Of a stretch of 64,000 nt of DNA, positions 1 to 64,000 are shown piece after piece. Each line of letters begins with the position of its first letter. Positions within the stretch are counted from its first letter, which is position 1. A program made the position numbers and the translations under genes. Source of the stretch: an uncultured Clostridia bacterium (GTDB lineage Bacteria > Bacillota > Clostridia > Oscillospirales > Acutalibacteraceae). The stretch covers positions 1 to 64,000 of the forward strand of contig CALYBL010000019.1 in NCBI GenBank assembly GCA_944412495.1. Direction: 5' to 3'. The notes under the pieces were generated by a model. The model was given only the letters and a program-made list of their open reading frames with translations. It was not told the DNA's origin and ran no database searches.

Positions 1-1570
1 CATATGCGCCGTTAGTTTTAAGTGCACGGCGCCGCTGGCTTTTTACTATGTATTCATCCAGCTGCTCATTGCCTATAAACACCTGTATTACCGATTCTTT
101 GCTTGTCCCTCCTATTGCCGATTTAACGGCATTATATACGCCGGTAGATACAGACTGTACTATCTGGTTGTTGTTTACTACGGCATTCCTGCCGCCTATT
201 GTACCTACAAGCTCCGGGCCCGCTTCTCTTGCTATAAACAGCTGCCCCATTGCCGGGAAGCCTCCTGATGCAAGGCCAGGCACTTCAAAGCTCAGGTCAA
301 AGTCCGACGCTTTTACTCCGTTTGTATTAAGTCCCGCCATTTTAAGGAAGTTAAACACTGTTTTTGCGAGAAGCGCTAACGCCATACCTGCAAGCAAAAC
401 GCCTGCTCCCAACGCTAATACACCTGCTCCAAATGCTGCAACACTCAGTGATGCTGACGATGCTGTTGTTCCGGTTGCAACTGTTAACGTATTTTGTGTA
501 ATTTGAACATTTTTGCCAGCAGCAATGATATTTGATAAATTTTTCTGTGATTCTGATGCTTTATTAGTAATATCTTTTAAACTATTCCAGATGCTAAGGC
601 TATCCGAAATAGTTCCTATTAAATCAGATGTATTATTTTTACATTCTTGAAAACCTGTACTCGCTCGACCCGTACTCTCCACAGATATATCTCCTATGGA
701 AAGTATGTTTTGATTTATATTAATTTGTGCGTCAGAGAAGCATTGCTTGGCACTTTCCGCTGTCATAAGGAAGTTTGTCTGTATGCCGGACAATATAGTC
801 GCTATACTAGTCTGAAGCACAAGCAGCTGTGCAACAACGGCCGATATTGTAGTGGCCGTTATAGCTATCATAGTGGCAGTGCCGGCTGTCAGAGTAGTAT
901 TTATAAGCGTTATAAGTGCTGCAAATGCGACAGATATACCTGTAAACGAGGTTGAGAAGGTAGTTTGCATCAAAAGGCAGCTGGCCATAATGCCCGCATT
1001 AAGCACCGCCATTTGAGCAATAATTGCCGTAATGGCGTTCGTAAAGAACAATATGGCATTTGTCGCAAGTGTACTGAACGCCAAATCGCTTGACAGCTGC
1101 AATGTAGCCAGACTGGCTGATGTTGTTGCAGCCAGAGTCAAAAAGGTGGTCGATACAAGCAAAGAGGCATTAGTAGCAGCCAGAGCTATGTTTGCGAACA
1201 CAAGGTTAAACTGTTCTGTCATAAGCAGGGCCGAGTTTCCAAAGGCAAGCGCGAAGTTTGTAGCGCTTACCAGCATTACTGCGTCTATCGCAGCAAATGC
1301 GGTACTGAAAAGCGTAGGCAGCATAAGTGTGCTTTCGGTAAACATGGTATTAATCGCCGCTATTGACGTCATAAACGATGTGCCGACAGATACCGCCGTA
1401 GCGTTAAAAGCGGCTGTAGCATTGAGTGCGGTCTGATTAAAGGCTTCGGAAATGCCAGCAATCTGAGCGTCGAAATTTGCCTTAAGAGTGCTGGCTGATG
1501 CTGCCGCAGCCTGATCAAACTGAGCAAGGCCGTTTATCATGCTTTCGACATTAAAAACATTCTCAGTCAT
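1..1570 (-). CDS. Phage tail tape measure protein, 3' end beyond window
   Basis: The frame stays open for 523 codons from an ATG preceded by AAAGGAG to the left edge of the window, so the C-terminus is missing. The first ~300 residues are Ala/Thr/Ser-rich helical sequence with long hydrophobic stretches. A hydrophobic segment lies near residue 400, and a Gly-rich block follows with GLASGGFP, then FIAREAGPELVG and a VVNNNQIV motif. That block is typical of the C-terminal part of tape measure proteins in Firmicute siphophages. Such proteins set tail length and are threaded into the tail tube with the help of the chaperone encoded just upstream. The family call rests on the C-terminal motif and on the gene order tube-chaperone-tape measure. 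A ~250-nt gap, longer than usual, separates it from the chaperone frame. Confidence 0.85.
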   Translation of the reverse strand, partial: MTENVFNVESMINGLAQFDQAAAASASTLKANFDAQIAGISEAFNQTALNATAAFNATAVSVGTSFMTSIAAINTMFTESTLMLPTLFSTAFAAIDAVMLVSATNFALAFGNSALLMTEQFNLVFANIALAATNASLLVSTTFLTLAATTSASLATLQLSSDLAFSTLATNAILFFTNAITAIIAQMAVLNAGIMASCLLMQTTFSTSFTGISVAFAALITLINTTLTAGTATMIAITATTISAVVAQLLVLQTSIATILSGIQTNFLMTAESAKQCFSDAQININQNILSIGDISVESTGRASTGFQECKNNTSDLIGTISDSLSIWNSLKDITNKASESQKNLSNIIAAGKNVQITQNTLTVATGTTASSASLSVAAFGAGVLALGAGVLLAGMALALLAKTVFNFLKMAGLNTNGVKASDFDLSFEVPGLASGGFPAMGQLFIAREAGPELVGTIGGRNAVVNNNQIVQSVSTGVYNAVKSAIGGTSKESVIQVFIGNEQLDEYIVKSQRRRALKTNGAY

Positions 1571-1820
1571 ATTTTTAGCTCCTTTCATAAAGTTATTTAA
1601 TCTAAAGGACGATTGTTATTGTCAATTATCAGATTATTAATCTTACTGCCCACACATTGCGGCTTTTTCAAAGCTCAATTCAGGTGCCTCAAGGGATAAG
1701 GGAGAAACAAAGCAGAGCAGGTGACGCTTTTTATCAGCGAAGCAAAAAAGCATTTTACTGCCTTAAGCGCTTAATGTAATATTTTTAGTCAGCATTCAGT
1801 AATTTGCGCCGATACGGTTT

Positions 1821-2177
1821 TCATTTCTGCTTTTTCATGTTTTTGTACTGCTCTATTCGCTCTTTCATAATGCGCCAGTCCTGCTGCTCCTTTTGCTCAA
1901 ACAATGTCGGAAATGCTTCTTCTATGCTCGGAAACCGTTTTGGATTGTTATAGCCTATCGCGGTCAGGTATGCGCCGGTATAGACTATCCATGCCATCAT
2001 TTGGTAAAAGTCCTTTTGTTTCTCGGCTTCGATGTCTACGGCGTCGGCTATGTCGCCGGGTGTGAGCGAATCGATATCTGCAAGCGGTATCCCGGCCCAA
2101 AGGGCAGAATATGTGATTTTATCTGTAAGCTCGTTTTCTTTATCCCGGTCAGGGCTGTTTACTCCTGACCCCTTTTG
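1821..2177 (-). CDS. Tail assembly chaperone, -1 frame extension (GT-type)
   Basis: This 118-codon frame has no start codon of its own with a ribosome site. It lies in the -1 frame relative to the preceding chaperone gene and overlaps its end. It would be expressed as the C-terminal part of a ~218-aa fusion made by -1 ribosomal frameshifting at a T TTT TTC heptamer. In tailed phages the short (G) and frameshifted (GT) products together chaperone the tape measure during tail assembly; the T domain binds the tail tube protein. Here the extension is acidic and helical, contains QMMAWIVYTGAYL, and ends in a Lys-rich tail (KNMKKQK). Function is inferred from position and the frameshift architecture, not from a recognised motif. 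Confidence 0.8.
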   Translation of the reverse strand, partial: QKGSGVNSPDRDKENELTDKITYSALWAGIPLADIDSLTPGDIADAVDIEAEKQKDFYQMMAWIVYTGAYLTAIGYNNPKRFPSIEEAFPTLFEQKEQQDWRIMKERIEQYKNMKKQK

Positions 2178-2183
2178 AAAAAA
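2147..2183 (-). promoter_or_regulatory. -1 programmed ribosomal frameshift signal
   Basis: The heptamer T TTT TTC (2183-2177) sits in the correct phase: zero-frame codons TTT and TTC are codons 99 and 100 of the chaperone. After a 6-nt spacer comes a 7-bp perfect stem, GGTCAGG (2170-2164) and CCTGACC (2153-2147), with a 10-nt loop. Slippage moves ribosomes into the downstream 118-codon frame. Heptamer, spacer and stem-loop all match the standard bacterial -1 frameshift layout. Confidence 0.88.
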
Positions 2184-2476
2184 CCGGATATTTCAAAAAG
2201 AGCGTTAATTTCCTGCATAAGCTCCTCTATAGAGTGCCCTTCGTCTATATAATCGTCAAACAGCTCAACGGCCTTCTCCATTGTAAATCCGGCATTCATC
2301 GGCTGAAGGGCGCCCCACAGTATTGTCGTTATTGTTTCAACCATGTTTTCCTGTATATGCTCTAAGGCCGTAAAAAGCGGCCGGCCGAGCTTTTTTTCAA
2401 TCGACATTATCGCGCCTGCCGTAAGGCGCATGTTATATGATTTCTCTCCGACTTTTAAAGTATAGTACTTTTTCAT
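2159..2476 (-). CDS. Phage tail assembly chaperone, zero-frame product (G-type)
   Basis: This 105-aa protein starts MKKYYTLKVG behind a GGAAG ribosome site and has the compact alpha-helical make-up of siphophage tail assembly chaperones. It follows the tail tube gene directly and precedes the tape measure gene, the standard position. Its last five codons overlap the -1 frame that gives the longer GT product. The motif MRLTAGAIMSIEKKLGRP near residues 16-33 resembles the N-terminal region of Firmicute phage chaperones. It is expected to coat the tape measure protein before tube polymerisation. Confidence 0.82.
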   Translation of the reverse strand: MKKYYTLKVGEKSYNMRLTAGAIMSIEKKLGRPLFTALEHIQENMVETITTILWGALQPMNAGFTMEKAVELFDDYIDEGHSIEELMQEINALFEISGFFKRGQE

Positions 2477-2560
2477 ATAAATCTTCCTTTCAGCTGCAAA
2501 AGCAGAGCCGGCCGGAGGGCCGGCCCTGCTTATTTCTAATAATTGGCGGGCGATATTCCC

Positions 2561-2980
2561 TTAGACGGGATCTGTTACTGTGATGTCGCTCTGAAGCACC
2601 ATTGTCACGCTGAAGGTCAGCGCGCCGTTGACAGCACCTGCATCCATTTTAACTGCCGGTACGGCGTCAAACTGGTGAGAAGTGCCGTCGGGGTATTCAA
2701 GCTTGAAGGTGGTGCAGGTGCCTTCGTCGGCAAGTCCCTTTAATACACGGTAGTTAGAGGTGGCGGAAGAATTGTCATACAGGAACTTGAAAACAAGGTC
2801 TCCCAAATCCTGTATTCCGGATACGTATTTCTTTACCTTGTCAGAAAGTACTGTTACGTCTATTTTTTCCGGCGTGCCGCCGAACTCCGGCACCTCCATG
2901 AGGTACTCGAGCTCTACGAAAGTTTCGGGCGTTTCACCCTGATAATACATTTTTGTGTTGTTTGCAGAAAGTCTGGTCAT
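2561..2980 (-). CDS. Phage major tail (tube) protein
   Basis: A 139-aa beta-rich protein with the features of Siphoviridae tail tube subunits of the TP901-1/lambda V type. It starts MTRLSANNTKMYY, has the conserved region GTPEKIDVTVLSDKVKKYV (about residues 35-53) where the tube fold lies, and a FKLEYPDG strand later. It would polymerise into the tail tube around the tape measure. The ribosome site AAGGAG lies about 8 nt before the ATG. It is the first unmistakable structural gene of the module and is followed 84 bp later by the chaperone. Confidence 0.85.
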   Translation of the reverse strand: MTRLSANNTKMYYQGETPETFVELEYLMEVPEFGGTPEKIDVTVLSDKVKKYVSGIQDLGDLVFKFLYDNSSATSNYRVLKGLADEGTCTTFKLEYPDGTSHQFDAVPAVKMDAGAVNGALTFSVTMVLQSDITVTDPV

Positions 2981-2999
2981 AATATTTACTCCTTAATTA

Positions 3000-3221
3000 T
3001 TAATTTGTTGATATTTTTGTTATAAACTCCAAAGGCACACTTTGGAATGTGTTATCGTCCAGCAGGACTATACCCGCGGGGATAAGCCCGCCTGAATCGC
3101 CGTCAGAGCTCTGCATGCATATGTCTATCAGAGCTCCGTTTTGCTCAGTGCCTTTATAGCTTTTGTCAGAGGGATCCCAGTACCTGTCAAGCAGGCATGT
3201 GACTCGAACGCTTTCGGTCAT
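3000..3221 (-). CDS. Small phage-module protein, unknown function
   Basis: A 73-aa soluble protein with a strong ribosome site (GGGGAGG) before its ATG, which overlaps the stop of the preceding gene in an ATGA junction, so the two are translationally coupled. It has no signal peptide or membrane segment. Visible elements are a WDPSDKSYKG segment and a hydrophobic FITKI end. In siphophage order the slot before the tail tube often carries head-tail connector or tail completion proteins, but this one is too short and divergent to assign. I do not recognise the family. Confidence 0.6.
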   Translation of the reverse strand: MTESVRVTCLLDRYWDPSDKSYKGTEQNGALIDICMQSSDGDSGGLIPAGIVLLDDNTFQSVPLEFITKISTN

Positions 3222-3499
3222 TGCCGTTCACCTCCCCTTTTCTCGCTTTTCAACGAAGAAGCCGCGGCAGGCTCATTATCACGATTTTCCTGCTCTGTAC
3301 TTGGCCACAGCGGATTCTTCATTTCAGCGTTAAGCTCATTCTTCAGCGAACACATTTCCTGATAAAGTGTAAGATGTACTGCTGCCATACAGCGTTTTAG
3401 GCTGTTTTCATATTCCTTTATTGTGCGTTCGCGTTCGCGTTTTAAGCGATACGCAACAATACGGTTAATATCCTTTTGTGTGAATTTTTTCTCCGCCAT
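3218..3499 (-). CDS. Small scaffold-like phage-module protein
   Basis: The start at MAEKKFTQKDIN, behind GGAG with 8-nt spacing, is preferred over a longer reading frame that begins 28 codons earlier. The 93-aa product is highly charged and helical. Its N-terminus, FTQKDINRIVAYRLKRERER, resembles the conserved N-terminus of phage capsid scaffolding/GP20-like proteins. At 93 aa it is far shorter than a scaffold and no capsid, portal or terminase gene is nearby, so the role is uncertain. It is the rightmost gene of the tail module and is coupled to the 73-aa gene by a 4-nt overlap. Confidence 0.6.
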   Translation of the reverse strand: MAEKKFTQKDINRIVAYRLKRERERTIKEYENSLKRCMAAVHLTLYQEMCSLKNELNAEMKNPLWPSTEQENRDNEPAAASSLKSEKRGGERQ

Positions 3500-3723
3500 A
3501 TGTAAAACTCCATTTAACGTCTGTAGACGATATTCCTTGCAGCTTTTAACGCCTTCGGCATGTTCTGGGCAAAATCGCTGCACGGCTATGGCTTATATAT
3601 GACAAGCGGCTTTTTGCAAGCTGCCGTTTGAGCGCCGTGCATTTAAGCGTTTGACTATTATAGAGAAATAAACGTATAAATTGTAAAGTCATGTACCCAA
3701 AAAATATTATTTTATTAAAAGCC

Positions 3724-3756
3724 GGCGCAGTCTTCATATGCCGTAAAGACTGCGCC
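3724..3756 (-). terminator. Terminator-like hairpin facing the phage module
   Basis: An 11-bp perfect stem, GGCGCAGTCTT with AAGACTGCGCC, is followed on the minus strand by a T-rich stretch (CTTTTAATAAAAT...TTTTTT). No minus-strand gene lies immediately upstream, so it may insulate the tail module from read-through or belong to its leader. Confidence 0.5.
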
Positions 3757-3784
3757 GCCCGGAGATTTCCCACATGAAAAAGCG

Positions 3785-4639
3785 TTGAATTTGTATAAGC
3801 ATAATAATATAATAAATATACAATTTTTCCTTGAGGTAAATATAACGTATGATAAAAAAATTGTCTTGATTCTTTATGCTGCAATTATTGCACTTTTTTG
3901 CTGCAGCTGTTACGGCGTTTTAGCCACGCCAGTTTCCAGCTTTGAATATTTAATATATGAGGACGAAAATTTGGCTAGTATAATCAAATTTATAGGCGAT
4001 GAGAAAAACGTCATTATTCCGCGAAAAATTGACGGCTACGAAGTAAAAAGAATCGGAATAAGCGCTTTTACTGCCTCAGATATTGAATCAGTGACTATTC
4101 CTGATACCGTCGAGGACATATGGGACAGGGCATTTCAATATTGCAAAAGCCTTCATACCGTAAAAATAAAATCTAAGAAATTAAAAATATGGGATGAGGC
4201 TTTTGATGGATGCAAAAAGCTTAAAAATATTAATCTTCCATCAGGATTAACAATGATTGGCGTTCAAGCCTTTTTCGGCTGTGAAAGTCTCGAAAAAATT
4301 TTTATACCAAACACGGTATATGACTGGGGTCCGGAAGCTTTTTGCGCCACATCTATATCAGAGCTTGAGTTTGAAGACGGCATAGAGGCAATAGGCGATT
4401 ATGCCTGTTTTTGGAGCCTCGACGGAAAGCTTGAAAGCGTTACTATCCCCGCATCGGTAAAGGAAATAGGTGAATACTCTTTTGACAATCATCTCAAAGA
4501 GGCTGTTTTTTTAGGCGACGCGCCCCGCGTCATGGGAAATATGGGGATTTATACCGATACGGTCATCCGTTATAAGGAAGGCACCTCCGGATGGGATTCC
4601 AATACATATAAGGATTATAAGCTTATCCCGTATAATTGA
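3785..4639 (+). CDS. BspA-type leucine-rich repeat surface protein (start frame disrupted)
   Basis: Residues ~70-260 carry repeated LRR_5/BspA-type units such as IESVTIPDTVEDIWDRAF and LEKIFIPNTV, typical of secreted surface proteins of gut Firmicutes. A Cys-rich hydrophobic segment (ALFCCSCYG, about residues 36-44) looks like a signal or lipoprotein signal sequence. The open frame can only begin at a TTG with no ribosome site. A better start, the ATG at 3849 (GAGG at 3833), lies in another frame and meets a stop after six codons because the following tract has seven A residues. Eight would give MIKKIVLILYAA joined to the repeats. It may be phase-variable, a pseudogene, or a sequence error. 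It is divergent from the phage module. Confidence 0.7.
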   Translation: MNLYKHNNIINIQFFLEVNITYDKKIVLILYAAIIALFCCSCYGVLATPVSSFEYLIYEDENLASIIKFIGDEKNVIIPRKIDGYEVKRIGISAFTASDIESVTIPDTVEDIWDRAFQYCKSLHTVKIKSKKLKIWDEAFDGCKKLKNINLPSGLTMIGVQAFFGCESLEKIFIPNTVYDWGPEAFCATSISELEFEDGIEAIGDYACFWSLDGKLESVTIPASVKEIGEYSFDNHLKEAVFLGDAPRVMGNMGIYTDTVIRYKEGTSGWDSNTYKDYKLIPYN

Positions 4640-4695
4640 CTGCTACATCGCAAAACATATTCTCACCTGTACTTTGGTGCCTTTAAAAAGCATTA

Positions 4696-4728
4696 AAAAG
4701 GCCGTGCTGTCTAAAGCACGGCCTTTTA
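4696..4728. terminator. Bidirectional rho-independent terminator
   Basis: The perfect hairpin AAAAGGCCGTGCT / AGCACGGCCTTTT lies between the convergent LRR gene and the ptsI end. The symmetric A/T flanks allow it to serve both strands. Confidence 0.85.
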
Positions 4729-4749
4729 TCAATTACAATCCCATTTATA

Positions 4750-6453
4750 TTACCGCTTTACGCTGTCACTCAGCAGGCGCTCCACCTCTGCGTCGGTTTC
4801 AAGGCTTATTGCCTTTTCGGCCAGATTGTCGGCCTCCTTTTTAGTCCACTGTGAAATGGCCTTCCGCGTTGCCAGCACGGAGGCTGCGCTGACGCTGTAT
4901 TCGTCAAGGCCAAAGGAGATAAGCAGCGGAATCATTTTCAAGTCGGCCGCCGCCTCTCCGCACATGCCGACAGGTATGCCGCCGGCGTGGCCGCATGATA
5001 TTATGTGCTTTATCGCGCGCAGTACCGCCGGATTATAAGTGGAATACAGATAGGCAGCATCGGCGTTGCCCCTGTCTACGGACATGATATACTGCGTAAG
5101 GTCGTTGGTGCCTATGCTGAAAAAGTCTGACTCCTTAGCCAAAATATCTGCGATAATGCAGGCCGCCGCCGTTTCTATCATTATACCTATCTTGATATCC
5201 TTGTTGTAGGCTATGCCCTCCTTGTCAAGCTCGGCCATGATTTCCGACACCATGGCGCGCACAGCCCTTATCTCATCGACGCAGGTGACAAACGGAACCA
5301 TAATTCTTATGTCGCCGTAGGCGCTTGCCCTCAGCAGCGCACGCAGCTGAGTCTTGTACAAATCCGTATTCTTAAGGCAGTAGCGTATGGCGCGGAAGCC
5401 AAGAAACGGGTTTTCCTCCTTCGGCATTTTGAGATATGCTATTCCCTTGTCCCCGCCAACGTCCAGCGTCCTTATTATGACCGGCTTACCCTTCATGATA
5501 AGGGCGGCCTTTTTGTACGCCTCAAACTGCTCATCCTCGTTGGGCTGGGCCGGCCTGTCCATAAAAAGGAATTCTGTTCTGAACAGGCCTATGCCCTCGC
5601 CGTCACATTCAATGGCGTTGTTGGCCTCGTCCGGCTTGCCTATATTCACAGCAAGCTCCGCCTTTATTCCGTCAGCGGTCCTTGTTTCTTTGCCTATGTA
5701 TTTTGACAGTGCCTTGCGGTATTCAATAAAATCGGCGCGCAGCCTTGTGTATTCGTCTATCTGCTTTTGCGTGGGGTTTGGTATGACAATGCCCTCGCTG
5801 CCGTCGACAATTACGGTCTCGCCGTCTGCAAGCTTTTCGGCGGCGCCCGGCACGCTGTGCACCGCCGGAATGCCCATGGCACGCGCAAGAATGGCCGAGT
5901 GCGACGTCCTGCCGCCGGTCTCCGTCACGATTCCGGCAATATTCGACTTGTTTATGCGCGCTGTCATCGACGGCGTCAGGTCCTTCGTCACAAGCACTGT
6001 GTTTTCAGGAGCATCTGAAATATCCGCTTCCTCCACACCAAGCAAAATGGAAAGTATATCGTTCTTTATGTCGTTTACATCGGCTGCTCGCTGCTGCGTA
6101 AGCTCGTCGTCGGTCGAAGAAAAAACCATGGCAAACATATCGCAAACGGAGGACAGCGCGCTTTCGGCACATTGGCCGCCCTCTATCAGCTTTTCAATCT
6201 CGCCGCTCATATACGGGTCCTTTATCATGAGGATATGCCCCTGTATTATCTCGGCTTCCTTTTCCGACGCGGCCAATTTAACCCGCTCGGCCATTTTTTC
6301 CGTCTTTATGCAGAATTTTTCAACGGCACTTCTGTAGCGCTCAAGCTCATGCTCAGCGTCACAGTCCGCTTTAGGCGTAAAATCAAGATTTGGCTCCGTC
6401 ACAAGCATGACTCTGCCTATACCATACCCCTCTGAGGTTGCAATGCCCTTCAT
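4750..6453 (-). CDS. ptsI: Phosphoenolpyruvate-protein phosphotransferase, PTS enzyme I
   Basis: Enzyme I takes phosphate from PEP and passes it to HPr, the first step of all PTS sugar uptake, in the cytoplasm. The swivelling-domain motif GGRTSHSAILAR carries the phosphorylated His. The C-terminal TIM-barrel shows GIMIETAAA, FFSIGTNDLTQY and the conserved Cys in VGMCGEAAA. I start it at MKGIATSEGYG (567 aa, usual family length) because GGGGG lies 9 nt upstream. A longer frame would start inside ptsH and translate through an intercistronic hairpin. It is the last gene of the fru operon, downstream of ptsH. Confidence 0.95.
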   Translation of the reverse strand: MKGIATSEGYGIGRVMLVTEPNLDFTPKADCDAEHELERYRSAVEKFCIKTEKMAERVKLAASEKEAEIIQGHILMIKDPYMSGEIEKLIEGGQCAESALSSVCDMFAMVFSSTDDELTQQRAADVNDIKNDILSILLGVEEADISDAPENTVLVTKDLTPSMTARINKSNIAGIVTETGGRTSHSAILARAMGIPAVHSVPGAAEKLADGETVIVDGSEGIVIPNPTQKQIDEYTRLRADFIEYRKALSKYIGKETRTADGIKAELAVNIGKPDEANNAIECDGEGIGLFRTEFLFMDRPAQPNEDEQFEAYKKAALIMKGKPVIIRTLDVGGDKGIAYLKMPKEENPFLGFRAIRYCLKNTDLYKTQLRALLRASAYGDIRIMVPFVTCVDEIRAVRAMVSEIMAELDKEGIAYNKDIKIGIMIETAAACIIADILAKESDFFSIGTNDLTQYIMSVDRGNADAAYLYSTYNPAVLRAIKHIISCGHAGGIPVGMCGEAAADLKMIPLLISFGLDEYSVSAASVLATRKAISQWTKKEADNLAEKAISLETDAEVERLLSDSVKR

Positions 6454-6477
6454 ATGTATCGGCCCCCTTATAAAGCT

Positions 6478-6502
6478 CGCCCCGAGAAAGGCTCCCGGGG
6501 CG
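6478..6502 (-). other. Intercistronic hairpin between ptsH and ptsI
   Basis: A GC-rich stem (CGCCCCGGGAG / CTCGGGGCG, one bulged G) lies between the HPr stop and the enzyme I ribosome site. It has no T-run, so it is not a terminator. It could tune the HPr to enzyme I ratio by protecting the 3' end of the upstream message or slowing ptsI translation. Confidence 0.55.
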
Positions 6503-6514
6503 AAATCGACAGTA

Positions 6515-6778
6515 TTATTCGCCAAGCCCGCTTTCTATAAGCTCAACCGCAGCATTGAGCGCCTCGTTTTCATCCTCGCCGTCGCAGACAAGCTCTATAG
6601 TGGACCCGCACTTTATACAGGCGGCGATGATGTTCATCAGGCTTTTGCCGTTTACGTCGTTGCCGTTGAACTTTATCGTTATATTGCTTTTATATTTCGC
6701 CATTGCGTTTGCGAACACCCCCGCCGGGCGCATATGAAAGCCCTGAGCGTTTGTGAGAGTGATTGTTTTTGATACCAT
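6515..6778 (-). CDS. ptsH: Phosphocarrier protein HPr
   Basis: An 87-aa HPr that relays phosphate from enzyme I to the fructose EII. The active-site His15 lies in QGFHMRPAG. Ser46, the target of HPr kinase/phosphorylase in Firmicutes, is present in GKSLMNI, so it can in principle also act in carbon catabolite repression. Gene order fruA-ptsH-ptsI with a 33-nt gap after fruA means the general PTS proteins are co-transcribed with the fructose genes. In many Firmicutes ptsHI is a separate operon. Confidence 0.95.
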   Translation of the reverse strand: MVSKTITLTNAQGFHMRPAGVFANAMAKYKSNITIKFNGNDVNGKSLMNIIAACIKCGSTIELVCDGEDENEALNAAVELIESGLGE

Positions 6779-6811
6779 GTTAAGACCCCCGTTATTAATA
6801 TTGATAAAATT

Positions 6812-8719
6812 CTACTCGTTTACCCTTTTCTTGAGAAGGGCCAGCATAACGGCTCCGACTATTGAGCCGGCCAGCAGCGACACTATGTAAAGCGGCCAGT
6901 TGCCGACCACCGCGAAGACGAATATTCCGCCGTGCGGCGCCATAAGCGTGCAATTAAACAGCATAGACAGCCCTCCGGCCACCGCTGAGCCGACAACGCA
7001 GGAGGGTATGACTCTCAGCGGGTCGGACGCGGCGTAGGGTATTGCGCCCTCGGTTATAAAGCTGAGACCCATTATGTAGTTTACCGGCGCGCTCTTTCTC
7101 TCGGCCTTTGTGAACTTTTTCTTTGCAAATGTCGCGGCAAGCGCTATCGCTATCGGCGGCACCATGCCGCCGACCATGACCGCGGCCATTATATCGTAGT
7201 TGCCGGAGGCGATAGCCGCCGTGCCAAACACATATGCGGCTTTGTTGAAGGGGCCGCCCATGTCTATTGCCATCATTCCGCCGAGTATGCAGCCGAGCAC
7301 CACTCTGCTTGAGCTTCCCATTGAGTTGAGAAGATTTGTAAGCCCTGTGTTTATCATTCCCATGAACGGGTTGACAGCACACATGATAACCGCTATAAGT
7401 CCCAGTCCGACTATCGGATAGATAAGCACCGGCTTTATGCCCTCCAGCGCCTTTGGCATCTTATCGCAGAGCTTTTCAAGGCCCAGCATGAGGTAGCCGC
7501 CGACAAAGCCGGCAAACAGCGCGCCCAAAAAGCCCGAGGGTATGTCTCCGGAGATGGCGGTGAAGGTCGCGCCGGTAGTCGCGAGGTAGCCGCCGACAAA
7601 GCCGACGAGCAGTCCGGGACGGTCGGCTATGCTCTTGCCAATGTATCCCGCCAGAATAGGAATCATGAAGTTAAATGCAACATTGCCTATCGTTTTAAAG
7701 AAAGCGGCCGCCGGAGTATTCATGCCGAAGTTTGCATCCTGCGGTGCGCCGGAGAGAGTGTCTATCAAAAACGCTATCGCAATAAATATTCCTCCGGCGA
7801 CCACAAACGGAAGCATATTTGAAACGCCGTTCATAAGGTGCTTGTAAATCTGACGGCCGAATCCATCTTTTCCGGAGCTTTCAGCCTTTGCCTTTTCACC
7901 GCTGTACCTGTATATCCCGGCGTCGCCGTCTATTATCCTCTGAATAAGTTCCTCCGGCTTCTTTATGCCGTCGGAAACCTTTGTGCTTATCAGGCGCTTG
8001 CCGTCAAACCTCGCCATGTCCACCGATTTGTCGGCCGCTATGATAATGCCGTCGGCCTTCTCTATCTCTTCTTTTGTAAGCACGTTCTTGGCGCCGCCGG
8101 AGCCGTTGGTCTCTACCTTTATGGAATAGCCAAGCTTTTCTCCTGCCTTTTCCAGCGCCTCCGCCGCCATGTATGTATGCGCTATGCCAGTGGGGCACGC
8201 CGTGACGGCAAGAATCCTGTAGCCGCTCTCGGGCTTTTCCGCTGCCTTAGGCTCGTCGGGATATTTCTCAGTCTCCTTGGCATCTATTACCGAAAGGAAT
8301 TCGTCCTTGTCCTTTGCCAAAAGCAGCCTCTGCCGGAAGCCGGCATCCATTAAAAGCGTCATGAGGCGTGATAACACCTCGAGATGAACATCGCCGTCGT
8401 TCGGCGCGGCAATCATAAACAGAAGGTTTGACGGATTGCCGTCAAGTGCGCCGTAATCCACTCCGCCGGGGACGGTTATCGCCGCAAGGCTCGGCGACTT
8501 TACCCCGTCGCTTTTTGCGTGCGGTATCGCTATCCCGTCGCCTACTGCCGTGGAGGCCGATTCCTCCCTCGCCAGTATGTCGCTTTTGTACCTTTCTGCA
8601 TCGCTTATGCAGCCGCCGTTTATTTGAAGCCCGATAAGCTTATCGATAGCCTCGTCCTTGGACGTTACAGCCGCGTTCAGCTCAATGCTCTCTCTTTTCA
8701 GCAAATCAGTAATACGCAT
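6812..8719 (-). CDS. fruA: PTS fructose transporter subunit IIABC
   Basis: A 635-aa three-domain permease that imports fructose and phosphorylates it to fructose 1-phosphate. The EIIA domain (1-150) has the phosphorylated His67 in IAIPHAKSD. The EIIB domain (about 165-265) begins with AVTACPTGIAHTYMAAEAL and Cys175. The EIIC domain (about 285-630) has eight or more membrane segments with GGIFIAIAFLIDTL near its start and GMINTGLTNLLN mid-domain. The A-B-C order in one chain is usual for Firmicute FruA. The substrate call is supported by fruK and a DeoR regulator directly upstream. Confidence 0.95.
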   Translation of the reverse strand: MRITDLLKRESIELNAAVTSKDEAIDKLIGLQINGGCISDAERYKSDILAREESASTAVGDGIAIPHAKSDGVKSPSLAAITVPGGVDYGALDGNPSNLLFMIAAPNDGDVHLEVLSRLMTLLMDAGFRQRLLLAKDKDEFLSVIDAKETEKYPDEPKAAEKPESGYRILAVTACPTGIAHTYMAAEALEKAGEKLGYSIKVETNGSGGAKNVLTKEEIEKADGIIIAADKSVDMARFDGKRLISTKVSDGIKKPEELIQRIIDGDAGIYRYSGEKAKAESSGKDGFGRQIYKHLMNGVSNMLPFVVAGGIFIAIAFLIDTLSGAPQDANFGMNTPAAAFFKTIGNVAFNFMIPILAGYIGKSIADRPGLLVGFVGGYLATTGATFTAISGDIPSGFLGALFAGFVGGYLMLGLEKLCDKMPKALEGIKPVLIYPIVGLGLIAVIMCAVNPFMGMINTGLTNLLNSMGSSSRVVLGCILGGMMAIDMGGPFNKAAYVFGTAAIASGNYDIMAAVMVGGMVPPIAIALAATFAKKKFTKAERKSAPVNYIMGLSFITEGAIPYAASDPLRVIPSCVVGSAVAGGLSMLFNCTLMAPHGGIFVFAVVGNWPLYIVSLLAGSIVGAVMLALLKKRVNE

Positions 8720-8738
8720 AACCTTACTCCCCTTCTTT

Positions 8739-9659
8739 CTAAATTTTATCAGACTGTATTATACTCAGCAGTCTGTATATTTCATCTCGTTTTGCCAAGC
8801 CCTCCGAAAAGGCGGTGGCGCTCCCTGCGGCAGTGCCAAGCTCAAGCGCATAGCGGTAATCGTGCTTTTCCATATATCCTGCGATAAATCCCGCCACCAT
8901 GGAATCGCCGGCGCCTACCGAGTTTATCACTTTCCCTTCGGGCGCTCCCATAATGTGCACATCGCCGTTTTCATCCACTAAAATTGCCCCGTCACCGGCC
9001 ATCGACACCAGCACGTTGACGGCGCCGCGGCGCTGCAGCTCTTTTGCCTTGCTGATTATCTCGTCGTTTGTCTTTAAAACGGCGCCGAACATTTCTCCCA
9101 GCTCAAGGCTGTTCGGCTTTATTAAAAACGGCTTATATTTTAAGACATTGAGCAGTAAATCTTTGGTCGCGTCGACGACAAAGCTTATGCCTCTGCCGGA
9201 AAGCCTTTCAAGTATTATTTCATATATGTCTGCCGGCAATGTGTTGGGTATGCTTCCTGCAAGTATCAGCACGTCGCCGGATTTTATCATGTCCAGCCGC
9301 TCAAACAGGCTTTCGATGGCATCTCTGCTTATCTTCGGACCCTGACCGTTGAGCTCCGTCTCCTCGCCGGCCTTTATCTTTACGTTTATGCGTGAATTGC
9401 CGCTGCTCAGATGCACAAAATCTGACTCAATGCCCATTGACTTAATGCCGTTCTCTATCGCCGTACCGGTAAAGCCGGCACAAAAGCCAAGCGCTATTGA
9501 GCTTACGTTAAGCTCCCTCAGCACAGCCGAAACGTTTATTCCCTTGCCGCCGAAGTATATTTCCTCGCTCTTTGAGCGGTTGATCTCGCCGGCCTTAAGG
9601 CTGTCAAGCTTCATGACATAATCAATGGCGGGATTAAATGTAACGGTGTAGAGCATCAT
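8739..9659 (-). CDS. fruK: 1-phosphofructokinase
   Basis: A 306-aa PfkB-family kinase that converts fructose 1-phosphate to fructose 1,6-bisphosphate for glycolysis. The N-terminal family signature GGKGINVSAVLRELN and the C-terminal signature NSVGAGDSMVAGF, with the catalytic Asp of GAGD, are both present. It begins MMLYTVTFNPAIDYVM, the usual FruK N-terminus. It overlaps the end of fruR by 4 nt and is followed 20 nt later by fruA, so the three are one transcript. A tagatose-6-phosphate kinase role is the alternative within the family but the neighbours argue for FruK. Confidence 0.94.
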   Translation of the reverse strand: MMLYTVTFNPAIDYVMKLDSLKAGEINRSKSEEIYFGGKGINVSAVLRELNVSSIALGFCAGFTGTAIENGIKSMGIESDFVHLSSGNSRINVKIKAGEETELNGQGPKISRDAIESLFERLDMIKSGDVLILAGSIPNTLPADIYEIILERLSGRGISFVVDATKDLLLNVLKYKPFLIKPNSLELGEMFGAVLKTNDEIISKAKELQRRGAVNVLVSMAGDGAILVDENGDVHIMGAPEGKVINSVGAGDSMVAGFIAGYMEKHDYRYALELGTAAGSATAFSEGLAKRDEIYRLLSIIQSDKI

Positions 9660-10405
9660 TTAACGACCTCCTTTATTACGCACTTTTCAAGAAACTGCTT
9701 ATCCGGCAGATAATCGGTGATTATCACCGACTTGTCGACACTGGCAAAGGTGACGGATGACACCTGGCTGAATTTTGAGTGGTCGGCCAAAACATATGAG
9801 ATATAGCTTCTCTCGACAGCGTATTTTTTTACCATGGCCTCCTCCGGGTCCGGCGTCGTGAAGCCGCTTGAGAGGGATATGCCGTTGGTGCCCATATAGC
9901 ACTTGGTAAAATTAAATTTTTTCAGCGACTCGGCTCCCTCAGCGCCCACTATCGCCTTTGTCGACGCCTTGAACCGCCCGCCTATCAGGTATACCCTGAG
10001 ATTTTTGCGCGCAAGCCTTTCGGCGTGCGAAATTCCGTTGGTGACAAAGGTCGCGTTCGTCTGCTTTATATATTCAATCATTTTTTCTGTCGTGGTGCCG
10101 GCGTCGATATAAATAAAATCATCCTGCCGTATGGTTTCGGCGGCGTATCTTGCAATAGCGTCCTTTTCGGCGGCAAACATTTTTTCCTTGGCTTCCACAG
10201 GGTGCTCGCTAAAATCGAAGTTATCGCTCACAACCGTGGCGCCGCCGCGCACCTTCTTTATCCTGCCCATTTCGGCAAGCGAGCTTAAGTCCCGCCTTAT
10301 CGTCGCCTCGGAAGCGCCGGTTACCTCGACGAGCTTTGCTACCGAAACGGTCTTGTGCTCGTTTACGCATTCCAATATCCTGCTATACCTTTCTTCCGTG
10401 AGCAT
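9656..10405 (-). CDS. fruR: DeoR-family fructose operon repressor
   Basis: A ~249-aa repressor with an N-terminal DeoR helix-turn-helix (TVSVAKLVEVTGASEATIRRDL, then LAEMGRIKKVRGGA) and a C-terminal sugar-phosphate sensor domain with the motif DAGTTTEKM. The inducer in this family is usually fructose 1-phosphate; that is inferred here. I prefer the ATG start to a GTG two codons earlier because AGGGTGG lies about 8 nt before it. It is the first gene of the operon and lies directly downstream of three TTGATT boxes that overlap its own start region, so it is probably autoregulated. Confidence 0.93.
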   Translation of the reverse strand: MLTEERYSRILECVNEHKTVSVAKLVEVTGASEATIRRDLSSLAEMGRIKKVRGGATVVSDNFDFSEHPVEAKEKMFAAEKDAIARYAAETIRQDDFIYIDAGTTTEKMIEYIKQTNATFVTNGISHAERLARKNLRVYLIGGRFKASTKAIVGAEGAESLKKFNFTKCYMGTNGISLSSGFTTPDPEEAMVKKYAVERSYISYVLADHSKFSQVSSVTFASVDKSVIITDYLPDKQFLEKCVIKEVVK

Positions 10406-10438
10406 ATTCACACCACCCTTGCGCTAAAATGATTTAAT

Positions 10439-10464
10439 TTGATTGAAATTGATTGATTTTGATT
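10439..10464 (-). promoter_or_regulatory. Putative FruR operator: three 10-bp-phased TTGATT boxes
   Basis: On the plus strand TTGATT occurs at 10439-10444, 10449-10454 and 10459-10464, exactly one helical turn apart. They sit between the -10 element and the fruR start, where bound repressor would block initiation. Assignment to FruR is by position; related direct-repeat operators are known for DeoR-type repressors. Confidence 0.72.
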
Positions 10465-10466
10465 AT

Positions 10467-10494
10467 ATATTAGCATGTTTTTTCTGTTTGTCAA
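10467..10494 (-). promoter_or_regulatory. Sigma-A promoter of the fru operon
   Basis: A perfect -35 TTGACA (10494-10489) is followed after 16 bp by -10 TAATAT (10472-10467), reading towards fruR. The -10 region overlaps an alternative TATAAT. The AT-rich spacer and the adjacent operator boxes support it. Confidence 0.8.
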
Positions 10495-10751
10495 GTGGTT
10501 TTTTAAAATTTTTTAATCGAACTTTTTAATTTCGCAGCATGACTTTTATAAAGAGGGCGGCAGAATCTGGCTGCATATAGACGCACACAGCGTATTCGGT
10601 TTCTTTTGTTTATGCTTAAATCTATTTATTTGTGAGAAAAGGGCAGCCGGCATATTCAGATACAGCAGATACGCTACGGCCTGCGAAGCTGCAGGGACTT
10701 GACATATGATATTAAATTTGATAGAATCACTGCATAAAATAAATATTTTAA

Positions 10752-10866
10752 GTTTTCTAGGGTTCCGTAATAGAAATATTAGTCAGGTCCGAGAGAAAAC
10801 GCGCCGCCGCTGTGGCAGCGTACACGGAAGGATAAAAGCCTGGGAGTTTTACTCCCGGGCTTTTTT
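10752..10866 (+). ncRNA. Guanidine-I (ykkC) riboswitch with overlapping terminator
   Basis: The conserved guanidine-I blocks occur in order: CTAGGGTTCCG (10757-10767), CAGGTCCGAGAG (10784-10795), a variable GC stem (CGCTGtggCAGCG), ACACGG (10822-10827) and GGATAAAAGCCTGGGAG. The last block doubles as the left arm of a 10-bp terminator stem (GCCTGGGAGT / ACTCCCGGGC) with T6 after it. Ligand binding should therefore prevent termination. The ACGG motif points to the guanidine subtype rather than the ppGpp or PRPP variants of ykkC. The next plus-strand gene is a LysE-superfamily membrane protein about 425 nt downstream. Confidence 0.88.
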
Positions 10867-11291
10867 ATTTTTCTCACTTAAGCTATAGACCTTACAAAGG
10901 CAAGCACATATAAAGAGCGAAAAGTTATAACGTATTGCCGGCATAACTGCCTGACTGTTTACGGATGCGGTGACATAGATGTAAGGATAAAATTCGGCAC
11001 CCATGTGCCAAATCGGCGGCATTCACTTTTATGGACAATGCTACGCCAGTAAACCAATAATTATATTTCTCTGTTCGGGCAGCATCGGTACGGCACAGGC
11101 TTCAGACAAAATATGCCGATATTACAAGGGCCAAAATTGTTTAGTCTGTATTTAACAGATCATCCGCTTTAAAAAATCAGGGCTATCGGACAGTGTTTGC
11201 CAAGCCTCCTCTCAATATATTGCGGACTATATTCGAATGCCTTAAAGCAGTCATAGTTTAACAAAATATATAAAGTGAAGAGGGATGCAAA
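10867..11291 (+). other. Long leader or decayed region between riboswitch and membrane gene
   Basis: No convincing gene is visible in any frame; there is no small multidrug-resistance reading frame of the kind usually found after guanidine riboswitches. A short hairpin TTCGGCAC..GTGCC lies near 10993. An AGAGGG ribosome site closes the region just before the next ATG. Either the riboswitch drives the membrane gene through a long leader or its original target has been lost. Confidence 0.5.
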
Positions 11292-12014
11292 ATGCTTGAA
11301 ATGTTGATACCTACAATTCTGACGAGCGCAGCTGACAGCCTTAATCCAATAGCCATAATGCAGCAATTTGTGCTGCAGGGCATGGTGAAAAAGCCAAGAC
11401 ACATATGGTTTTTTATTCTGCCTACTGGGCTTGTTAACCTGACAGGCGGCTTTTTGGCGTATTTTGGCCTTATCTCTGCCATAAGCGGCGTATTTGACAG
11501 CCTGCTTATAAGCTATGGCAAAACTCTGTTTACGCTCGAGCTCATACTCGGTGTCGTTTTGCTTATCGCTGCATCTTATATACTGCAAAACAGCAAAATA
11601 AAGCGGCTCAAGCAGCAAACAGACTGTGGCTCGGCCGGTAATGTCGGCGACGAAGCGGATATAAAGGGGAAAATACGCTCTGTCTCACCGCCTGCCCTTA
11701 TACTTTTAGGTGCCGGTGCGACACTGTCCGAGCTTACTACCGCTCTGCCGTATTTCGCCTTTATGGCGATACTTTTTGGCCGTCACCTTTCAATTATTGA
11801 GGTTTCAGTCATACTGGTGCTGTATAATTTTATATATATGCTGCCGCTCATAATACTCTATTTTGTCTATATTAAGGCGCAGAGCTCCTTCGACAGGTTT
11901 TACCGATTTTTAAAAAAGCACATAACAAGGCTGTCGGGTATAATTATTCCAGCGGCGGCGGCCATAATCGGGGCACTTCTGCTCTTTCACTCGATATCGG
12001 CTCTTACCGCTTGA
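11292..12014 (+). CDS. GAP/LysE-superfamily membrane protein, possible exporter
   Basis: A 240-aa protein with about six membrane segments in two halves, split by a polar linker (residues ~100-140). The N-terminal ADSLNPIAI motif and the second-half GAGATLSELTTALPYF motif match the GAP (SfLAP) branch of the LysE exporter superfamily, whose members are related to CcdA-like transporters. The substrate is unknown. Position downstream of a guanidine riboswitch suggests, but does not show, a role in guanidine or guanidinium-compound efflux. ATG start with AGAGGG 7 nt upstream. Confidence 0.75.
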   Translation: MLEMLIPTILTSAADSLNPIAIMQQFVLQGMVKKPRHIWFFILPTGLVNLTGGFLAYFGLISAISGVFDSLLISYGKTLFTLELILGVVLLIAASYILQNSKIKRLKQQTDCGSAGNVGDEADIKGKIRSVSPPALILLGAGATLSELTTALPYFAFMAILFGRHLSIIEVSVILVLYNFIYMLPLIILYFVYIKAQSSFDRFYRFLKKHITRLSGIIIPAAAAIIGALLLFHSISALTA

Positions 12015-12522
12015 ACACGCAGCGGCTTACCGTGCGGCCGGGTGATTATATATAATACATTCATCTGTAATATATCCGCAGCAAAGCCTGGACTTTTAAA
12101 ATCTATAAAATGACATACTACCGGCAGGAGGATTTCGATTTTTGTAGTTTACTTACACCGCACAGGCTGCAAAATCCCGGAAACCCGCTCGGATGTCAAA
12201 TGAACACCCAAATATAGCACATTATGTACCGCTATCCGCCAGCGAGTCAGGCCGGGCGGCAGTCTGTGTGGTTACCGGCTTCCTATCCCGTGTACTTTTG
12301 CTTTGCCAAGTCCTGTTTCCATTTGAAAGCCTGTCAGCAAAACTTTTTACGCCGGGCCGGCGGGAGCAAGCAGCAGCTCAAGCAGATAAAAAGCAAACGG
12401 CTTTTCTCAGCCTTAGCTGGAAAAGCCGTATCGTATATTCAATATGCAAACAGAGCGGTTGAGCGCATTTCCAAGCACATGACCGCCGGCAAGCGGCTTT
12501 GCTCCATTTGTGATTTGCGGCA
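12015..12522. other. Intergenic region, nothing recognised
   Basis: About 500 bp between a plus-strand membrane gene and the end of a minus-strand phosphatase gene. Short frames on both strands lack ribosome sites and family features. I see no clear terminator or structured RNA. Confidence 0.5.
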
Positions 12523-13344
12523 TTATGCGCCGAGTATATATTTCGCCACTGCATCCTCGTCATTGCTGCCTATAATCTCGTTGCATATCTCCTTTACCTC
12601 GGCAGCAGCGTTGGCCACGGCGACAGCTGTATCCGCCGCCCTGAGCATGGGAATATCGTTCAGGTTATCACCGAAAGCAGTCATTGTGCCGGCACCGCAG
12701 AGCGCCTTGACCGCAAGCGCTCCCTCCGCCTTTGATGTGCCCGCCGAAAAAATATCCAGAAACCAGTAGCCCTCATGATACGTGTCGCGGTAAAGCGCTG
12801 TATCACAGCCCGGCAGACTGTTTATCTTTCTATAAACAGGCATTATTACCTCTTCGGTGTCCATCGCCGTATAATACAGCGCCGGCGCCGAAAAATCAAA
12901 GGCGTCTCTTTTTTCAATACTGCTCCCTATCCTCTCGCACTCGCTGATAAACTCCGCGTCAAACGGCGTGGCGGGCGCTATATACTCAAGTGTTACTGAG
13001 GCCGCTGTGTCAGCGCTCTTTAAAAAATAGCAGAAGGGCGCACGGCCGTGCTCTGCGAAAATCTCAAAAATCCTGCGGGCAGTATCAGCTTTAAGAGCAC
13101 TGTATGAATATATCCTGCCCGAGGCGAGTCCGCATATCAGTGCGCCGTTGAGCAGCACCGCGGGAGCATTCGTATTTATTCCCCTCATCAGCTCAGCCGC
13201 CGTGTCATAAGAGCGGGCCGTCGCCACGGAAAAGAGCTTTTGCGGCCCCACCGCTGCATTGAGCATATCGGCCGAAGCGGATGATACCCTGCCGCCGCTG
13301 CTTAAAAGCGTGCCGTCCAAATCAGATAAAAAAAGAGTTCCCAT
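12523..13344 (-). CDS. Cof-type HAD-IIB family phosphatase
   Basis: A 273-aa haloacid dehalogenase-superfamily hydrolase. Motif I is DLDGTLLSS at residues 8-16 (the nucleophile Asp and the general acid Asp). Motif IV is FGDNLNDIPML near residue 233, in the GDxxND form. The C2B cap between them defines the Cof/YidA subfamily, which dephosphorylates sugar phosphates and similar metabolites; the substrate here cannot be read from sequence. The ATG follows GGAGG. It is divergent from nth. Confidence 0.9.
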   Translation of the reverse strand: MGTLFLSDLDGTLLSSGGRVSSASADMLNAAVGPQKLFSVATARSYDTAAELMRGINTNAPAVLLNGALICGLASGRIYSYSALKADTARRIFEIFAEHGRAPFCYFLKSADTAASVTLEYIAPATPFDAEFISECERIGSSIEKRDAFDFSAPALYYTAMDTEEVIMPVYRKINSLPGCDTALYRDTYHEGYWFLDIFSAGTSKAEGALAVKALCGAGTMTAFGDNLNDIPMLRAADTAVAVANAAAEVKEICNEIIGSNDEDAVAKYILGA

Positions 13345-13489
13345 ATTTCCTCCGTTTGTATTATAATATTACAAAAAGCCTGATGTATATCTTAATGTCT
13401 GGCTGTTGTCCGCTGTATACATCAGCAGCGAATATAAAACAATTATATCACAGCTTTGCTTTTAGGCAATATATTACGGAGGAATGGCT

Positions 13490-14122
13490 ATGACAAACAA
13501 GGAGCGTGCAAAGCTTGCTATGGACGCGATGGACAGGGAATATCCGGAGACGGCCTGTTCTCTTGAAAGCAGTGACCCGCTGCAGCTGCTTATAGCGACA
13601 CGCCTGTCCGCACAGTGCACTGACGCAAGGGTTAATATGGTTACGCCGGTACTTTTTTCAAAATACAAGACTGCAGAGGATTTTGCCTCCGCCGATATTG
13701 ACGAAGTCGGTGAGATAATAAAATCCTGCGGGCTTTACAAGACAAAGGCGCGTGACATAGTAATGATGTCTCGCATGATACTCTCTGATTTTGACGGCAA
13801 GGTCCCGGACAATATGGACGATTTGCTCAAGCTGCCGGGGATAGGCCGAAAAACCGCAAATCTTATTTTGGGCGACGTATACGGCCAGCCGTCTGTCGTT
13901 ACGGACACGCACCTTATACGCATAACTAACCGTCTGGGGCTTGTCAACACCAAGGATCCGTACAAGGTGGAAATGAAGCTGCGGGGCCTGCTTGATTTAT
14001 CGCGCTCCGGCACCTTCTGCCATCAGATTGTATGGCACGGCAGGAAGGTCTGCACCGCCCGCTCTCCGAAATGCGGAGAATGCTGCATGGCGGCATTCTG
14101 CAAATTTGCAGCCGGGAAATAA
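13490..14122 (+). CDS. nth: Endonuclease III
   Basis: A DNA glycosylase/AP lyase that removes oxidised pyrimidines in base-excision repair. The helix-hairpin-helix LPGIGRKTANLILG contains the catalytic Lys, and VVTDTHLIR the catalytic Asp. The C-terminal [4Fe-4S] cluster has the standard C-x6-C-x2-C-x5-C spacing (C TARSPK C GE C .. C). The second ATG (MTNKERAKL, 210 aa) is preferred because the GGAGG site is 7 nt before it but only 1 nt before the first ATG. Confidence 0.96.
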   Translation: MTNKERAKLAMDAMDREYPETACSLESSDPLQLLIATRLSAQCTDARVNMVTPVLFSKYKTAEDFASADIDEVGEIIKSCGLYKTKARDIVMMSRMILSDFDGKVPDNMDDLLKLPGIGRKTANLILGDVYGQPSVVTDTHLIRITNRLGLVNTKDPYKVEMKLRGLLDLSRSGTFCHQIVWHGRKVCTARSPKCGECCMAAFCKFAAGK

Positions 14123-14427
14123 AATAGCACAAGGCTCTGCCCTTTTAACAATAATTTGCAGCAAAATGCTTTTCGCGCGCTTTGGCCGGCTTTTCATTAC
14201 AAATCAGAGTATCATATGAATAGCATCTGCACAAATTCAGCAGTCCTTTATATGGCTGATTAGTGTAGGGCAGGCTTTTATGCCGTCTTAGGGTCTGGCT
14301 GCCCCTCTTTTATCTGCTCATTCAAATTCTGCCGCAGACTGCTCAGCCCTTCTAATTACCGTTAAGCTTTTATTCTCAAAAAATTTTTACTATTCCCTCA
14401 GCTCGCATTTTATGTAAACTAGGCATC

Positions 14428-14456
14428 AAAAAAAGCCGTCCTTAATGGACGGCTTT
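14428..14456 (-). terminator. Rho-independent terminator after cotJC
   Basis: The stem AAAGCCGTCC / GGACGGCTTT with a 5-nt loop is followed by a T7 run on the minus strand, just past the cotJC stop. Confidence 0.85.
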
Positions 14457-14467
14457 TGAAGTTAATA

Positions 14468-14986
14468 TTATTTAACCTTTTTGTCAAAGCTCGGATTAAA
14501 GGCATAGAAATTCTTTGAATCGAGCTTTTCCTGTGCAAGCCTCAGGCCCTCACCGAAACGCTGATAATGCACTATTTCACGCTGACGGAGAAATCTTATC
14601 GGATCGATGACATCTTGGTCATCGCAGAATCTCAAAATATTATCGTAGGTTGTTCTTGCCTTTTGCTCTGCTGCAAGGTCTTCATGTAAATCTGTAATAA
14701 GATCGCCCTTGGACTGAAGATATGCCGCAGTAAACGGTGTCCCAGAGGCCGCCTGCGGATATATGCCGGTTGTGTGGTCGACAAAATAGGTATCAAACCC
14801 GCTCTTTTTTATATCCTCTTCGCTCAGATTTCTGGTAAGCTGATAAACTATTGCGCCTATCATCTCAAGGTGCCCCAGTTCTTCTGTACCTATATCGGTG
14901 AGTAGGCCTTTGAGTTCTGCGTATGGCATAGAAAAGCGCTGAGAAAGATATCTCAGGCTGGCGCTCAGTTCACCGTCAGGTCCGCC
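14468..14986 (-). pseudogene. cotJC: Spore coat protein CotJC (Mn-catalase family), 5'-truncated
   Basis: The frame shows CotJC/manganese-catalase features: DIGTEELGHLEMIGAIVY, YFVDHTTGIYP, AAEQKARTTYDNILR and REIVHYQRFGEGL. Full-length family members are about 190 aa. Here the first ATG (MPYAELKGLL, at 14929) gives only 153 aa. Homologous sequence continues 19 codons further upstream (GGPDGELSASLRYLSQRFS) and then hits a TAA at 14987-14989, beyond which the resemblance stops. The segment before the ATG contains the Glu that supplies the first metal ligand in the family, so a product from that ATG would lack it. No ribosome site precedes the ATG. Probably a deletion remnant; a translated shorter coat protein cannot be excluded. 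Confidence 0.8.
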
Positions 14987-15017
14987 TTATGGAAAAATGT
15001 GACGAACATCCTTTGGG

Positions 15018-15047
15018 CAAAAAAGCCGTGCTCAAAAGACGTGGCTC
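15018..15047 (-). terminator. Probable terminator after comF
   Basis: On the minus strand an imperfect stem (AGCCACG... / ...CACGGCT) is followed by TTTTTT. It sits between the comF stop and the truncated end of cotJC, close to where cotJC loses its 5' part. Confidence 0.5.
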
Positions 15048-15100
15048 ATGCAAAGTTTAAGCAGCATATTTTCGATTATGTGGGATATGTATGCTCCTGA

Positions 15101-15796
15101 TTAAAATACGCGATGAGGAGTAAATGCCGCTGCAGCACAGTAAACCTTTTCAGCGCCGGACGCCTTCAGTACACGTGCGCATTCTGAAAACGTAGCTCCT
15201 GTGGTTGATATGTCGTCTATGAGCAGCACAGATTTATATTCGGCATTGCCGCGGCCGGCGTACAGCCCTCTTACGTTTTCAAACCGCTGTTCAAATTTCA
15301 GCGTATGCTGCTTAACACGCTCATTGGTCTTTTCAATAAGTCCGCCGTCAAAGACTGCTTTTATGTTTTTGGCAACAGCTCTGCCAAGATACCCTGCATG
15401 GTCGAAGAAATCCTCGCTGCCATTTTTAAATGCGGGCACGCTCGTCACAGCGTCAAAGCAGATGCCGGAATACTGCTCATTAACGGTCAGCGAAATGCAA
15501 TGCGCAAAATACCTGCCGTACTCGTGCCTGCCGCGATACTTGAATTTAAGTATATCCTCCCTTGCCCTGCCCTCGTAATAAAACGGAGCGACTGTCCTGT
15601 CAAAAAGAAGCCCGGAAAAACAGCGGCACTCATTTCTGCCAAGCCCGCATACACTGCACACCGGCAAAGCTATCCTTTTATATTCGCTCCCACATTTTGC
15701 GCAGATATATTTATCATCGGCAATATCGCCGCAAAACAGGCACCGCTCCGGAAATATGAGCGACAGCACCTTATCAGCTATGGCCGAAAGCTTCAT
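15101..15796 (-). CDS. comF: ComF-family phosphoribosyltransferase-like protein
   Basis: The N-terminus has a zinc-ribbon-like set of Cys pairs (CLFCG, CAKC, CSVCG and CRC). The C-terminal half has a phosphoribosyltransferase fold with the PRPP-binding loop VLLIDDISTTGATFSEC. ComF proteins act in natural competence, associated with the DNA uptake helicase, and are widely kept in Clostridia. Start at MKLSAIADK is preferred for its AAGGG site 8 nt upstream; it overlaps the end of recD2, so the two are co-transcribed. Confidence 0.9.
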   Translation of the reverse strand: MKLSAIADKVLSLIFPERCLFCGDIADDKYICAKCGSEYKRIALPVCSVCGLGRNECRCFSGLLFDRTVAPFYYEGRAREDILKFKYRGRHEYGRYFAHCISLTVNEQYSGICFDAVTSVPAFKNGSEDFFDHAGYLGRAVAKNIKAVFDGGLIEKTNERVKQHTLKFEQRFENVRGLYAGRGNAEYKSVLLIDDISTTGATFSECARVLKASGAEKVYCAAAAFTPHRVF

Positions 15797-17999
15797 CCTC
15801 ATCACCCTTAAGCAGCATATATTTTAAAGAGGTATATCTTTTTATTCTGCGGTCGTTTTGCGCCATTTTTTCGGCCGCTGACTCGGTCCCCACAAGGATT
15901 ATCATGCTTTTCGCCCTTGTCACCGCCGTGTAAAGCAGATTCCTGTAGCAAAGCTGATATGGTATATCTATCACCGGCATTATAACGCAGTCAAATTCGC
16001 TGCCCTGGCTTTTGTGCACGGTCACCGCATAGGCAAGCTCTAAGCTATCGGCGGCGTCCTCGGAATATATCGCAAGCCGGTCGTCAAAGCGTACGAGCAC
16101 ATTGCCGCTGCGGCGGTCTATCTGCTCGAGTATTCCGACATCGCCGTTAAAAACGCCGTGTCCGGGTGTGCCGTCCTCCCTTGTCCACTCTATATCGTAA
16201 TCGTTTCGTGACTGCATTACCTTGTCGCCCTCGCGCAGCGCATACTGGCCGCGTCTTAGCTCCGGCCTGCCAGTTTTGCCGTTAATTATATCCTGAAGTA
16301 TATTATTGAGATTCAGTGTGCCAAGCGTGCGCTTCCTCGACGGGCACAGCACCTGTATATCGGTCCTCGGGTCAAAGCCGTAGGCCGCCGGCAGTCGCTC
16401 GGTATAAAGCTCCGAAATAAGCCGTGCCGCCGCGGCCGGACTGCTCTGATGCATGAAGAAAAAGTCGGCGTCTTTTCTGTCAAGCGTCATTGGCTCGCCG
16501 TTTATTATCGCGTGTGCGTTTGTAACGATAAGGCTCTGCATCGCCTGCCTGAATACTCTGCTCAGCCTTATCACCGGCACAGTATTGGAGTCTATGATAT
16601 CGTGCAGGACATTTCCAGCGCCCACCGACGGAAGCTGGTCGGCGTCTCCAACCATGATGAGGCGGCAGCCGAGCGGCAGCGCGTCAAGCAAAGAGCAGAA
16701 AAGCTGCGCGTCTATCATGGACATCTCATCGATTATCATGGCGTCGCATTCGAGCGGATTGCGGTAATTTCTGCGGAATACCGGCATGTCGCCCTGCTGA
16801 AACTCCACCTCAAGCAGGCGGTGTATGGTCTTCGCATCTCTTCCGGTAATCTCCGTCATGCGCTTTGCTGCCCGGCCGGTCGGGGCCGCAAGCTGAGTCT
16901 TTATCCCCAGCTCCTCAAATATTGATATTATGGCGTTAAGCGTCGTCGTTTTGCCCGTACCGGGGCCGCCCGTCATTACGAGCATGCCGTTTTTCAGCGC
17001 CTCTATTATTGCGGCGCGCTGAAGCCTCTCATATTTTATTGATGTTTCCTTTTCGACAGAATCTATATATTTTTCCGCATCCGCCCCGCTAACCGGCTTG
17101 AGCGGCTTGTCTGAAAGCATCAGCCTTATCCTGTCAGCTATTCGCTGCTCATAGCCGAACATGCTGTCTAAAAATATAAAGCTGCGCCCTTCTATGTCCA
17201 TCTCCCTAAGCTGCCCGCTTTCCGTAAGCCTGATGCACACCTCTCCGGCAGAAATTTCGCCCAGCAGCATATACGCGGTGTCGAGCAGCTTGTCCCGCGG
17301 CAGGCAGGTGTGACCGTTTAACAGGTTGTGCTTTAATATGTATATAAGCGCCGCGGCAATTCTCGAATCCATATCCTTAGGAAGTCCTAAATACTCTGCA
17401 ATAAGGTCAACTCTCTCAAAGGCGAAATCCATGCCGCTGCTGCACAGCACAAACGGGTCGCTTTCTATTATATCCGCCGCGTCGGCGCCGAAGACTTTAT
17501 AGATGGATATGGCCTCCTCGGCGTTTATGCCGTACTTCGCCAGTGCGGCGATTACCTCTCTCAATCCGAACCGCCGCCGGAAATCCTCCGATATTTCCAG
17601 GGCGCGCGCCTTGCTTATGCCCTTTATGCCGACGAGCCTTTCCGGCTCGCTTTGCAAAACGTTAAAGGTATCGTCCCCGAACTCGTCGACTATCCTGGCT
17701 GCAGTTGCGGGGCCTATGCCCTTAATTGCACCGGATGCTAAATAGCGCCGTACAGCCGCCGCAGAAGACGGCAGGCGGTGTTCGCATGCCTCCGCCTTAA
17801 ACTGCGGGCCGTAGCTTTTATGATTGTCCCAGCTTCCGTAAAGTTCAATGTCCTCGCCCTCGCAAACCAGCGGCATAATGCCGACAGCGGTTATAAGCTC
17901 GCCGCCGGAGCTTACCTCCAGCACCGTAAAACCGCTGTCTTCGTTTCTATATGTAATTGATTCCACACTTCCGCTAAGCTTCTTTAGGTTTAAGTCCAA
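15774..17999 (-). CDS. recD2: ATP-dependent RecD2 helicase
   Basis: A 741-aa superfamily 1B 5'-3' DNA helicase. The N-terminal region has a helix-hairpin-helix section (LVGIKGISKARALEISE) that marks RecD2 rather than RecBCD-type RecD. The Walker A motif is TGGPGTGKTTTLNAI, the DExx box MIIDEMSMID, and the C-terminal motif VTVHKSQGSEFDCVIMP. RecD2 works in DNA repair and replication-fork processing without RecB or RecC. Translation begins at a TTG (MDLNLKKLSG) with AGGAAG 7-8 nt upstream. It overlaps comF downstream and lies 24 bp from a small membrane protein gene upstream. Confidence 0.95.
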   Translation of the reverse strand: MDLNLKKLSGSVESITYRNEDSGFTVLEVSSGGELITAVGIMPLVCEGEDIELYGSWDNHKSYGPQFKAEACEHRLPSSAAAVRRYLASGAIKGIGPATAARIVDEFGDDTFNVLQSEPERLVGIKGISKARALEISEDFRRRFGLREVIAALAKYGINAEEAISIYKVFGADAADIIESDPFVLCSSGMDFAFERVDLIAEYLGLPKDMDSRIAAALIYILKHNLLNGHTCLPRDKLLDTAYMLLGEISAGEVCIRLTESGQLREMDIEGRSFIFLDSMFGYEQRIADRIRLMLSDKPLKPVSGADAEKYIDSVEKETSIKYERLQRAAIIEALKNGMLVMTGGPGTGKTTTLNAIISIFEELGIKTQLAAPTGRAAKRMTEITGRDAKTIHRLLEVEFQQGDMPVFRRNYRNPLECDAMIIDEMSMIDAQLFCSLLDALPLGCRLIMVGDADQLPSVGAGNVLHDIIDSNTVPVIRLSRVFRQAMQSLIVTNAHAIINGEPMTLDRKDADFFFMHQSSPAAAARLISELYTERLPAAYGFDPRTDIQVLCPSRKRTLGTLNLNNILQDIINGKTGRPELRRGQYALREGDKVMQSRNDYDIEWTREDGTPGHGVFNGDVGILEQIDRRSGNVLVRFDDRLAIYSEDAADSLELAYAVTVHKSQGSEFDCVIMPVIDIPYQLCYRNLLYTAVTRAKSMIILVGTESAAEKMAQNDRRIKRYTSLKYMLLKGDEDEAFGHS

Positions 18000-18022
18000 T
18001 TTTCATCTTCCTATTAAACGGT

Positions 18023-18361
18023 TTACAAATCCGATTCAATATAGTCCTTAAGCTCTGCGCTGCTTACCAGCTTTATAGTATCCACAGTGGAAATGAATTC
18101 CTCGCAAATTTCAAGCGTTTCCGGCGGCATCCCACAGTCCACTGCTATTATTTTATTGTAGCAGCCGTGGCCGAACAGGTTCATCTTTTCCACCGCCGAC
18201 CTCAGCTTTATCTCCGCGTCGTCATATTTAAGGGGAAGCAGCATGATTCCCTTCCTCACGCTCTTAGGCACTAACAGAAGATATGTCGCGTACCTTATAA
18301 TTTCGGTAAAGCCGATAACGGCTATGAACAAAGCTAAAATAAATAATATTATCTCCGGCAT
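18023..18361 (-). CDS. Small membrane-anchored protein, unknown function
   Basis: A 112-aa protein from the ATG at MPEIILFIL, chosen because GAGGTG lies 6 nt before it; a frame starting 11 codons earlier lacks a site. Residues 3-29 form one membrane segment. The rest is a cytoplasmic domain with KIIAVDCGMPPETLEICEEF, including a conserved-looking DCGMPPET loop. It lies immediately upstream of recD2 in the same direction. I do not recognise the family; the topology suggests an N-terminally anchored soluble domain. Confidence 0.65.
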   Translation of the reverse strand: MPEIILFILALFIAVIGFTEIIRYATYLLLVPKSVRKGIMLLPLKYDDAEIKLRSAVEKMNLFGHGCYNKIIAVDCGMPPETLEICEEFISTVDTIKLVSSAELKDYIESDL

Positions 18362-18977
18362 GTTTTTCACCTCATTACATTTTATGAGGCGCATGCCTTT
18401 AAGTGCCTGACGGATAAGCAGTATTTTTATTTAATATGTCTGCAGCCGCCCTCTTTACTTCCTCTCTGCCGGGCGCAAACGGACAGCATATGCGGCAGAG
18501 CTTCTAAGCTGCACTGACACAGCGCAGTGCCTGTAATATCCATATTTTTGTACAGATATGCGGCAATTCCCCGCCCTGCCGCCGCAGACAGCGGCTGCTC
18601 ATTGAAAAGGATGCCGGTGCTTTTGCCGCATATATTCACACGCGCGGATATATCAACGTCCCGTCCTGCTTCACTTCCGGCGCATAGCCGAACAACGGCA
18701 GAGCCTTAAAAATTCCATATAAGCCGCCCATATCGCCTTTTTGATATTTGCGTCGCAGTTTTTTCACCGGAGTTTTGCAGCTGTGCACAATCCCGGCACA
18801 GAAAGCCGTGCCGGCGTTCCCGGCCGAATCAATGTTAACTAAATCCATATATTACCGCACAGGTTTGCAACCAGCACAGGTTCGCAGTGACACAGTGACT
18901 GCATTCCGAAATATTCTGACAAGGCACGCTTAGGCAAATTAAGCATCCGCGGCCTGAAAGTCCGCTCAAAAATAAAA
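18362..18977. other. Intergenic region, nothing recognised
   Basis: About 600 bp upstream of the small membrane protein gene and downstream of cdaR. Short open frames on both strands have no ribosome site, no family motif and atypical composition. No clear terminator follows cdaR. Confidence 0.5.
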
Positions 18978-20264
18978 TTACCCGGCCGTGCCCGTCTCTG
19001 TTATGCTTATGTCACACCTGTAGGTGCCGTATGCCCACACACTTGCGTTGTTAAGCATCCTTACGGTTACGCTTTGCGTGTACGTTCCGGGCGCCGTTAT
19101 GCCGGAAAGGTCTATTGTATAATATAAATCTCCTTCATTCATTACCTCTATAACATCTGCAGGACCTACCATAGTAACGACATTCGTGGAAAGCAGCTCA
19201 TAGCTGAACCGTCCGGCAAGGCCCGTCACTACATGATGCCCCGAAATAGGCACGGAAAAATTCCTTTCGGAGTAGCCGTCCATATCAACAGTAACCGTCA
19301 CAGGCAGCTCCGAACGGTCAATAACGCTCACACCCATCCTGTCAATATTTACATCGCGCGTGAAAGTATTGTTGGAAACACTTATTTCATTCACACTTAT
19401 GCTTTCAAGATTAACAGAATCTATTTCTTCAACTACTGTCGACTGACCGGTAATTTCAATACGTTCTGTGCTTAGAGTTGCCGGCAGAGAAAACAGCGTG
19501 GACGGGGTATTTGAATACCTTACGTTTAAATCCACCATCTTATCCATCATCACAGGAACAGTGATATAGCACGTATTTCCCGGACTTATTTCAAGCAAAT
19601 CCGTTGTTATCTCCGCTCCGCTTTCGTCATAGAGCTTTATCTCAGCGGATGGGTAAATAGTCTCTGAGAGGGTTTCCAGCGTCTCCGGAGCATAAACAGC
19701 CCTTACCTCATCAATGGTATTAAGCTCGGTCAGCGGCCCGTATATGCTTACCGATGTATTGTCAATAACGCTCAGTTCACCGATATAGAGCCCCTCGGCG
19801 ACCGTTACATTCTCAATAAACGGCCGCACAGAGAAGGTGCGTGTCTCCTTCTGGTCAAACCTCACCGTGGTAGTTGCCGTGCTCACACTGAACTCAAGCG
19901 AATCACTGCTCGAATTGTCGGCAAGCCGTGCGCTTATCGGAAGGTTGTATACTCCTCTTGCGTTTACATTTATAGTTGAAGCATATGCTTTAATATCGGA
20001 ATCCGTAAGCTGATATAATGCAAAGCGCTCTCCGCGCACGGTAACGTTTACCGTCTGAACGCTCTGCGTTATAACCTCAAGATTGACTGCGCTCGCCGCA
20101 GTACCTGTGGTGTCAATCTCGACAGGGATGTTGTTAAATACTCTTTCGTCGGTAGGATTTACCGCCATGTTAATTACCAGCCAGAAGATTATTGCCAATA
20201 CTATCGAAAATATTGCTACAAATCTGTTGTTGTAAAACAGCTTTTTGACGTCAAGCTTTTTCAT
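18978..20264 (-). CDS. cdaR: CdaR, YbbR-domain regulator of diadenylate cyclase
   Basis: A 428-aa protein with one N-terminal membrane segment (VAIFSIVLAIIFWLVINMAV) followed by about four extracytoplasmic YbbR repeats, each with beta strands such as VTVNVTVRGERFALYQL. CdaR modulates CdaA, encoded immediately upstream. The start at MKKLDVKKLFYNN is chosen because AAGGAG lies 9 nt before it; it overlaps the cdaA stop by 14 nt, implying coupled translation. The C-terminus ends ISITETGTAG. The phosphoglucosamine mutase gene that often follows is not present here. Confidence 0.92.
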   Translation of the reverse strand: MKKLDVKKLFYNNRFVAIFSIVLAIIFWLVINMAVNPTDERVFNNIPVEIDTTGTAASAVNLEVITQSVQTVNVTVRGERFALYQLTDSDIKAYASTINVNARGVYNLPISARLADNSSSDSLEFSVSTATTTVRFDQKETRTFSVRPFIENVTVAEGLYIGELSVIDNTSVSIYGPLTELNTIDEVRAVYAPETLETLSETIYPSAEIKLYDESGAEITTDLLEISPGNTCYITVPVMMDKMVDLNVRYSNTPSTLFSLPATLSTERIEITGQSTVVEEIDSVNLESISVNEISVSNNTFTRDVNIDRMGVSVIDRSELPVTVTVDMDGYSERNFSVPISGHHVVTGLAGRFSYELLSTNVVTMVGPADVIEVMNEGDLYYTIDLSGITAPGTYTQSVTVRMLNNASVWAYGTYRCDISITETGTAG

Positions 20265-21237
20265 CCCTATCATCTCCTTTGACGCCGTTTTTACCGCTCT
20301 CTTCACTTTCCTTCCGGCCGGTTACGTCCTCATCCTGCTTTAATACAGCAGACTTGCCCTTCTTTTTTGAAGGAATAACTCTTTTTTTAATATTTGATAT
20401 CGTTCTCTTTATTTTCGTCTGCTTTCCGTCACCGTTCGAGGAAAGCAGCTCGCTTTCCAGCAGGTTGCGCAGTGTTATCGCCGTATGACTGCGCGTGATG
20501 CCGCCGTTTCTTGTCACAGATATTGTGCCCGTCTCCTCCGACACGACCACGACAACAGCATCCGACTCCTCCGTTACGCCTATGGCCGCACGGTGGCGTG
20601 TGCCGAGCTCACGGCTTATATCAGGGTTTGAAGTAAGCGGAAGTATACATCCGGCGGCGTATACACGTGCATTCCTTATTATTACGGCGCCGTCATGCAG
20701 CGGCGATTTCGGGTAAAATATATTGAGAAGCAAATCCATAGAGGGCTGGGCATTTAGTATGGTACCCGTGCTCATTATGTCGCCGAGCATGGTTTCCTTT
20801 TCAAAAACTATGAGCGCGCCGGTCTTTGTCTCCTGCATGGATTTACAGGCGCGCACAACTGCCTCTATGCAGGCCTTTGTCTCTTCCTCCTCCTCAACCT
20901 TGGTTATTTTTCCTATTATATTAACCTTGCTGCGGCCGAGCTTTTCCAGCGCGTGCCTCAGCTCCGGCTGGAACACTATGACTAAAGATATAAGACCTAT
21001 CTGGAAAACATACTGCATAAGCGTACGGAGCATAAACAAATTCAGCCATATGGATACAAGGTAGACCGCGATAAGTATAAGCAGGCTTTTAAAAAGCCTG
21101 CCGGCTTTGGTCTCCCTTATGAATTTTATTGCCTTATATATTATATAGGCAACAATAAGTATATCCAGCAGATTAGACAGGCTGAACGACTTAATCATAT
21201 TCCATATTTCATTCAATATACTGGTAAATACTGACAT
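20251..21237 (-). CDS. cdaA: Diadenylate cyclase CdaA
   Basis: A 328-aa membrane enzyme that makes c-di-AMP from two ATP. Three N-terminal membrane segments occupy about residues 20-100. The DisA_N catalytic domain follows, with the DGA motif in SPLHDGAVIIRN and the RHR motif in LGTRHRAAIGVTE. An unusually long, highly charged Lys/Asp/Glu-rich tail of about 60 residues closes the protein. c-di-AMP controls potassium and osmolyte transport and cell-wall homeostasis in Firmicutes. It forms an operon with cdaR. Confidence 0.95.
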   Translation of the reverse strand: MSVFTSILNEIWNMIKSFSLSNLLDILIVAYIIYKAIKFIRETKAGRLFKSLLILIAVYLVSIWLNLFMLRTLMQYVFQIGLISLVIVFQPELRHALEKLGRSKVNIIGKITKVEEEEETKACIEAVVRACKSMQETKTGALIVFEKETMLGDIMSTGTILNAQPSMDLLLNIFYPKSPLHDGAVIIRNARVYAAGCILPLTSNPDISRELGTRHRAAIGVTEESDAVVVVVSEETGTISVTRNGGITRSHTAITLRNLLESELLSSNGDGKQTKIKRTISNIKKRVIPSKKKGKSAVLKQDEDVTGRKESEESGKNGVKGDDRDEKA

Positions 21238-21323
21238 ATAAGCGCTCCAAACATTAAGCCTTTATATTAATATTCTATCATATATCCCGCCATATGCAAG
21301 TTATTTTCACTCTAAAATAAAAT

Positions 21324-21352
21324 AATATCCCGCTCATTTGCGGCGGGATATT
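21324..21352 (-). terminator. Terminator after the cysteine desulfurase gene
   Basis: A perfect 10-bp stem (AATATCCCGC / GCGGGATATT) is followed on the minus strand by TATTTTATTTTA, 9 nt after the desulfurase stop. Confidence 0.8.
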
Positions 21353-21360
21353 ACCGTATG

Positions 21361-22515
21361 CTATGCTGGTTTGGATTTAATCGAGAGCTCTTCTATTTTC
21401 CTCACAAGCTGCATAATTTCACTCATGCTGTTATATATCGAAACGCTTACTCTGACAGCGCCGTTGTCTTCAGTTCCCATATGCCTGTGCGCGGCCGGAG
21501 CGCAATGCAGCCCAGCCCTGACGGCAAAGCCGGCATCCGAAAGCTTCTCCGCTGCCGTTTCGCTCGGCAGGCCATTTATGTTAAAGCTCAGCACCGCGAC
21601 GCTGCTTTCCTCCGTCGGATAGTCCGTATAAAGCTCGACGCCGTCTATATTCCCAAGCTCAACGTAAAGCCGCTGTATAAGCGACATTTCGTATGAGTGA
21701 ATCCTTGCCGTCGTCATTTCCTTTACAAAATCGACGCCGGCGGCGCAGGCCAATATTCCCGGCGTGTTTATCGTTCCGCTTTCCAGCCGTTCAGGCATGT
21801 CGGCAGGCTGCTCAAGGCTTGAGGAAAAGGTCCCGGTGCCGCCCTCGATTATCGTGGCCAGCCCCACGTCGCAGTTTGACAGCAGTATGCCGGTGCCGGC
21901 CGGAGAATAAAGTCCCTTATGCGGGGCCACGCACAGGAAATCAATATCCATGTCACGCATATTTATCGGCAGCACGCCGGCCGACTGCGCGGCATCCACG
22001 GCGAATAATATGCCGCGGGAGCGGCACATTTTGCCGAGCCTTTCTATCGGCATGCGTACTCCCCACACGTTTGACGCGTGCGTGCAGACTATGAGCCTTG
22101 TGTTCGGCTTTATAAGGCTCTCAAATGCGGCGGCCGTGGCAGAAGCGTCCCCGGGCATCACCGGCGCCGCGTCGTACTCCACTCCGCGCTTTGACATGGC
22201 ATGCAGCGGCCGCATCACCGCGTTATGCTCCATAGACGACACTATGCAGTGGTCGCCGGGAGTCAGTATCCCTTTTATCACCATGTTCAGCGCCTGAGTG
22301 CAGTTTGCCGTGAAAACAGTCTTGGCAGGGTCTCCGGCGCCGAAAAAGCCGCATATCTTTTCCCGCGCCGAATACACCGCCTCCGCCGTTTTCACCGAAA
22401 GCCGGTGGCCGCTGCGGCCGGGGTTCGCACTGTAATCGCACAGCGCTCCGGAAAACGCCCTGCAGACCGATTCCGGCTTTATAAGCGTTGTGGCGGAATT
22501 GTCAAAATATATCAA
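21361..22515 (-). CDS. Cysteine desulfurase family PLP enzyme
   Basis: A 384-aa class V aminotransferase-fold enzyme. The PLP Lys is in CVAPHKGLYSPAG. The active-site Cys lies in RAGLHCAPAAHRHMGT. It begins MIYFDNSATTLIKPE as in group II (SufS/Csd-like) enzymes, which release sulfur from cysteine or selenium from selenocysteine. No iron-sulfur scaffold or SUF gene is near. Instead it overlaps by 4 nt a DUF3343 protein, a pairing linked in comparative genomics with selenium use. Either a sulfur or a selenium donor role fits. Confidence 0.9.
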   Translation of the reverse strand: MIYFDNSATTLIKPESVCRAFSGALCDYSANPGRSGHRLSVKTAEAVYSAREKICGFFGAGDPAKTVFTANCTQALNMVIKGILTPGDHCIVSSMEHNAVMRPLHAMSKRGVEYDAAPVMPGDASATAAAFESLIKPNTRLIVCTHASNVWGVRMPIERLGKMCRSRGILFAVDAAQSAGVLPINMRDMDIDFLCVAPHKGLYSPAGTGILLSNCDVGLATIIEGGTGTFSSSLEQPADMPERLESGTINTPGILACAAGVDFVKEMTTARIHSYEMSLIQRLYVELGNIDGVELYTDYPTEESSVAVLSFNINGLPSETAAEKLSDAGFAVRAGLHCAPAAHRHMGTEDNGAVRVSVSIYNSMSEIMQLVRKIEELSIKSKPA

Positions 22516-22745
22516 AGCGTATCACCGTCGCTTACTCCATAAACTTTTATACCGTTCTCTTCGAGAATCCTCGACGCCTTTATAGCGTCAAGGTCGTCGA
22601 CCGTTATGCTGTAGCCGCAGCCCACCCGGTTAAGGTGCGCGGGAGTTCGCTCCATACTGGCTCTGTAGCCCATTCTGCGAAGCAGGTCCCTTCCCTTTAT
22701 CGCATAGGTGACAGAGCCGACCATAATGAGTGGATTATTCATCAA
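22512..22745 (-). CDS. DUF3343 Se/S carrier-like protein
   Basis: A 77-aa protein that resembles the DUF3343 (putative Se/S carrier) family: an N-terminal IMVGSVTYAIKGRDLLRR strand-helix and the conserved RVGCGYSITVDD loop whose Cys could carry persulfide or selenide. It is translationally coupled to the desulfurase that follows, so it probably accepts sulfur or selenium from that enzyme. The start could be either of the first two Met codons. Confidence 0.85.
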   Translation of the reverse strand: MMNNPLIMVGSVTYAIKGRDLLRRMGYRASMERTPAHLNRVGCGYSITVDDLDAIKASRILEENGIKVYGVSDGDTL

Positions 22746-23195
22746 TATTCACCTCACATAGCTATAATATGTAGCGGTGCGCGTTTTTGACAGAGCCATG
22801 CGGCGGTGCATTAATATCCGAAAAGCGATAATTACGCTCAAATTGTGTCTTTTTAAAATTAAAGGCTTTAAAGCCGCAGCTTTGGCAATAAAATAATTAT
22901 TGCCGCTATCGGCGTATTCTCCCCTTCCTGCTCATTATATTTAGGGTGCGGCAATTTTGTTCATACAAAAATCCGGCGCAGCTTACGCCGGCTTACGCGT
23001 CTCTCAAATCCGGCACAATGCATAAGCCCCAATAAGAAGTCAGTCTGATTTGACGGTGCCGTTTATGAAATTCCATTAGCATAGGCTTTATCTAAAGCTA
23101 AAGCCGGCGAACATGCCGCCGGCTTTTAACAAGGTATTTACTTAGAATTTCAGGCAATCACAGCTTGAGCCCACTTAAATTCATATCAAATATGC
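22746..23195. other. Intergenic region with two GC-rich hairpins
   Basis: No gene is visible. An inverted repeat CCGGCG / CGCCGG lies at 22973-22991 and a longer one at 23101-23125. The region separates ispF (upstream side) from the DUF3343-desulfurase operon, whose promoter must lie at the other end. Confidence 0.5.
23101..23125. terminator. Hairpin probably terminating ispD-ispF
   Basis: A 9-bp stem AAGCCGGCG / CGCCGGCTT lies about 70 nt past the ispF stop. The T-run is short on both strands, so termination strength is uncertain. Confidence 0.5.
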
Positions 23196-23666
23196 CTACT
23201 GCTCTATCAGAGCGACGGCATAAGCCGATATCCCCTGCATGGCACCCGTAAAGCCAAGCCCCTCCTCAGTCGTCGCCTTTACGTTTACGCAGGAGACGGC
23301 GATGCCGCAGGCATCAGCGATATTTTCCCGCATCTGCTCTATGTACGGCGCAAGCCTCGGTCTCTGAGCCGCTATGCACGCGTCTATGTTTGATATTTTA
23401 TAACCGCTCCTGCTTACCATGCGGCAGACCTCGCAGAGCAGAGCGAGGCTGTCCGCGCCGCTGTATTTGGGGTCGGAGTCGGGAAAATGCTTTCCTATAT
23501 CGCCTAAAGCGGCGGCGCCGAGCAGCGCGTCCGACACAGCATGCAGCAGAACATCCGCGTCGGAATGGCCGAGCAGCCCAAGCTCAAACGGTATATCCAC
23601 ACCGCCTATTATCAGCTTTCTGCCCTTGCACAGCTTATGCACGTCATATCCGAATCCTACTCTCAT
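23196..23666 (-). CDS. ispF: 2-C-methyl-D-erythritol 2,4-cyclodiphosphate synthase
   Basis: A 156-aa MEP-pathway enzyme that cyclises CDP-ME 2-phosphate to MEcPP, for isoprenoid precursors. Metal ligands are in GYDVHKL (Asp8, His10) and a conserved His in [27 protein letters not shown] near the C-terminus is the family signature. The start at [11 protein letters not shown] has GGAGG 8 nt upstream and is preferred over a frame 7 codons longer. It lies downstream of ispD on the same strand. Confidence 0.96.
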
Positions 23667-23887
23667 ACGTTTACCTCCGGTTTGCAAATTCAGGCGCCGC
23701 GTAATGCGGCCATGTCCGCAGGCGGCTCAGGCAAAGAATAAAATGGCCTTATCCCGCCAAAAAAGCTCCGCCCGTCAAAGCCGTTTTATATTTTATGATC
23801 ATACGCGCCGGCCTTCACGCCCCAAAAGACACGCCCCGCGACATGTCCGCTTTGTCCGCGGGACTCGCCTCGGTGATTCCAAATATA

Positions 23888-24625
23888 TTATTCCGCTTTT
23901 CTGAGCAAAAGCGCCTCTGCGGCGGCAATATCCTCAGGCGTGGTTATCTTTATGTTGCAGTAATCGCCCTCGACTATTTTTACCTCACCGCCGGCCTCCT
24001 CTATAAGCGAGCAGTCATCCGTCGGCCTGGCGCCCGCGCTGCACGCCTTTTTCAGCAGCGGCAGGTAAAGCTTAGCCTTTATCACCTGCGGCGTCTGCAC
24101 CGCTGTATATTCCTCCCTGTTCGGAGTTTCAACGGCAAAGTGAGCGCCGTTTATGCGCTTGACCGTGTCCTTGAGCGGCACGCCCGGCGCGGCGGCGCCG
24201 TATATTCTGGCTGCGGCCGTCACTCTCGCTATAAGCTCCGTGCTTACAAGCGGCCGCGCGCCGTCGTGTATGGCGAAAAGCTCGCTGTCCTTTGCAGCCT
24301 CGGCCGCGGCAAGCACCGACTCCATGCGTGTGCCGCCGCCCGGCACGATATCTGTCAGCTTCGATATGCTGTATTCGCTGCATAGCTTCTCAACATCTGC
24401 TATGCTTTCCTTTGCCGCAGAAATTATAATTCTGTCAATATCCGCGCTTTTTTCAAAGGCCAGCAGCGTCCGCGCCAGCACGGGGATGCCGAGCAGCGGC
24501 ACAAAAAGCTTGTTTATCCCCTTCATCCTTGATGAGAAACCGGCGGCAGCTATCAGCGCCGCTGCGCTCGCGCCCTCGTCGACTATTTGGTAATCAAGCT
24601 TGAACTGAGCAACTGTATTTGCCAT
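23888..24625 (-). CDS. ispD: 2-C-methyl-D-erythritol 4-phosphate cytidylyltransferase
   Basis: This MEP-pathway enzyme transfers CMP from CTP to MEP. The nucleotide-binding N-terminus AALIAAAGFSSRMKG starts near residue 21. HDGARPLVS and the TPQVIKAKL region are family signatures, as is RPTDDCSLIEEAG. The 20-residue N-terminal lead before the first beta strand is longer than usual, so a later start is possible, but no better ribosome site is evident. A 220-nt gap separates it from ispF. Confidence 0.95.
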   Translation of the reverse strand: MANTVAQFKLDYQIVDEGASAAALIAAAGFSSRMKGINKLFVPLLGIPVLARTLLAFEKSADIDRIIISAAKESIADVEKLCSEYSISKLTDIVPGGGTRMESVLAAAEAAKDSELFAIHDGARPLVSTELIARVTAAARIYGAAAPGVPLKDTVKRINGAHFAVETPNREEYTAVQTPQVIKAKLYLPLLKKACSAGARPTDDCSLIEEAGGEVKIVEGDYCNIKITTPEDIAAAEALLLRKAE

Positions 24626-24960
24626 AAAAATACTTCCATTCTTAAATAATTGCCAAAAATACCCTCAAGCCGGTCGGACAAAGAAGTATTACCTGCGCCG
24701 CACGGATTTGTCATATTCAATAATATTATATATTCCTCGCGCGGCTTTTTCAATACGGCGCGGCATTGAAATAATATATGAGCTGTGATATAATAGCCAA
24801 ATAAAAAGCTCCTGTTACATCGCTTAAAAGCGGCGCTGCCGGTTCCGGCAGGGCTTTTCGATTATTATCGCGTGTGCGGACATCCTCCGTAAGGCCTTGG
24901 TAAAATCGCTTTGCTTTTGCTGCATGAGCTTTAAAATTTAATGCTTTGGGAGGAAGAAAC
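24626..24960. other. Divergent intergenic region, ispD / pyridoxamine kinase
   Basis: Holds the upstream regions of two divergent genes. A hairpin of the form TGCCGGTTCCGGCA lies near 24837-24850. I could not define either promoter with confidence. Confidence 0.4.
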
Positions 24961-25794
24961 ATGAATGATTTAAAACGCGTAGCTGCGATACATGATATGT
25001 CAGGTTACGGCAAATGCTCGCTGACGGTGGTAATTCCGGTAATGTCGGCGCTCGGAATCGAGGTGTGCCCTGTGCCTACGGCACTATTGTCGACGCACAC
25101 GGCAGGCTTTACCGGCTATACCTTTAACGACCTCACCGACGATATGGATGCCTTTCTCAAGCACTGGAAAACGCTTGACCTCAATATCGACTGCATATAC
25201 AGCGGATTTTTAGGCTCAGAGCGCCAGATTGACATTGTATGCGACTATATCGACACCTTCAAGAGCGCCATGGTCGCGGTAGACCCGGTAATGGGCGACA
25301 ACGGCAAGATATACGCCACGTATAACGAGGATATGTGCCGCGGCATGAGAGTGCTGGCCGGACGTGCCGATGTTGTGGTGCCGAATCTTACCGAAGCAGC
25401 GTATATACTTGAGGAGACATACCCAGAGAGCGGCACTTTAAGCGAGGAGGATGCGCTCAAATGGCTTAAAAAGCTGTGTGATATGGGCCCTCATACGGCC
25501 GTAATAACAGGGCTTTCTGACGGGGATGAATTATTTAATGCAGGCTATGAAAAATCCACCGGCGAGCTTACTATATCGAGGTGCAAGCGCATACCCGGCA
25601 ACTTCCACGGCACCGGCGACCTTTACTCCTCCATCCTCATCTCCGGGCTGATGAAGGGCGATAGCCTTAAGTCCTCTCTCGACAAGGCGACGGAGTTTGT
25701 ATATATCTGCGCCAAGGACGCTCACGACATAAATCTCCCCACAAATCTCGGAGTAAGGTTTGAAAAGTATATGAAGCAGCTTATTGAGCTTTAA
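24961..25794 (+). CDS. Pyridoxal/pyridoxamine kinase (PdxK/PdxY family)
   Basis: A 277-aa ribokinase-fold kinase that phosphorylates B6 vitamers to PLP or PMP. The N-terminus AAIHDMSGYGKCSLT matches the family substrate loop. DPVMGDNGKIYATY is the central signature and FHGTGDLYSS, with the catalytic Asp, the anion-hole motif. The start at MNDLKRV has GGGAGG about 7 nt upstream; a TTG five codons earlier falls on the ribosome site. It is monocistronic and convergent with the SpoIIQ-like gene. Confidence 0.92.
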   Translation: MNDLKRVAAIHDMSGYGKCSLTVVIPVMSALGIEVCPVPTALLSTHTAGFTGYTFNDLTDDMDAFLKHWKTLDLNIDCIYSGFLGSERQIDIVCDYIDTFKSAMVAVDPVMGDNGKIYATYNEDMCRGMRVLAGRADVVVPNLTEAAYILEETYPESGTLSEEDALKWLKKLCDMGPHTAVITGLSDGDELFNAGYEKSTGELTISRCKRIPGNFHGTGDLYSSILISGLMKGDSLKSSLDKATEFVYICAKDAHDINLPTNLGVRFEKYMKQLIEL

Positions 25795-26134
25795 GGCATG
25801 AGTCTGCAGGCAATTCCGGTATAGATCGCCGAGTCCTTGCATTTCCCTGTGCCGGACTTGTGCTCAAACGGAGCTACCGCCTGTTATATATCACTGCTCG
25901 GGCATCGAAAACGGATAATAGGCTATATTGGAAATACGCCTGCTTGTTTTGCTTTCAATAAGTGCTTTTTTCGTAAAATCTGTCCGCTAAGGCCTGTCTG
26001 CATAATCCACGGGAAGACTAACTGCAAATATCCAAAGCGTATAAAATTTATAACCCCCGCCGCCCGGCGGGGGTTATTTCTTTAAGTGAGCTCTGTTTCT
26101 TGTGCCTTCTCTGCTGCCGGGCGGCCTGTCCGGC
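25795..26134. other. Convergent intergenic region
   Basis: No gene is visible between the kinase and the SpoIIQ-like gene. The only clear element is the bidirectional terminator near its right end. Confidence 0.5.
26052..26075. terminator. Bidirectional terminator
   Basis: The perfect 10-bp stem AACCCCCGCC / GGCGGGGGTT with a GCCC loop lies between convergent genes. It is followed by TATTTCTTT on plus and ATAAATTTTA on minus. Confidence 0.8.
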
Positions 26135-26926
26135 TTATTGCCCTATACCCATAATTTCAAGCGGAGATACCCACTCGCCATTCTGCTTTATGCCAAGGTG
26201 CAGGTGTATGCCGTCGGCGCTCTCACAGGGAATTGTGCCCAGCTTCCCTATCTTCTGTGACGTCGAAACCGCGTCTCCAGCCTGTACATTCGTCTCCGAG
26301 TCAAGGCCGCTGTAATAGGATACAACTCCGTTTCGGTGCTCTATAACTATTGTAGTTCCCCAAAGCGGGTCGGAATATACCTCCGTTACGGTCCCGCCGG
26401 CTATCGCCGCCACCTCGGCACCGCTGTCCGCCGCTATGTCTATGCCCTGATGTATCCGCCAGTCATTGTAAGTGGACGAATACTGAAGCTCTGTGCCGCT
26501 GTATTTCTTCGTTATCGTCCCGCTTACCGGCAGGACGTAGGTCACGGCCGGCTCCGGCTCCGCAGGGTCGGTCTGCGCCGCCTGAATTTCACTTGCAGTG
26601 TCTTCACTGCTTGCGTCCGGCTCGGATGACTCTGAAGGAAGCGATTCATATTCTTCTGACGACGACGTATACGAGCTGCTCTCATCCACGCCGCTGACTA
26701 CCGAATACATGCTGGACGGACGGGAAAAATCCGAGGAAATATCCTGCTGCGAGCTCGTATCACTCGGTACATCAAGCGTTGTATCGCCTCCGAGTGACGA
26801 AAATGTGTTTACTGCTGTCCATGTAGCGGCTCCTACCGCTATAAGGCAGGTGGCCAACGCAATATAAAATCCCTTGCGGGCAAAAAAGCCCTCGCTTTTT
26901 TTGTTGTCAAAATTAATCTTATTCAT
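26135..26926 (-). CDS. spoIIQ: M23 peptidase-domain protein, SpoIIQ-like
   Basis: A 263-aa protein with a short basic N-terminus, one membrane segment (residues ~20-42), a long Ser/Glu/Asp-rich linker (about 50-125) and a C-terminal LytM/M23 domain. The metal ligands look intact: His and Asp in RIHQGIDIAA and the HxH motif in IHLHLG. SpoIIQ links the forespore membrane to SpoIIIAH during engulfment. The clostridial form keeps the LytM zinc site, which the Bacillus protein has lost. The architecture fits, but other anchored M23 proteins look similar and no spoIIIA gene is nearby. Two ribosome-site-like GGAGG repeats precede the ATG. Confidence 0.75.
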   Translation of the reverse strand: MNKINFDNKKSEGFFARKGFYIALATCLIAVGAATWTAVNTFSSLGGDTTLDVPSDTSSQQDISSDFSRPSSMYSVVSGVDESSSYTSSSEEYESLPSESSEPDASSEDTASEIQAAQTDPAEPEPAVTYVLPVSGTITKKYSGTELQYSSTYNDWRIHQGIDIAADSGAEVAAIAGGTVTEVYSDPLWGTTIVIEHRNGVVSYYSGLDSETNVQAGDAVSTSQKIGKLGTIPCESADGIHLHLGIKQNGEWVSPLEIMGIGQ

Positions 26927-27497
26927 TTATAAAGCACCTCCGAAAATATTCCTCCGCCGCAGCGGTTTGTTATGGCAAGCAAATTATTCGCTCTTTAAGA
27001 AACAGTTTGTTAATAATTGTTACATCTATTATTGTCAGGAAAGCTATAAAATAAACCCTTAAATTCAATAAAATTCTCCCTGCTTTTATTTGGCATTTTG
27101 CCGCCTTTTAATCCCTCAAAATATGCTTTTTAATATGTAAAAAATAAGAGGAGCCTAAGCTCCCCTTATTTTTTTGTTGAATATACTAAACTGAAGATGG
27201 TTTTTGAATCATAAAGCCGCAATGCATCCTTATTTAACGGAATTACGATGTATCCCTCTTCTTTTATATTTTATCATATTTATATGGAAAAAAATGTCAT
27301 ATTTTGAAAATAATACCTTGTCAAACTTCGTGATGGTAAGTTTAAAACCAGTTCTATTTATCAAAAATATACTTATAATTAACAAAAGAGCCTTGTTTTA
27401 ATGCGTAAATGCGCAATCAAACTTAGTTTTAAAAAGCAAACAATTAACATATAATTTTTAAAAACGAAAATTCCGATATTGCATTTGAGGAAATTAT
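26927..27497. other. AT-rich intergenic region
   Basis: No gene is recognised. The region carries the SpoIIQ-like upstream region at its left end, an isolated terminator hairpin (27143-27170) and the presumed promoter of the XRE gene pair at its right end. Confidence 0.5.
27143..27170. terminator. Isolated bidirectional terminator hairpin
   Basis: The stem AATAAGxGGAGC / GCTCCxCTTATT has one mismatch, a CTAA loop and T-runs on both strands. No coding gene ends on either side of it, so it may close a short untranslated transcript. Confidence 0.7.
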
Positions 27498-27824
27498 ATG
27501 AATATAGGCTACTATATAAAAAGCAGCAGGAAGAAAAATAAGCTTACGCAGGAAAAATTAGCCGAGCTGGTTGACTTGTCCATAAAGCATATACAAAATG
27601 TTGAGGCTAATAAATATCTTCTCTCTTTGGACAAGTTTGTTGAAATCTGCAATGTGCTTAATGTGACGCCGAACTATCTGCTTCAGGATGACGTAGAGCA
27701 GGCAAAGGAAGAGCAGTTCGCGGTAAAAAAGGCGGCGGTTAAGAAGCATAAGCAAAGGGAACTTAAAATAATGTGCAATCTTCTGGACGAGATAATGTCC
27801 GACGGGCTGCAAGAGGATGAATAA
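27498..27824 (+). CDS. XRE-family DNA-binding protein
   Basis: A 108-aa regulator with an N-terminal Cro/C1 helix-turn-helix (KLTQEKLAELVDLSIKHIQNVE) over residues ~5-60 and a highly charged Lys-rich C-terminal helix. It begins MNIGYYIKSSR behind GAGG. A second XRE gene follows 2 nt downstream. Target genes are not evident. Confidence 0.85.
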   Translation: MNIGYYIKSSRKKNKLTQEKLAELVDLSIKHIQNVEANKYLLSLDKFVEICNVLNVTPNYLLQDDVEQAKEEQFAVKKAAVKKHKQRELKIMCNLLDEIMSDGLQEDE

Positions 27825-27826
27825 TT

Positions 27827-28141
27827 ATGATACGCTGTATGGGTGAAAGAATTAAAGCCGCTCGAAAGAGAAAGAAAATCACACAGCAGAAGCTGGGTGA
27901 TTTGATAGGCTTAAACGAGAAAACCATTTCAGCAATAGAAAATGACAATGCTTTGACAAAGCTGGAGAACCTAGTAAAGATATGCGATGTGTTTGAGGTT
28001 TCTCCGAATTATTTATTGCTGGGCACATCAAAAAGCGCGCTTATAGAGGAAACGTCGCGGCTTGCTCAGCTACTGAAAAGCAAGAAGCCGGACGAAATAA
28101 GGATAATTTATGACTTCCTGGAAGCGCTGCTGAACAGCTGA
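27827..28141 (+). CDS. XRE-family DNA-binding protein, second of a tandem pair
   Basis: A 104-aa Cro/C1-type regulator: helix-turn-helix KITQQKLGDLIGLNEKTISAIEN, followed by a short helical C-terminus ending ALLNS. It is close in design to the preceding XRE protein (both have the VSPNYLL/VTPNYLL segment), which suggests an old duplication or a heteromeric pair. The start at MIRCMGERI is used because GAGG lies 10 nt upstream; a second Met four codons on is possible. Confidence 0.85.
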   Translation: MIRCMGERIKAARKRKKITQQKLGDLIGLNEKTISAIENDNALTKLENLVKICDVFEVSPNYLLLGTSKSALIEETSRLAQLLKSKKPDEIRIIYDFLEALLNS

Positions 28142-28737
28142 ACTGTTTATTTAATGGCTAATCGGCAGGCATGAGCGGTATTCCCGCTTATGTCTGCTTT
28201 TTTACTTTTCTAAGCAGCACAGAAAAAAGCTTTATAAGCAGCCTTCATAAAGAAGCATTTGCCAAATCCGTCACTGCCGGCGATACCGGCGCTGCGGGCC
28301 GTGGAGCAAGCACTGCGATGATATAGTTTGCCGACCGCTTAAAGCAGAGCGGCAGGATATTGAGCTGTCCGTGACATCGCCGGCCCTCGAATGCTCTTAA
28401 TTTGCCGTGCCGCAGTATAAGCTCCTCATCTCTCCAAGTCCCTAAGAGAGTAAGCCCTCATCTAAATCGGCAGAGCCGGCAAAATGATTTATAAATGTAA
28501 AGCTGGGAGCAAAAAGGGCTCCGCTATAAGAATATTTCCGTGCGGCCTGTATGCGGCATAGTCCGGCAGGCAATAAGGAGTTAGGGCAAAGCAAGGCGGT
28601 ATGCCGGGCGGATTAAATGCGCAGTACGATAATTTAAAAGAACTAACCGCTTATAATATTTTTTGCAGTATTATTGTGGCGCCTTCTTTAAAAATATGCT
28701 ATGCTGTAATGGCATTAGAAGGGACGGTTATGGAATT
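28142..28737. other. Intergenic region, mostly featureless
   Basis: Apart from the terminator at its left end I see no gene or structured RNA. Short frames in it lack ribosome sites. The right end holds the upstream region of the EEP hydrolase gene. Confidence 0.5.
28165..28197 (+). terminator. Terminator of the XRE pair
   Basis: A 14-bp stem with two G-T pairs (GCAGGCATGAGCGG / CCGCTTATGTCTGC) is followed by a T7 run. Confidence 0.88.
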
Positions 28738-29460
28738 ATGAGGATTATGACATTTAATATCCAGCACGGGCTTAATCAGAAAAGCAATATTATTGAATTG
28801 GAAGCTATTTCGAAAATGGCCGAAAAATACGGCGTCGACGTCTGCGGTCTGAATGAGGTCAGAGGGGACGGCGCACTTAAAAATTATACCGACCAGACGG
28901 AGGCAATAGGCGGCCGTCTCGGATTTTACCGATATTTCGGCGAAGCTTTCAGGGTAGACGGAGCGAATCCTTACGGCAACGCTATTGTAAGCCGGTACGC
29001 GCTCAAGCTTGTTCAGACGGTGCCGGTACCGGAGCCTGAGGACAGAAATATACTCGACGGCTACGAGCCGCGCTGTGTTATAAAGGCCGTCGCCGATGTC
29101 TGCGGCACCGACGTCTGCTTTCTTGTGTGTCATATGGGACTTAACGACAGCGAGCGAAAAAACGCGGTTGATACTCTGTGCCGCCTTGTCGACGAAAGCC
29201 GTATGCCTATCATAGTGATGGGGGATTTTAATACAAAACCGGACAGTGATATACTTATGCCGCTATATGAGCGGCTGAGGGATACGGCGGAGACGGCGGA
29301 TAACCCTGATATATATACTTTCCCCTCCTATGCTCCGTGCGTCAAGCTCGATTATATGCTTTATAAAGGGCTTAGCTGCTCTGGGGCAAAGGTGATTGAG
29401 GAGGTAGTATCCGACCATTTTCCTATAATAGCGGATTTCGACTTTCCCCTAAAAAAATGA
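28738..29460 (+). CDS. Endonuclease/exonuclease/phosphatase family hydrolase
   Basis: A 240-aa soluble EEP-fold metal-dependent phosphoesterase. Key motifs: MTFNIQHG at the start, NEVRG with the metal-binding Glu, MGDFNTKPDSD, and VSDHFPIIADF at the end, all with the expected spacing. The family includes nucleases, phosphatases and sphingomyelinases; the substrate cannot be told from sequence. The absence of a signal peptide argues for a cytoplasmic substrate. The ATG at MRIMTFNI is the most likely start; a frame 25 codons longer covers the presumed leader. Confidence 0.85.
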   Translation: MRIMTFNIQHGLNQKSNIIELEAISKMAEKYGVDVCGLNEVRGDGALKNYTDQTEAIGGRLGFYRYFGEAFRVDGANPYGNAIVSRYALKLVQTVPVPEPEDRNILDGYEPRCVIKAVADVCGTDVCFLVCHMGLNDSERKNAVDTLCRLVDESRMPIIVMGDFNTKPDSDILMPLYERLRDTAETADNPDIYTFPSYAPCVKLDYMLYKGLSCSGAKVIEEVVSDHFPIIADFDFPLKK

Positions 29461-29673
29461 TTGGCCGTATGAGAAAGCGTAGTGCGTACAAATATAAGGA
29501 TATATTGAATTTGCTTTTTATTGTACAATAAATCGGTCAATGCTTGATTAATGCCTCTTGTAGGGCTCTTCTGCTATACGAAAAGCTTTTGCTGACTGCG
29601 ATTACTGTTATATTGATTTATTTTGTCCGCAATTACGGGAAAGCAATAAGGTTGAGGAAAACAAGGTGGTTTT

Positions 29674-30207
29674 ATGTATACGCTGCCCTTTTTATGGCTG
29701 CTTGTTTTAGCCGGAGCAAGAATCAACACAGCTTATCATCCGAGCCTAATTTTTAAACGGTATATTAAGCTAAAAAGCCAGGCTGCCGCAAGGGTGTTTA
29801 TTTCTAAGTACGACCCCCTCCGCAAAACAGCCAAAAATGCAAAAGCAAATCAGAATAAGCTGCTGTACCTTGGACTTATATTTTACTGTGTCTTTGCCGC
29901 TCTAATTATATTTTCGGCAGTGATGCTCCTGCTGCCGGACCTGCCGTCTGAGCGCTTTACAATTGATACACGCTATATATTTATTACCGGCGACACTCTG
30001 AACGCGGCATTGTCAGCCTATTTGGCTTTGGCGGTATCATTTGCGGAAGCAGCATTTTATTTTATCAATACCTTAAAATACGCCGTCCAAATGGCACGTG
30101 CAAAGCGATTTACAAAGGTACTGTATATTTGTATAATCGTTATAACGGTATCAGGCGCCATGAGCATGATTTGTGCATCGGCTTATGCAGTTTGGAGTTT
30201 TTTATGA
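29674..30207 (+). CDS. Small integral membrane protein, unknown function
   Basis: A 177-aa protein with an N-terminal hydrophobic segment and three more membrane segments (about residues 65-87, 105-130 and 145-170) separated by short basic loops (LRKTAKNAKANQNK). An AGGTGG site lies just before the ATG. A terminator follows immediately. I recognise no family; the layout is that of a small four-helix membrane protein. Confidence 0.65.
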   Translation: MYTLPFLWLLVLAGARINTAYHPSLIFKRYIKLKSQAAARVFISKYDPLRKTAKNAKANQNKLLYLGLIFYCVFAALIIFSAVMLLLPDLPSERFTIDTRYIFITGDTLNAALSAYLALAVSFAEAAFYFINTLKYAVQMARAKRFTKVLYICIIVITVSGAMSMICASAYAVWSFL

Positions 30208-30208
30208 G

Positions 30209-30234
30209 AAAGGGCTTCTGTTCAGAAGCCCTTT
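30209..30234 (+). terminator. Terminator-like hairpin after the membrane protein
   Basis: The perfect repeat AAAGGGCTTCTG / CAGAAGCCCTTT starts at the stop codon. The T-run is only three bases. Confidence 0.6.
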
Positions 30235-30400
30235 AATAGTGTAAAAACAGCTTATACTTTAAAATATAGTATTGCCTTTGCGGAAAAATACTGAAAACAT
30301 CTCCGAGAAGTGATTGCAAGAGAATATAATGCATAATAGCCGACGTTATGTTTTTCTTTTCATATCTCAATAAAGTCAATCACTCACATCTGTTTCCTGC

Positions 30401-30435
30401 ATAGTATGTACAGGGGACAAACCCCCTAATACTAT
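30401..30435 (+). promoter_or_regulatory. 5' UTR inverted repeat before the vWA gene
   Basis: ATAGTAT (30401-30407) pairs with ATACTAT (30429-30435), enclosing GGGG / CCCC. It ends 2 nt before the AGGAGG ribosome site. It could be an operator or an mRNA stability or translation control hairpin. Confidence 0.55.
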
Positions 30436-30450
30436 ACAGGAGGAAAACGA

Positions 30451-31833
30451 ATGGGTATTACCAGTTCAAATAAACAAGTAAGTACGGACAGAATAGACTG
30501 CGACGGCACTTTAAAGGTGACATTGGCACTGTCTGCATCGCCTGATATATCGTCAAATCCCACCGACATTGTATTGGTGCTTGACCGGTCCGGGAGCATG
30601 ACCGGATCTCCGTTAGCCAATATGAAGGCCGGCGCCAAAACATTTATTGATATCATAGACGAGGCAACTGACAGCTCGCAGGACGGAAATATAGGCAGCG
30701 GCAGCAGAATAGGCATTGTCAGCTTCTCGGATACGGCAACGGACAATACTCAGCTTATAACCTCAGTCGCCGACCTTAAGGCGGCAGTAGACAGCCTTTC
30801 CGCGGCCGGCTCCACAAATCATGCTGATGCGTTTACAAAGGCCATTCAGCTGTTTGACCCGTCTTCAACAAACGCAAGAGTAATTGTAATGTTTACCGAC
30901 GGCAAGACTACGAGCGGACCTCCGCCTTCACCGGTAGCGGCCGCAGCAAGAGCCGACGGAATCATCATCTACTGCATAGGCCTGATAGGCACGGACGGTA
31001 TCGATGTAAATGTGCTTAACGACTGGGCGACCGACCCCAACGCCTCTCATGTCGCCGTTACGCCGGATGATGCAGATCTTGAGGAGCTGTTTAAGGACCT
31101 GGCGCAGAATATATCGAAGCCGGGTGCGACGAACATTGTGATTGACGAAAAGGTTAATTCCGATTTTGTTATCACAAACGTTGTCCCGCCTACTGTGGGA
31201 ACTGCAATGACGATAGATTCCAACAATCTGCAGTGGAAAATTCCTCAGCTGGGCGTTACCTCTAACGAGGGCGCATCTTTGGAATTTTATATACAGCACA
31301 CGGCGCAGACATCCGGTACAAAGCTTGTTAACGAGTCTATAACCTACACCGACACGGAAGGCAATGTTGTGGTCTTCCCCGCGCCTACGGTTTCCGTGGA
31401 CTGCGGCATAGTCGTCAATCCCGAGCAGTGCCCTATCCCCGTTGACTTTGACGTCAGCGGCTGTCAGGACTCTCTGCTGGTTGATCTGGGCGATGTCAAT
31501 TTGGAGTCACTGGGACGCATTGTACAGCTTGACGTAACGGTAAAAAATGTCTGCCCGAACAGGCGCGTGGCATTGGGCATTATTTTGACAGAGGTAGATT
31601 CCCAAGGCATGGAATATCAGCGCGGCATGAAAGCCATTACCATCCCTGCGCACAATTATTCGACCTGCCGCGACGTTTTAGTAAAATGCATCAAGTTTGT
31701 GCTTCCGGAGGACTTAAATGTTTCTGAGTCGGATCCGAGCGCAATTTGCGGCACACGCAATCTGAGAGCACGCTTTATTGCGCACAATATAGATACGGAT
31801 TACAGATGCTGTGAAGCCGTCGTAACAATCTAA
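30451..31833 (+). CDS. von Willebrand A domain protein with Cys-rich C-terminus
   Basis: A 460-aa protein. The vWA domain (residues ~38-215) has an intact MIDAS: DRSGS at 45-49, GSTNHADAF later, and MFTDGKTT. A beta-sandwich of adhesin type follows (about 220-330, NSDFVITNVVPPTVG to NVVVFPAPTV). The last ~125 residues contain about ten Cys and resemble no family I recognise. There is no signal peptide, lipobox, membrane segment or sortase motif, so how it might reach the surface is unclear. It has a strong AGGAGG site and a hairpin just before it and is monocistronic. Confidence 0.82.
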   Translation: MGITSSNKQVSTDRIDCDGTLKVTLALSASPDISSNPTDIVLVLDRSGSMTGSPLANMKAGAKTFIDIIDEATDSSQDGNIGSGSRIGIVSFSDTATDNTQLITSVADLKAAVDSLSAAGSTNHADAFTKAIQLFDPSSTNARVIVMFTDGKTTSGPPPSPVAAAARADGIIIYCIGLIGTDGIDVNVLNDWATDPNASHVAVTPDDADLEELFKDLAQNISKPGATNIVIDEKVNSDFVITNVVPPTVGTAMTIDSNNLQWKIPQLGVTSNEGASLEFYIQHTAQTSGTKLVNESITYTDTEGNVVVFPAPTVSVDCGIVVNPEQCPIPVDFDVSGCQDSLLVDLGDVNLESLGRIVQLDVTVKNVCPNRRVALGIILTEVDSQGMEYQRGMKAITIPAHNYSTCRDVLVKCIKFVLPEDLNVSESDPSAICGTRNLRARFIAHNIDTDYRCCEAVVTI

Positions 31834-31989
31834 TTCAACTAATTAAAGCCGCTTCTTCGGAAGCGGTTACATATAAAATATATGTATAAAATCAAGGACG
31901 AAAATCAAAATACATATGACACCGCCGCAGGAATGCTGACAAAATATCTCCAAACGGTAATGATATATATTTTTATATTTGATTTTGTG

Positions 31990-32018
31990 TTGAAATTATT
32001 AACATTTTTTGGTATATT
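31990..32018 (+). promoter_or_regulatory. Sigma-A promoter of ppdK
   Basis: -35 TTGAAA (31990-31995), 17-bp spacer, extended -10 TGGTATATT (hexamer 32013-32018), about 108 bp before the ppdK start. Confidence 0.7.
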
Positions 32019-32125
32019 TATATCTGTGCGGATATATATAAATATCCGGTTTTAAATGGCAGCTTAAAATTCCGCAGACAGGTATTCTTATGGATATACA
32101 AATATTTAGGAGGTTTTATTGACAA

Positions 32126-34762
32126 ATGAGCAAGAAGTACGTTTACGACTTCAAAGAAGGCAACGGCAGTATGAGAGAGCTGCTGGGCGGCAAAGGTGCC
32201 AACCTTGCAGAAATGACTAATCTCGGCATGCCCGTTCCTCAGGGCTTTACCATCACTACGGAGGCATGCACTCAGTACTATGCCGACGGCGGGAAAATCA
32301 ACGATGAGATTATGGCAGAGGTCATGGAGCATATAAAGAGCCTTGAGAAGATATCCGGCAAGAAATTCGGCGACCTTGAAAATCCGCTGCTGGTTTCGGT
32401 CCGCTCCGGCGCGAGAGCCTCGATGCCCGGCATGATGGACACCATACTCAACCTCGGCCTTAACGATGAGGTCGTTGAGAGCTTTGCCAAAAAGACCGGC
32501 AATCCGCGCTTTGCATATGACTCCTACCGCCGCTTCATTCAGATGTACTCCGACGTTGTTATGGAAGTGGGCAAGAAATATTTTGAAAAGCTCATTGATG
32601 AGATGAAGGAGGCCAAGGGCGTTAAGCTCGACACCGAGCTGGATGCTGACGACCTCAAGAAGCTGGCTCAGATGTTCAAGGCCGAATACAAGGAGAAGAT
32701 AGGCGAAGACTTCCCGAGCGACCCCGTAGAGCAGCTTGTCGGCGCCATTAAGGCGGTTTTCCGTTCATGGGAGAATCCGCGCGCCATCTATTACAGAAGA
32801 ATGAACGACATTCCCTCAAGCTGGGGCACGGCCGTTAACGTACAGATGATGGTATTCGGCAACATGGGCAACACCTCCGGCACCGGCGTTGCGTTTTCGA
32901 GAAATCCGGCGACCGGCGAGGCAAAGCTTTACGGCGAATATCTCATGAACGCGCAGGGCGAGGACGTTGTCGCCGGCGTAAGGACTCCGCAGACGATAGA
33001 CCAGCTCAAGCAGGACAATCCGGAGGTCTACAAGCAGTTCTACGACATTGTGTACAAGCTTGAAAAGCATTATAAGGATATGCAGGATATGGAGTTTACC
33101 ATTGAAGAGGGCAAGCTGTATATGCTGCAGACAAGGAACGGTAAGCGCACTGCTGCTGCTGCTCTGAAGATAGCCTGCGACCTTGTGGACGAGGGCATGA
33201 TAACGCCGGAGCAGGCAGTCCTCATGATAGACCCCAAGCAGCTCGACGCTCTGCTCCACCCGCAGTTTGAGGCCGAGGCTCTTAAAAAGGCCGAGCCGAT
33301 AGGCGAGGCGCTGCCGGCATCCCCCGGTGCTGCCTGCGGCAAGGTGGTATTTACTGCCGAGGACGCGACCGACTGGGCGGTAAACAAGGGCGAAAAGGTC
33401 GTTCTTGTACGCCTTGAGACATCGCCGGAGGACATCGAGGGCATGCACTATGCCGAGGGTATACTGACCGTAAGAGGCGGCATGACAAGCCACGCCGCTG
33501 TTGTCGCGAGAGGCATGGGCACCTGCTGCGTGTCCGGCTGCGGAGCCATAAATATTGACGAGGAGAAAAAGGTATTCACGCTTGGCGGGAAAACCTTCCA
33601 CGAGGGCGATTATATATCAATCGACGGTTCAACCGGCAAAATTTACGGTGAGGCAATAAAGACTGTCGATGCCTCTATTTCCGGCGACTTCGGCCGCATA
33701 ATGGATTGGGCCGACAGCTTCCGCAGGCTTGAGGTAAGGACAAACGCCGATACTCCAAACGACGCAAAGAAAGCGTTTGAGTTCGGCGCCGAGGGCATAG
33801 GTCTCTGCCGCACCGAGCACATGTTCTTTGACGCTGACAGGATAGCCGCCATGCGCGAAATGATAGTTTCAAAGACGGTTGAACAGAGAAAGACTGCGCT
33901 TAACAAGCTGCTTCCGATGCAGAGAGGCGACTTTGAAGCGCTTTATGAGGCAATGGAGGGCAAGCCTGTCACAATCCGCTTCCTTGACCCGCCGCTGCAC
34001 GAATTCCTGCCGACCGATGAGGACGATATAATAGCGCTGGCCAAGGAGATGAGCATGGAGGTCTCTGACCTTAAAGCGGTTATAACCTCCCTGCACGAGT
34101 TCAACCCGATGATGGGACACAGAGGCTGCCGTCTGACCGTTTCATATCCGGAAATAGCCGAGATGCAGACTACCGCTGTTATTGAGGCCGCCATAAATGT
34201 CCAGAGCAGGCACCCCGACTGGAAGGTAATGCCTGAGATAATGATTCCGCTGGTAGGCGAGCTTAAAGAATTTGTATATGTAAAGGGTATAGTGACCTCC
34301 ACCGCGGACAAGCTCATTGCTGATAAAAAGGCCAATCTCACATATAAAGTCGGCACAATGATAGAAATACCGCGTGCCGCTCTGACAGCGGATGAGATAG
34401 CCAAAGAGGCAGATTTCTTCTGCTTCGGCACAAATGACCTCACTCAGATGACCTTCGGCTTCAGCCGCGACGATGCCGGCGCGTTCCTCAACTCCTACTA
34501 TGAGAAGAAGATATATGAAAACGACCCGTTTGCAAAGCTCGACCAGAAAGGCGTCGGCAAGCTGATGAGCATGGCTGTTGACCTCGGCCGCTCAGCCAAT
34601 TCCTCGCTGCACTGCGGAATCTGCGGTGAGCACGGCGGTGACCCAAGCTCTGTTGAATTCTGCAATGATATAGGTCTTGATTATGTCTCATGCTCGCCGT
34701 TCAGAGTGCCAATAGCAAGGCTTGCTGCGGCACAGGCTGCGATAAAGAGCAAGAAGGCCTAA
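32126..34762 (+). CDS. ppdK: Pyruvate, phosphate dikinase
   Basis: An 878-aa cytoplasmic enzyme interconverting pyruvate + ATP + Pi and PEP + AMP + PPi. The N-terminal ATP-grasp begins GGKGANLAEMTNLG. The swivelling domain has the catalytic His in GGMTSHAAVVARGMG. The C-terminal PEP-binding barrel has RTEHMFF, FFCFGTNDLTQM and the active-site Cys in LHCGICGEHGGD. In anaerobic Clostridia it commonly runs glycolytically with PPi or supplies PEP. With the PTS in the same window, which consumes PEP, and a pyrophosphatase at 50.2 kb, the local gene set touches PEP and PPi balance. The ATG follows AGGAGG and a strong terminator follows. Confidence 0.97.
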   Translation: MSKKYVYDFKEGNGSMRELLGGKGANLAEMTNLGMPVPQGFTITTEACTQYYADGGKINDEIMAEVMEHIKSLEKISGKKFGDLENPLLVSVRSGARASMPGMMDTILNLGLNDEVVESFAKKTGNPRFAYDSYRRFIQMYSDVVMEVGKKYFEKLIDEMKEAKGVKLDTELDADDLKKLAQMFKAEYKEKIGEDFPSDPVEQLVGAIKAVFRSWENPRAIYYRRMNDIPSSWGTAVNVQMMVFGNMGNTSGTGVAFSRNPATGEAKLYGEYLMNAQGEDVVAGVRTPQTIDQLKQDNPEVYKQFYDIVYKLEKHYKDMQDMEFTIEEGKLYMLQTRNGKRTAAAALKIACDLVDEGMITPEQAVLMIDPKQLDALLHPQFEAEALKKAEPIGEALPASPGAACGKVVFTAEDATDWAVNKGEKVVLVRLETSPEDIEGMHYAEGILTVRGGMTSHAAVVARGMGTCCVSGCGAINIDEEKKVFTLGGKTFHEGDYISIDGSTGKIYGEAIKTVDASISGDFGRIMDWADSFRRLEVRTNADTPNDAKKAFEFGAEGIGLCRTEHMFFDADRIAAMREMIVSKTVEQRKTALNKLLPMQRGDFEALYEAMEGKPVTIRFLDPPLHEFLPTDEDDIIALAKEMSMEVSDLKAVITSLHEFNPMMGHRGCRLTVSYPEIAEMQTTAVIEAAINVQSRHPDWKVMPEIMIPLVGELKEFVYVKGIVTSTADKLIADKKANLTYKVGTMIEIPRAALTADEIAKEADFFCFGTNDLTQMTFGFSRDDAGAFLNSYYEKKIYENDPFAKLDQKGVGKLMSMAVDLGRSANSSLHCGICGEHGGDPSSVEFCNDIGLDYVSCSPFRVPIARLAAAQAAIKSKKA

Positions 34763-34786
34763 AGCTTATAGATTTTTCAGATAATC

Positions 34787-34819
34787 AAAAGCGTACCATT
34801 ATTTTAATGGTACGCTTTT
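34787..34819 (+). terminator. Terminator of ppdK
   Basis: A perfect 15-bp inverted repeat, AAAAGCGTACCATTA / TAATGGTACGCTTTT, with a T-run. Confidence 0.92.
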
Positions 34820-34860
34820 TTATTGTCCGATAAGCTAAACATCCCGGCAGAATCGTTGGT

Positions 34861-35126
34861 GTCAGAAAAAGCTTTAGTATAGACTTAAAAGAAAAGCTTT
34901 TGAGAAGGGAAAGCATAAAAAACAGCAGGCAAACATTAATCAGCGGACTGCCGGTATCCGAATTAACCCGTTTATGGACGGCGGGGAGTGATATGACTGG
35001 CACTGTTGTGGGGAATCTCTTGGAAAGCCTCTTGAATGGCTAATCCGTTACACAGGCCTCTATGAAGGCACAGAAGCGGCAGAATTGACTCCCGAGGGTT
35101 TATTATATTGCATAAATCAGCATTGA
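34861..35126 (+). pseudogene. Possible gene remnant of unknown family
   Basis: Two adjacent plus-strand frames read like protein: from 34861 (RKSFSIDLKEKLLRRES to LLESLLNG, stop at 35041) and, in another frame from 35037, WLIRYTGLYEGTEAAELTPEG to a stop at 35124. A single frameshift would join them into ~90 aa. There is no start codon with a ribosome site. This may be chance; I name no family. Confidence 0.25.
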
Positions 35127-35193
35127 ATATAACGACGCATTACCAGAGCAATGCAAGCCTAAAATAACTATCAAATATAACTATAATGCATGG

Positions 35194-35949
35194 TCAATTT
35201 ATATCGTCGCTTCTTACGCACAAATTGCTCAACGCCGCGCTGTCTCCGCTGAAAACGTTAAGGTCGATATAGCTTTCATCGCCCACGTAGCCCTCCAGCC
35301 TGCCCTTGTCGCTGAATTGCCAGAAGGTCCAGTCCCTGCCGTCGGAGAGTGCCGGTGGTGTAAATACATTTCGTATCCATATGGGATAATCGCCGTATTC
35401 CCCGGCAATATACATGTTATAGGACCTTACTGTAGCATATATTATCGGCTTTGCGCCGTAATGCTTTTCAAGAGCTGTAAGCAGGGCGTTCAGCTCGCTC
35501 CTTACCTCTTCCCTGCCGGCGGGAGCAGAGCCATAATCTCCGTAAAATTCTATATCTACCACCGGCGGCAGCATATTTCCGGCGGGTGTGACGGAGGATA
35601 TAAAATTTTCCGCCTGCGACGCGCCCGGACTGTCATAGCTGAAAAAGTGATAGGCGCCTATATATAGGCCTGTCTGCTGAGCATTTTCCCAGTTTTCGTC
35701 AAATTCTGAGTCCTTATGCGTGCTGCCCTCAGTCGCTTTTATAAAGGCGAAGCTTATTCCCTGCTTGGACAGCACCTCCCAGTCAATCTCGCCCTGATAG
35801 CTGGAAACATCCACACCGCGCACGGGATACTTCTCTCTGGAAGGATTATTAAGCTTTAATATGCCGGTGCTAAACAGCATAAATAAGAGCACAAGCAGCA
35901 GTGCTGCTGCGATTATGGATATTATGCAGATTTTGGCTTTCACTTTCAC
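35194..35949 (-). CDS. Membrane-anchored GH25 lysozyme-like muramidase
   Basis: A ~251-aa protein starting at GTG (VKVKAKICII), chosen because GGTGG lies just before it; the longer frame upstream has no site. One N-terminal membrane segment (about residues 5-28) anchors it outside. The GH25 domain starts RGVDVSSYQGEIDW, with the catalytic carboxylates in VDVSSYQG and in PPVVDIEFYG. The C-terminal WTFWQFSDKG and YIDLNVFSG are family features. GH25 enzymes cleave the MurNAc-GlcNAc bond of peptidoglycan. It is likely involved in wall remodelling. Confidence 0.9.
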   Translation of the reverse strand: MKVKAKICIISIIAAALLLVLLFMLFSTGILKLNNPSREKYPVRGVDVSSYQGEIDWEVLSKQGISFAFIKATEGSTHKDSEFDENWENAQQTGLYIGAYHFFSYDSPGASQAENFISSVTPAGNMLPPVVDIEFYGDYGSAPAGREEVRSELNALLTALEKHYGAKPIIYATVRSYNMYIAGEYGDYPIWIRNVFTPPALSDGRDWTFWQFSDKGRLEGYVGDESYIDLNVFSGDSAALSNLCVRSDDIN

Positions 35950-36048
35950 AAAACCACCGCCAAGCAATTGATTTATCCGGCATATGCAGAGCCTTATCCG
36001 GATAAGAGTGTTTCTCTGCCTATATAAATTACAGCGGCATGGGGTCAC

Positions 36049-36367
36049 TTATCATAATCTATCCAAATAAAGCGGACGGATATGCAGGAGACAACTCGCG
36101 TCAGGCATTAGGCATTTGTACTTTATACAGCTGCAAATGATAGCCCAAAAAATATCCTGCTATATTTTGCCGCATATCCCTCAGTTGTGCAGGCTGCAGT
36201 TAAATAGACAGTAAAGCTAAGCTTTTTCGCCAGCTTTCTCTTTTCTGTGCCGTATAATGAATTACTGTATAAAACGCTAACAGCCGCTGAGAAAATCACA
36301 TAAAGCAAAATGGGGATATTGAACCCAATATCCCCTTATACTAAGTGCCAAGCAATTTTATAAAATA
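36049..36367. other. Intergenic region
   Basis: No gene is recognised apart from the terminator of the 49-aa peptide gene at the right end. Upstream signals of the GH25 gene must lie at the left end. Confidence 0.45.
36312..36335 (-). terminator. Terminator of the 49-aa membrane peptide gene
   Basis: A perfect 9-bp stem (GGGGATATT / AATATCCCC) lies about 30 nt after the stop, followed on the minus strand by ATTTTGCTTT. Confidence 0.7.
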
Positions 36368-36517
36368 TTAAAGGCAGTCCGGCTCGCAGTCGCACTCTAT
36401 ATAGTTGCCGTCCTTTTTAGAGCCAAGCAGTCTATGGACAAAATACGCCACCGCAGCTGATATAGAAATGACAGCGAGAATTACGGATACAAGAATACAT
36501 ACGTCACGGGTTTTCAT
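36368..36517 (-). CDS. 49-aa single-pass membrane peptide, unknown function
   Basis: A short gene with full expression signals: a TTGACA-17-TATTAT promoter, GGAG 6 nt before the ATG, and its own terminator. The product begins MKTRDVCILVSVILAV, has one membrane segment (about residues 6-28), a basic loop (HRLLGSKKDG) and an acidic Cys-rich end with CDCEPDCL. The N-terminal RD and tail Cys pairs suggest a conserved small membrane protein. I do not know its function. It lies just after the cardiolipin synthase gene but has its own promoter. Confidence 0.75.
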   Translation of the reverse strand: MKTRDVCILVSVILAVISISAAVAYFVHRLLGSKKDGNYIECDCEPDCL

Positions 36518-36602
36518 ATAAAGCTCCATTTCTCCAGCGGATAAATTTTGTCTGTACTCATTACGCTGGAATAAAGTACAGAAAATTTCTTTTACATAAC
36601 CA

Positions 36603-36631
36603 ATAATACCAGCAAACTATATAAATGTCAA
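36603..36631 (-). promoter_or_regulatory. Sigma-A promoter of the 49-aa peptide gene
   Basis: -35 TTGACA (36631-36626), 17-bp spacer, extended -10 TGGTATTAT (hexamer 36608-36603). It starts directly after the cardiolipin synthase stop codon. Confidence 0.8.
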
Positions 36632-38179
36632 TTACAAAAAGGGCGCAAACATTTTAAGAACAAACTGCTTTGCCTTCATAATAAACGGGCGTTTGCGCCA
36701 TTTGTCCAGCTTTATTTCCTCGCATTGTGACATAATTTCACATATATCGTCACGCACGGAATACACTGCACTGTCGTCATATATCCACACACCGCATTCA
36801 AAGTGAAAATAGAAGCTGCGGTAATCCATGTTCACGCTGCCGACAGTAGCGATGCAGTCATCACAGACGAACAGCTTTGAATGTATAAAGCCGGGAGTGT
36901 ATTCATACACCCTTATCCCGTTTCTTACAAGCTCGTCGTAATTCGACTGTGTTACCGGATGCACATACCACTTATCCCACATCTTCGGCGTTATGATTCT
37001 GACATCCACGCCGGAGCCGGCAGCCATGCACAGCGCCGACATCACTTCATTATCAAGTATAAGATACGGCGAGGTTATATATACGTATTTGTCAGCGTTG
37101 TTGATAATGTGCAGATAAATGCCCTTGGCAGGGTTCTGTGAATTGAGGGGGCCGTCACAGTAAGGCTGAACATACCCACGTCCGGCATATGTATCAGCAC
37201 TTCCCGGCACCGGACGGTAAAGCGTATAATCAACAGCCTTTTTGGTAATAAAGCTCCACATCGAAAGGAACATGACCGCAAAGCTGTACGCCGCATCGCC
37301 GGTAATGAATACCGCGCAGTCCATCCAATAGCCGAAGCGCGTTATATAATTTACATATTCGTCAGCTATGTTTATGCCGCCCGTCATCGCCACTTTGCCG
37401 TCAACAACCACTATCTTGCGGTGATTGCGGTTGTTCATAAACAAGTCAACCGACGGCCTTATCGGATTGAACACCGATACCTTTATTCCCTCGGAGCGAA
37501 GCCCCTTGACAAAGCCGGCATACTGCTTGTTTATGGAGCCGAAATCATCGAAAATGATACGTACGTCCACGCCCATAAGCGCCTTTTTCCTGAGAATAGA
37601 GTGTATCTTATTCCACATCTCACCCTGAGCAAGTATGAAAAACTCAATAAATATATACTGCTTTGCCTTTTCAAGCTCCTCAAGCAGACGCGGAAAAGCG
37701 TTCTCTCCCGGTGAATAATAGTCAGTCCTGCAGCCGCTATATGCCGGATATCCGCTCGTGTTGAGCAGAAAGCTCGACTGCCGCCTCGCCTCTCCCGATG
37801 GCATGCCCGATATATCGGATTTTTGTATATCGGATTTTAATGCGGCTCTGGCGCGGACGTCAATCTTTTTAAATTTCTTTTTTTTACGCACAAGCGGCAG
37901 ATTAGTACCGTAAAAAAGATAAAAAATAGCGCCGAACGGCGGAAAAAGCAGTATAAATATAATCCAGTTGAGCTTAAAGCTCGGGTTGCCGCCCCGGTTT
38001 AGCGCAAGCAATACCATAACCACACTCAGTACCTGCAGTATGGTATAAATAAATAAGAATTTTCTTGACAAAACGATAATGCAGGTGATAAAAAATGCCA
38101 GCTGCAGGAGTATCATAAAGGCGAGTATTATATATTTCCATGGTATGGATAAACCGCGTTTCCTTTTGCTCATTGCCAC
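36632..38179 (-). CDS. cls: Cardiolipin synthase, phospholipase D family
   Basis: A 515-aa membrane enzyme that condenses two phosphatidylglycerols into cardiolipin. Two N-terminal membrane segments and a hairpin (residues ~15-95) precede two PLD domains, with HxKxxxxD motifs NRNHRKIVVVDGKVAMTGG and IHSKLFVCDDCIATVGSVNMD. The length matches Firmicute ClsA. pgsA, which supplies the PG precursor pathway, is also in the window. It is followed by its own small-peptide gene and preceded by a lipoprotein gene 23 bp away. Confidence 0.94.
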   Translation of the reverse strand: MAMSKRKRGLSIPWKYIILAFMILLQLAFFITCIIVLSRKFLFIYTILQVLSVVMVLLALNRGGNPSFKLNWIIFILLFPPFGAIFYLFYGTNLPLVRKKKKFKKIDVRARAALKSDIQKSDISGMPSGEARRQSSFLLNTSGYPAYSGCRTDYYSPGENAFPRLLEELEKAKQYIFIEFFILAQGEMWNKIHSILRKKALMGVDVRIIFDDFGSINKQYAGFVKGLRSEGIKVSVFNPIRPSVDLFMNNRNHRKIVVVDGKVAMTGGINIADEYVNYITRFGYWMDCAVFITGDAAYSFAVMFLSMWSFITKKAVDYTLYRPVPGSADTYAGRGYVQPYCDGPLNSQNPAKGIYLHIINNADKYVYITSPYLILDNEVMSALCMAAGSGVDVRIITPKMWDKWYVHPVTQSNYDELVRNGIRVYEYTPGFIHSKLFVCDDCIATVGSVNMDYRSFYFHFECGVWIYDDSAVYSVRDDICEIMSQCEEIKLDKWRKRPFIMKAKQFVLKMFAPFL

Positions 38180-38202
38180 TCTCCAAATTAATCAGTATAG
38201 CC

Positions 38203-39093
38203 TTACAGCCAGTCGGGGGCATCTATCGATATTTTTCCGTTTATATCGTTTATTTGTGTATATATCTGCACAGTGCCGCTGTATTCCCTGTACCCTGTAT
38301 CATAGTAAAAGTTTACGTTTATGCTTTCACTTGTAAGATATCCGTCATTATTTATATTTGCAGTGACTACATATGCCGTCATTCTTATATCTTCATAATT
38401 TAGAGAGGATATCATTTCTTCAACCTCAGCCTTCATGCTGGAGGGGTCAAGGGTAAATATGAGCTTAAGGCCGCTGTCGTCGGACGAGCTGTCAAGATTA
38501 ATGACGTTGCCTTTATCAAAATAGTTGATATAGCTCATTAAATCCTCCGTTCCGCTTCCTGTCGGCTCGGATGTAATTTCACCGGAAGAGGATGACTGAT
38601 AGGGAGAGGTACGATTATAGGTAGTCTCTCCATCAGAATATTTATCCGTAAAAACAGACTCGCTTATCTGGGCATTGCTATCATAAACAAATTTTGAAAG
38701 CTGTGAACGAAAATACACGCTTTCGCCATCCCTGACCTCGCTGATGCCGTAGGTTAAATTAAATTCAGCTACACCCGAAATTACAATTACCGCTTCAGAT
38801 TCCGCACTGAAGCCGCTAATTTCTAAAAAACCGTCTAACGCCGAGCTGTATTTTTCATATGCCTCGTTTATATCATGTGAGCTTACCTCCGTCGTACTCT
38901 GCACCTGAGATGCCGTACTATACTCAGTTATCTTGCTTTCATCCTGCGGCGCAAGAGCAGAGGAAAGATAGTCACTCAGTGTCTCCGGCACAGTATCGCT
39001 GCTGTCGCTTGTATAGACCGGCGTCGAGCATGAGGTCAGCAGAATTATCAGAAATAAAACAGCCAAGCGTTGCAAATACATTTTCATCTTCAT
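38203..39093 (-). CDS. Putative lipoprotein, unknown function
   Basis: A 296-aa protein with a lipoprotein signal peptide: basic start, hydrophobic core LAVLFLIILL and lipobox LTSC near residue 22. A Ser/Thr/Asp-rich linker follows, then a beta-rich domain with alternating strands (SEAVIVISGVAEFNLTYGI; VTANINNDGYLTSESINVNF). The organisation resembles the many Firmicute lipoproteins with LppX/DUF6612-like beta folds, but the match is too weak to name. It probably lies on the outer face of the membrane. The gene runs into cls, 23 bp downstream. Confidence 0.7.
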   Translation of the reverse strand: MKMKMYLQRLAVLFLIILLTSCSTPVYTSDSSDTVPETLSDYLSSALAPQDESKITEYSTASQVQSTTEVSSHDINEAYEKYSSALDGFLEISGFSAESEAVIVISGVAEFNLTYGISEVRDGESVYFRSQLSKFVYDSNAQISESVFTDKYSDGETTYNRTSPYQSSSSGEITSEPTGSGTEDLMSYINYFDKGNVINLDSSSDDSGLKLIFTLDPSSMKAEVEEMISSLNYEDIRMTAYVVTANINNDGYLTSESINVNFYYDTGYREYSGTVQIYTQINDINGKISIDAPDWL

Positions 39094-39190
39094 AAAAATA
39101 TTCCTTAAAGCAATGATATATTTATTATAATATATTATTGTCTAAAAAGCAAAGCTATATATAACGATTGTGAAATAACAAAAGCAAAAA

Positions 39191-39213
39191 GGCCTCCGTC
39201 AAATACGGAGGCC
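39191..39213 (-). terminator. Terminator of the G5/3D protein gene
   Basis: A perfect 9-bp stem, GGCCTCCGT / ACGGAGGCC, is followed on the minus strand by TTTTTGCTTTTG. Confidence 0.88.
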
Positions 39214-39227
39214 ATAAAGCCATATAA

Positions 39228-40385
39228 TTACAAAACATAAATCTCGACATTTCTTACGCCGAATTCAATGCATTCCTCATAGGTGTTAAAGAACAGGTCG
39301 ACCGCAATCTTGCCGCTCTTTGTAAATCCGCCGGTATCCTCTGCAACGGCATAGCCATACACTATAGACCCGTCGGACGTTATTATATAGAGCTCGGTGC
39401 CGTAAGGAATAATATCGGGGTCAACGGCTACATATCCGACCTGCGCGCGCTTGCCGGTAGCGGTAAAGCCGCCGTCGCGCGGGCTGTAAGCAGTAGCCTT
39501 GCCGGTTATAAGCTTTTTATAATTGACCGGCCGGCCGTTTGCGTCAAGCTCAATAGGATTGCTGGGCGTAAGCTTGGATATGGTGTTTACAGAACTTGAG
39601 GCAGAAGTGCTTCCCTCAGCAACGGCACCCGACGAAGACTGAGTTTTATTATCTTCATTGGATTCGGGCTCTGCGGCAACCTCCTTAACAGGCTCCGGTT
39701 CTTTTGTCCCAATTATAGTTTTTTCATGAACCACGTCCTGAAGTATGGTCTCGCTAACGACATTGGATTCCACAATCTCGCCGTTGACTACCTTCTGGCG
39801 GTAGGTAAGCTCTTTTATGCCGTCTACTCCTTCTGAAACGGTCTGCGTCTCTCCCTTGTCAAGCGTGGCAGAATATTCAGTGGTGGTGTCGTACTCAATA
39901 ACAATATTTTCTGTGACATACTGGTAATCCACGCTGTCGTAGGTTATCTGCGTGCCGTCGGATACGGCAGAATTTACATCCATGTTTACCGCATCGTCCG
40001 TACTGTAATCAATGCCGGCCTTCGTCAATGCGTCAAGCACTGTTCCGCCCGTCATCTTTACGGTTATAATATTATCGCTTGTGAGTATCTGTACATAAAA
40101 CGCACGGTTTATCTGCATCGTGCCCTTGCCGCCGCTTATGCCGGAATATATTATTTCGTCATCAGCGGACACTGTAATGCCTGCCTTTTCAAGAAGATAC
40201 GATACATCGTCTCTTGAGGTCCTTACGCTGTAGGTCTTGTCACCGTCCGTGATGGTGACCACGCTGCTGCTGAATGTTACCAGTGTTACAGATATGGCAA
40301 AAATAAGCGATAATACAGCTACTGAGAAAAGTCTTTTGCACCACAGAGGGTAGCTGGAAATTTTCTCTCTTATTTTCGTTATCAA
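39228..40385 (-). CDS. G5- and 3D-domain cell-wall protein (YabE/RpfB-like)
   Basis: A 385-aa exported protein. An N-terminal membrane segment (about 18-38) is followed by two ubiquitin-like DUF348 modules (SVRTSRDDVSYLLEKAGI; ITVKMTGGTVLDALTKAGI), a G5 domain (about 160-235, KGETQTVSEGVDG), a Ser/Glu linker, and a C-terminal 3D domain with its Asp residues in VAVDPDIIPYGT, AEDTGG and GKIAVDLFF. The 3D domain is the MltA-type lytic transglycosylase-like fold seen in YabE and YocH, and the protein is likely a wall lytic enzyme. Translation starts at TTG (MITKIREK) with GGAG 8 nt upstream. Confidence 0.92.
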   Translation of the reverse strand: MITKIREKISSYPLWCKRLFSVAVLSLIFAISVTLVTFSSSVVTITDGDKTYSVRTSRDDVSYLLEKAGITVSADDEIIYSGISGGKGTMQINRAFYVQILTSDNIITVKMTGGTVLDALTKAGIDYSTDDAVNMDVNSAVSDGTQITYDSVDYQYVTENIVIEYDTTTEYSATLDKGETQTVSEGVDGIKELTYRQKVVNGEIVESNVVSETILQDVVHEKTIIGTKEPEPVKEVAAEPESNEDNKTQSSSGAVAEGSTSASSSVNTISKLTPSNPIELDANGRPVNYKKLITGKATAYSPRDGGFTATGKRAQVGYVAVDPDIIPYGTELYIITSDGSIVYGYAVAEDTGGFTKSGKIAVDLFFNTYEECIEFGVRNVEIYVL

Positions 40386-41268
40386 TCAAACAACTCCTTA
40401 AATCAATCTTTAGAATTAACTGCCATAAAAAGGCAGCTTGGCCTGTTGCCAATATTTTTGGGACTTTATCTAAATTATATTCATCGGCTTAAAAAGTGTC
40501 AACTTTGTAACCATTATTACTTTTGTGTAATATTGATAAAGGAAAACTCCCTCAAGGTTACATAAAATATTACAAGTTTGTAATTTTTAGCCCTGAAAAT
40601 TGATTTACAAGAGTTATGGAAACCAATGGTTTGTATAATCTGCTGAATTTGAGAATGAATTGTGGAAAAAGCGGCTGTTATTCTGTATAGAACAGAACAA
40701 CGCCGCAGTATAGCTACGTTTTTATGGATTAAAATCAGTCGAATAAAACAGCTGAGAAAATTCTCGTTTATGTTGGTGAAAGTCCGCGCGCAAGTATTGA
40801 TACGCCCCTTAAAATTGCTGTCAAAATCATAAATCTGTAAATTTATGTCAATACTTAAGCTGTAAAACATGCTATAATGATATGTATAATTTCTGCATGG
40901 AAATGCCGTGTACCCATTCCTGAGTTAATCTGCCGGTGTATGCTGACTATTTTCTGCTGCTGACTATTTATTGAAAATAAAGGTGCTGAGGCGGATTTTA
41001 ATTATAGCAATTAAATTGGTTATTTATATGTATAATTATTATATCTTCGCCGCTCGTATCAATATGTATAACGCCGCAGCTAAGGCGAGCGGCAGGCGAC
41101 CGCTATTGACAAAATATGCTAACTATATTAAAATGTGGTTTGATTTATGTGGTCAGGCTTTTCCTGAATTTATGCGGCTGTATTATGTTTTGCCTTCTAA
41201 ATTTACAGGAAAAGTTATTTTTTGTAGGGAAGAAATAAAATTTTTATGTCGTGTACCGGAGGATAAAT
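40386..41268. other. Large AT-rich intergenic region before the glycan cassette
   Basis: About 880 bp between divergent genes. A plus-strand frame near 40971-41276 has no ribosome site and an odd composition and is not credible. TATAAT-like elements occur, e.g. at 40873-40878, but without a good -35. It probably contains the promoter and long leader of the polysaccharide cassette and the promoter of the G5/3D gene. Confidence 0.5.
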
Positions 41269-43338
41269 ATGGATAGAAACCATTCCGCAAATTCAGCGGA
41301 CAGCAAAGAGCTTATAAACAGTCTTGTAAACGCTGAAGATGAGGAAAATGCCGTTACTCTTGCATTCAGAGTTATAAAGCAGCTTGAGGACGAAAAGGAC
41401 CTGCTAACATCACGTCTTGAGGACAGCTATAAGGAGATAAACAGGTTAAATCACGTCGTGCTGTCTTTGAATCAGGAAATTAATCAAATAAATTATCAGC
41501 ACAGCAATTCAAATGTTTTCAAGAGAAATTGGAGCAGGATGAAGAAGCTGCTTAAAAATCTGCGCCTGAGCCGCATAAAAAAAGGCTTCAGCTATCTTAG
41601 GAGAGAGGGCTTTGCAGCGACCCTCAGAAGATACAGGGCCTCTGGCGCTACTAATCCCGATCCAAAGATAGCGTATCAGAATTGGATACTCAACCATGAG
41701 CCAAAATATGCTGATCTTCAGAATCAAAAAAGGCATAAATTTGAATATAGCCCCCTCATTTCAATCGTGGTACCGACGTATAACACAAAAAAACAGTATC
41801 TTGAAGAGATGATAGATTCTCTGAAAGCCCAAACCTATGATAATTGGGAGCTTTGCATAGCCGACGGAAACAGCGATAACCGGCTTGAGATAGAGGAGGT
41901 TATAAAAAGAAATCCCAAGATAAAATATGTGATGCTCGATGAAAACAAAAATATATCCGGCAATACAAACGAGGCTTTGAAGCTCTGTTCCGGCGAATAT
42001 ATAGGACTTCTGGATCATGACGATACGCTTGCTCCATTTTGTCTCTACGAGGTGGTAAAGACCTTAAACGAAGACAGAAGCACAGATATCATTTACAGCG
42101 ACGAGGACAAGTTTACTACTCTCAGCGGCGCGCGCTTTCAGCCGCATTTTAAGCCGGATTTCAGCCCCGACTATTTAAGGAGCATAAATTACATCACCCA
42201 TTTCTTCGTTATAAAAAAATCACTTATGGATGAACTCGGCGGATTCATAGACGAGTATAACGGCGCGCAGGACTATGACCTTATACTGCGGGCCACCGAA
42301 AAATCCGATAAAATAGTCCATATACCCAAAGTGCTTTACCATTGGCGTGTGCATGAAAATTCGACGTCAATGGATGTCGGTGCAAAGCAATATGTTATTG
42401 ATGCCGGAAAAAAGGCTATAGAAGCGCATATAAAACGCCTGGACATGCCCGGTGAAGTGACCAGTCTTGACGATAAATCTATCTACAGGGTAAGATTTGA
42501 TGTCGATGACGAAGAGAAAGTTTCTATAGTTATTCCAAACAAGGACCATATAGACGACCTTAAAAAATGTATTAATTCTATATTGACACGCTCTACCTAC
42601 AGCAATTATGAAATAGTAGTAGTGGAAAACAACAGCACGCATGCCTCTATTTTTAACTATTACAAAAAACTCGAGAAAAACAACAGAATAAAGGTCATAT
42701 ATTATGAAGGCGAGTTTAATTATTCCAGAATAAACAATTTTGCCATAGACAGCTGCAACGGAAAATATCTGCTTTTCCTGAACAATGATACCGAAGTGAT
42801 AACTCCCGAATGGCTGGAGGAAATGGTGATGTTTGCGAGGCGCGATGATGTCGGCGCCGTTGGAGCAAAGCTGCTCTATCCTAATAACACTATACAGCAT
42901 GCCGGCGTTGTAGTGGGTCTTGGCGGCGTTGCAGGACATGTTTATCCCGGTGCTCCCAGAGATGCTTCCGGATATTTCCATCGCTTAAGGCTGGTCAATG
43001 ATTATGGAGCCGTTACCGGCGCCTGCCTCATGATGAAAAAGGATGATTTTGTAAATGCCGGAGGCTTTGATGAGGAACTGGCGGTGGCTTTCAATGATAT
43101 TGACCTCTGCGTTAAGATGCTGCGTCTTGGGAAATATAACGTATATACACCGTTCTGCGAGCTGTATCATTATGAATCCAAGTCGAGAGGGCTTGACCTT
43201 GAGGGTGAAAAGAATATCCGCTTCCAGGGCGAGGTAAAAATGGCAAAAGAGAAATGGAAGGATGTACTCAGCAAAGGAGATCCTTTCTACAGCCCGAATT
43301 TGTCTCTTGATACGGGATTTTACGAAATAGGCAGATAA
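41269..43338 (+). CDS. Dual-domain GT2 glycosyltransferase with N-terminal coiled coil
   Basis: A 690-codon protein starting MDRNHSAN behind GGAGG. A coiled coil (about residues 35-85, KDLLTSRLEDSYKEINRLNH) and a basic linker precede two family 2 glycosyltransferase domains. The first begins LISIVVPTYNTKKQYLE, with GEYIGLLDHDDTL as the DxD region and a later AQDYDLILR. The second begins VSIVIPNKDHIDDL, with LLFLNNDTEVI and AFNDIDLCVKM. This layout matches rhamnan/O-antigen polymerising or chain-initiating transferases. It is the first gene of the export cassette; the coiled coil may dock other members. Confidence 0.9.
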   Translation: MDRNHSANSADSKELINSLVNAEDEENAVTLAFRVIKQLEDEKDLLTSRLEDSYKEINRLNHVVLSLNQEINQINYQHSNSNVFKRNWSRMKKLLKNLRLSRIKKGFSYLRREGFAATLRRYRASGATNPDPKIAYQNWILNHEPKYADLQNQKRHKFEYSPLISIVVPTYNTKKQYLEEMIDSLKAQTYDNWELCIADGNSDNRLEIEEVIKRNPKIKYVMLDENKNISGNTNEALKLCSGEYIGLLDHDDTLAPFCLYEVVKTLNEDRSTDIIYSDEDKFTTLSGARFQPHFKPDFSPDYLRSINYITHFFVIKKSLMDELGGFIDEYNGAQDYDLILRATEKSDKIVHIPKVLYHWRVHENSTSMDVGAKQYVIDAGKKAIEAHIKRLDMPGEVTSLDDKSIYRVRFDVDDEEKVSIVIPNKDHIDDLKKCINSILTRSTYSNYEIVVVENNSTHASIFNYYKKLEKNNRIKVIYYEGEFNYSRINNFAIDSCNGKYLLFLNNDTEVITPEWLEEMVMFARRDDVGAVGAKLLYPNNTIQHAGVVVGLGGVAGHVYPGAPRDASGYFHRLRLVNDYGAVTGACLMMKKDDFVNAGGFDEELAVAFNDIDLCVKMLRLGKYNVYTPFCELYHYESKSRGLDLEGEKNIRFQGEVKMAKEKWKDVLSKGDPFYSPNLSLDTGFYEIGR

Positions 43339-43353
43339 AGTATAAAATATACT

Positions 43354-43381
43354 TTGCTTTATAATACTTATATGGTATAAT
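43354..43381 (+). promoter_or_regulatory. Sigma-A promoter upstream of the ABC exporter genes
   Basis: -35 TTGCTT (43354-43359), 16-bp spacer, extended -10 TGGTATAAT (hexamer 43376-43381), 40 bp before the permease start. It would give the exporter and methyltransferase genes an additional promoter. Confidence 0.65.
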
Positions 43382-43420
43382 TTAGTTGGCCATCCATTTA
43401 TTTGGGTTGGAGGTAATTCT

Positions 43421-44401
43421 TTGAAAAAACGGAGAAATATATTTCTGTCGGTTTTCTTTATATTCCTGTCTTTTATATTGTTTTTGCCGATAAACGACCA
43501 GATTGAATCGCTGCCGGCTATAGCAAATCTGGCCATAGCCGCCGCGGGCAGTGCTGTTATAATATTTATCCTTTACAAGGCCCGTCTGCTTAACGCCGTG
43601 TTTGGGCTTGTAGAAACGATAAGCACAAATAAGCGGCTGATTCTGTCGCTTTCCAAAAACGACTTTAAGCAGAGGTTTGCCGGCTCGTATTTCGGTGTTA
43701 TATGGGCATTTATACAGCCGATAGTTACCGTTATAATGTACAGCGTGGTGTTTCAGCTGCTGCTTAATCAGGGCGCTACTGTTGATGACGGCGTGCCGTA
43801 TTCGCTGTGGCTTATCTGCGGGCTTGTGCCGTGGTTTTACTTTTCGGAGGCATGGCTCGGCACCTGCAACAGCATGCTTGAATACAGCTTCCTTGTAAAA
43901 AAGGTTGTATTCCGTATTGACATCCTGCCGCTTGTAAAGGTTATATCCTCGTTTATAGTACATGCCTTTTTTGCGGTACTCATGCTGGTAGTTGCGATGC
44001 TGTTTGGCTTTTCCCCGGACCTGTATACGTTACAGATTATTTATTATATGTTTTGTCTTGTGATGCTTATCACTATGCTGGGCATCCTTACCTCTGCCAT
44101 AACGGTGTTTTTCCGCGATTTTTCACAGCTTATAAACGTACTTATTCAGATAGGCGTATGGCTGGTGCCTATTATGTGGAATATAAACGGAGATCAGATT
44201 CCGGACAGCTTTAAATGGATATTTAAGTTTAATCCGCTGTATTATATAATAATGGGCTATCGCGACGCTATAGTTTATAAGCAGTGGTTTTGGGAAGCTC
44301 CCATGCTGACGCTTTATTTCTGGCTGTTTGTGGGGCTTTTGGGACTGTTTGCAATAAATCTGTTCAACAGACTAAGGCCGCACTTCGCCGACGTATTATA
44401 G
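43421..44401 (+). CDS. Polysaccharide ABC exporter permease (Wzm/TagG-like)
   Basis: A 326-aa membrane protein of the ABC-2 family that would carry a lipid-linked polysaccharide across the membrane. The core starts NDFKQRFAGSYFGVIWAFIQP and has six membrane segments ending in INLFNRLRPHFADVL, a standard ending for this family. Before it lies an extra ~65-residue stretch with two predicted membrane segments (FLSVFFIFLSFILFLP; LAIAAAGSAVIIFIL), not usual for Wzm or TagG. Translation starts at TTG (MKKRRNIF) with GGAGG 7 nt upstream. It pairs with the ATPase 14 nt downstream. Confidence 0.92.
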   Translation: MKKRRNIFLSVFFIFLSFILFLPINDQIESLPAIANLAIAAAGSAVIIFILYKARLLNAVFGLVETISTNKRLILSLSKNDFKQRFAGSYFGVIWAFIQPIVTVIMYSVVFQLLLNQGATVDDGVPYSLWLICGLVPWFYFSEAWLGTCNSMLEYSFLVKKVVFRIDILPLVKVISSFIVHAFFAVLMLVVAMLFGFSPDLYTLQIIYYMFCLVMLITMLGILTSAITVFFRDFSQLINVLIQIGVWLVPIMWNINGDQIPDSFKWIFKFNPLYYIIMGYRDAIVYKQWFWEAPMLTLYFWLFVGLLGLFAINLFNRLRPHFADVL

Positions 44402-44415
44402 ATTGGAATGAGCAC

Positions 44416-45687
44416 ATGCCGCAGATAATGATTGATGTTGAAAACATCTCAAAAGTTTATAAGATATATGATAAACCGGGCGACAGGCTTAAGGACGCCC
44501 TGTTTCCCTTCACCAAAAGCCGCTATCGTGAGTTTGCCGCTCTCAACGGCATCTCTTTTAAAGCCGAGAAGGGAGACGCCATAGGCTTTTTAGGCAAAAA
44601 CGGCTCCGGTAAGTCGACGCTGCTGAAGATAATCACGGGGGTGCTAAGCCCGTCCGGCGGAAGCGTTTCCGTCAGCGGAAGAGTCGCCTCCATACTCGAG
44701 CTCGGCGCCGGCTTTAATCAGGAATATACCGGCATAGAAAACATATATTTAAACGGCACGATAATGGGCTTTACCAAGGCGGAAATGGACAAAAAGCTGC
44801 AAAGCATTATCGATTTTGCCGACATCGGCGATTTTATATATCAGCCGGTCAAAATATATTCGAGCGGTATGTTTGCGAGGCTGGCTTTTGCTGTTTCAAT
44901 AAACGTTGAGCCGGACATACTGATAATAGACGAGGTCCTGGCAGTCGGCGACGCAAGATTCCAGACAAAGTGCATAAGCAAGCTCAAGCAGCTCAAGGAT
45001 ATGGGCACGACGATACTGTTTGTTTCCCACGCCTCCGAGCAGGTAAAGCGCTTCTGCAACCGTGCGATATGGATAAAAGAGGGCAAAATAGAGGCGGAGG
45101 GCCTCTCCAGCGAGATAGTTGACATATACGATTCCTGGCTGCTGTTCGGCAAGCAGACGGAGATAAAAACCGAGAGCGAGGAGCTGCCGGAGCTGCCGGC
45201 GAAAAAGGAAAAAGCGGAAAAGAAGAGGTCGGCTAAGAAAGAAACGGACGCTGACGAGGAGTTTAAGCTGCCTGAGGATAAAAGTATACTTGCGAGGATA
45301 GTCGACGTAAAAATTAATAAGACAGTGTTTCACACCTTTGACAAGCTGTCCGTTGATATAACGTACGATATATACGAAGAGGAGATAAGGGACTTTTTAC
45401 TCGGCGCGGCGATATATTCAGCCGACCACAACGACTATATCTTCGGGCCGAACACATATCTTGAGAAGACCGAGGTGCCGAAAACACGCGGCCGCCATAA
45501 GGTGCGCTACACTATACCAAGCCTCCAGCTCATAAAGGGTGCGTTCACGATAGATGCAGGCGTTTTCAACAACGAGGGCATGGTTACGATAGACTACAAA
45601 ACGGCAGCGGCAGACTTTGAGGTTACAAATGAATATTTTTCAGAAGGACTTGTATATATGAAGCATGAATGGGAAGTGATCAAATGA
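44416..45687 (+). CDS. Polysaccharide ABC exporter ATPase with C-terminal domain (Wzt-like)
   Basis: A 423-aa ATPase. Walker A is GKNGSGKST (60-68), the signature IYSSGM, and Walker B ILIIDEVLAVGD. After the ATPase domain (~245 aa) a Lys/Glu-rich linker leads to a beta-rich domain (about 290-423, ILARIVDVKINKTVFHTFDKL) like the carbohydrate-binding C-terminal domain of Wzt. In E. coli O9a and O8 that domain recognises the capped glycan end before export. I start at MPQIMIDVENIS; a frame 44 codons longer overlaps the permease gene and has no site. It couples to the methyltransferase through an ATGA overlap. Confidence 0.92.
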   Translation: MPQIMIDVENISKVYKIYDKPGDRLKDALFPFTKSRYREFAALNGISFKAEKGDAIGFLGKNGSGKSTLLKIITGVLSPSGGSVSVSGRVASILELGAGFNQEYTGIENIYLNGTIMGFTKAEMDKKLQSIIDFADIGDFIYQPVKIYSSGMFARLAFAVSINVEPDILIIDEVLAVGDARFQTKCISKLKQLKDMGTTILFVSHASEQVKRFCNRAIWIKEGKIEAEGLSSEIVDIYDSWLLFGKQTEIKTESEELPELPAKKEKAEKKRSAKKETDADEEFKLPEDKSILARIVDVKINKTVFHTFDKLSVDITYDIYEEEIRDFLLGAAIYSADHNDYIFGPNTYLEKTEVPKTRGRHKVRYTIPSLQLIKGAFTIDAGVFNNEGMVTIDYKTAAADFEVTNEYFSEGLVYMKHEWEVIK

Positions 45688-47087
45688 AAATTCCGTTTGA
45701 CCAGTACCAGCGCTACAAAAATACTCAGAAGATAATAGACTCTGTGCGCAGACCCGGCGAACGCTTCAAAATATTGGAGGTGGGTGCTAACGAGCACAGA
45801 AACCTTGAGCACTTTTTGCCGGAGGATGACATAAAATATCTTGATATAAAGCTATCCGACGAATGCTTGAACAGTCCTCAGTATATTCTTGGCGATGCGA
45901 CGGATATGCCGTTTGAGGATAATTATTTTGACATCATCGTCGCACTGGACGTATATGAGCATATTCTGCCCGACCGCAGAGAAAGCTTTCTGACAGAGAT
46001 AAACCGTGTATGCAAAAATAATTTCATAATATGCGCGCCGATGAAAAATGAGCGCATACAGCGGGCGGAGGAGCGCGTAAACGAAGTATACAAAACGATA
46101 AACAGCCAGGACTTTATATGGCTTAAGGAGCATGCAGACAATATCCTGCCGGACCTTGACTGGACCAAGACCTTTCTTGAAAAAAGCAATATAAAATTCA
46201 AGAGCTTTTGCCACGGCACGCTTGAGGTTTGGGAAATGCTCATGTCGATAACCTTTTTCTCCACGCTCTACCCCCAGACCTACTCGTACCGTGTTATGAT
46301 TGACGAGTTTTACAACGACGAGATTTTTGAAAACGATTATAATAATGAGGATTTTTACCGCGCCTTTTTTGTTGGCGAAAAGGCAAGAAGCTTTGACGCA
46401 GGCAGCGTTATAAAGTCTCAGCAGAATACGGCATGGAAATACAGGCTTAATATATTAAAGGATAACTTTTTCAACCTGCTTAACATAACCTGCTTCAGAC
46501 ACAGGGACGCAAAATATTTTGCAGAGCTGTTTTACGACACTGGAAGCGGCTTCAGCCAGGTCGACCGTCTTGAGGTCATGCTGAATATAGACGGGCATGG
46601 ATATTTCAGCATAGGAAAGAAATTCAATTTAAGCAAGATAAGCGGCATAAAGCGGCTGAGATTTGACCCGGTGAACAGCAGCTGCGTCATTGACGGCATA
46701 AGCGTAACTGCGACACGGCAGAGCGGTGAGATAGTAGACCTGCTTACAAAGGCCAAATACGGCTTTAAGACAATATCCGGCAAAACGGTGTTTATAAGCA
46801 ACGACCCGCAGATACTGCTCGACGAGGTGGATGAAGCCGATCCGATAGTCGAGGTGGATATCTCAATGAGCGGCACGGTGTATGACAATCTGCCGGACTA
46901 TCTGATAGACGCCTATGAAAGTGATATGGCTAATTTAAAAAACAAGCTCGCTAAGGAAAAAATGAAAAATATGGAGCTTAAGGCCAAGGTTACTTCACTG
47001 CAGCGCTTTGAAGACGAGGTTCGCTCGTCTGTGTTCTTTAAATTCAAGAAGGTTAAAAAAGAAAAAAAGGGGAAAAACAAAAAATAG
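45684..47087 (+). CDS. SAM-dependent methyltransferase with C-terminal coiled coil
   Basis: A 467-aa protein starting MKIPFDQYQRYK in an ATGA overlap with the ATPase gene. The class I methyltransferase fold spans ~1-210, with motif I ILEVGANEHRN, motif II YLDIKLSD and DIIVALDVYEH. A beta-rich domain (about 230-410) shows KFNLSKISGIKRLRFDP, a pattern seen in proteins of glycan-synthesis loci. A coiled coil (about 410-455, DMANLKNKLAKEKMKNMELK) and a Lys-rich tail end it. This resembles WbdD, whose methyltransferase caps a glycan and whose coiled coil sets its length, though WbdD has a kinase domain and this has none visible. The capping role is inferred. Confidence 0.85.
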   Translation: MKIPFDQYQRYKNTQKIIDSVRRPGERFKILEVGANEHRNLEHFLPEDDIKYLDIKLSDECLNSPQYILGDATDMPFEDNYFDIIVALDVYEHILPDRRESFLTEINRVCKNNFIICAPMKNERIQRAEERVNEVYKTINSQDFIWLKEHADNILPDLDWTKTFLEKSNIKFKSFCHGTLEVWEMLMSITFFSTLYPQTYSYRVMIDEFYNDEIFENDYNNEDFYRAFFVGEKARSFDAGSVIKSQQNTAWKYRLNILKDNFFNLLNITCFRHRDAKYFAELFYDTGSGFSQVDRLEVMLNIDGHGYFSIGKKFNLSKISGIKRLRFDPVNSSCVIDGISVTATRQSGEIVDLLTKAKYGFKTISGKTVFISNDPQILLDEVDEADPIVEVDISMSGTVYDNLPDYLIDAYESDMANLKNKLAKEKMKNMELKAKVTSLQRFEDEVRSSVFFKFKKVKKEKKGKNKK

Positions 47088-47100
47088 TCTGATTGATATT

Positions 47101-47130
47101 AAATGCGCTGTAATGCTTTGCAGCGCATTT
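47101..47130 (+). terminator. Terminator of the polysaccharide cassette
   Basis: A perfect 10-bp stem, AAATGCGCTG / CAGCGCATTT, lies 14 nt after the methyltransferase stop. The T-run is weak (TTTGCTGTATT). Confidence 0.7.
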
Positions 47131-47268
47131 GCTGTATTGTACTGCGGACATGTCCCACGGCAATGCATGGTTTAACCGCGCTCTGTCCGGACGGCATGCT
47201 CATATTCAACATGCCAAAATGCGGCCGGCAGAATGTTTTGCTTAGAACCGGCGCATATTAAAGATAGT

Positions 47269-47297
47269 TTTACTAAACATATAATTTATGCTATAAT
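47269..47297 (+). promoter_or_regulatory. Sigma-A promoter of the GH2 gene
   Basis: -35 TTTACT (47269-47274), 17-bp spacer, -10 TATAAT (47292-47297), about 65 bp before the start codon. Confidence 0.65.
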
Positions 47298-47362
47298 AAC
47301 TTAAATAAGACATATAATAGCAACGATACTGGGATTAATGCTGATTTAAGCCGGGGGTTATT

Positions 47363-50179
47363 ATGCACAGTGTATATAATTGCCACGAGGATTGTCAGGT
47401 AATAAGCAAAAACACGTTGGAACCGAGGTCATACTATATTCCGTACGGGTCGTATCTTGATGCCGTGGAGAAGCCGAAGGAAAAGTCCGACCGGCTTATA
47501 AGTCTTGCGGGAGACTGGCATTACAAGATGTATGGGGACATACGCGACGTACCGGAAATATCCCCCGAAACGGAGAAAAGGATATGCGGAAAAAGCGTTT
47601 TGACACTGCCATGCAATATTGAAACGGCAAAGCTGGATATCCCTCGCGCTAACAGCGCCTACCCGTTCCCGTGCGATATACCCTATACCGCTCCTGTCAA
47701 TCCGGCGGCGGTGTTTTGCCGCGACTTTTATATAAGCGAGCAGTTTGACGGCTATAAGAAATATTTTGTCTGCGAGGGCAGCTCACCGTTTTATCTTTTT
47801 GTGAACGGCCGCTTTGCAGGCTATGCTCAGGGACACAGCAGGATGAGCGAGTTCGACATCGGAGACATGCTGACTCCAGGAACAAACAGCATTTGCATAG
47901 TAACCGTCAAATACGCCGACTCGGCATATCTGGAGTGCTATAAGACGATTGATCTATGGGGCGTGTTCGGCGACATATACATACTTGCGCGCCCAAAGGG
48001 GCACATAATCGATTATAAAATAACGTCAAGGCTGACCGACTCAATGCGCGGCGCCAATCTTTGCGTAAATGTAAAGTCAGTGCTTTCCGACGGCATAAGC
48101 GTGACGGTGATAGACCCCAACGGTGAGGCGGTGGAATCGCGCCCGGCAAGTGATGAAGGAACAGCGGAATTTTATATAGAGACGCCGTATATATGGAGTG
48201 CGGAAAGTCCCGATTTATATACTGTTGTGATAAGCCAGGGCGGTGAGTATATAGCCGCAAAGACGGGCATAAGGGAAATAGCGCTTGAAAGCGGCGTGCT
48301 CAGGATAAACAACCGCAGCGTTAAGCTTAAGGGAGTTGTCTTTAACCCAATCAGTCCCGTAAGGGGATATGCCTTGACAGTCGGGGGAATGCACGGCAGT
48401 CTTGTCAGCATGAAAAAGAACAACATTAACGCTGTAAAATTTAATCAGCCGCCGCTGCCGGCAATGCTGCAGCTGTGCGACAGCATAGGCATGTATGTGA
48501 TTGACGACACGGGCATAAACTGTTCCTTTATGCCGGAGGGAATGGATGCATCTGAAATTTCCGTGCTGCGCGCTTCCTATGCTGACCGTACGGCGTGCAT
48601 GTATGAGCGTGACAAGAACAGCGCAAGCGTGATTGCTTGGTCGCTTGGACACCAGGCCGGACACGGGGACAATATAAAGGCGTGCTTTGATTATTTAAAG
48701 GAAAACGACGGCCGGCCCGTCATGTATGACGGTGAGGAATATGATATTTCAGCGTTATACGGCAATCATGATGAAAATATCCGCAAAACAAAGCCGGCAC
48801 TGCTCTGTTCCTTTACGCACAGCGCAAAGCAAGTGTGGGACAGGGTTATATCAGATGACGGCTTAGCCGGCGCGTTCTTTGATGAATGGTGCGAGGCAGG
48901 CGTAAAGGTCACATCAAATGGCAAGAATATTTACTATACAAGAGAGTCACTCTGCGGCAAAAGCAGCGTATATTCGGACAAATCCGCTCTCATATCGTGT
49001 AAAGGCGTTGAGCTTCCTATGCTCAAAGAGCTCAAAAACGTCTATGCGCCGGTGCGTGTGGAGCCGCTCGATTTGTCCTGCGGCAGATTTAAAATATATA
49101 ATCTTTATGATTTTGTATATCTGTCGCGGCTGGAGCTTTTTTACGAAATATCCTGCGACGGAAGGATACTGGAGAGTAAAAGCGCCGGTACGCTGACAAT
49201 ACCTCCGCAGAAATCGCAGGAGATAGAATTAGGCTATTTTTTGCCTGACGGCGGCGATTGCTATGTACGGTGCACCTTCCGCCAAGCGGGTGAATGCGCA
49301 TGGGCACCCGACGGACATGAGACCGCCTTTATGCAGTTCAGGCTTCCCTGTGAAGAGGTGCGGCCGGTACAGATGGTTGAATATGCTGTTTTAAACCGCA
49401 AGGATTCCGGAAAGTATGTTAACTTTACTTCAAGCGGATTTGAATATGGATTCAGCAAATACACCGGACTGCTCAGCAGGATAAATATAAATTCTAAAAG
49501 CTTTACAAGTTCTCCGGTGTATTTGGCGGCAAAAACCGCATCAGGTATTGAGGCAAGAACACGGCTTTATCATTATGACTGTGATTTAGCGGATAACAGC
49601 GCAAAAATAAAGGCCCTGCTCTCTCTTTGCGCCGACGGCTTTGTCCCGTTTGCGGAGGTGGAGGCGGAATATCTGATAAGCGGGGCCGGGGACATTGACA
49701 TTTACTTCAGGGTGTCGCCGCAGGAATCCGGGGACAAAATAGCTTCGTTAGGGCTTTATATTCCCGTCGGGACGGAGTTTTCAAACTCCGAATATTTCGC
49801 ATACGGCCCCGGAATAAGCACGGCTGACATGACGGCAGGCTCAGAATTCGGCAGGTTTGTGACAAACGCGTCAAAAATGACGCAGGAAAGCGTGATATGC
49901 GGAATGCCTCCTGTGAGATACGGCGCCAAATGGGCCGGCGTATATGACGAAGGCAGAAGCGGCATGCTGTTATGCGGCGACTTTATCTTCGGGCTGTTAA
50001 AGGAAGAAGGCAGAAATATCATTTATGCCGGCTGTAAAAATATCAGCAAAGAAGCTGTGCTGAAAAACGAGTCTGAATTCCGCATACTGCTGCGGCCGAT
50101 TCATCCGGACGGACGCAGTCTGAGCGAGATATCGGCCACGGTGTATAAAATGTACGGCGGATATCAGGTAAGTCTTTGA
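47363..50179 (+). CDS. LacZ-type GH2 protein lacking both catalytic glutamates
   Basis: A full-length 938-aa cytoplasmic protein with the complete LacZ layout: sugar-binding domain (YLFVNGRFAGYAQGHSRMSEFDI; SAYLE; GVFGDIYILARP), immunoglobulin-like domain, TIM barrel (about 310-560), second Ig domain, and C-terminal beta-sandwich. The barrel matches LacZ throughout but key sites are changed: WSLGHQAGHG instead of WSLGNESGHG, so the acid/base Glu is Gln431, and LCSFTHS instead of LCEYAHA, so the nucleophile is Ser483. NRHEHHP and SHYP are also lost. There is no frameshift or stop. It cannot be a normal beta-galactosidase. Binding, sensing or a scaffold role is inference. It follows the glycan cassette under its own promoter. 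Confidence 0.88.
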   Translation: MHSVYNCHEDCQVISKNTLEPRSYYIPYGSYLDAVEKPKEKSDRLISLAGDWHYKMYGDIRDVPEISPETEKRICGKSVLTLPCNIETAKLDIPRANSAYPFPCDIPYTAPVNPAAVFCRDFYISEQFDGYKKYFVCEGSSPFYLFVNGRFAGYAQGHSRMSEFDIGDMLTPGTNSICIVTVKYADSAYLECYKTIDLWGVFGDIYILARPKGHIIDYKITSRLTDSMRGANLCVNVKSVLSDGISVTVIDPNGEAVESRPASDEGTAEFYIETPYIWSAESPDLYTVVISQGGEYIAAKTGIREIALESGVLRINNRSVKLKGVVFNPISPVRGYALTVGGMHGSLVSMKKNNINAVKFNQPPLPAMLQLCDSIGMYVIDDTGINCSFMPEGMDASEISVLRASYADRTACMYERDKNSASVIAWSLGHQAGHGDNIKACFDYLKENDGRPVMYDGEEYDISALYGNHDENIRKTKPALLCSFTHSAKQVWDRVISDDGLAGAFFDEWCEAGVKVTSNGKNIYYTRESLCGKSSVYSDKSALISCKGVELPMLKELKNVYAPVRVEPLDLSCGRFKIYNLYDFVYLSRLELFYEISCDGRILESKSAGTLTIPPQKSQEIELGYFLPDGGDCYVRCTFRQAGECAWAPDGHETAFMQFRLPCEEVRPVQMVEYAVLNRKDSGKYVNFTSSGFEYGFSKYTGLLSRININSKSFTSSPVYLAAKTASGIEARTRLYHYDCDLADNSAKIKALLSLCADGFVPFAEVEAEYLISGAGDIDIYFRVSPQESGDKIASLGLYIPVGTEFSNSEYFAYGPGISTADMTAGSEFGRFVTNASKMTQESVICGMPPVRYGAKWAGVYDEGRSGMLLCGDFIFGLLKEEGRNIIYAGCKNISKEAVLKNESEFRILLRPIHPDGRSLSEISATVYKMYGGYQVSL

Positions 50180-50197
50180 TTTTAATGAGGTGATATT

Positions 50198-50740
50198 TTG
50201 AATATATGGCATGACATGAGCCCTGAGAAGATTACGGCAGATTCATTCTACGCCGTTATTGAGATTGAAAAGGGCGGCAAGAACAAATACGAGCTTGATA
50301 AGGACACGGGTATGCTCAGGCTTGACAGGGTGCTTTATACCTCGACGCACTACCCGGCAAATTACGGTTTTATTCCGCGCACATGGGCGGAGGACAATGA
50401 CCCGCTCGATGTACTGGTGCTGTGCTCCGAGAGCATACTGCCAATGACGCTGGTAAGCTGCAAGCCGATAGGCGTCATAAAAATGAACGATCAGGGCGAG
50501 CTTGACGAAAAGATAATCGCTGTGTGCGTCAGCGACCCGTTTTACAACGGATATGAGGATATATCCCAGCTTCCGGCGCACATAGACAACGAAATGCGGC
50601 ACTTTTTTGAAGTTTATAAAACGCTGGAAAATAAGGATACAACCGTGCAGGTCATAGAGGGCAAGGAGCAGGCCAAGGAGGTCATAAATCACGCCATAAA
50701 TGCATATACAAAGCTTTTTGTCGGCGGCAGGGGAATTTAA
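50198..50740 (+). CDS. ppa: Inorganic pyrophosphatase, family I
   Basis: A 180-aa soluble enzyme that hydrolyses PPi to 2 Pi. The signature NKYELDKDTGMLRLDRVL is followed by the Mg-binding core EDNDPLDVLVL with its Asp residues, and GVIKMNDQGELDEKIIAV. Length and motifs are typical. It begins with TTG (MNIWHDMSP) behind GAGGTG and lies 18 bp after the GH2 gene on the same strand, so it may be co-transcribed. PPi turnover matters here because PPDK also uses PPi. Confidence 0.95.
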   Translation: MNIWHDMSPEKITADSFYAVIEIEKGGKNKYELDKDTGMLRLDRVLYTSTHYPANYGFIPRTWAEDNDPLDVLVLCSESILPMTLVSCKPIGVIKMNDQGELDEKIIAVCVSDPFYNGYEDISQLPAHIDNEMRHFFEVYKTLENKDTTVQVIEGKEQAKEVINHAINAYTKLFVGGRGI

Positions 50741-51197
50741 GCCTGTTGCTATAATGGAATTTGTATGTCTTTTGCTTATCTGTCTGTCTTAAAACATCTG
50801 ACATGCAGGTGTATGATTGCACAGCGGCGCGTCCGGCGCTCCTTTGTGCCAGGGACTTTGATAGCCTTTACACATAGGCGGGTGTAATAAAATCGCTGAG
50901 CTGCGGCTGTATGTTCTAAGGGGATAAGAAAGTGTCACTCTGCTCAGAAGCGAGTCGGGGCTTGGTCAGGATATACAGCGTGACACTGGCATTTGTTTTA
51001 TCTGTGACGGCATGACACATGTCTATCAGATGCAAGCCAGCCTGATGCTTTTTTCTGAATCAGCTATAAAGTCGGACAAAACCGATTTTATCACAAAGAC
51101 AGCCTTGAGCAAACACATCTTCAAGCTGCTGTTAATATTTCTGCATGCGCCGCTTTAGGCGCGGCTTCTCATTTTTATAAGCAAGGAGCAACAAAAT
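50741..51197 (+). other. Structured leader region before the ECF transporter gene
   Basis: No gene is visible in this 457-bp stretch. A perfect 8-bp inverted repeat AGTGTCAC (50931-50938) / GTGACACT (50980-50987) encloses 41 nt. A GCGCC / GGCGC hairpin (51147-51162) with a following TTCTCATTTTT lies just 20 nt before the ribosome site. Vitamin-transporter genes are often preceded by riboswitches, but this sequence has none of the conserved TPP, FMN, cobalamin or PreQ1 blocks I know. Confidence 0.5.
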
Positions 51198-51764
51198 ATG
51201 AAAAGGACGATAAAAAATTTGACGCTCGCGGCCATGTTTTTAGCGCTCGGCATGGTTCTGCCCTTCCTAACCGGGCAGATACCTCAAATAGGCAGCATGC
51301 TGCTGCCGATGCATATACCTGTACTTTTGTGCGGACTTATATGCGGCTGGCAGTACGGCGCGGTGGTAGGCGCTGCACTTCCGCTGCTGCGCTCGGCAAT
51401 ATTTGGCGCGCCTGTATTTTTCCCAAACGCGACTGCGATGGCAGCCGAGCTTATGACATATGGCCTTGTTGTGGGACTGCTGTATTCTATTTCCCGCTGG
51501 CAGTGCCTTCGTTCGCTGTACCGCTGCCTTATTTCCGCCATGCTTGCCGGACGCGCGGTATGGGGAATCGTGCAGGTCATACAGTTAGGCCTGTCCGGCA
51601 GCAGCTTTACCTGGCAGATGTTCGCTGCGGGCGCGTTCCTCAATGCCATTCCCGGCATTATATTGCAGCTTATTCTTATCCCGGCTGTCATGGCAGCGCT
51701 CAACCGTACAGGATTGGTGCGCTTTAAGAAGCAGCGGCATGCTGCCACAAAGTCGGAGAGCTGA
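51198..51764 (+). CDS. ECF-type transporter substrate-binding (S) component
   Basis: A 188-aa hydrophobic protein with about six membrane segments. The N-terminal LTLAAMFLALGMVLPFLTGQIP and LPMHIPVLLCGLICGWQYG motifs are typical of ECF S components, which capture a vitamin or similar molecule and use a shared energising module encoded elsewhere. ATG start with AAGGAG about 9 nt upstream. The following gene, 3 nt away, encodes a uridine-kinase-like protein, so the substrate may be a nucleoside or other hydroxylated compound phosphorylated on entry. The substrate itself is not identifiable. Confidence 0.88.
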   Translation: MKRTIKNLTLAAMFLALGMVLPFLTGQIPQIGSMLLPMHIPVLLCGLICGWQYGAVVGAALPLLRSAIFGAPVFFPNATAMAAELMTYGLVVGLLYSISRWQCLRSLYRCLISAMLAGRAVWGIVQVIQLGLSGSSFTWQMFAAGAFLNAIPGIILQLILIPAVMAALNRTGLVRFKKQRHAATKSES

Positions 51765-51767
51765 GCT

Positions 51768-52346
51768 ATGGAAAAAGCTGCGGCTGCGATTTTGGCTGAA
51801 ATCAATAAGCAAAAGCAGACCAAAGCACCGATGCTTGTCGCCATAGACGGGCGGTGCGCTGCCGGCAAAAGCACTATTGCCGGCATTATACAAAGGGCTG
51901 CCGGCTGCACTGTCATACATATGGACGACTTCTTCCTGCGCCCGGAGCAGCGAACAAAGGAGCGTCTGCTGATGCCCGGCGGCAATATCGATTGGGAGCG
52001 TTTTATACAGGAGGTGCTGCTGCCGCTGAGCAGTGGTCAGGCGGCGTTTTACCGCCCCTATGACTGTCATTCTCAGAAATTTGCGGAGACGGTAAAGGCA
52101 GACTTAACGCCGTTTATACTGATAGAGGGCTCTTACAGCTGTCATCCGTGGCTTTGGGATTTTTATGCATTTCATGTTTTTCTGAATATATCCCACGAAG
52201 AGCAGCTCAGGCGTATTAAAGCGCGCAGCGGTACTGCTTTTGACATGTTTAGAGATAAATGGATCCCTCTTGAAGAGCGATATTTTGAGGCCTTTGATAT
52301 TGCCAAGCGATGCGAGCTTCGGCTTGAAACGTCCGGACTGAGGTGA
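51768..52346 (+). CDS. Uridine kinase-like P-loop kinase
   Basis: A 192-aa P-loop kinase: Walker A DGRCAAGKSTIAG (GxxxxGKS), an acidic HMDDFFLRPEQR motif as in the uridine/pantothenate kinase fold, and VFLNISHEEQLRRIKAR near the lid. It starts at ATG with GGAG in the end of the ECF gene, implying coupled translation. The family covers uridine, cytidine and related kinases. Pairing with a transporter S component suggests phosphorylation of the imported substrate; the exact one is unknown. Confidence 0.85.
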   Translation: MEKAAAAILAEINKQKQTKAPMLVAIDGRCAAGKSTIAGIIQRAAGCTVIHMDDFFLRPEQRTKERLLMPGGNIDWERFIQEVLLPLSSGQAAFYRPYDCHSQKFAETVKADLTPFILIEGSYSCHPWLWDFYAFHVFLNISHEEQLRRIKARSGTAFDMFRDKWIPLEERYFEAFDIAKRCELRLETSGLR

Positions 52347-52796
52347 TGATGCTGTAAAGCGAAAAGGAATATCTGTTAAAATGCCATAAACAAAAATGTA
52401 TATAAAAATGCATGCATCTCAGCCGTTATTTTGGATGTCGGAGCTCTGCGGCCTGAATAAAGTCGTATAACAGGCATTGAGATATATTGCAGGCATCAGA
52501 AAATCTATCATAACCTATCGTGATACTTTTAATTTGACATCTCATTTTTGTCATAATTGCCATTAAAGCGTTGTATATTTGATCTATATAAAAACAAATA
52601 ATAATGTAAAAATCTCCTTTATTATTGTCTATAATTTTATGAATATAGCTATGGCAGATTATGACACAGCAGCAGTATATATGTAAACCTCCAATTCTCT
52701 TTTATGCACCCAGAGTGGGATTAGGGAAGACTAATGCATAAATATTCATTAAAGAACAAAAAGAGGCTCCATCCTTATCGGACGGAGCCTCTATCG
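52347..52796. other. AT-rich intergenic region
   Basis: No gene is visible. The sequence turns noticeably AT-rich to the right, continuous with the composition of the neighbouring orphan gene. A terminator for that gene is at 52762-52792. Confidence 0.5.
52762..52792 (-). terminator. Terminator of the AT-rich orphan gene
   Basis: The stem AGAGGCTCC / GGAGCCTCT with extra pairing inside is followed on the minus strand by TTTTTG. Confidence 0.85.
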
Positions 52797-53459
52797 TTAT
52801 ATTATATATGGGCTCAAGGATTTAATTTTATTGTAAATTCTCATATTCTTGCTTTCATCCCACGTTCCAGATTTGTTATTATAACTACTATATAGCATAT
52901 TAATTAAAGGCTCTGGCTCACCTGTAAACATATTAATTATCGTATAATCGTCATTATTAACAATCGGTTTATCTCCCCAAATATCAATAAGCTGTTTTAA
53001 AATTAATAAGTATACTTCTTCATCTTCTGATACCATGTTAAAACAATTTTTCTTCCATGATGTTTCTGGAATCCATCCGCTATACAGGTCATTCAATTCA
53101 GGGACAAGGTAATCAACTATACCGCCAAGGCCAACAGTCCCCTCAGCTTCATCATTCGGATATTTGCAAATTAAAACATGTAACAATAAGTGTTCTAAAT
53201 AATCACAATATATAATGTTTTCTTTTTGTTGCCATTCAAATGGATGCTTCTCAGCAAATTTCGGGTTAGACAGCATAATCGCAGTATCTTCTTTTTTATG
53301 GTGTGCGAATAATCCATCTTTTGTTCGCGAGACTTTAGAATTCTTATTATATGATTTTGTCATATAGTCTGCCCGCCCAATACCGTATTTTGATTGCAAG
53401 TAGTCACAGTACTCTAAATATGTAAATCCTTTGACTTTCTGATATTCTCTCCTTCGCAA
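52797..53459 (-). CDS. AT-rich orphan gene, possible HNH-like protein
   Basis: A 220-aa soluble protein starting at TTG (MRRREYQKVKGF), chosen for AAGGA 9 nt upstream; a frame extending into the U32 gene is unlikely. Codon use is plainly more AT-rich than its neighbours, suggesting transfer. His-rich elements, GLFAHHKKEDTAIMLS (about 50-65) and YCDYLEHLLLHVLIC (about 85-99), suggest a metal site like that of HNH-type nucleases, with NPKFAEKHPFEWQ between them. The C-terminal ~110 residues are acidic, with no motif I know. No toxin-antitoxin or restriction partner is beside it. Function unknown. Confidence 0.6.
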   Translation of the reverse strand: MRRREYQKVKGFTYLEYCDYLQSKYGIGRADYMTKSYNKNSKVSRTKDGLFAHHKKEDTAIMLSNPKFAEKHPFEWQQKENIIYCDYLEHLLLHVLICKYPNDEAEGTVGLGGIVDYLVPELNDLYSGWIPETSWKKNCFNMVSEDEEVYLLILKQLIDIWGDKPIVNNDDYTIINMFTGEPEPLINMLYSSYNNKSGTWDESKNMRIYNKIKSLSPYII

Positions 53460-53518
53460 ATTAAATACTTCCTTTCCAAATATAATAAAAAGGCCGTGGA
53501 TACCACATCCGGTTTTTA

Positions 53519-53553
53519 AAGCAAAGCCTGCGTAAAATAAACGCGGAGGCATA
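53519..53553 (-). terminator. Probable terminator after the U32 peptidase gene
   Basis: An imperfect stem, GCCTcCGCGT / ACGCaGGC, followed by TTTGCTTT on the minus strand, separates the U32 gene from the orphan gene. Confidence 0.55.
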
Positions 53554-53575
53554 TGTCGCTTTAAACAAAAAACTG

Positions 53576-54823
53576 CTATATCTCCCTGCGGATATATGCG
53601 CCGCGGCCTACCTCCTGACCGCCGCAATCCACAAGCACGTCCTCGGCGGCCTTATTGGCGCATTCAAGCTCCTCACCCGTCATGCTGAAAATACGCTTTA
53701 CAATTATATTATAAGGCTTTCTGCCCGCCTCGAGACAGTTTAGTGTGTCACCCTTGAAAAATCTGTTTCGCTGACTTACCTTAAGCAGGCCGCCGCTGTA
53801 TTCTCCGGCAATGCCAACCACCTGATGCGTTCTGATATATCCTCCGGTTTCATACGTCTGTGCCGCAGTCGGACGGCCAAAATAAAAGCCGGTGCTGTAG
53901 GCACGGTGGCTTATTTTGTCAAGCTCATCGAGAATCCATCCCTCAGGCGCATACGCTTTGCCAGCCGAGCTTAGGTACGAATCTATCGCGGCACGGTAGG
54001 CATAGGTCGTGACGGCGGTATAATACGCCGATTTCGCCCTGCCCTCTATCTTAAAGGAATATATTCCCGCCTGCGACATTTTGTCTATGTACGCCGCCAT
54101 ATTAAGGTCGTTGGCGTTGAGTATGTATGCGCCGCGGCCGTCCTCCTCTATCGGATAGTATACGCCGGGACGCTTTTCCTCGCACAGCGCATATTTCCAG
54201 CGGCAGGACTGCGCACAGTCGCCGCGGTTGGCGTCCCGGCCGGTCATATAGTCAGACAGCAGACAGCGGCCCGACATGGACATGCACATGGCACCGTGAA
54301 CAAATGCCTCAAGCTGCATATCAGCCGGGATATCTGCCCTTATGTCAGCTATCTCCGAAAGCGTAAGCTCCCTTGCCAGCACCGCCCGCGATGCTCCGAG
54401 GCTGTGCCACAGCTTAGCCGACTCGGCATTCGTTATGCCCGCCTGCACCGATATGTGTATATCTGTTTTTTCGGCATACCTTCTGCAAAGGGAAAAGACT
54501 CCGGCATCCGAAACTATAAACGCGTCCACGCCGGCATCCGCTGCCGTTTCTATAACCTGCGGGATTTCCTTTATTTCGTCATTGTGCGGCACGGTATTAA
54601 GCGTTAAGTATACCTTAACGTCCTCACTGTGTGCATAAGCCACTGCCGCGTGCAGTCCCTCATCACTGAAATTCTGCGCGCCGGCACGCATGTTGAATCG
54701 CTCGTGTGCAAGATACACAGCGTCTGCGCCAAAGCTTACCGCCGCCTCAAGCTGCTCTTTCCCGCCTGCCGGCGAAAGAAGCTCCAATACAGGACCTGCT
54801 GCTTTACTGCTTACGACTGCCAT
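53576..54823 (-). CDS. U32 peptidase-family protein (tRNA hydroxylation type)
   Basis: A 415-aa protein beginning with the U32 fold: LELLSPAGGKEQLEAAVSFGADAVYL. The signature region EAFVHGAMCMSMSGRCLLSDYMTGRDANRGDCAQSCRW carries the conserved Cys residues that bind an iron-sulfur cluster. Members of this subgroup (TrhP/YrrN-YrrO relatives) hydroxylate wobble uridine of tRNA. A collagenase-like label is older. It overlaps mltG by 13 nt, a gene order conserved in Clostridia. Confidence 0.92.
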   Translation of the reverse strand: MAVVSSKAAGPVLELLSPAGGKEQLEAAVSFGADAVYLAHERFNMRAGAQNFSDEGLHAAVAYAHSEDVKVYLTLNTVPHNDEIKEIPQVIETAADAGVDAFIVSDAGVFSLCRRYAEKTDIHISVQAGITNAESAKLWHSLGASRAVLARELTLSEIADIRADIPADMQLEAFVHGAMCMSMSGRCLLSDYMTGRDANRGDCAQSCRWKYALCEEKRPGVYYPIEEDGRGAYILNANDLNMAAYIDKMSQAGIYSFKIEGRAKSAYYTAVTTYAYRAAIDSYLSSAGKAYAPEGWILDELDKISHRAYSTGFYFGRPTAAQTYETGGYIRTHQVVGIAGEYSGGLLKVSQRNRFFKGDTLNCLEAGRKPYNIIVKRIFSMTGEELECANKAAEDVLVDCGGQEVGRGAYIRREI

Positions 54824-56214
54824 TTTCCCTCTCTTCTCAGCTGAGCTATTACTGCATTGTGCTCGTCAAGCGTTTTGCTGTAATAGAAGACTTTATCGGT
54901 ATCCGTTACAAAATAATCATAATCAAAGTTTTCCTCCGGGTAAAGCACGGCATTTATCGCGTCAATGCCCGGGTTGCATATCGGTCCGGGCGGCAGGCCC
55001 TCGGTCACCATTGTGTTGTACATTATTCCTGCCTTCTGGGCATATGTCACCGTCGGTGTAGAGCCCAGCAGCTTAGGCTGGTCAGTCCAGTTAAGCCTGT
55101 TGTAAAATACCGCCGCTACCTTTGCCATGTTTTCAGGGTCGCCGCTCGCCTCAAGCTCTACTATGGATGCCAGCGTCAGCACCTCGTGCATAGAATAGCC
55201 AAGCTCGTCGGCCCGGGCCTTCATTTCGTCGGTAAATACAGTATCAAGCTGCGATATCAGCTTGTTGAGCGCAGTAAAACCAGACTGGTCGGTATCGTCC
55301 TTATAGAAATTATACGTCTCAGGATACAGATAGCCCTCAAGCCGGTAGTATACGCGCTGTACAGGGATATCCTCAATAAAGTCGTAATTAAACTCGCCGG
55401 AGGCAACGGCCTCATCAAACGAATCAGCAGTACATGCGCCGGCCTCCACCAAAAGCGTCTTTATCGTTTCAAGAGTGGCGCCCTCCGGTATAGTCACCGT
55501 CACCTCGTCGGCCGCCAGTCCGCCCTCCTGAAGCTGAGAGATTATTCCCTCGTAGCCTATGCTGTTGTAGAAATTGTAAACACCGCTTCTCAGCGTACCG
55601 TCCACGCCCTTAAACTTGGCAAACATCCTGAACAGCCACGGATGGTCTATCGCGCCGGCCTCCTCAAGAGCATCGGCTATCTCAGCCGTAGTGGCATCCT
55701 GCTCAATAACGACCTCGCAGTATTCGTTCTTGCCGAGCGCCAGCATATCCCAGAGCGTAGTTATTATTGCCCAAGAGAAAAATACTGACAGTCCGACTAT
55801 AAAGCCTATCTGCACTATTACACTGACTATCCACGCATGAGAACGCTTTTTCTTGCCCTTCCCTTTTTTGCCGCTCTTGCCGTGAGCAGCAGTACCCGAT
55901 GAAACGCCGTGCGTGCCTGCTGCGGCCGTGGCCGTCACAGGCTCATGGGGCTTTATGACAAAGTCGTCGTCTATAATGGTATCGTCGTCAAACGTGCCGC
56001 CGTCAAAGCCAGTATCTTCCGTGCCGTCAGTGCCGTAGTAATCCTTCCTTGACGTATCCTCATTACTTTTGGGCATGAACATGTCAAAGTCATACTTGCC
56101 GACGCTTTTAAATTCATCGTCGGTGTTCAGATGATTGTCTTCCCTGTATTCGTCAAGTATCTTGTCTATTTCCTTGTCATGCTCATCGCCGTGAAAATTG
56201 AAATTGTCTTTCAT
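54811..56214 (-). CDS. mltG: Endolytic transglycosylase MltG
   Basis: A 467-aa membrane enzyme that cuts nascent peptidoglycan glycan strands. The first ~120 residues are an unusually long, acidic cytoplasmic region. One membrane segment (about 128-155) follows, then the LysM-like subdomain (VVIEQDATTAEIADALEEAGAI) and the YceG catalytic domain. The catalytic Glu lies in VLTLASIVELEASGDPENMAKVAAVFYNRL. The GTAHGKSGKKGKGKKKRSH stretch before the membrane segment is a strongly basic linker. It is translationally coupled to the U32 gene. Confidence 0.94.
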   Translation of the reverse strand: MKDNFNFHGDEHDKEIDKILDEYREDNHLNTDDEFKSVGKYDFDMFMPKSNEDTSRKDYYGTDGTEDTGFDGGTFDDDTIIDDDFVIKPHEPVTATAAAGTHGVSSGTAAHGKSGKKGKGKKKRSHAWIVSVIVQIGFIVGLSVFFSWAIITTLWDMLALGKNEYCEVVIEQDATTAEIADALEEAGAIDHPWLFRMFAKFKGVDGTLRSGVYNFYNSIGYEGIISQLQEGGLAADEVTVTIPEGATLETIKTLLVEAGACTADSFDEAVASGEFNYDFIEDIPVQRVYYRLEGYLYPETYNFYKDDTDQSGFTALNKLISQLDTVFTDEMKARADELGYSMHEVLTLASIVELEASGDPENMAKVAAVFYNRLNWTDQPKLLGSTPTVTYAQKAGIMYNTMVTEGLPPGPICNPGIDAINAVLYPEENFDYDYFVTDTDKVFYYSKTLDEHNAVIAQLRREGKWQS

Positions 56215-56249
56215 CCTATCAGCCCTTTACCAATAAACAAATGACAGTA

Positions 56250-56277
56250 ACAACAAATCTGTAAAATTCATATACTA
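56250..56277 (+). promoter_or_regulatory. Possible mother-cell sigma (K/E-like) promoter
   Basis: CATATACTA (56269-56277) fits the sigma-K -10 pattern CATANNNTA, with an AC (56250-56251) 17 bp upstream. No sigma-A promoter is evident there. AC is weakly informative, so this is tentative. Confidence 0.35.
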
Positions 56278-56334
56278 TAACAAAAGCGCGGCAGAAAACG
56301 CACTTTTGATATATATTTTTTAGAGGTGAATTTT

Positions 56335-56412
56335 ATGTGTTTCGGTAATAACAACAACTGCTGCTGGATTATAATTTTGGTACTTATACTTTGCTGCTGC
56401 TGCAACAACTAA
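56335..56412 (+). CDS. 25-aa Cys/Asn-rich membrane micropeptide
   Basis: An ATG with a GAGGTG site 7 nt upstream opens a 25-codon frame: MCFGNNNNCCW, a hydrophobic core IIILVLIL, then four consecutive Cys and two Asn before the stop. A strong terminator follows within 17 nt, so it is a complete tiny transcription unit. Similar short Cys/Asn-rich single-pass peptides, some annotated as high-cysteine chorion-like proteins, occur in Clostridia. Their function is unknown to me. It is divergent from mltG and convergent with the cyclo-ligase gene. Confidence 0.7.
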   Translation: MCFGNNNNCCWIIILVLILCCCCNN

Positions 56413-56419
56413 AGTTAAG

Positions 56420-57055
56420 TCACATGATGCCCTGCCCGGATTTTCGGCAGGGCTTTTTCCCTTCCGTTTGGCCGCAGCTTTTAAGGTATTTATCTGTTAT
56501 TATCATATCAACCGCTCTGTCGTAGCGGCCGTGCCACAAACTCCGCTTGACCTGAAACGAATATGCCAGACCCGCGGTCATGCCGCTATAGCGAGATAAA
56601 AAGCGGTCAAAATATCCCTTGCCGAAGCCCAATCTGTATCCGTTTATATCATAGCACAGCGCCGGGACAATGCAGAGACCGCCGTCATAATCCTCAAATT
56701 TCTCACATTTGAGCGGGTCAGGCTCAAGCACGCCGAATGCACCGGGACTCAGCATATCTACCGAGCTTATATAGTAAAAGTCAAGGTCCGTCACGTCGGT
56801 ACGGCAGTACGGAACAGCCACCCTTTTGCCAGATGAGAATGCGTCCTCCAAAATATAGCTTGTGCTTATTTCAACGCCCTTAGACATGTATATAAGCAGC
56901 GTGCCGACATTTTTGTAGCTTCTGCATCGCAGCAGCCGCTGTGCTATTGCTGTGTCCAGCTCCTGCTTTCTCTTCAATGATAGCTTTTCCCGCTCCCTTT
57001 TGCATTTGTCTCTGAGCGCTCTTTTATATTCCCTTATATCTCTTACTTCCGGCAT
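56420..57055 (-). CDS. 5-formyltetrahydrofolate cyclo-ligase
   Basis: A 211-aa enzyme (MTHFS) that converts 5-formyl-THF to 5,10-methenyl-THF with ATP. The N-terminal basic helix REYKRALRDKCKREREKLS and the signature LGFGKGYFDRFLSRY are diagnostic, as is GICIVPALCYD-like LCIVPALCYDINGYRLG. It overlaps the DJ-1 family gene by 13 nt and the three genes tmk, DJ-1 and this one run as an operon. Its 3' end carries the terminator of the opposing micropeptide gene. Confidence 0.93.
   Translation of the reverse strand: MPEVRDIREYKRALRDKCKREREKLSLKRKQELDTAIAQRLLRCRSYKNVGTLLIYMSKGVEISTSYILEDAFSSGKRVAVPYCRTDVTDLDFYYISSVDMLSPGAFGVLEPDPLKCEKFEDYDGGLCIVPALCYDINGYRLGFGKGYFDRFLSRYSGMTAGLAYSFQVKRSLWHGRYDRAVDMIITDKYLKSCGQTEGKKPCRKSGQGIM
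56429..56453 (+). terminator. Terminator of the micropeptide gene
   Basis: A perfect 8-bp stem, GCCCTGCC / GGCAGGGC, followed by T5. It lies inside the 3' end of the convergent cyclo-ligase gene. Confidence 0.85.
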
Positions 57056-57597
57056 TGCATGCCCTTTCTTATGTTTTCCGCCGTTTTTTCGTCAAGTAAA
57101 TATTCTACCATTTTAAGCGCAAAGTCAACCGTTACGCCAGGGCCGCGGCCCGTGATTATATTGCCGCTCTGCACAACGTATTCGTCGCTGAGCGTGGCGC
57201 CGGAAAGCTCGCTCTCAAAGCCCGGATAGCATGTGGCGGTTTTGCCCTTTAAAATTCCGCTGTGCCCCAGCACGGACGGTGCAGCACAGATTGCAGCACA
57301 CAGCTTTCCGGAGCTGTAAGCGTAATCTATAAGCTCATGCACCTTTTGTGATTTGTCCAAATTAACGGTGCCCGGCATCCCGCCCGGCAGCATAACAGCA
57401 TCAAGCCGCTCATCCGGCGATATCTCATCTTCGGCGGCATCGGCCATGACCTCTATGCCGTGCGAGCCCTTTACCTTTTTGGAGCCGACTCCTACGGTTA
57501 TCACTTCAATATTTGCCCTTCTGAGCACATCTATCGTGCCTATGGCTTCAATCTCCTCAAAGCCGTCGGCTAAAAATACATATACCATTTTGCCCAC
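57043..57597 (-). CDS. DJ-1/PfpI family protein
   Basis: A 184-aa protein of the DJ-1 subgroup: VFLADGFEEIEAIGTIDVLRRA with the conserved Glu, and the nucleophile elbow CAAICAAPSVLGHSGIL with the reactive Cys. Members include YajL/ThiJ-like chaperones and glyoxal-damage proteins; assignment to thiamine synthesis is an old mislabel. It lies 2 nt after tmk and overlaps the cyclo-ligase gene. Confidence 0.92.
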   Translation of the reverse strand: MGKMVYVFLADGFEEIEAIGTIDVLRRANIEVITVGVGSKKVKGSHGIEVMADAAEDEISPDERLDAVMLPGGMPGTVNLDKSQKVHELIDYAYSSGKLCAAICAAPSVLGHSGILKGKTATCYPGFESELSGATLSDEYVVQSGNIITGRGPGVTVDFALKMVEYLLDEKTAENIRKGMQCRK

Positions 57598-57599
57598 CT

Positions 57600-58268
57600 T
57601 TAGTCTATTGCCTTTTCTATATACTCAACTATCTTTTTGTGTATCTCATCAACAGGGAGCGGCTCCCTGCCGTCTGCGCAGTCTATGACATGCCAGCCGA
57701 GCCTTTCGGCGGCATACAGCGCCGACACCCTGCTTATCTCCAAAAAACGGCGGTCCTTTTCATGTATGTCGCGCCTGTCTTCATCCCCGCTGTACCGCTT
57801 CGATATCAGCCGGCTGGAAACGGAGGACGGCATATCCAAGTATACCACGGCGTCGGGCTTAGGCAGGCCCACCTTGTTAAACTCCAAATCATAAAGCCAG
57901 TCCAGATACGCGTCCCATTCCTCCTCCGGCAGCTTGCAGGTCTGGTGCACGGCGTTTGAGGTGGTATATCTGTTGGCAACTATGACGGCCCCGTTTTCGT
58001 AATACTCGCCCCAGCTTGTCTTAAAGCTCGCAAACCTGTCGACGGTATAAAGCAATGATGCGGCATAGGCCCCGACATCACCCGGCCTGCTGCCGAATTT
58101 GCCGGAAAGATACATCTTTACAAGTGCGCTTGACGACGAGTCATAGTTGGGGAACGATACGTATTTTACAAGCCGTTCACCGTTCTTTAAATATGAATAA
58201 AGCCTTTCGGACTGCGTCTGCTTGCCGCTGCCGTCCAGCCCCTCTATCACTATAAGCCTGCCCCGCAT
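57600..58268 (-). CDS. tmk: Thymidylate kinase
   Basis: A 222-aa kinase making dTDP from dTMP. The P-loop is EGLDGSGKQTQSERL, the DR(Y/F) motif VDRFASF, and the lid region RYSGDEDRRDIHEKDRRFLE. The SFPNYDSSSSALVKMYLSGKFG region matches the longer thymidylate kinase form found in Clostridia. The start at MRGRLIVIEG is preferred to one 6 codons earlier because GAGAGTG lies 6 nt upstream. First gene of the three-gene operon. Confidence 0.93.
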   Translation of the reverse strand: MRGRLIVIEGLDGSGKQTQSERLYSYLKNGERLVKYVSFPNYDSSSSALVKMYLSGKFGSRPGDVGAYAASLLYTVDRFASFKTSWGEYYENGAVIVANRYTTSNAVHQTCKLPEEEWDAYLDWLYDLEFNKVGLPKPDAVVYLDMPSSVSSRLISKRYSGDEDRRDIHEKDRRFLEISRVSALYAAERLGWHVIDCADGREPLPVDEIHKKIVEYIEKAID

Positions 58269-58332
58269 ATTATCACTCTCGCACAATCATTATCCAATTA
58301 ATTATATCAGACATATATGCTTTTATCAAACA

Positions 58333-59166
58333 CTATTTCAGCATATCTACAGGCTCGCCGACCGTTTCGGACGCAGGTATGCCGCCGTCAGACTCGGCAA
58401 CGGAAGTCCCAGCTTTATCGTCTGAATTAGATATATCAAACGTATACGGCTTGGCTGGAGCATTTTCTGCGTTATTTCGCGGCTCTAAAGGAAAATTCTC
58501 AGCAGCAGCTGTACAGTCCGTCTCTGGCAGAGCACTCTCCGCGTCAGCATCAGCAGCAGTAATCTCGAACTCGGACGCGGCAGCCTCGGCCTTGTCATCA
58601 GCGGCGGACGGCTCCCTTTTTAATATTTTATCCTTTAATCTATACACAAAGCCGGGGACGACCAGGAACTTATTTACGGCTATGGCTATCACGACGCCTA
58701 TCACCGTCTCAAAAATCCGATACAGCGCGTATACAAGCGGGTCGCGGTCGCCCATGACGGATATTACAACTACGAACACAACGCACGCCATCGCGCAGGA
58801 ACGCTGCTTTTTCGTGACATTGCATATGACCATACATGCTAAAATGCCGAAAAAGATTATTATAATCTGCACAGACGACGGGACATACGGCAAAGCAAGA
58901 AGGGCGATTATTCCCAAAAGACCGCCGACGGCATTGCCAAACAGGCGGAAAACGCCAGATGTCACACTGTCCTCCACCGTATTCTGCATACATATTATAC
59001 CCGCTGCGCAGGCATAAACAGGTATAGGATTTGCCTGATTAAAAAAAGAAAAGTCCACTAAAGCGTGCAGTATTTCGAAAAATACAAAGCACAGCGCCAC
59101 CGACACCGCCGTTTTAAACGACCGCATACCGAGTCCCGGTATCCTTTTAAGCGTTTCTTTAGACAT
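58333..59166 (-). CDS. ArAE/FUSC-type membrane protein with long acidic tail
   Basis: A ~277-aa protein. The N-terminal half (residues ~1-160) has about six membrane segments in the pattern of the aromatic acid exporter family 1 (DUF939): AVSVALCFVFFEIL, QNTVEDSVTSGVFRLFGNAVGGLLGIIALL and IFETVIGVVIAIAVNKFLV. The C-terminal ~105 residues are low-complexity and rich in Ala, Glu and Asp, probably disordered in the cytoplasm. Substrate is unknown. The start is uncertain between two Met codons four apart; neither has a strong site. Confidence 0.82.
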   Translation of the reverse strand: MSKETLKRIPGLGMRSFKTAVSVALCFVFFEILHALVDFSFFNQANPIPVYACAAGIICMQNTVEDSVTSGVFRLFGNAVGGLLGIIALLALPYVPSSVQIIIIFFGILACMVICNVTKKQRSCAMACVVFVVVISVMGDRDPLVYALYRIFETVIGVVIAIAVNKFLVVPGFVYRLKDKILKREPSAADDKAEAAASEFEITAADADAESALPETDCTAAAENFPLEPRNNAENAPAKPYTFDISNSDDKAGTSVAESDGGIPASETVGEPVDMLK

Positions 59167-59178
59167 AATCCTGCACAT

Positions 59179-59789
59179 GCCGCTATGCGCGGCTGCCTTT
59201 CAGATTATTTTACGTTCATTATAATCCAACTCGCCTGATTTATCTACAAAATAAGCAATTTTTAACCATACTGTAATAAATATTACATTTTCTGTTAACT
59301 TAAAACCGTAAAAAGCAAATGGACTGCGGGAGCGGTATTAGGAGCAGCACCCGCTTGCTCACTATGCGATGTTTATAATACATAGCACAGGGCATGCAAG
59401 CGAATGTAATAACCGTCTGCAGCTAACAATGGCTTTTGCTCTTATCAGCGTATCTCACACAAGTCCAGCTGCTAAAGTATTATCTTCCCGCACTGCCGGC
59501 CGTGGGGAGAGTCCTGCTTAAGCGGACAATTCGTGAGAGTGCACGGCCTGCTTTATCGCTGTCCGGCTAAGCTGTCACATGCGAATTACAGCCGCTCGCT
59601 GATAGCGCGGACTGCCGCATGAGCAGGGCACAGACCGTCGGTATATTTTCACGGAGTGCATAAATATCGCACACAGCTTTGGCGACGATATGCGCCAAAT
59701 GAGACTTAGACATATTATGCATGTAATACAAATCGGTGCAAAATCTTACAACTCCGGGCAGCATATACATGCCAAGCACACGCCTCCCT
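59179..59789. other. Intergenic region, nothing recognised
   Basis: About 600 bp between ArAE and cysS. Short frames on both strands lack ribosome sites and family features. No strong terminator follows cysS. Confidence 0.5.
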
Positions 59790-61172
59790 CTATTTTCTGC
59801 GCCATTTTACGCCCTGCGGAGTATCCTCTACTATTACGCCCATATCGCTTAGGGTATTTCTTATTTCATCCGCGCGTGCGTAATTTTTCTCTGCCTTAGC
59901 TGCCGTGCGCTCCGCTATCAGCCTTTCAATCTCCGCGTCATCGCTGCCATTCTCGCTCTTTGGCTGCTCGTAAAGTATGCCAAGCACGCCATTTAGCTCG
60001 TCGAAAAGCTTAAGTGCGTTTTCAGCAGAGGCTTTGTCCATCTTATTCTCAATGGCCACGTTGACCGCCTTTACCAGCTCAAAGACGGCTCCTATCGCAT
60101 CGGCCGTGTTGAGGTCGTCGTCGAGCGCCGCCGCAAAATCGGCTCTATACTTTTCAAAATCCGCCTTTTCTCCTGACTGAGGTGCGTTCTTAATATAAAA
60201 CTTAAGGTTTTCGCGGCAGGTCCTCAGGCGCTGCAGAGCGCTGATGTTCTGCTGCATTATACCCTCGGTAAAGTTTATGGGGCTGCGGTAGTGCGACGCC
60301 AGCAGTGTAAAGCGTATGGGCTCATAGCCGTATTTTTCGGCGAGCTCTCTTACCGTAAAAAAGTTGCCCTTTGATTTTGACATTTTTTCGTTGTTAAAAT
60401 TCACATGCCCGTTATGCATCCAGTAGTTTGCAAACTCGCAGCCGTTTGCACACCTCGACTGTGCCGTCTCGTTCTCGTGGTGCGGGAACATGAGGTCACG
60501 GCCGCCGCAGTGTATGTCTATCGTGTTGCCCAGATAGCGGCGCGCCATGGCAGAGCACTCTATATGCCAGCCGGGGCGGCCGGGTCCGAACGGCGATTCC
60601 CACGAAGGCTCACCCGGCTTTGCACCCTTCCAGAGCGCAAAATCCAGCGGGCTGCGCTTCAGGTCCGAGACCTCTATCCTTGCGCCGGACTGAAGCTGCT
60701 CTATAGACTGATGCGATATGTCGCCATAGCCCTTCGCCTTGCTTGTATCAAAATAGACGTCGCCGCCGGATCGGTATGCGCAGCCCTTGTCAAGCAGCGT
60801 ATTTATTATGTCTATTATCTCGTCGATGTTCTCGGTTGCGCGTGGAGCAGCGTCAGGCGGCATTACGTTAAGGCCGGCGGCGTCCTTCTGATATTCGGCA
60901 ATATATTTCTCCGCAAGCTCCTTCACGCTTATACCCATTTCATTAGCGCGGTTTATCATCTTGTCGTCCACGTCGGTAAAATTCTGCACAAATCTCACCT
61001 TATAGCCGCGCCATGCAAGATACCGGCGCAGCACGTCAAAAACACATAGCGGCCGCGCGTTGCCTATATGTATAAGATTATACACCGTCGGCCCGCAGGC
61101 ATATATTTTCACCGTATCTCCTATGGGTATAAATTCGTCCTTGCTTTGCGTCATGCTGTTGTATATTTTCAT
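59790..61172 (-). CDS. cysS: Cysteinyl-tRNA synthetase
   Basis: A 460-aa class I synthetase charging tRNA-Cys. The HIGH motif is HIGNARP and KMSKS is KMSKSKGNF. A zinc-site Cys lies in YACGPTVYN, and the others in HIECSAMARR, with HCGGRDLMFPHHENE. RPGWHIECSAMARRYLG is the family signature. It is the second gene of a cysE-cysS operon, 112 bp after cysE, so its expression should follow charged tRNA-Cys levels through the T-box. Confidence 0.97.
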   Translation of the reverse strand: MKIYNSMTQSKDEFIPIGDTVKIYACGPTVYNLIHIGNARPLCVFDVLRRYLAWRGYKVRFVQNFTDVDDKMINRANEMGISVKELAEKYIAEYQKDAAGLNVMPPDAAPRATENIDEIIDIINTLLDKGCAYRSGGDVYFDTSKAKGYGDISHQSIEQLQSGARIEVSDLKRSPLDFALWKGAKPGEPSWESPFGPGRPGWHIECSAMARRYLGNTIDIHCGGRDLMFPHHENETAQSRCANGCEFANYWMHNGHVNFNNEKMSKSKGNFFTVRELAEKYGYEPIRFTLLASHYRSPINFTEGIMQQNISALQRLRTCRENLKFYIKNAPQSGEKADFEKYRADFAAALDDDLNTADAIGAVFELVKAVNVAIENKMDKASAENALKLFDELNGVLGILYEQPKSENGSDDAEIERLIAERTAAKAEKNYARADEIRNTLSDMGVIVEDTPQGVKWRRK

Positions 61173-61284
61173 ATAGCACCTCTGTTAAAATTTTTCCCGT
61201 TTATATTTTAGCCTTTAGCCGCTGTACAAAATTCATGAGTACCGCAGACTTAAAGCATACGCCTTCGTCTTTGTATCCGAAAGC

Positions 61285-61956
61285 CTAATCCTTATTCTTC
61301 TCAGGCGGACACGGTTTTGTGCATTTGCCGTGCTCGCTGTCGATAAACATTTCTATCCTGCATATCTTTTTGCTGATATTTATTATCTCCTGCTCGACAG
61401 GGTCGGGAATATGGACCTGGTCGAGCGGGCTGACCTTTACGCCGTTGCGGCGGACAACTCTCGCAGGCGTGCCGACGGCCGTCGAATTCTCCGGCACGTC
61501 ATGCAGCACGACAGAGCCGGCGGCTATCCTCGAATTGTCTCCCACAGTTATTGGTCCCAACACCTTTGCGCCGGCGCCTATCATAACATTTTTTCCTATC
61601 GTCGGGTGCCGCTTGCCGGTATCCTTGCCCGTGCCGCCTAGTGTTACACCCTGATATATCACAGTGTCGTCGCCAACCTCGGCGGTTGCGCCTATTACCA
61701 CACCGGTGCCGTGGTCTATGAAGACCCGGCGTCCGAGCTTTGCTGCCGGGTGTATCTCTATGCCGGTCTTCCTCACGGTGCGCTGTGATATCCATCTGGC
61801 AATGAAAAAGAAGCCCTTGCTGTAAAACCAGTGCGCCCGTCGGTGGCGCCGCACCGCCTTAAATCCGGGATAAAGGAAATATATTTCCAAAGATGAGCGC
61901 GCCGCCGGATCCTTCTCCTTTACGGCGGCTATGTCCTCCTTAAGTCTTTCAAACAT
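61285..61956 (-). CDS. cysE: Serine O-acetyltransferase
   Basis: A 223-aa enzyme making O-acetylserine for cysteine synthesis. The C-terminal left-handed beta-helix has hexapeptide repeats (IHPAAKLGRRVFIDHGTGVVIGATAEVGDD) with the catalytic His-Asp pair. The GGTGKDTGKRHPTIGKNVMIGAG loop is the family signature. It lacks the long N-terminal domain of E. coli CysE, as in Firmicute forms. First gene after the T-box leader, followed by cysS. Confidence 0.95.
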   Translation of the reverse strand: MFERLKEDIAAVKEKDPAARSSLEIYFLYPGFKAVRRHRRAHWFYSKGFFFIARWISQRTVRKTGIEIHPAAKLGRRVFIDHGTGVVIGATAEVGDDTVIYQGVTLGGTGKDTGKRHPTIGKNVMIGAGAKVLGPITVGDNSRIAAGSVVLHDVPENSTAVGTPARVVRRNGVKVSPLDQVHIPDPVEQEIINISKKICRIEMFIDSEHGKCTKPCPPEKNKD

Positions 61957-62079
61957 GATTACTACCCTCCCTGTTTATGCTCCCGCCGCTAACGGCGGCG
62001 CTGCAGCGATATCTCACACAAATGCTTATACTCCTCTGTTTTGCGGATACGGCAGAACGGTTTCGCCGTAAATATTGCC

Positions 62080-62325
62080 GGATAAAACAGCAAAGCCTCC
62101 TGTCCAAACGACAGGAGGCGATAAAAGCAATACCGCGGTTCCACTCCGATTTATATCTCTAATACCCTTAACGCGGGAAACGTACCGCACTACTGTCATT
62201 TCGCACGGCAGGCTGAGAGGTGCATTCCGCTTTTCGGCATATCGTCCGCTTTCAGCCTGCGGCGGACATTCTCTGTTATGCCGGGGCAAAGCGTACTATT
62301 CCCCGTTTGCGCCTTTGTTTTTAAT
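62080..62325 (-). ncRNA. T-box leader, cysteine (UGC) specifier
   Basis: The T-box sequence TGGAACCGCG (62143-62134) is intact. Stem I has an AGAGA (GA) motif and, near its 3' side, GAATGCACC, placing a TGC specifier at 62224-62222, which reads Cys. This fits the downstream cysE-cysS genes. After the T-box comes the terminator stem GCCTCCTGTC / GACAGGAGGC with TTTGCTGTTTT. Uncharged tRNA-Cys would block termination and raise expression. Confidence 0.93.
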
Positions 62326-62327
62326 AT

Positions 62328-62356
62328 ATTATATACTTTAACAGTCTGATTTGCAA
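62328..62356 (-). promoter_or_regulatory. Sigma-A promoter of the T-box-cysE-cysS operon
   Basis: -35 TTGCAA (62356-62351), 17-bp spacer, perfect -10 TATAAT (62333-62328), immediately before the T-box. Confidence 0.8.
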
Positions 62357-62552
62357 CACATAAATTTGTACCCAAACAGCATGCCCGCAGCCTGACCGCA
62401 TCCGGCGGCTTTTACAAGGCGAGCTGTGTGAGCACGGCATGCGTGGACCGCACAGCAGCCGATATACGACAGCTCATACAGTTCATAACAGAATGTATGC
62501 GCTCGAAGCACAAATTTTCACACCGCATAGGCCCGAAGTTCACTGTGAGTGC

Positions 62553-63128
62553 CTATTTGTTGAAGTTAACGCATTCCCTGTTCTGATAAATGTATGTAAC
62601 TCCTGATATCACCGTCAGCAGCGCCGATATCCACAGCAGCACCGAATACGCTATGCGTATTGCCAGCACTGCCGTTTCTCCCAAAAACGAAAGTGAGATG
62701 AGATACTCCATGAGCATGACGGCTATAATGGCCACCATCTGGCTGACGGTCTTGAGCTTGCCCCAGATGTTCGCCGCTATCACCTTGCCGGTCGCTGCCG
62801 CCACAAGGCGCACCGACATTATGGCGAACTCTCTGAACAGCACTATGGCGGTGACCCATATTATGCCGTAGCCGTAGCCGGCGAGTATAAAGCCCAAAAA
62901 CGCCACCGTTGTGAGCATCTTGTCGGCTATCGGGTCCAAGAACTTGCCGAAGTCCGTCTCTATGCCACGCTTGCGTGCAATCTTGCCGTCAAAATAGTCG
63001 GTTATGCTGGCAATTATGAAGACCGCTGTGGCAACCAGCATATGGTGCGGAAAGTCTATTATAAGCAGTGCGAGAAAAACCGGTGTCAATATTATCCTTA
63101 TAATCGTCAGCTTATTTGGTGTATTCAT
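62553..63128 (-). CDS. pgsA: CDP-diacylglycerol-glycerol-3-phosphate 3-phosphatidyltransferase
   Basis: A 191-aa integral membrane enzyme making phosphatidylglycerol phosphate from CDP-diacylglycerol and glycerol 3-phosphate. The CDP-alcohol phosphotransferase motif is complete: DYFDGKIARKRG then GKFLDPIADK. It starts MNTPNKLTIIRI, the usual family start, and has four or more membrane segments. It lies 47 bp after rimO, the common clostridial order. Its product leads to cardiolipin through Cls in the same window. Confidence 0.96.
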   Translation of the reverse strand: MNTPNKLTIIRIILTPVFLALLIIDFPHHMLVATAVFIIASITDYFDGKIARKRGIETDFGKFLDPIADKMLTTVAFLGFILAGYGYGIIWVTAIVLFREFAIMSVRLVAAATGKVIAANIWGKLKTVSQMVAIIAVMLMEYLISLSFLGETAVLAIRIAYSVLLWISALLTVISGVTYIYQNRECVNFNK

Positions 63129-63175
63129 CGCTTACCGTCCAATCTGTAATTTTTTCCGCATAGTATAAAATGCCG

Positions 63176-64000
63176 TTACCGTACCGCCTCGCCCACAAGG
63201 TCGCCGTCGGCGGTATCGGTTATCTTAACCGTTATAAATTCGCCAGGCTCAATGCCGCCTGCGCATGTAAAGAATATCTTGCCGTCTACGTCGGGCGCCT
63301 CGGCCGCGCTCCTGCCAAACCACATTTTTATGTACACGTCGTAGCCCTCGACAAGCACTTGAGTTTCCTGTCCCTTAAGCGCTTCGTTTATTTCCTCCGA
63401 TATCTCCTGCTGAAGCTGCATGACCAGCTCCTGCCGGCGCTTTTTCGTCTCTTCGTCTATCTGGCCGTCAAATCCAGCGGCAGGAGTCCCCTCCTCCTGC
63501 GAATAGGCAAAGCAGCCGAGCCTTTCAAAACGCATGGACCTTATAAACTCCAATAGGCTTTCAAAGTCCTCCTCGCTCTCGCCTGGAAAGCCCGTTAAGA
63601 TAGTCGTGCGCAGCACTATGCCGGGTATCTCGGCGCGCAGCCTGCTTATCAGCGAAATTATGTCCGATTTTGTCGTGCGCCTGTTCATTCGCCTGAGTAT
63701 GCCGTCCTCGCTGTGCTGCAAGGGTATATCAATATATTTTACTATCTTGGGATTGTCCCTTATTACCGAAATAAGCCTGTCGTCTATTTTTTCAGGATAT
63801 GCGTACAGTATGCGAATCCACCTTATTCCCTCTATCCTGCACAGTCTCTCAAGCAGATCCGGCAGACGCTCGTTGCCTATGTCTTCGCCCCAGCGGGTTG
63901 TATCCTGAGCTATGAGTATGAGCTCCTTCACTCCGCGCTGAGCCAGCATAGCCGCCTCACCCACTATGTCGCTGAGGGAGCGGCTGCGGTATTTACCGCG
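63176..64000 (-). CDS. rimO: Ribosomal protein S12 methylthiotransferase, 5' end beyond window
   Basis: The frame is open to the right edge and lacks its start, so the N-terminal MTTase domain and the radical-SAM CxxxCxxC are outside. The visible 274 residues include RGKYRSRSLSDIVGEA, ILIAQDTTRWGED, PLQHSEDGILRRMNR (radical SAM core) and a C-terminal TRAM domain (TQVLVEGYDVYIKMWFGRSAAEAPDVDG). RimO adds a methylthio group to Asp of ribosomal protein S12. The APDVDG motif separates RimO from MiaB and MtaB. Confidence 0.94.
   Translation of the reverse strand, partial: RGKYRSRSLSDIVGEAAMLAQRGVKELILIAQDTTRWGEDIGNERLPDLLERLCRIEGIRWIRILYAYPEKIDDRLISVIRDNPKIVKYIDIPLQHSEDGILRRMNRRTTKSDIISLISRLRAEIPGIVLRTTILTGFPGESEEDFESLLEFIRSMRFERLGCFAYSQEEGTPAAGFDGQIDEETKKRRQELVMQLQQEISEEINEALKGQETQVLVEGYDVYIKMWFGRSAAEAPDVDGKIFFTCAGGIEPGEFITVKITDTADGDLVGEAVR

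Follow-up and report, generated by a model that had tools for sequence, protein, structure and literature searches.

The LacZ-like gene and its predicted product

The locus described here raises the question of whether a beta-galactosidase-like protein that appears to have kept its entire fold and lost its catalytic residues still has a function, and which function that might be. The gene is found in a 64,000-nucleotide stretch (hereafter, the window) of contig CALYBL010000019.1 (assembly GCA_944412495.1), which originates from an uncultured Clostridia bacterium of the family Acutalibacteraceae.

47363..50179, + strand: coding sequence of P0001, LacZ-fold protein without catalytic residues, 938 aa (ORF reading, Pfam, alignment, structure prediction)

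The ORF starts with ATG, contains zero internal stops, and its product has five Pfam matches (PF02837, PF00703, PF02836, PF16353 and PF02929), all of them above the cut-off. Thus, the uninterrupted frame of 938 codons with all five LacZ domains, as described in the initial annotation, is confirmed. The Pfam match to the TIM barrel ends at residue 459, ahead of the nucleophile strand, and the predicted fold, complete and confident, spans the LacZ chain through residue 913. The five-domain LacZ fold is therefore present according to both Pfam and the predicted model, the latter being a check that the initial annotation had proposed. The best score of P0001 against the NCBIfam equivalog for beta-galactosidase is 350 bits, under the cut-off of 1284. 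The protein is probably cytoplasmic, and it is the sole GH2 TIM-barrel match in its whole genome.

Relatives of P0001 and their distribution

Relatives were sought among 5.8 billion proteins; both here and in a profile search, scoring was limited to the 7,996 candidates with the most words in common. At least three further full-length members, all metagenomic, were found: P0002 (70% identical to P0001), P0004 (67%) and P0005 (49%). One additional fragment identical to P0001 was present among the matches listed, and the profile search, with its 7,996 scored candidates, added no more members. In the tree, P0001, P0002, P0004 and P0005 form a single branch (SH-aLRT 100), the stem of which is 1.56 changes per site long, compared to a median end branch of 0.35. 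The four proteins are mutually 47–75% identical, and pairs of them differ at 233–487 residues. Zero stops were seen in any member, which is partly a selection effect, given that the members came from predicted proteins. Chance or an error in a single genome is ruled out by the three additional full-length sequences, which are of different origin. Clustering, as suggested in the initial annotation, thus shows that the substitutions define a clade, and instead of the unique, fast-decaying copy that it had named as the adverse outcome, four members exist.

The clade is rarely seen (four members and one fragment from the 7,996 scored candidates), and a scan of viral contigs for relatives of P0001 found none. 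Besides the window genome, an E-value of 1e-156 was reached in 0/393 order genomes and 0/390 class genomes, draws that overlap the family set; in named genomes, the best 80 of 161 relatives are 21–34% identical. The LacZ-like gene was found nowhere in the 94% complete genome of the sister species (G001). Because it is absent from the sister species and rarely seen, the LacZ-like protein is dispensable in places.

The former active site

E. coli LacZ (P0123, from NC_000913) served as the reference for residue mapping; its acid/base is Glu461, its nucleophile Glu537, and its Mg ligands are Glu416 and His418. In agreement with the initial annotation, the alignment places Gln431 of P0001 at the acid/base and Ser483 at the nucleophile. 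Further replacements are Asp201 to Lys194, His357 to Asn328, Arg388 to Lys359, His391 to Gln362, Glu416 to Asn386, His418 to Ser388, Asn460 to His430, Met502 to Leu465, Trp568 to Asp507, Phe601 to Leu530 and Asn604 to Lys533. Tyr503 (as Tyr466) and His540 (as His486) are retained, so the earlier claim that every active-site motif had been lost is correct for both glutamates and most of the other residues, and overstated for these two.

48344..48346, + strand: Asn328 at LacZ His357; Asn in 4/4 clade members (alignment)
48446..48448, + strand: Gln362 at LacZ His391; Gln in 4/4 clade members (alignment)
48518..48526, + strand: Asn386 and Ser388 at the Mg ligands Glu416 and His418; in the clade N, D, D, N and Ser in 4/4 (alignment)
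48650..48655, + strand: His430-Gln431 at LacZ Asn460-Glu461 (acid/base); in the clade H, R, Y, Q and Q, N, N, N (alignment)
48809..48811, + strand: Ser483 at the nucleophile Glu537; Ser in 4/4 clade members (alignment)
48881..48883, + strand: Asp507 at LacZ Trp568; in the clade D, N, N, D (alignment)

Asp201 is also gone in two of the four clade members; the position of Tyr466 reads Y, Y, Y, S and that of His486 reads H, H, Y, C. Positions 386 and 507 are N/D in P0001 and P0005 but D/N in P0002 and P0004, which amounts to one joint switch on the tree. Because the two positions switch together, the sequences suggest that residues 386 and 507 touch directly in the former active site.

Outside the clade, both glutamates are kept in all 103 non-clade rows of the 107-row alignment A2, as are His357, His391, Glu416, His418 and Trp568. 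Counting in the 22 other listed non-clade homologues, which are not rows of A2, both glutamates are kept in 125/125. They are likewise kept in 80 of the 81 LacZ-like ORFs of 80 GTDB loci, the remaining one (L070) being truncated before the nucleophile. Judged from the alignments, the replacement of catalytic residues in the clade exceeds chance. The members thus appear to be pseudoenzymes that, by sequence and model, have kept the LacZ fold and lost the catalytic residues, and they presumably have no catalytic activity.

Constraint within the clade

Clade pairs were compared with pairs of intact LacZ proteins of equal overall identity (within 0.04); the compared pairs share sequences, so that the tests are not independent. 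The domains differ strongly in identity within clade pairs.

48002..48277, + strand: domain 2, residues 214–305; clade identity exceeds that of nearly all intact pairs matched to it (pair comparison)
49073..49348, + strand: domain 4, residues 571–662; clade conservation above every matched intact LacZ pair (pair comparison)

Identity between clade members is 0.50–0.85 in domain 2 and 0.58–0.85 in domain 4; domain 2 exceeds nearly all of the matched intact pairs, and domain 4 every one of them in 6/6 comparisons. The TIM barrel is less conserved in clade pairs than in matched intact pairs, although P0001–P0005 shows no clear deficit (315/399 intact pairs at or above it). At the 15 positions of the active-site shell, clade identity is 0.40–0.73, compared to an average of 0.98–1.00 in matched intact pairs, and it is under the overall identity of the pair in five of the six cases. 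A 30-residue scan revealed excess conservation at residues 211–300 and 571–660, and also at 1–60 and 121–150, while a deficit was seen at 421–570, plus 781–810 and 901–930 in domain 5. Residues specific to the clade are not concentrated in domains 2 and 4, where they number 0.11 and 0.09 per site, respectively, against 0.12 in domain 1 and 0.21 at the N-terminus.

Because the constraint is uneven, with domains 2 and 4 strongly conserved and the former active site poorly so, a non-catalytic function is favoured. Selection for such a function had been proposed in the initial annotation, and the uneven constraint speaks for it, in a clade with a predicted intact fold. Its more specific suggestion of galactoside binding is not supported for the old pocket, since the residues lining this pocket are among the least conserved in the clade. 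Fold stability, with no partner involved, might also account for the shift between the domains.

The alr-linked LacZ lineage and other losses of catalytic residues

In total, 109 loci (L002–L110) and 40 more from the family search (L179–L218) were read. The combined family loci comprise 69 of about 150 listed rows, taken by similarity to P0001, and are not a random sample. An alanine racemase gene (alr) is found directly upstream, on the same strand, in 24 of these 69 loci (L002, L003, L006–L019, L021–L023, L184, L205 and L214–L216) and in 0/80 GTDB loci, 79 of which have at least 400 bases upstream. The alr and LacZ matches lie about 0 to 220 bases apart, and both glutamates are kept in 22 of the 24. 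Of the intact loci that the tree places in the lineage, all 18 for which upstream sequence exists carry alr; only about 50 bases are available upstream of L004.

The nearest genome relatives of P0001 lie in this lineage, at 30–37% identity. One tree groups the window clade with P0006–P0009, P0012–P0014, P0016 and P0020 at SH-aLRT 83, and two other trees do not settle the deep order. Intact members of the lineage already show raised conservation of domain 4 (0.46 versus 0.29 in other LacZ proteins, at 40–45% overall identity) and, to a lesser degree, of domain 2 (0.37 versus 0.32); the lineage rows for this comparison were picked using the tree together with the presence of alr. When the alr-linked lineage alone is used for comparison, the excess of the clade in domains 2 and 4 shrinks but mostly persists: in the three comparisons with P0005, the clade level of domain 4 is reached by 7/209, 2/210 and 3/215 pairs, and that of domain 2 by 22, 1 and 5 pairs, whereas the other three comparisons have only 1–6 reference pairs each. 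Thus, some of the excess in domain 4 belongs to the alr-linked lineage as a whole, and not to the catalytic loss. Because intact members already show the raised domain 4, we infer that a role of domains 2 and 4 preceded the loss of catalysis.

Both glutamates are present in 65 of the 69 family loci, and just one of the two was lost in three of the four exceptions. L005 (E416N, H418G, N460S, E537A, H540R) keeps Glu461, while Glu537 is kept by L015 (H391D, E416N, H418S, E461N, Y503N, H540P, W568Y) and by L020 (H357R, H391G, E416D, H418A, N460S, E461R, H540N, W568S). In L214, both glutamates are gone and about 100 residues of the TIM barrel are missing. On the trees, L015 nests with P0012–P0014/P0016, and L020 with L021–L023. 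Because they are nested elsewhere, the losses in L015 and L020 are, by sequence, separate from that of the window clade, so that catalytic residues went on no fewer than two other branches. The position of L005 is less certain, and L214 groups with the window clade at 99/98 but on a very long branch. L015 differs from the intact L205, L215 and L216 of the same genus mainly in the TIM barrel, and less in domains 1, 2, 4 and 5. TIM-barrel pN is 0.38–0.39 for L015 versus the intact genes and 0.25 for the intact L205 versus L215/L216, with synonymous sites near saturation; across the whole gene, such sites are saturated in 8/10 pairs of relatives.

Counting that of the window, there are five dead genes; alr adjoins L015 and L214 but none of the other three, and no alr match was found within the window. 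L015 is flanked by alr and dnaJ/dnaK/grpE/hrcA, L020 is flanked by plsX-rnc and a uroporphyrinogen decarboxylase-like gene, and L005 lies near ymdB. No GT, Wzm, Wzt or methyltransferase genes of the window type (see below) were found in the regions of L015, L020 and L005, and no such GT and Wzt genes in that of L214. The 874-aa LacZ-like protein of L214 (L219:8486-11110, − strand) starts at the end of alr and overlaps a 399-aa ORF with no Pfam match, which is followed by a U32 peptidase gene. In the sister species, a U32 gene (L158) has galactokinase, MscL and haemolysin-III-like ORFs alongside, these names being read from translations.

Gene neighbourhood

The gene for P0001 is preceded by a putative glycan-export cluster and followed by a pyrophosphatase gene.

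41251..43338, + strand: protein with two GT2 glycosyltransferase domains (Pfam)
43421..44401, + strand: ABC-2 permease, Wzm-type (Pfam/NCBIfam)
44284..45687, + strand: Wzt-type ABC exporter ATPase with a Wzt_C domain (Pfam/NCBIfam)
45669..47087, + strand: methyltransferase P0122; beta-sandwich and long C-terminal helix predicted (Pfam, structure prediction)
47100..47131, + strand: 14-pair hairpin between the methyltransferase and LacZ-like genes, no clean T run after it
47269..47297, + strand: promoter-like site upstream of P0001, TTTACT-17-TATAAT, TG ahead of the -10 (consensus match only, 10/12)
50198..50740, + strand: inorganic pyrophosphatase, 18 bases downstream of P0001 and on the same strand

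The hairpin and its own promoter-like site set P0001 apart from the cluster; 38 such sites were found in the region versus 29.3 expected. The sister species keeps 5.0 kb of the GT-Wzm-Wzt-methyltransferase cluster at 81% DNA identity, followed by a convergent 158-aa ORF and then the contig end, with no LacZ-like gene behind. This ORF (L149, G001:C111, 88-564), which occupies the place of the LacZ-like gene, is possibly membrane-anchored. P0136, a homologue of methyltransferase P0122, and the clade member P0005 are each single-member records from an 18,593-base contig of the same source, and, judged indirectly from this equal length, probably lie on one contig. Methyltransferase P0135 comes from a 105,571-base contig, and no listed LacZ-like protein is from a contig of that size; similarly, comparison of the listed methyltransferases with the contigs of P0002 and P0004, 10,668 and 33,638 bases long, gave no size match. 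Thus, a role near glycan export, as the initial annotation had it, gains from the probable co-location of P0136 and P0005, and loses from the sister species, which keeps the cluster without the gene, and from the promoter-like site of P0001.

With its predicted beta-sandwich, a C-terminal helix of 58 residues and a Wzt_C exporter as neighbour, the methyltransferase resembles WbdD-type chain-capping proteins in arrangement. WbdD-like capping was rejected for 45669-47087: the 50 listed Foldseek matches are other SAM methyltransferases, with no WbdD among them, and a sequence search of the PDB gave five weak matches, all to proteins other than WbdD.

The pyrophosphatase gene, the only pyrophosphatase match in its genome, is probably co-transcribed with P0001. 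A conserved LacZ-pyrophosphatase unit is not supported, as no LacZ-like gene was found in the pyrophosphatase flanks (up to 1.5 kb) at 29 other loci. The sister species has no close pyrophosphatase, and one weak match at E 2.9e-4. Elsewhere in the window (4750-10411, − strand), genes for PTS enzyme I, EIIABC, a PfkB kinase and a DeoR regulator make up a sugar phosphotransferase operon, perhaps of the fructose type, although this is a guess.

Possible functions of P0001

We tentatively prefer, at close to even confidence, the explanation that P0001, with its predicted LacZ fold, is retained to serve as a scaffold or adaptor without catalysis, which would bind a partner protein via domains 2 and 4. 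In the alr-linked lineage, these domains may already have served a second purpose apart from catalysis; the active site could then have been dropped while the protein stayed, and in the window clade only the domain 2/4 role would remain. A candidate partner, guessed from the neighbouring genes, would be a component of cell-envelope precursor synthesis or of glycan export. Absence from the sister species, rarity and the lack of an adjacent alr in the window and two other dead genes count against this explanation. So do the lineage-wide share of the domain-4 excess, the TIM barrel of P0001–P0005, the modest number of clade-specific residues in domains 2 and 4, and the alternative of fold stability. 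Its broader form is possible but doubtful: the LacZ lineage behind alr would also use domains 2 and 4 to bind another protein, the active site would therefore have been lost repeatedly while the protein stayed, and the window clade would be a pure cell-envelope scaffold.

It is unlikely, though worth serious weight, that P0001 is a relic, i.e., a LacZ that was once active, is now weakly constrained and is heading for loss, with the missing residues being decay. The sister species without the gene, the long clade stem, the faster TIM barrel, the partial losses in L005, L015 and L020 and the shortened barrel of L214 fit decay, and a protein database partly selects for members of full length. Against a relic speak the four members, 47–75% identical, the complete and confident predicted fold, the four replacing residues identical in all members, and domains 2 and 4, which exceed nearly all matched intact pairs in conservation.

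That P0001 is a sugar-binding lectin or sensor, whose old pocket still binds but no longer cleaves a galactoside or the exported glycan, seems rather improbable. The adjoining GT2/ABC exporter/methyltransferase cluster and the likely shared contig of P0136 and P0005 fit such a role, as do the Asn, Gln, Ser and Ser found at positions 328, 362, 388 and 483 in 4/4 members. Loss of the nucleophile alone is compatible with binding, as E. coli LacZ E537Q has, according to its entry title, a structure with lactose bound (1jyn). In the clade, however, His357, His391, Trp568, Glu416, His418 and, in two of the four members, Asp201 are also gone, the shell positions are mostly less conserved than the rest of the protein, and the sister species has the cluster without the gene.

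Sugar hydrolysis or transfer by Tyr466, His486 and Asp507 is very improbable. The first two are kept in P0001 and the third aligns with a pocket residue, but, according to PMC12243196, the nucleophile Glu is invariant among GH2 subfamilies. In addition, all three residues vary in the clade, and the acid/base, nucleophile and Mg site were lost together. Finally, LacZ functions as oligomers, and P0001 might have been an inactive subunit regulating an active LacZ paralogue through mixed assembly, but this is practically ruled out by the genome, in which P0001 itself is the one GH2 TIM-barrel match.

Comparison with known systems

Among the papers listed in a literature survey that covered few subscription titles, none reported a GH2 pseudoenzyme or an alr-lacZ pair. 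Annotation would label genes of this kind as beta-galactosidase and infer lactose use. In one family, and on several of its branches, the best-studied glycosidase fold appears to outlast its chemistry, and the clade provides a testable case for what a large oligomeric enzyme does beyond catalysis, with the unexplained partnership of the alr-lacZ gene pair as a starting point.

The closest known proteins are the GH2 LacZ-type beta-galactosidases, such as E. coli LacZ and the Paenibacillus barengoltzii enzyme (9m0e). Unlike in these, the acid/base, nucleophile, Mg-site and galactose-contact residues are replaced in the window clade, and the C-terminal stretch aligned with Trp999 of E. coli LacZ is a gap in 4/4 members. 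The alr-linked LacZ lineage contains the nearest genome relatives of P0001 and likewise has a raised conservation of domain 4; however, the window gene has neither the two glutamates nor alr, which are found in 22/24 and 24/24 of the lineage loci, respectively. Among glycosidase pseudoenzymes, Klotho, the chitinase-like CHI3L1 and heparanase 2 have lost catalysis and have a non-catalytic role. These are animal proteins of other GH families, whereas P0001 is a bacterial and probably cytoplasmic GH2 protein, but, like them, it appears from sequence and model to keep a glycosidase fold without the catalytic residues.
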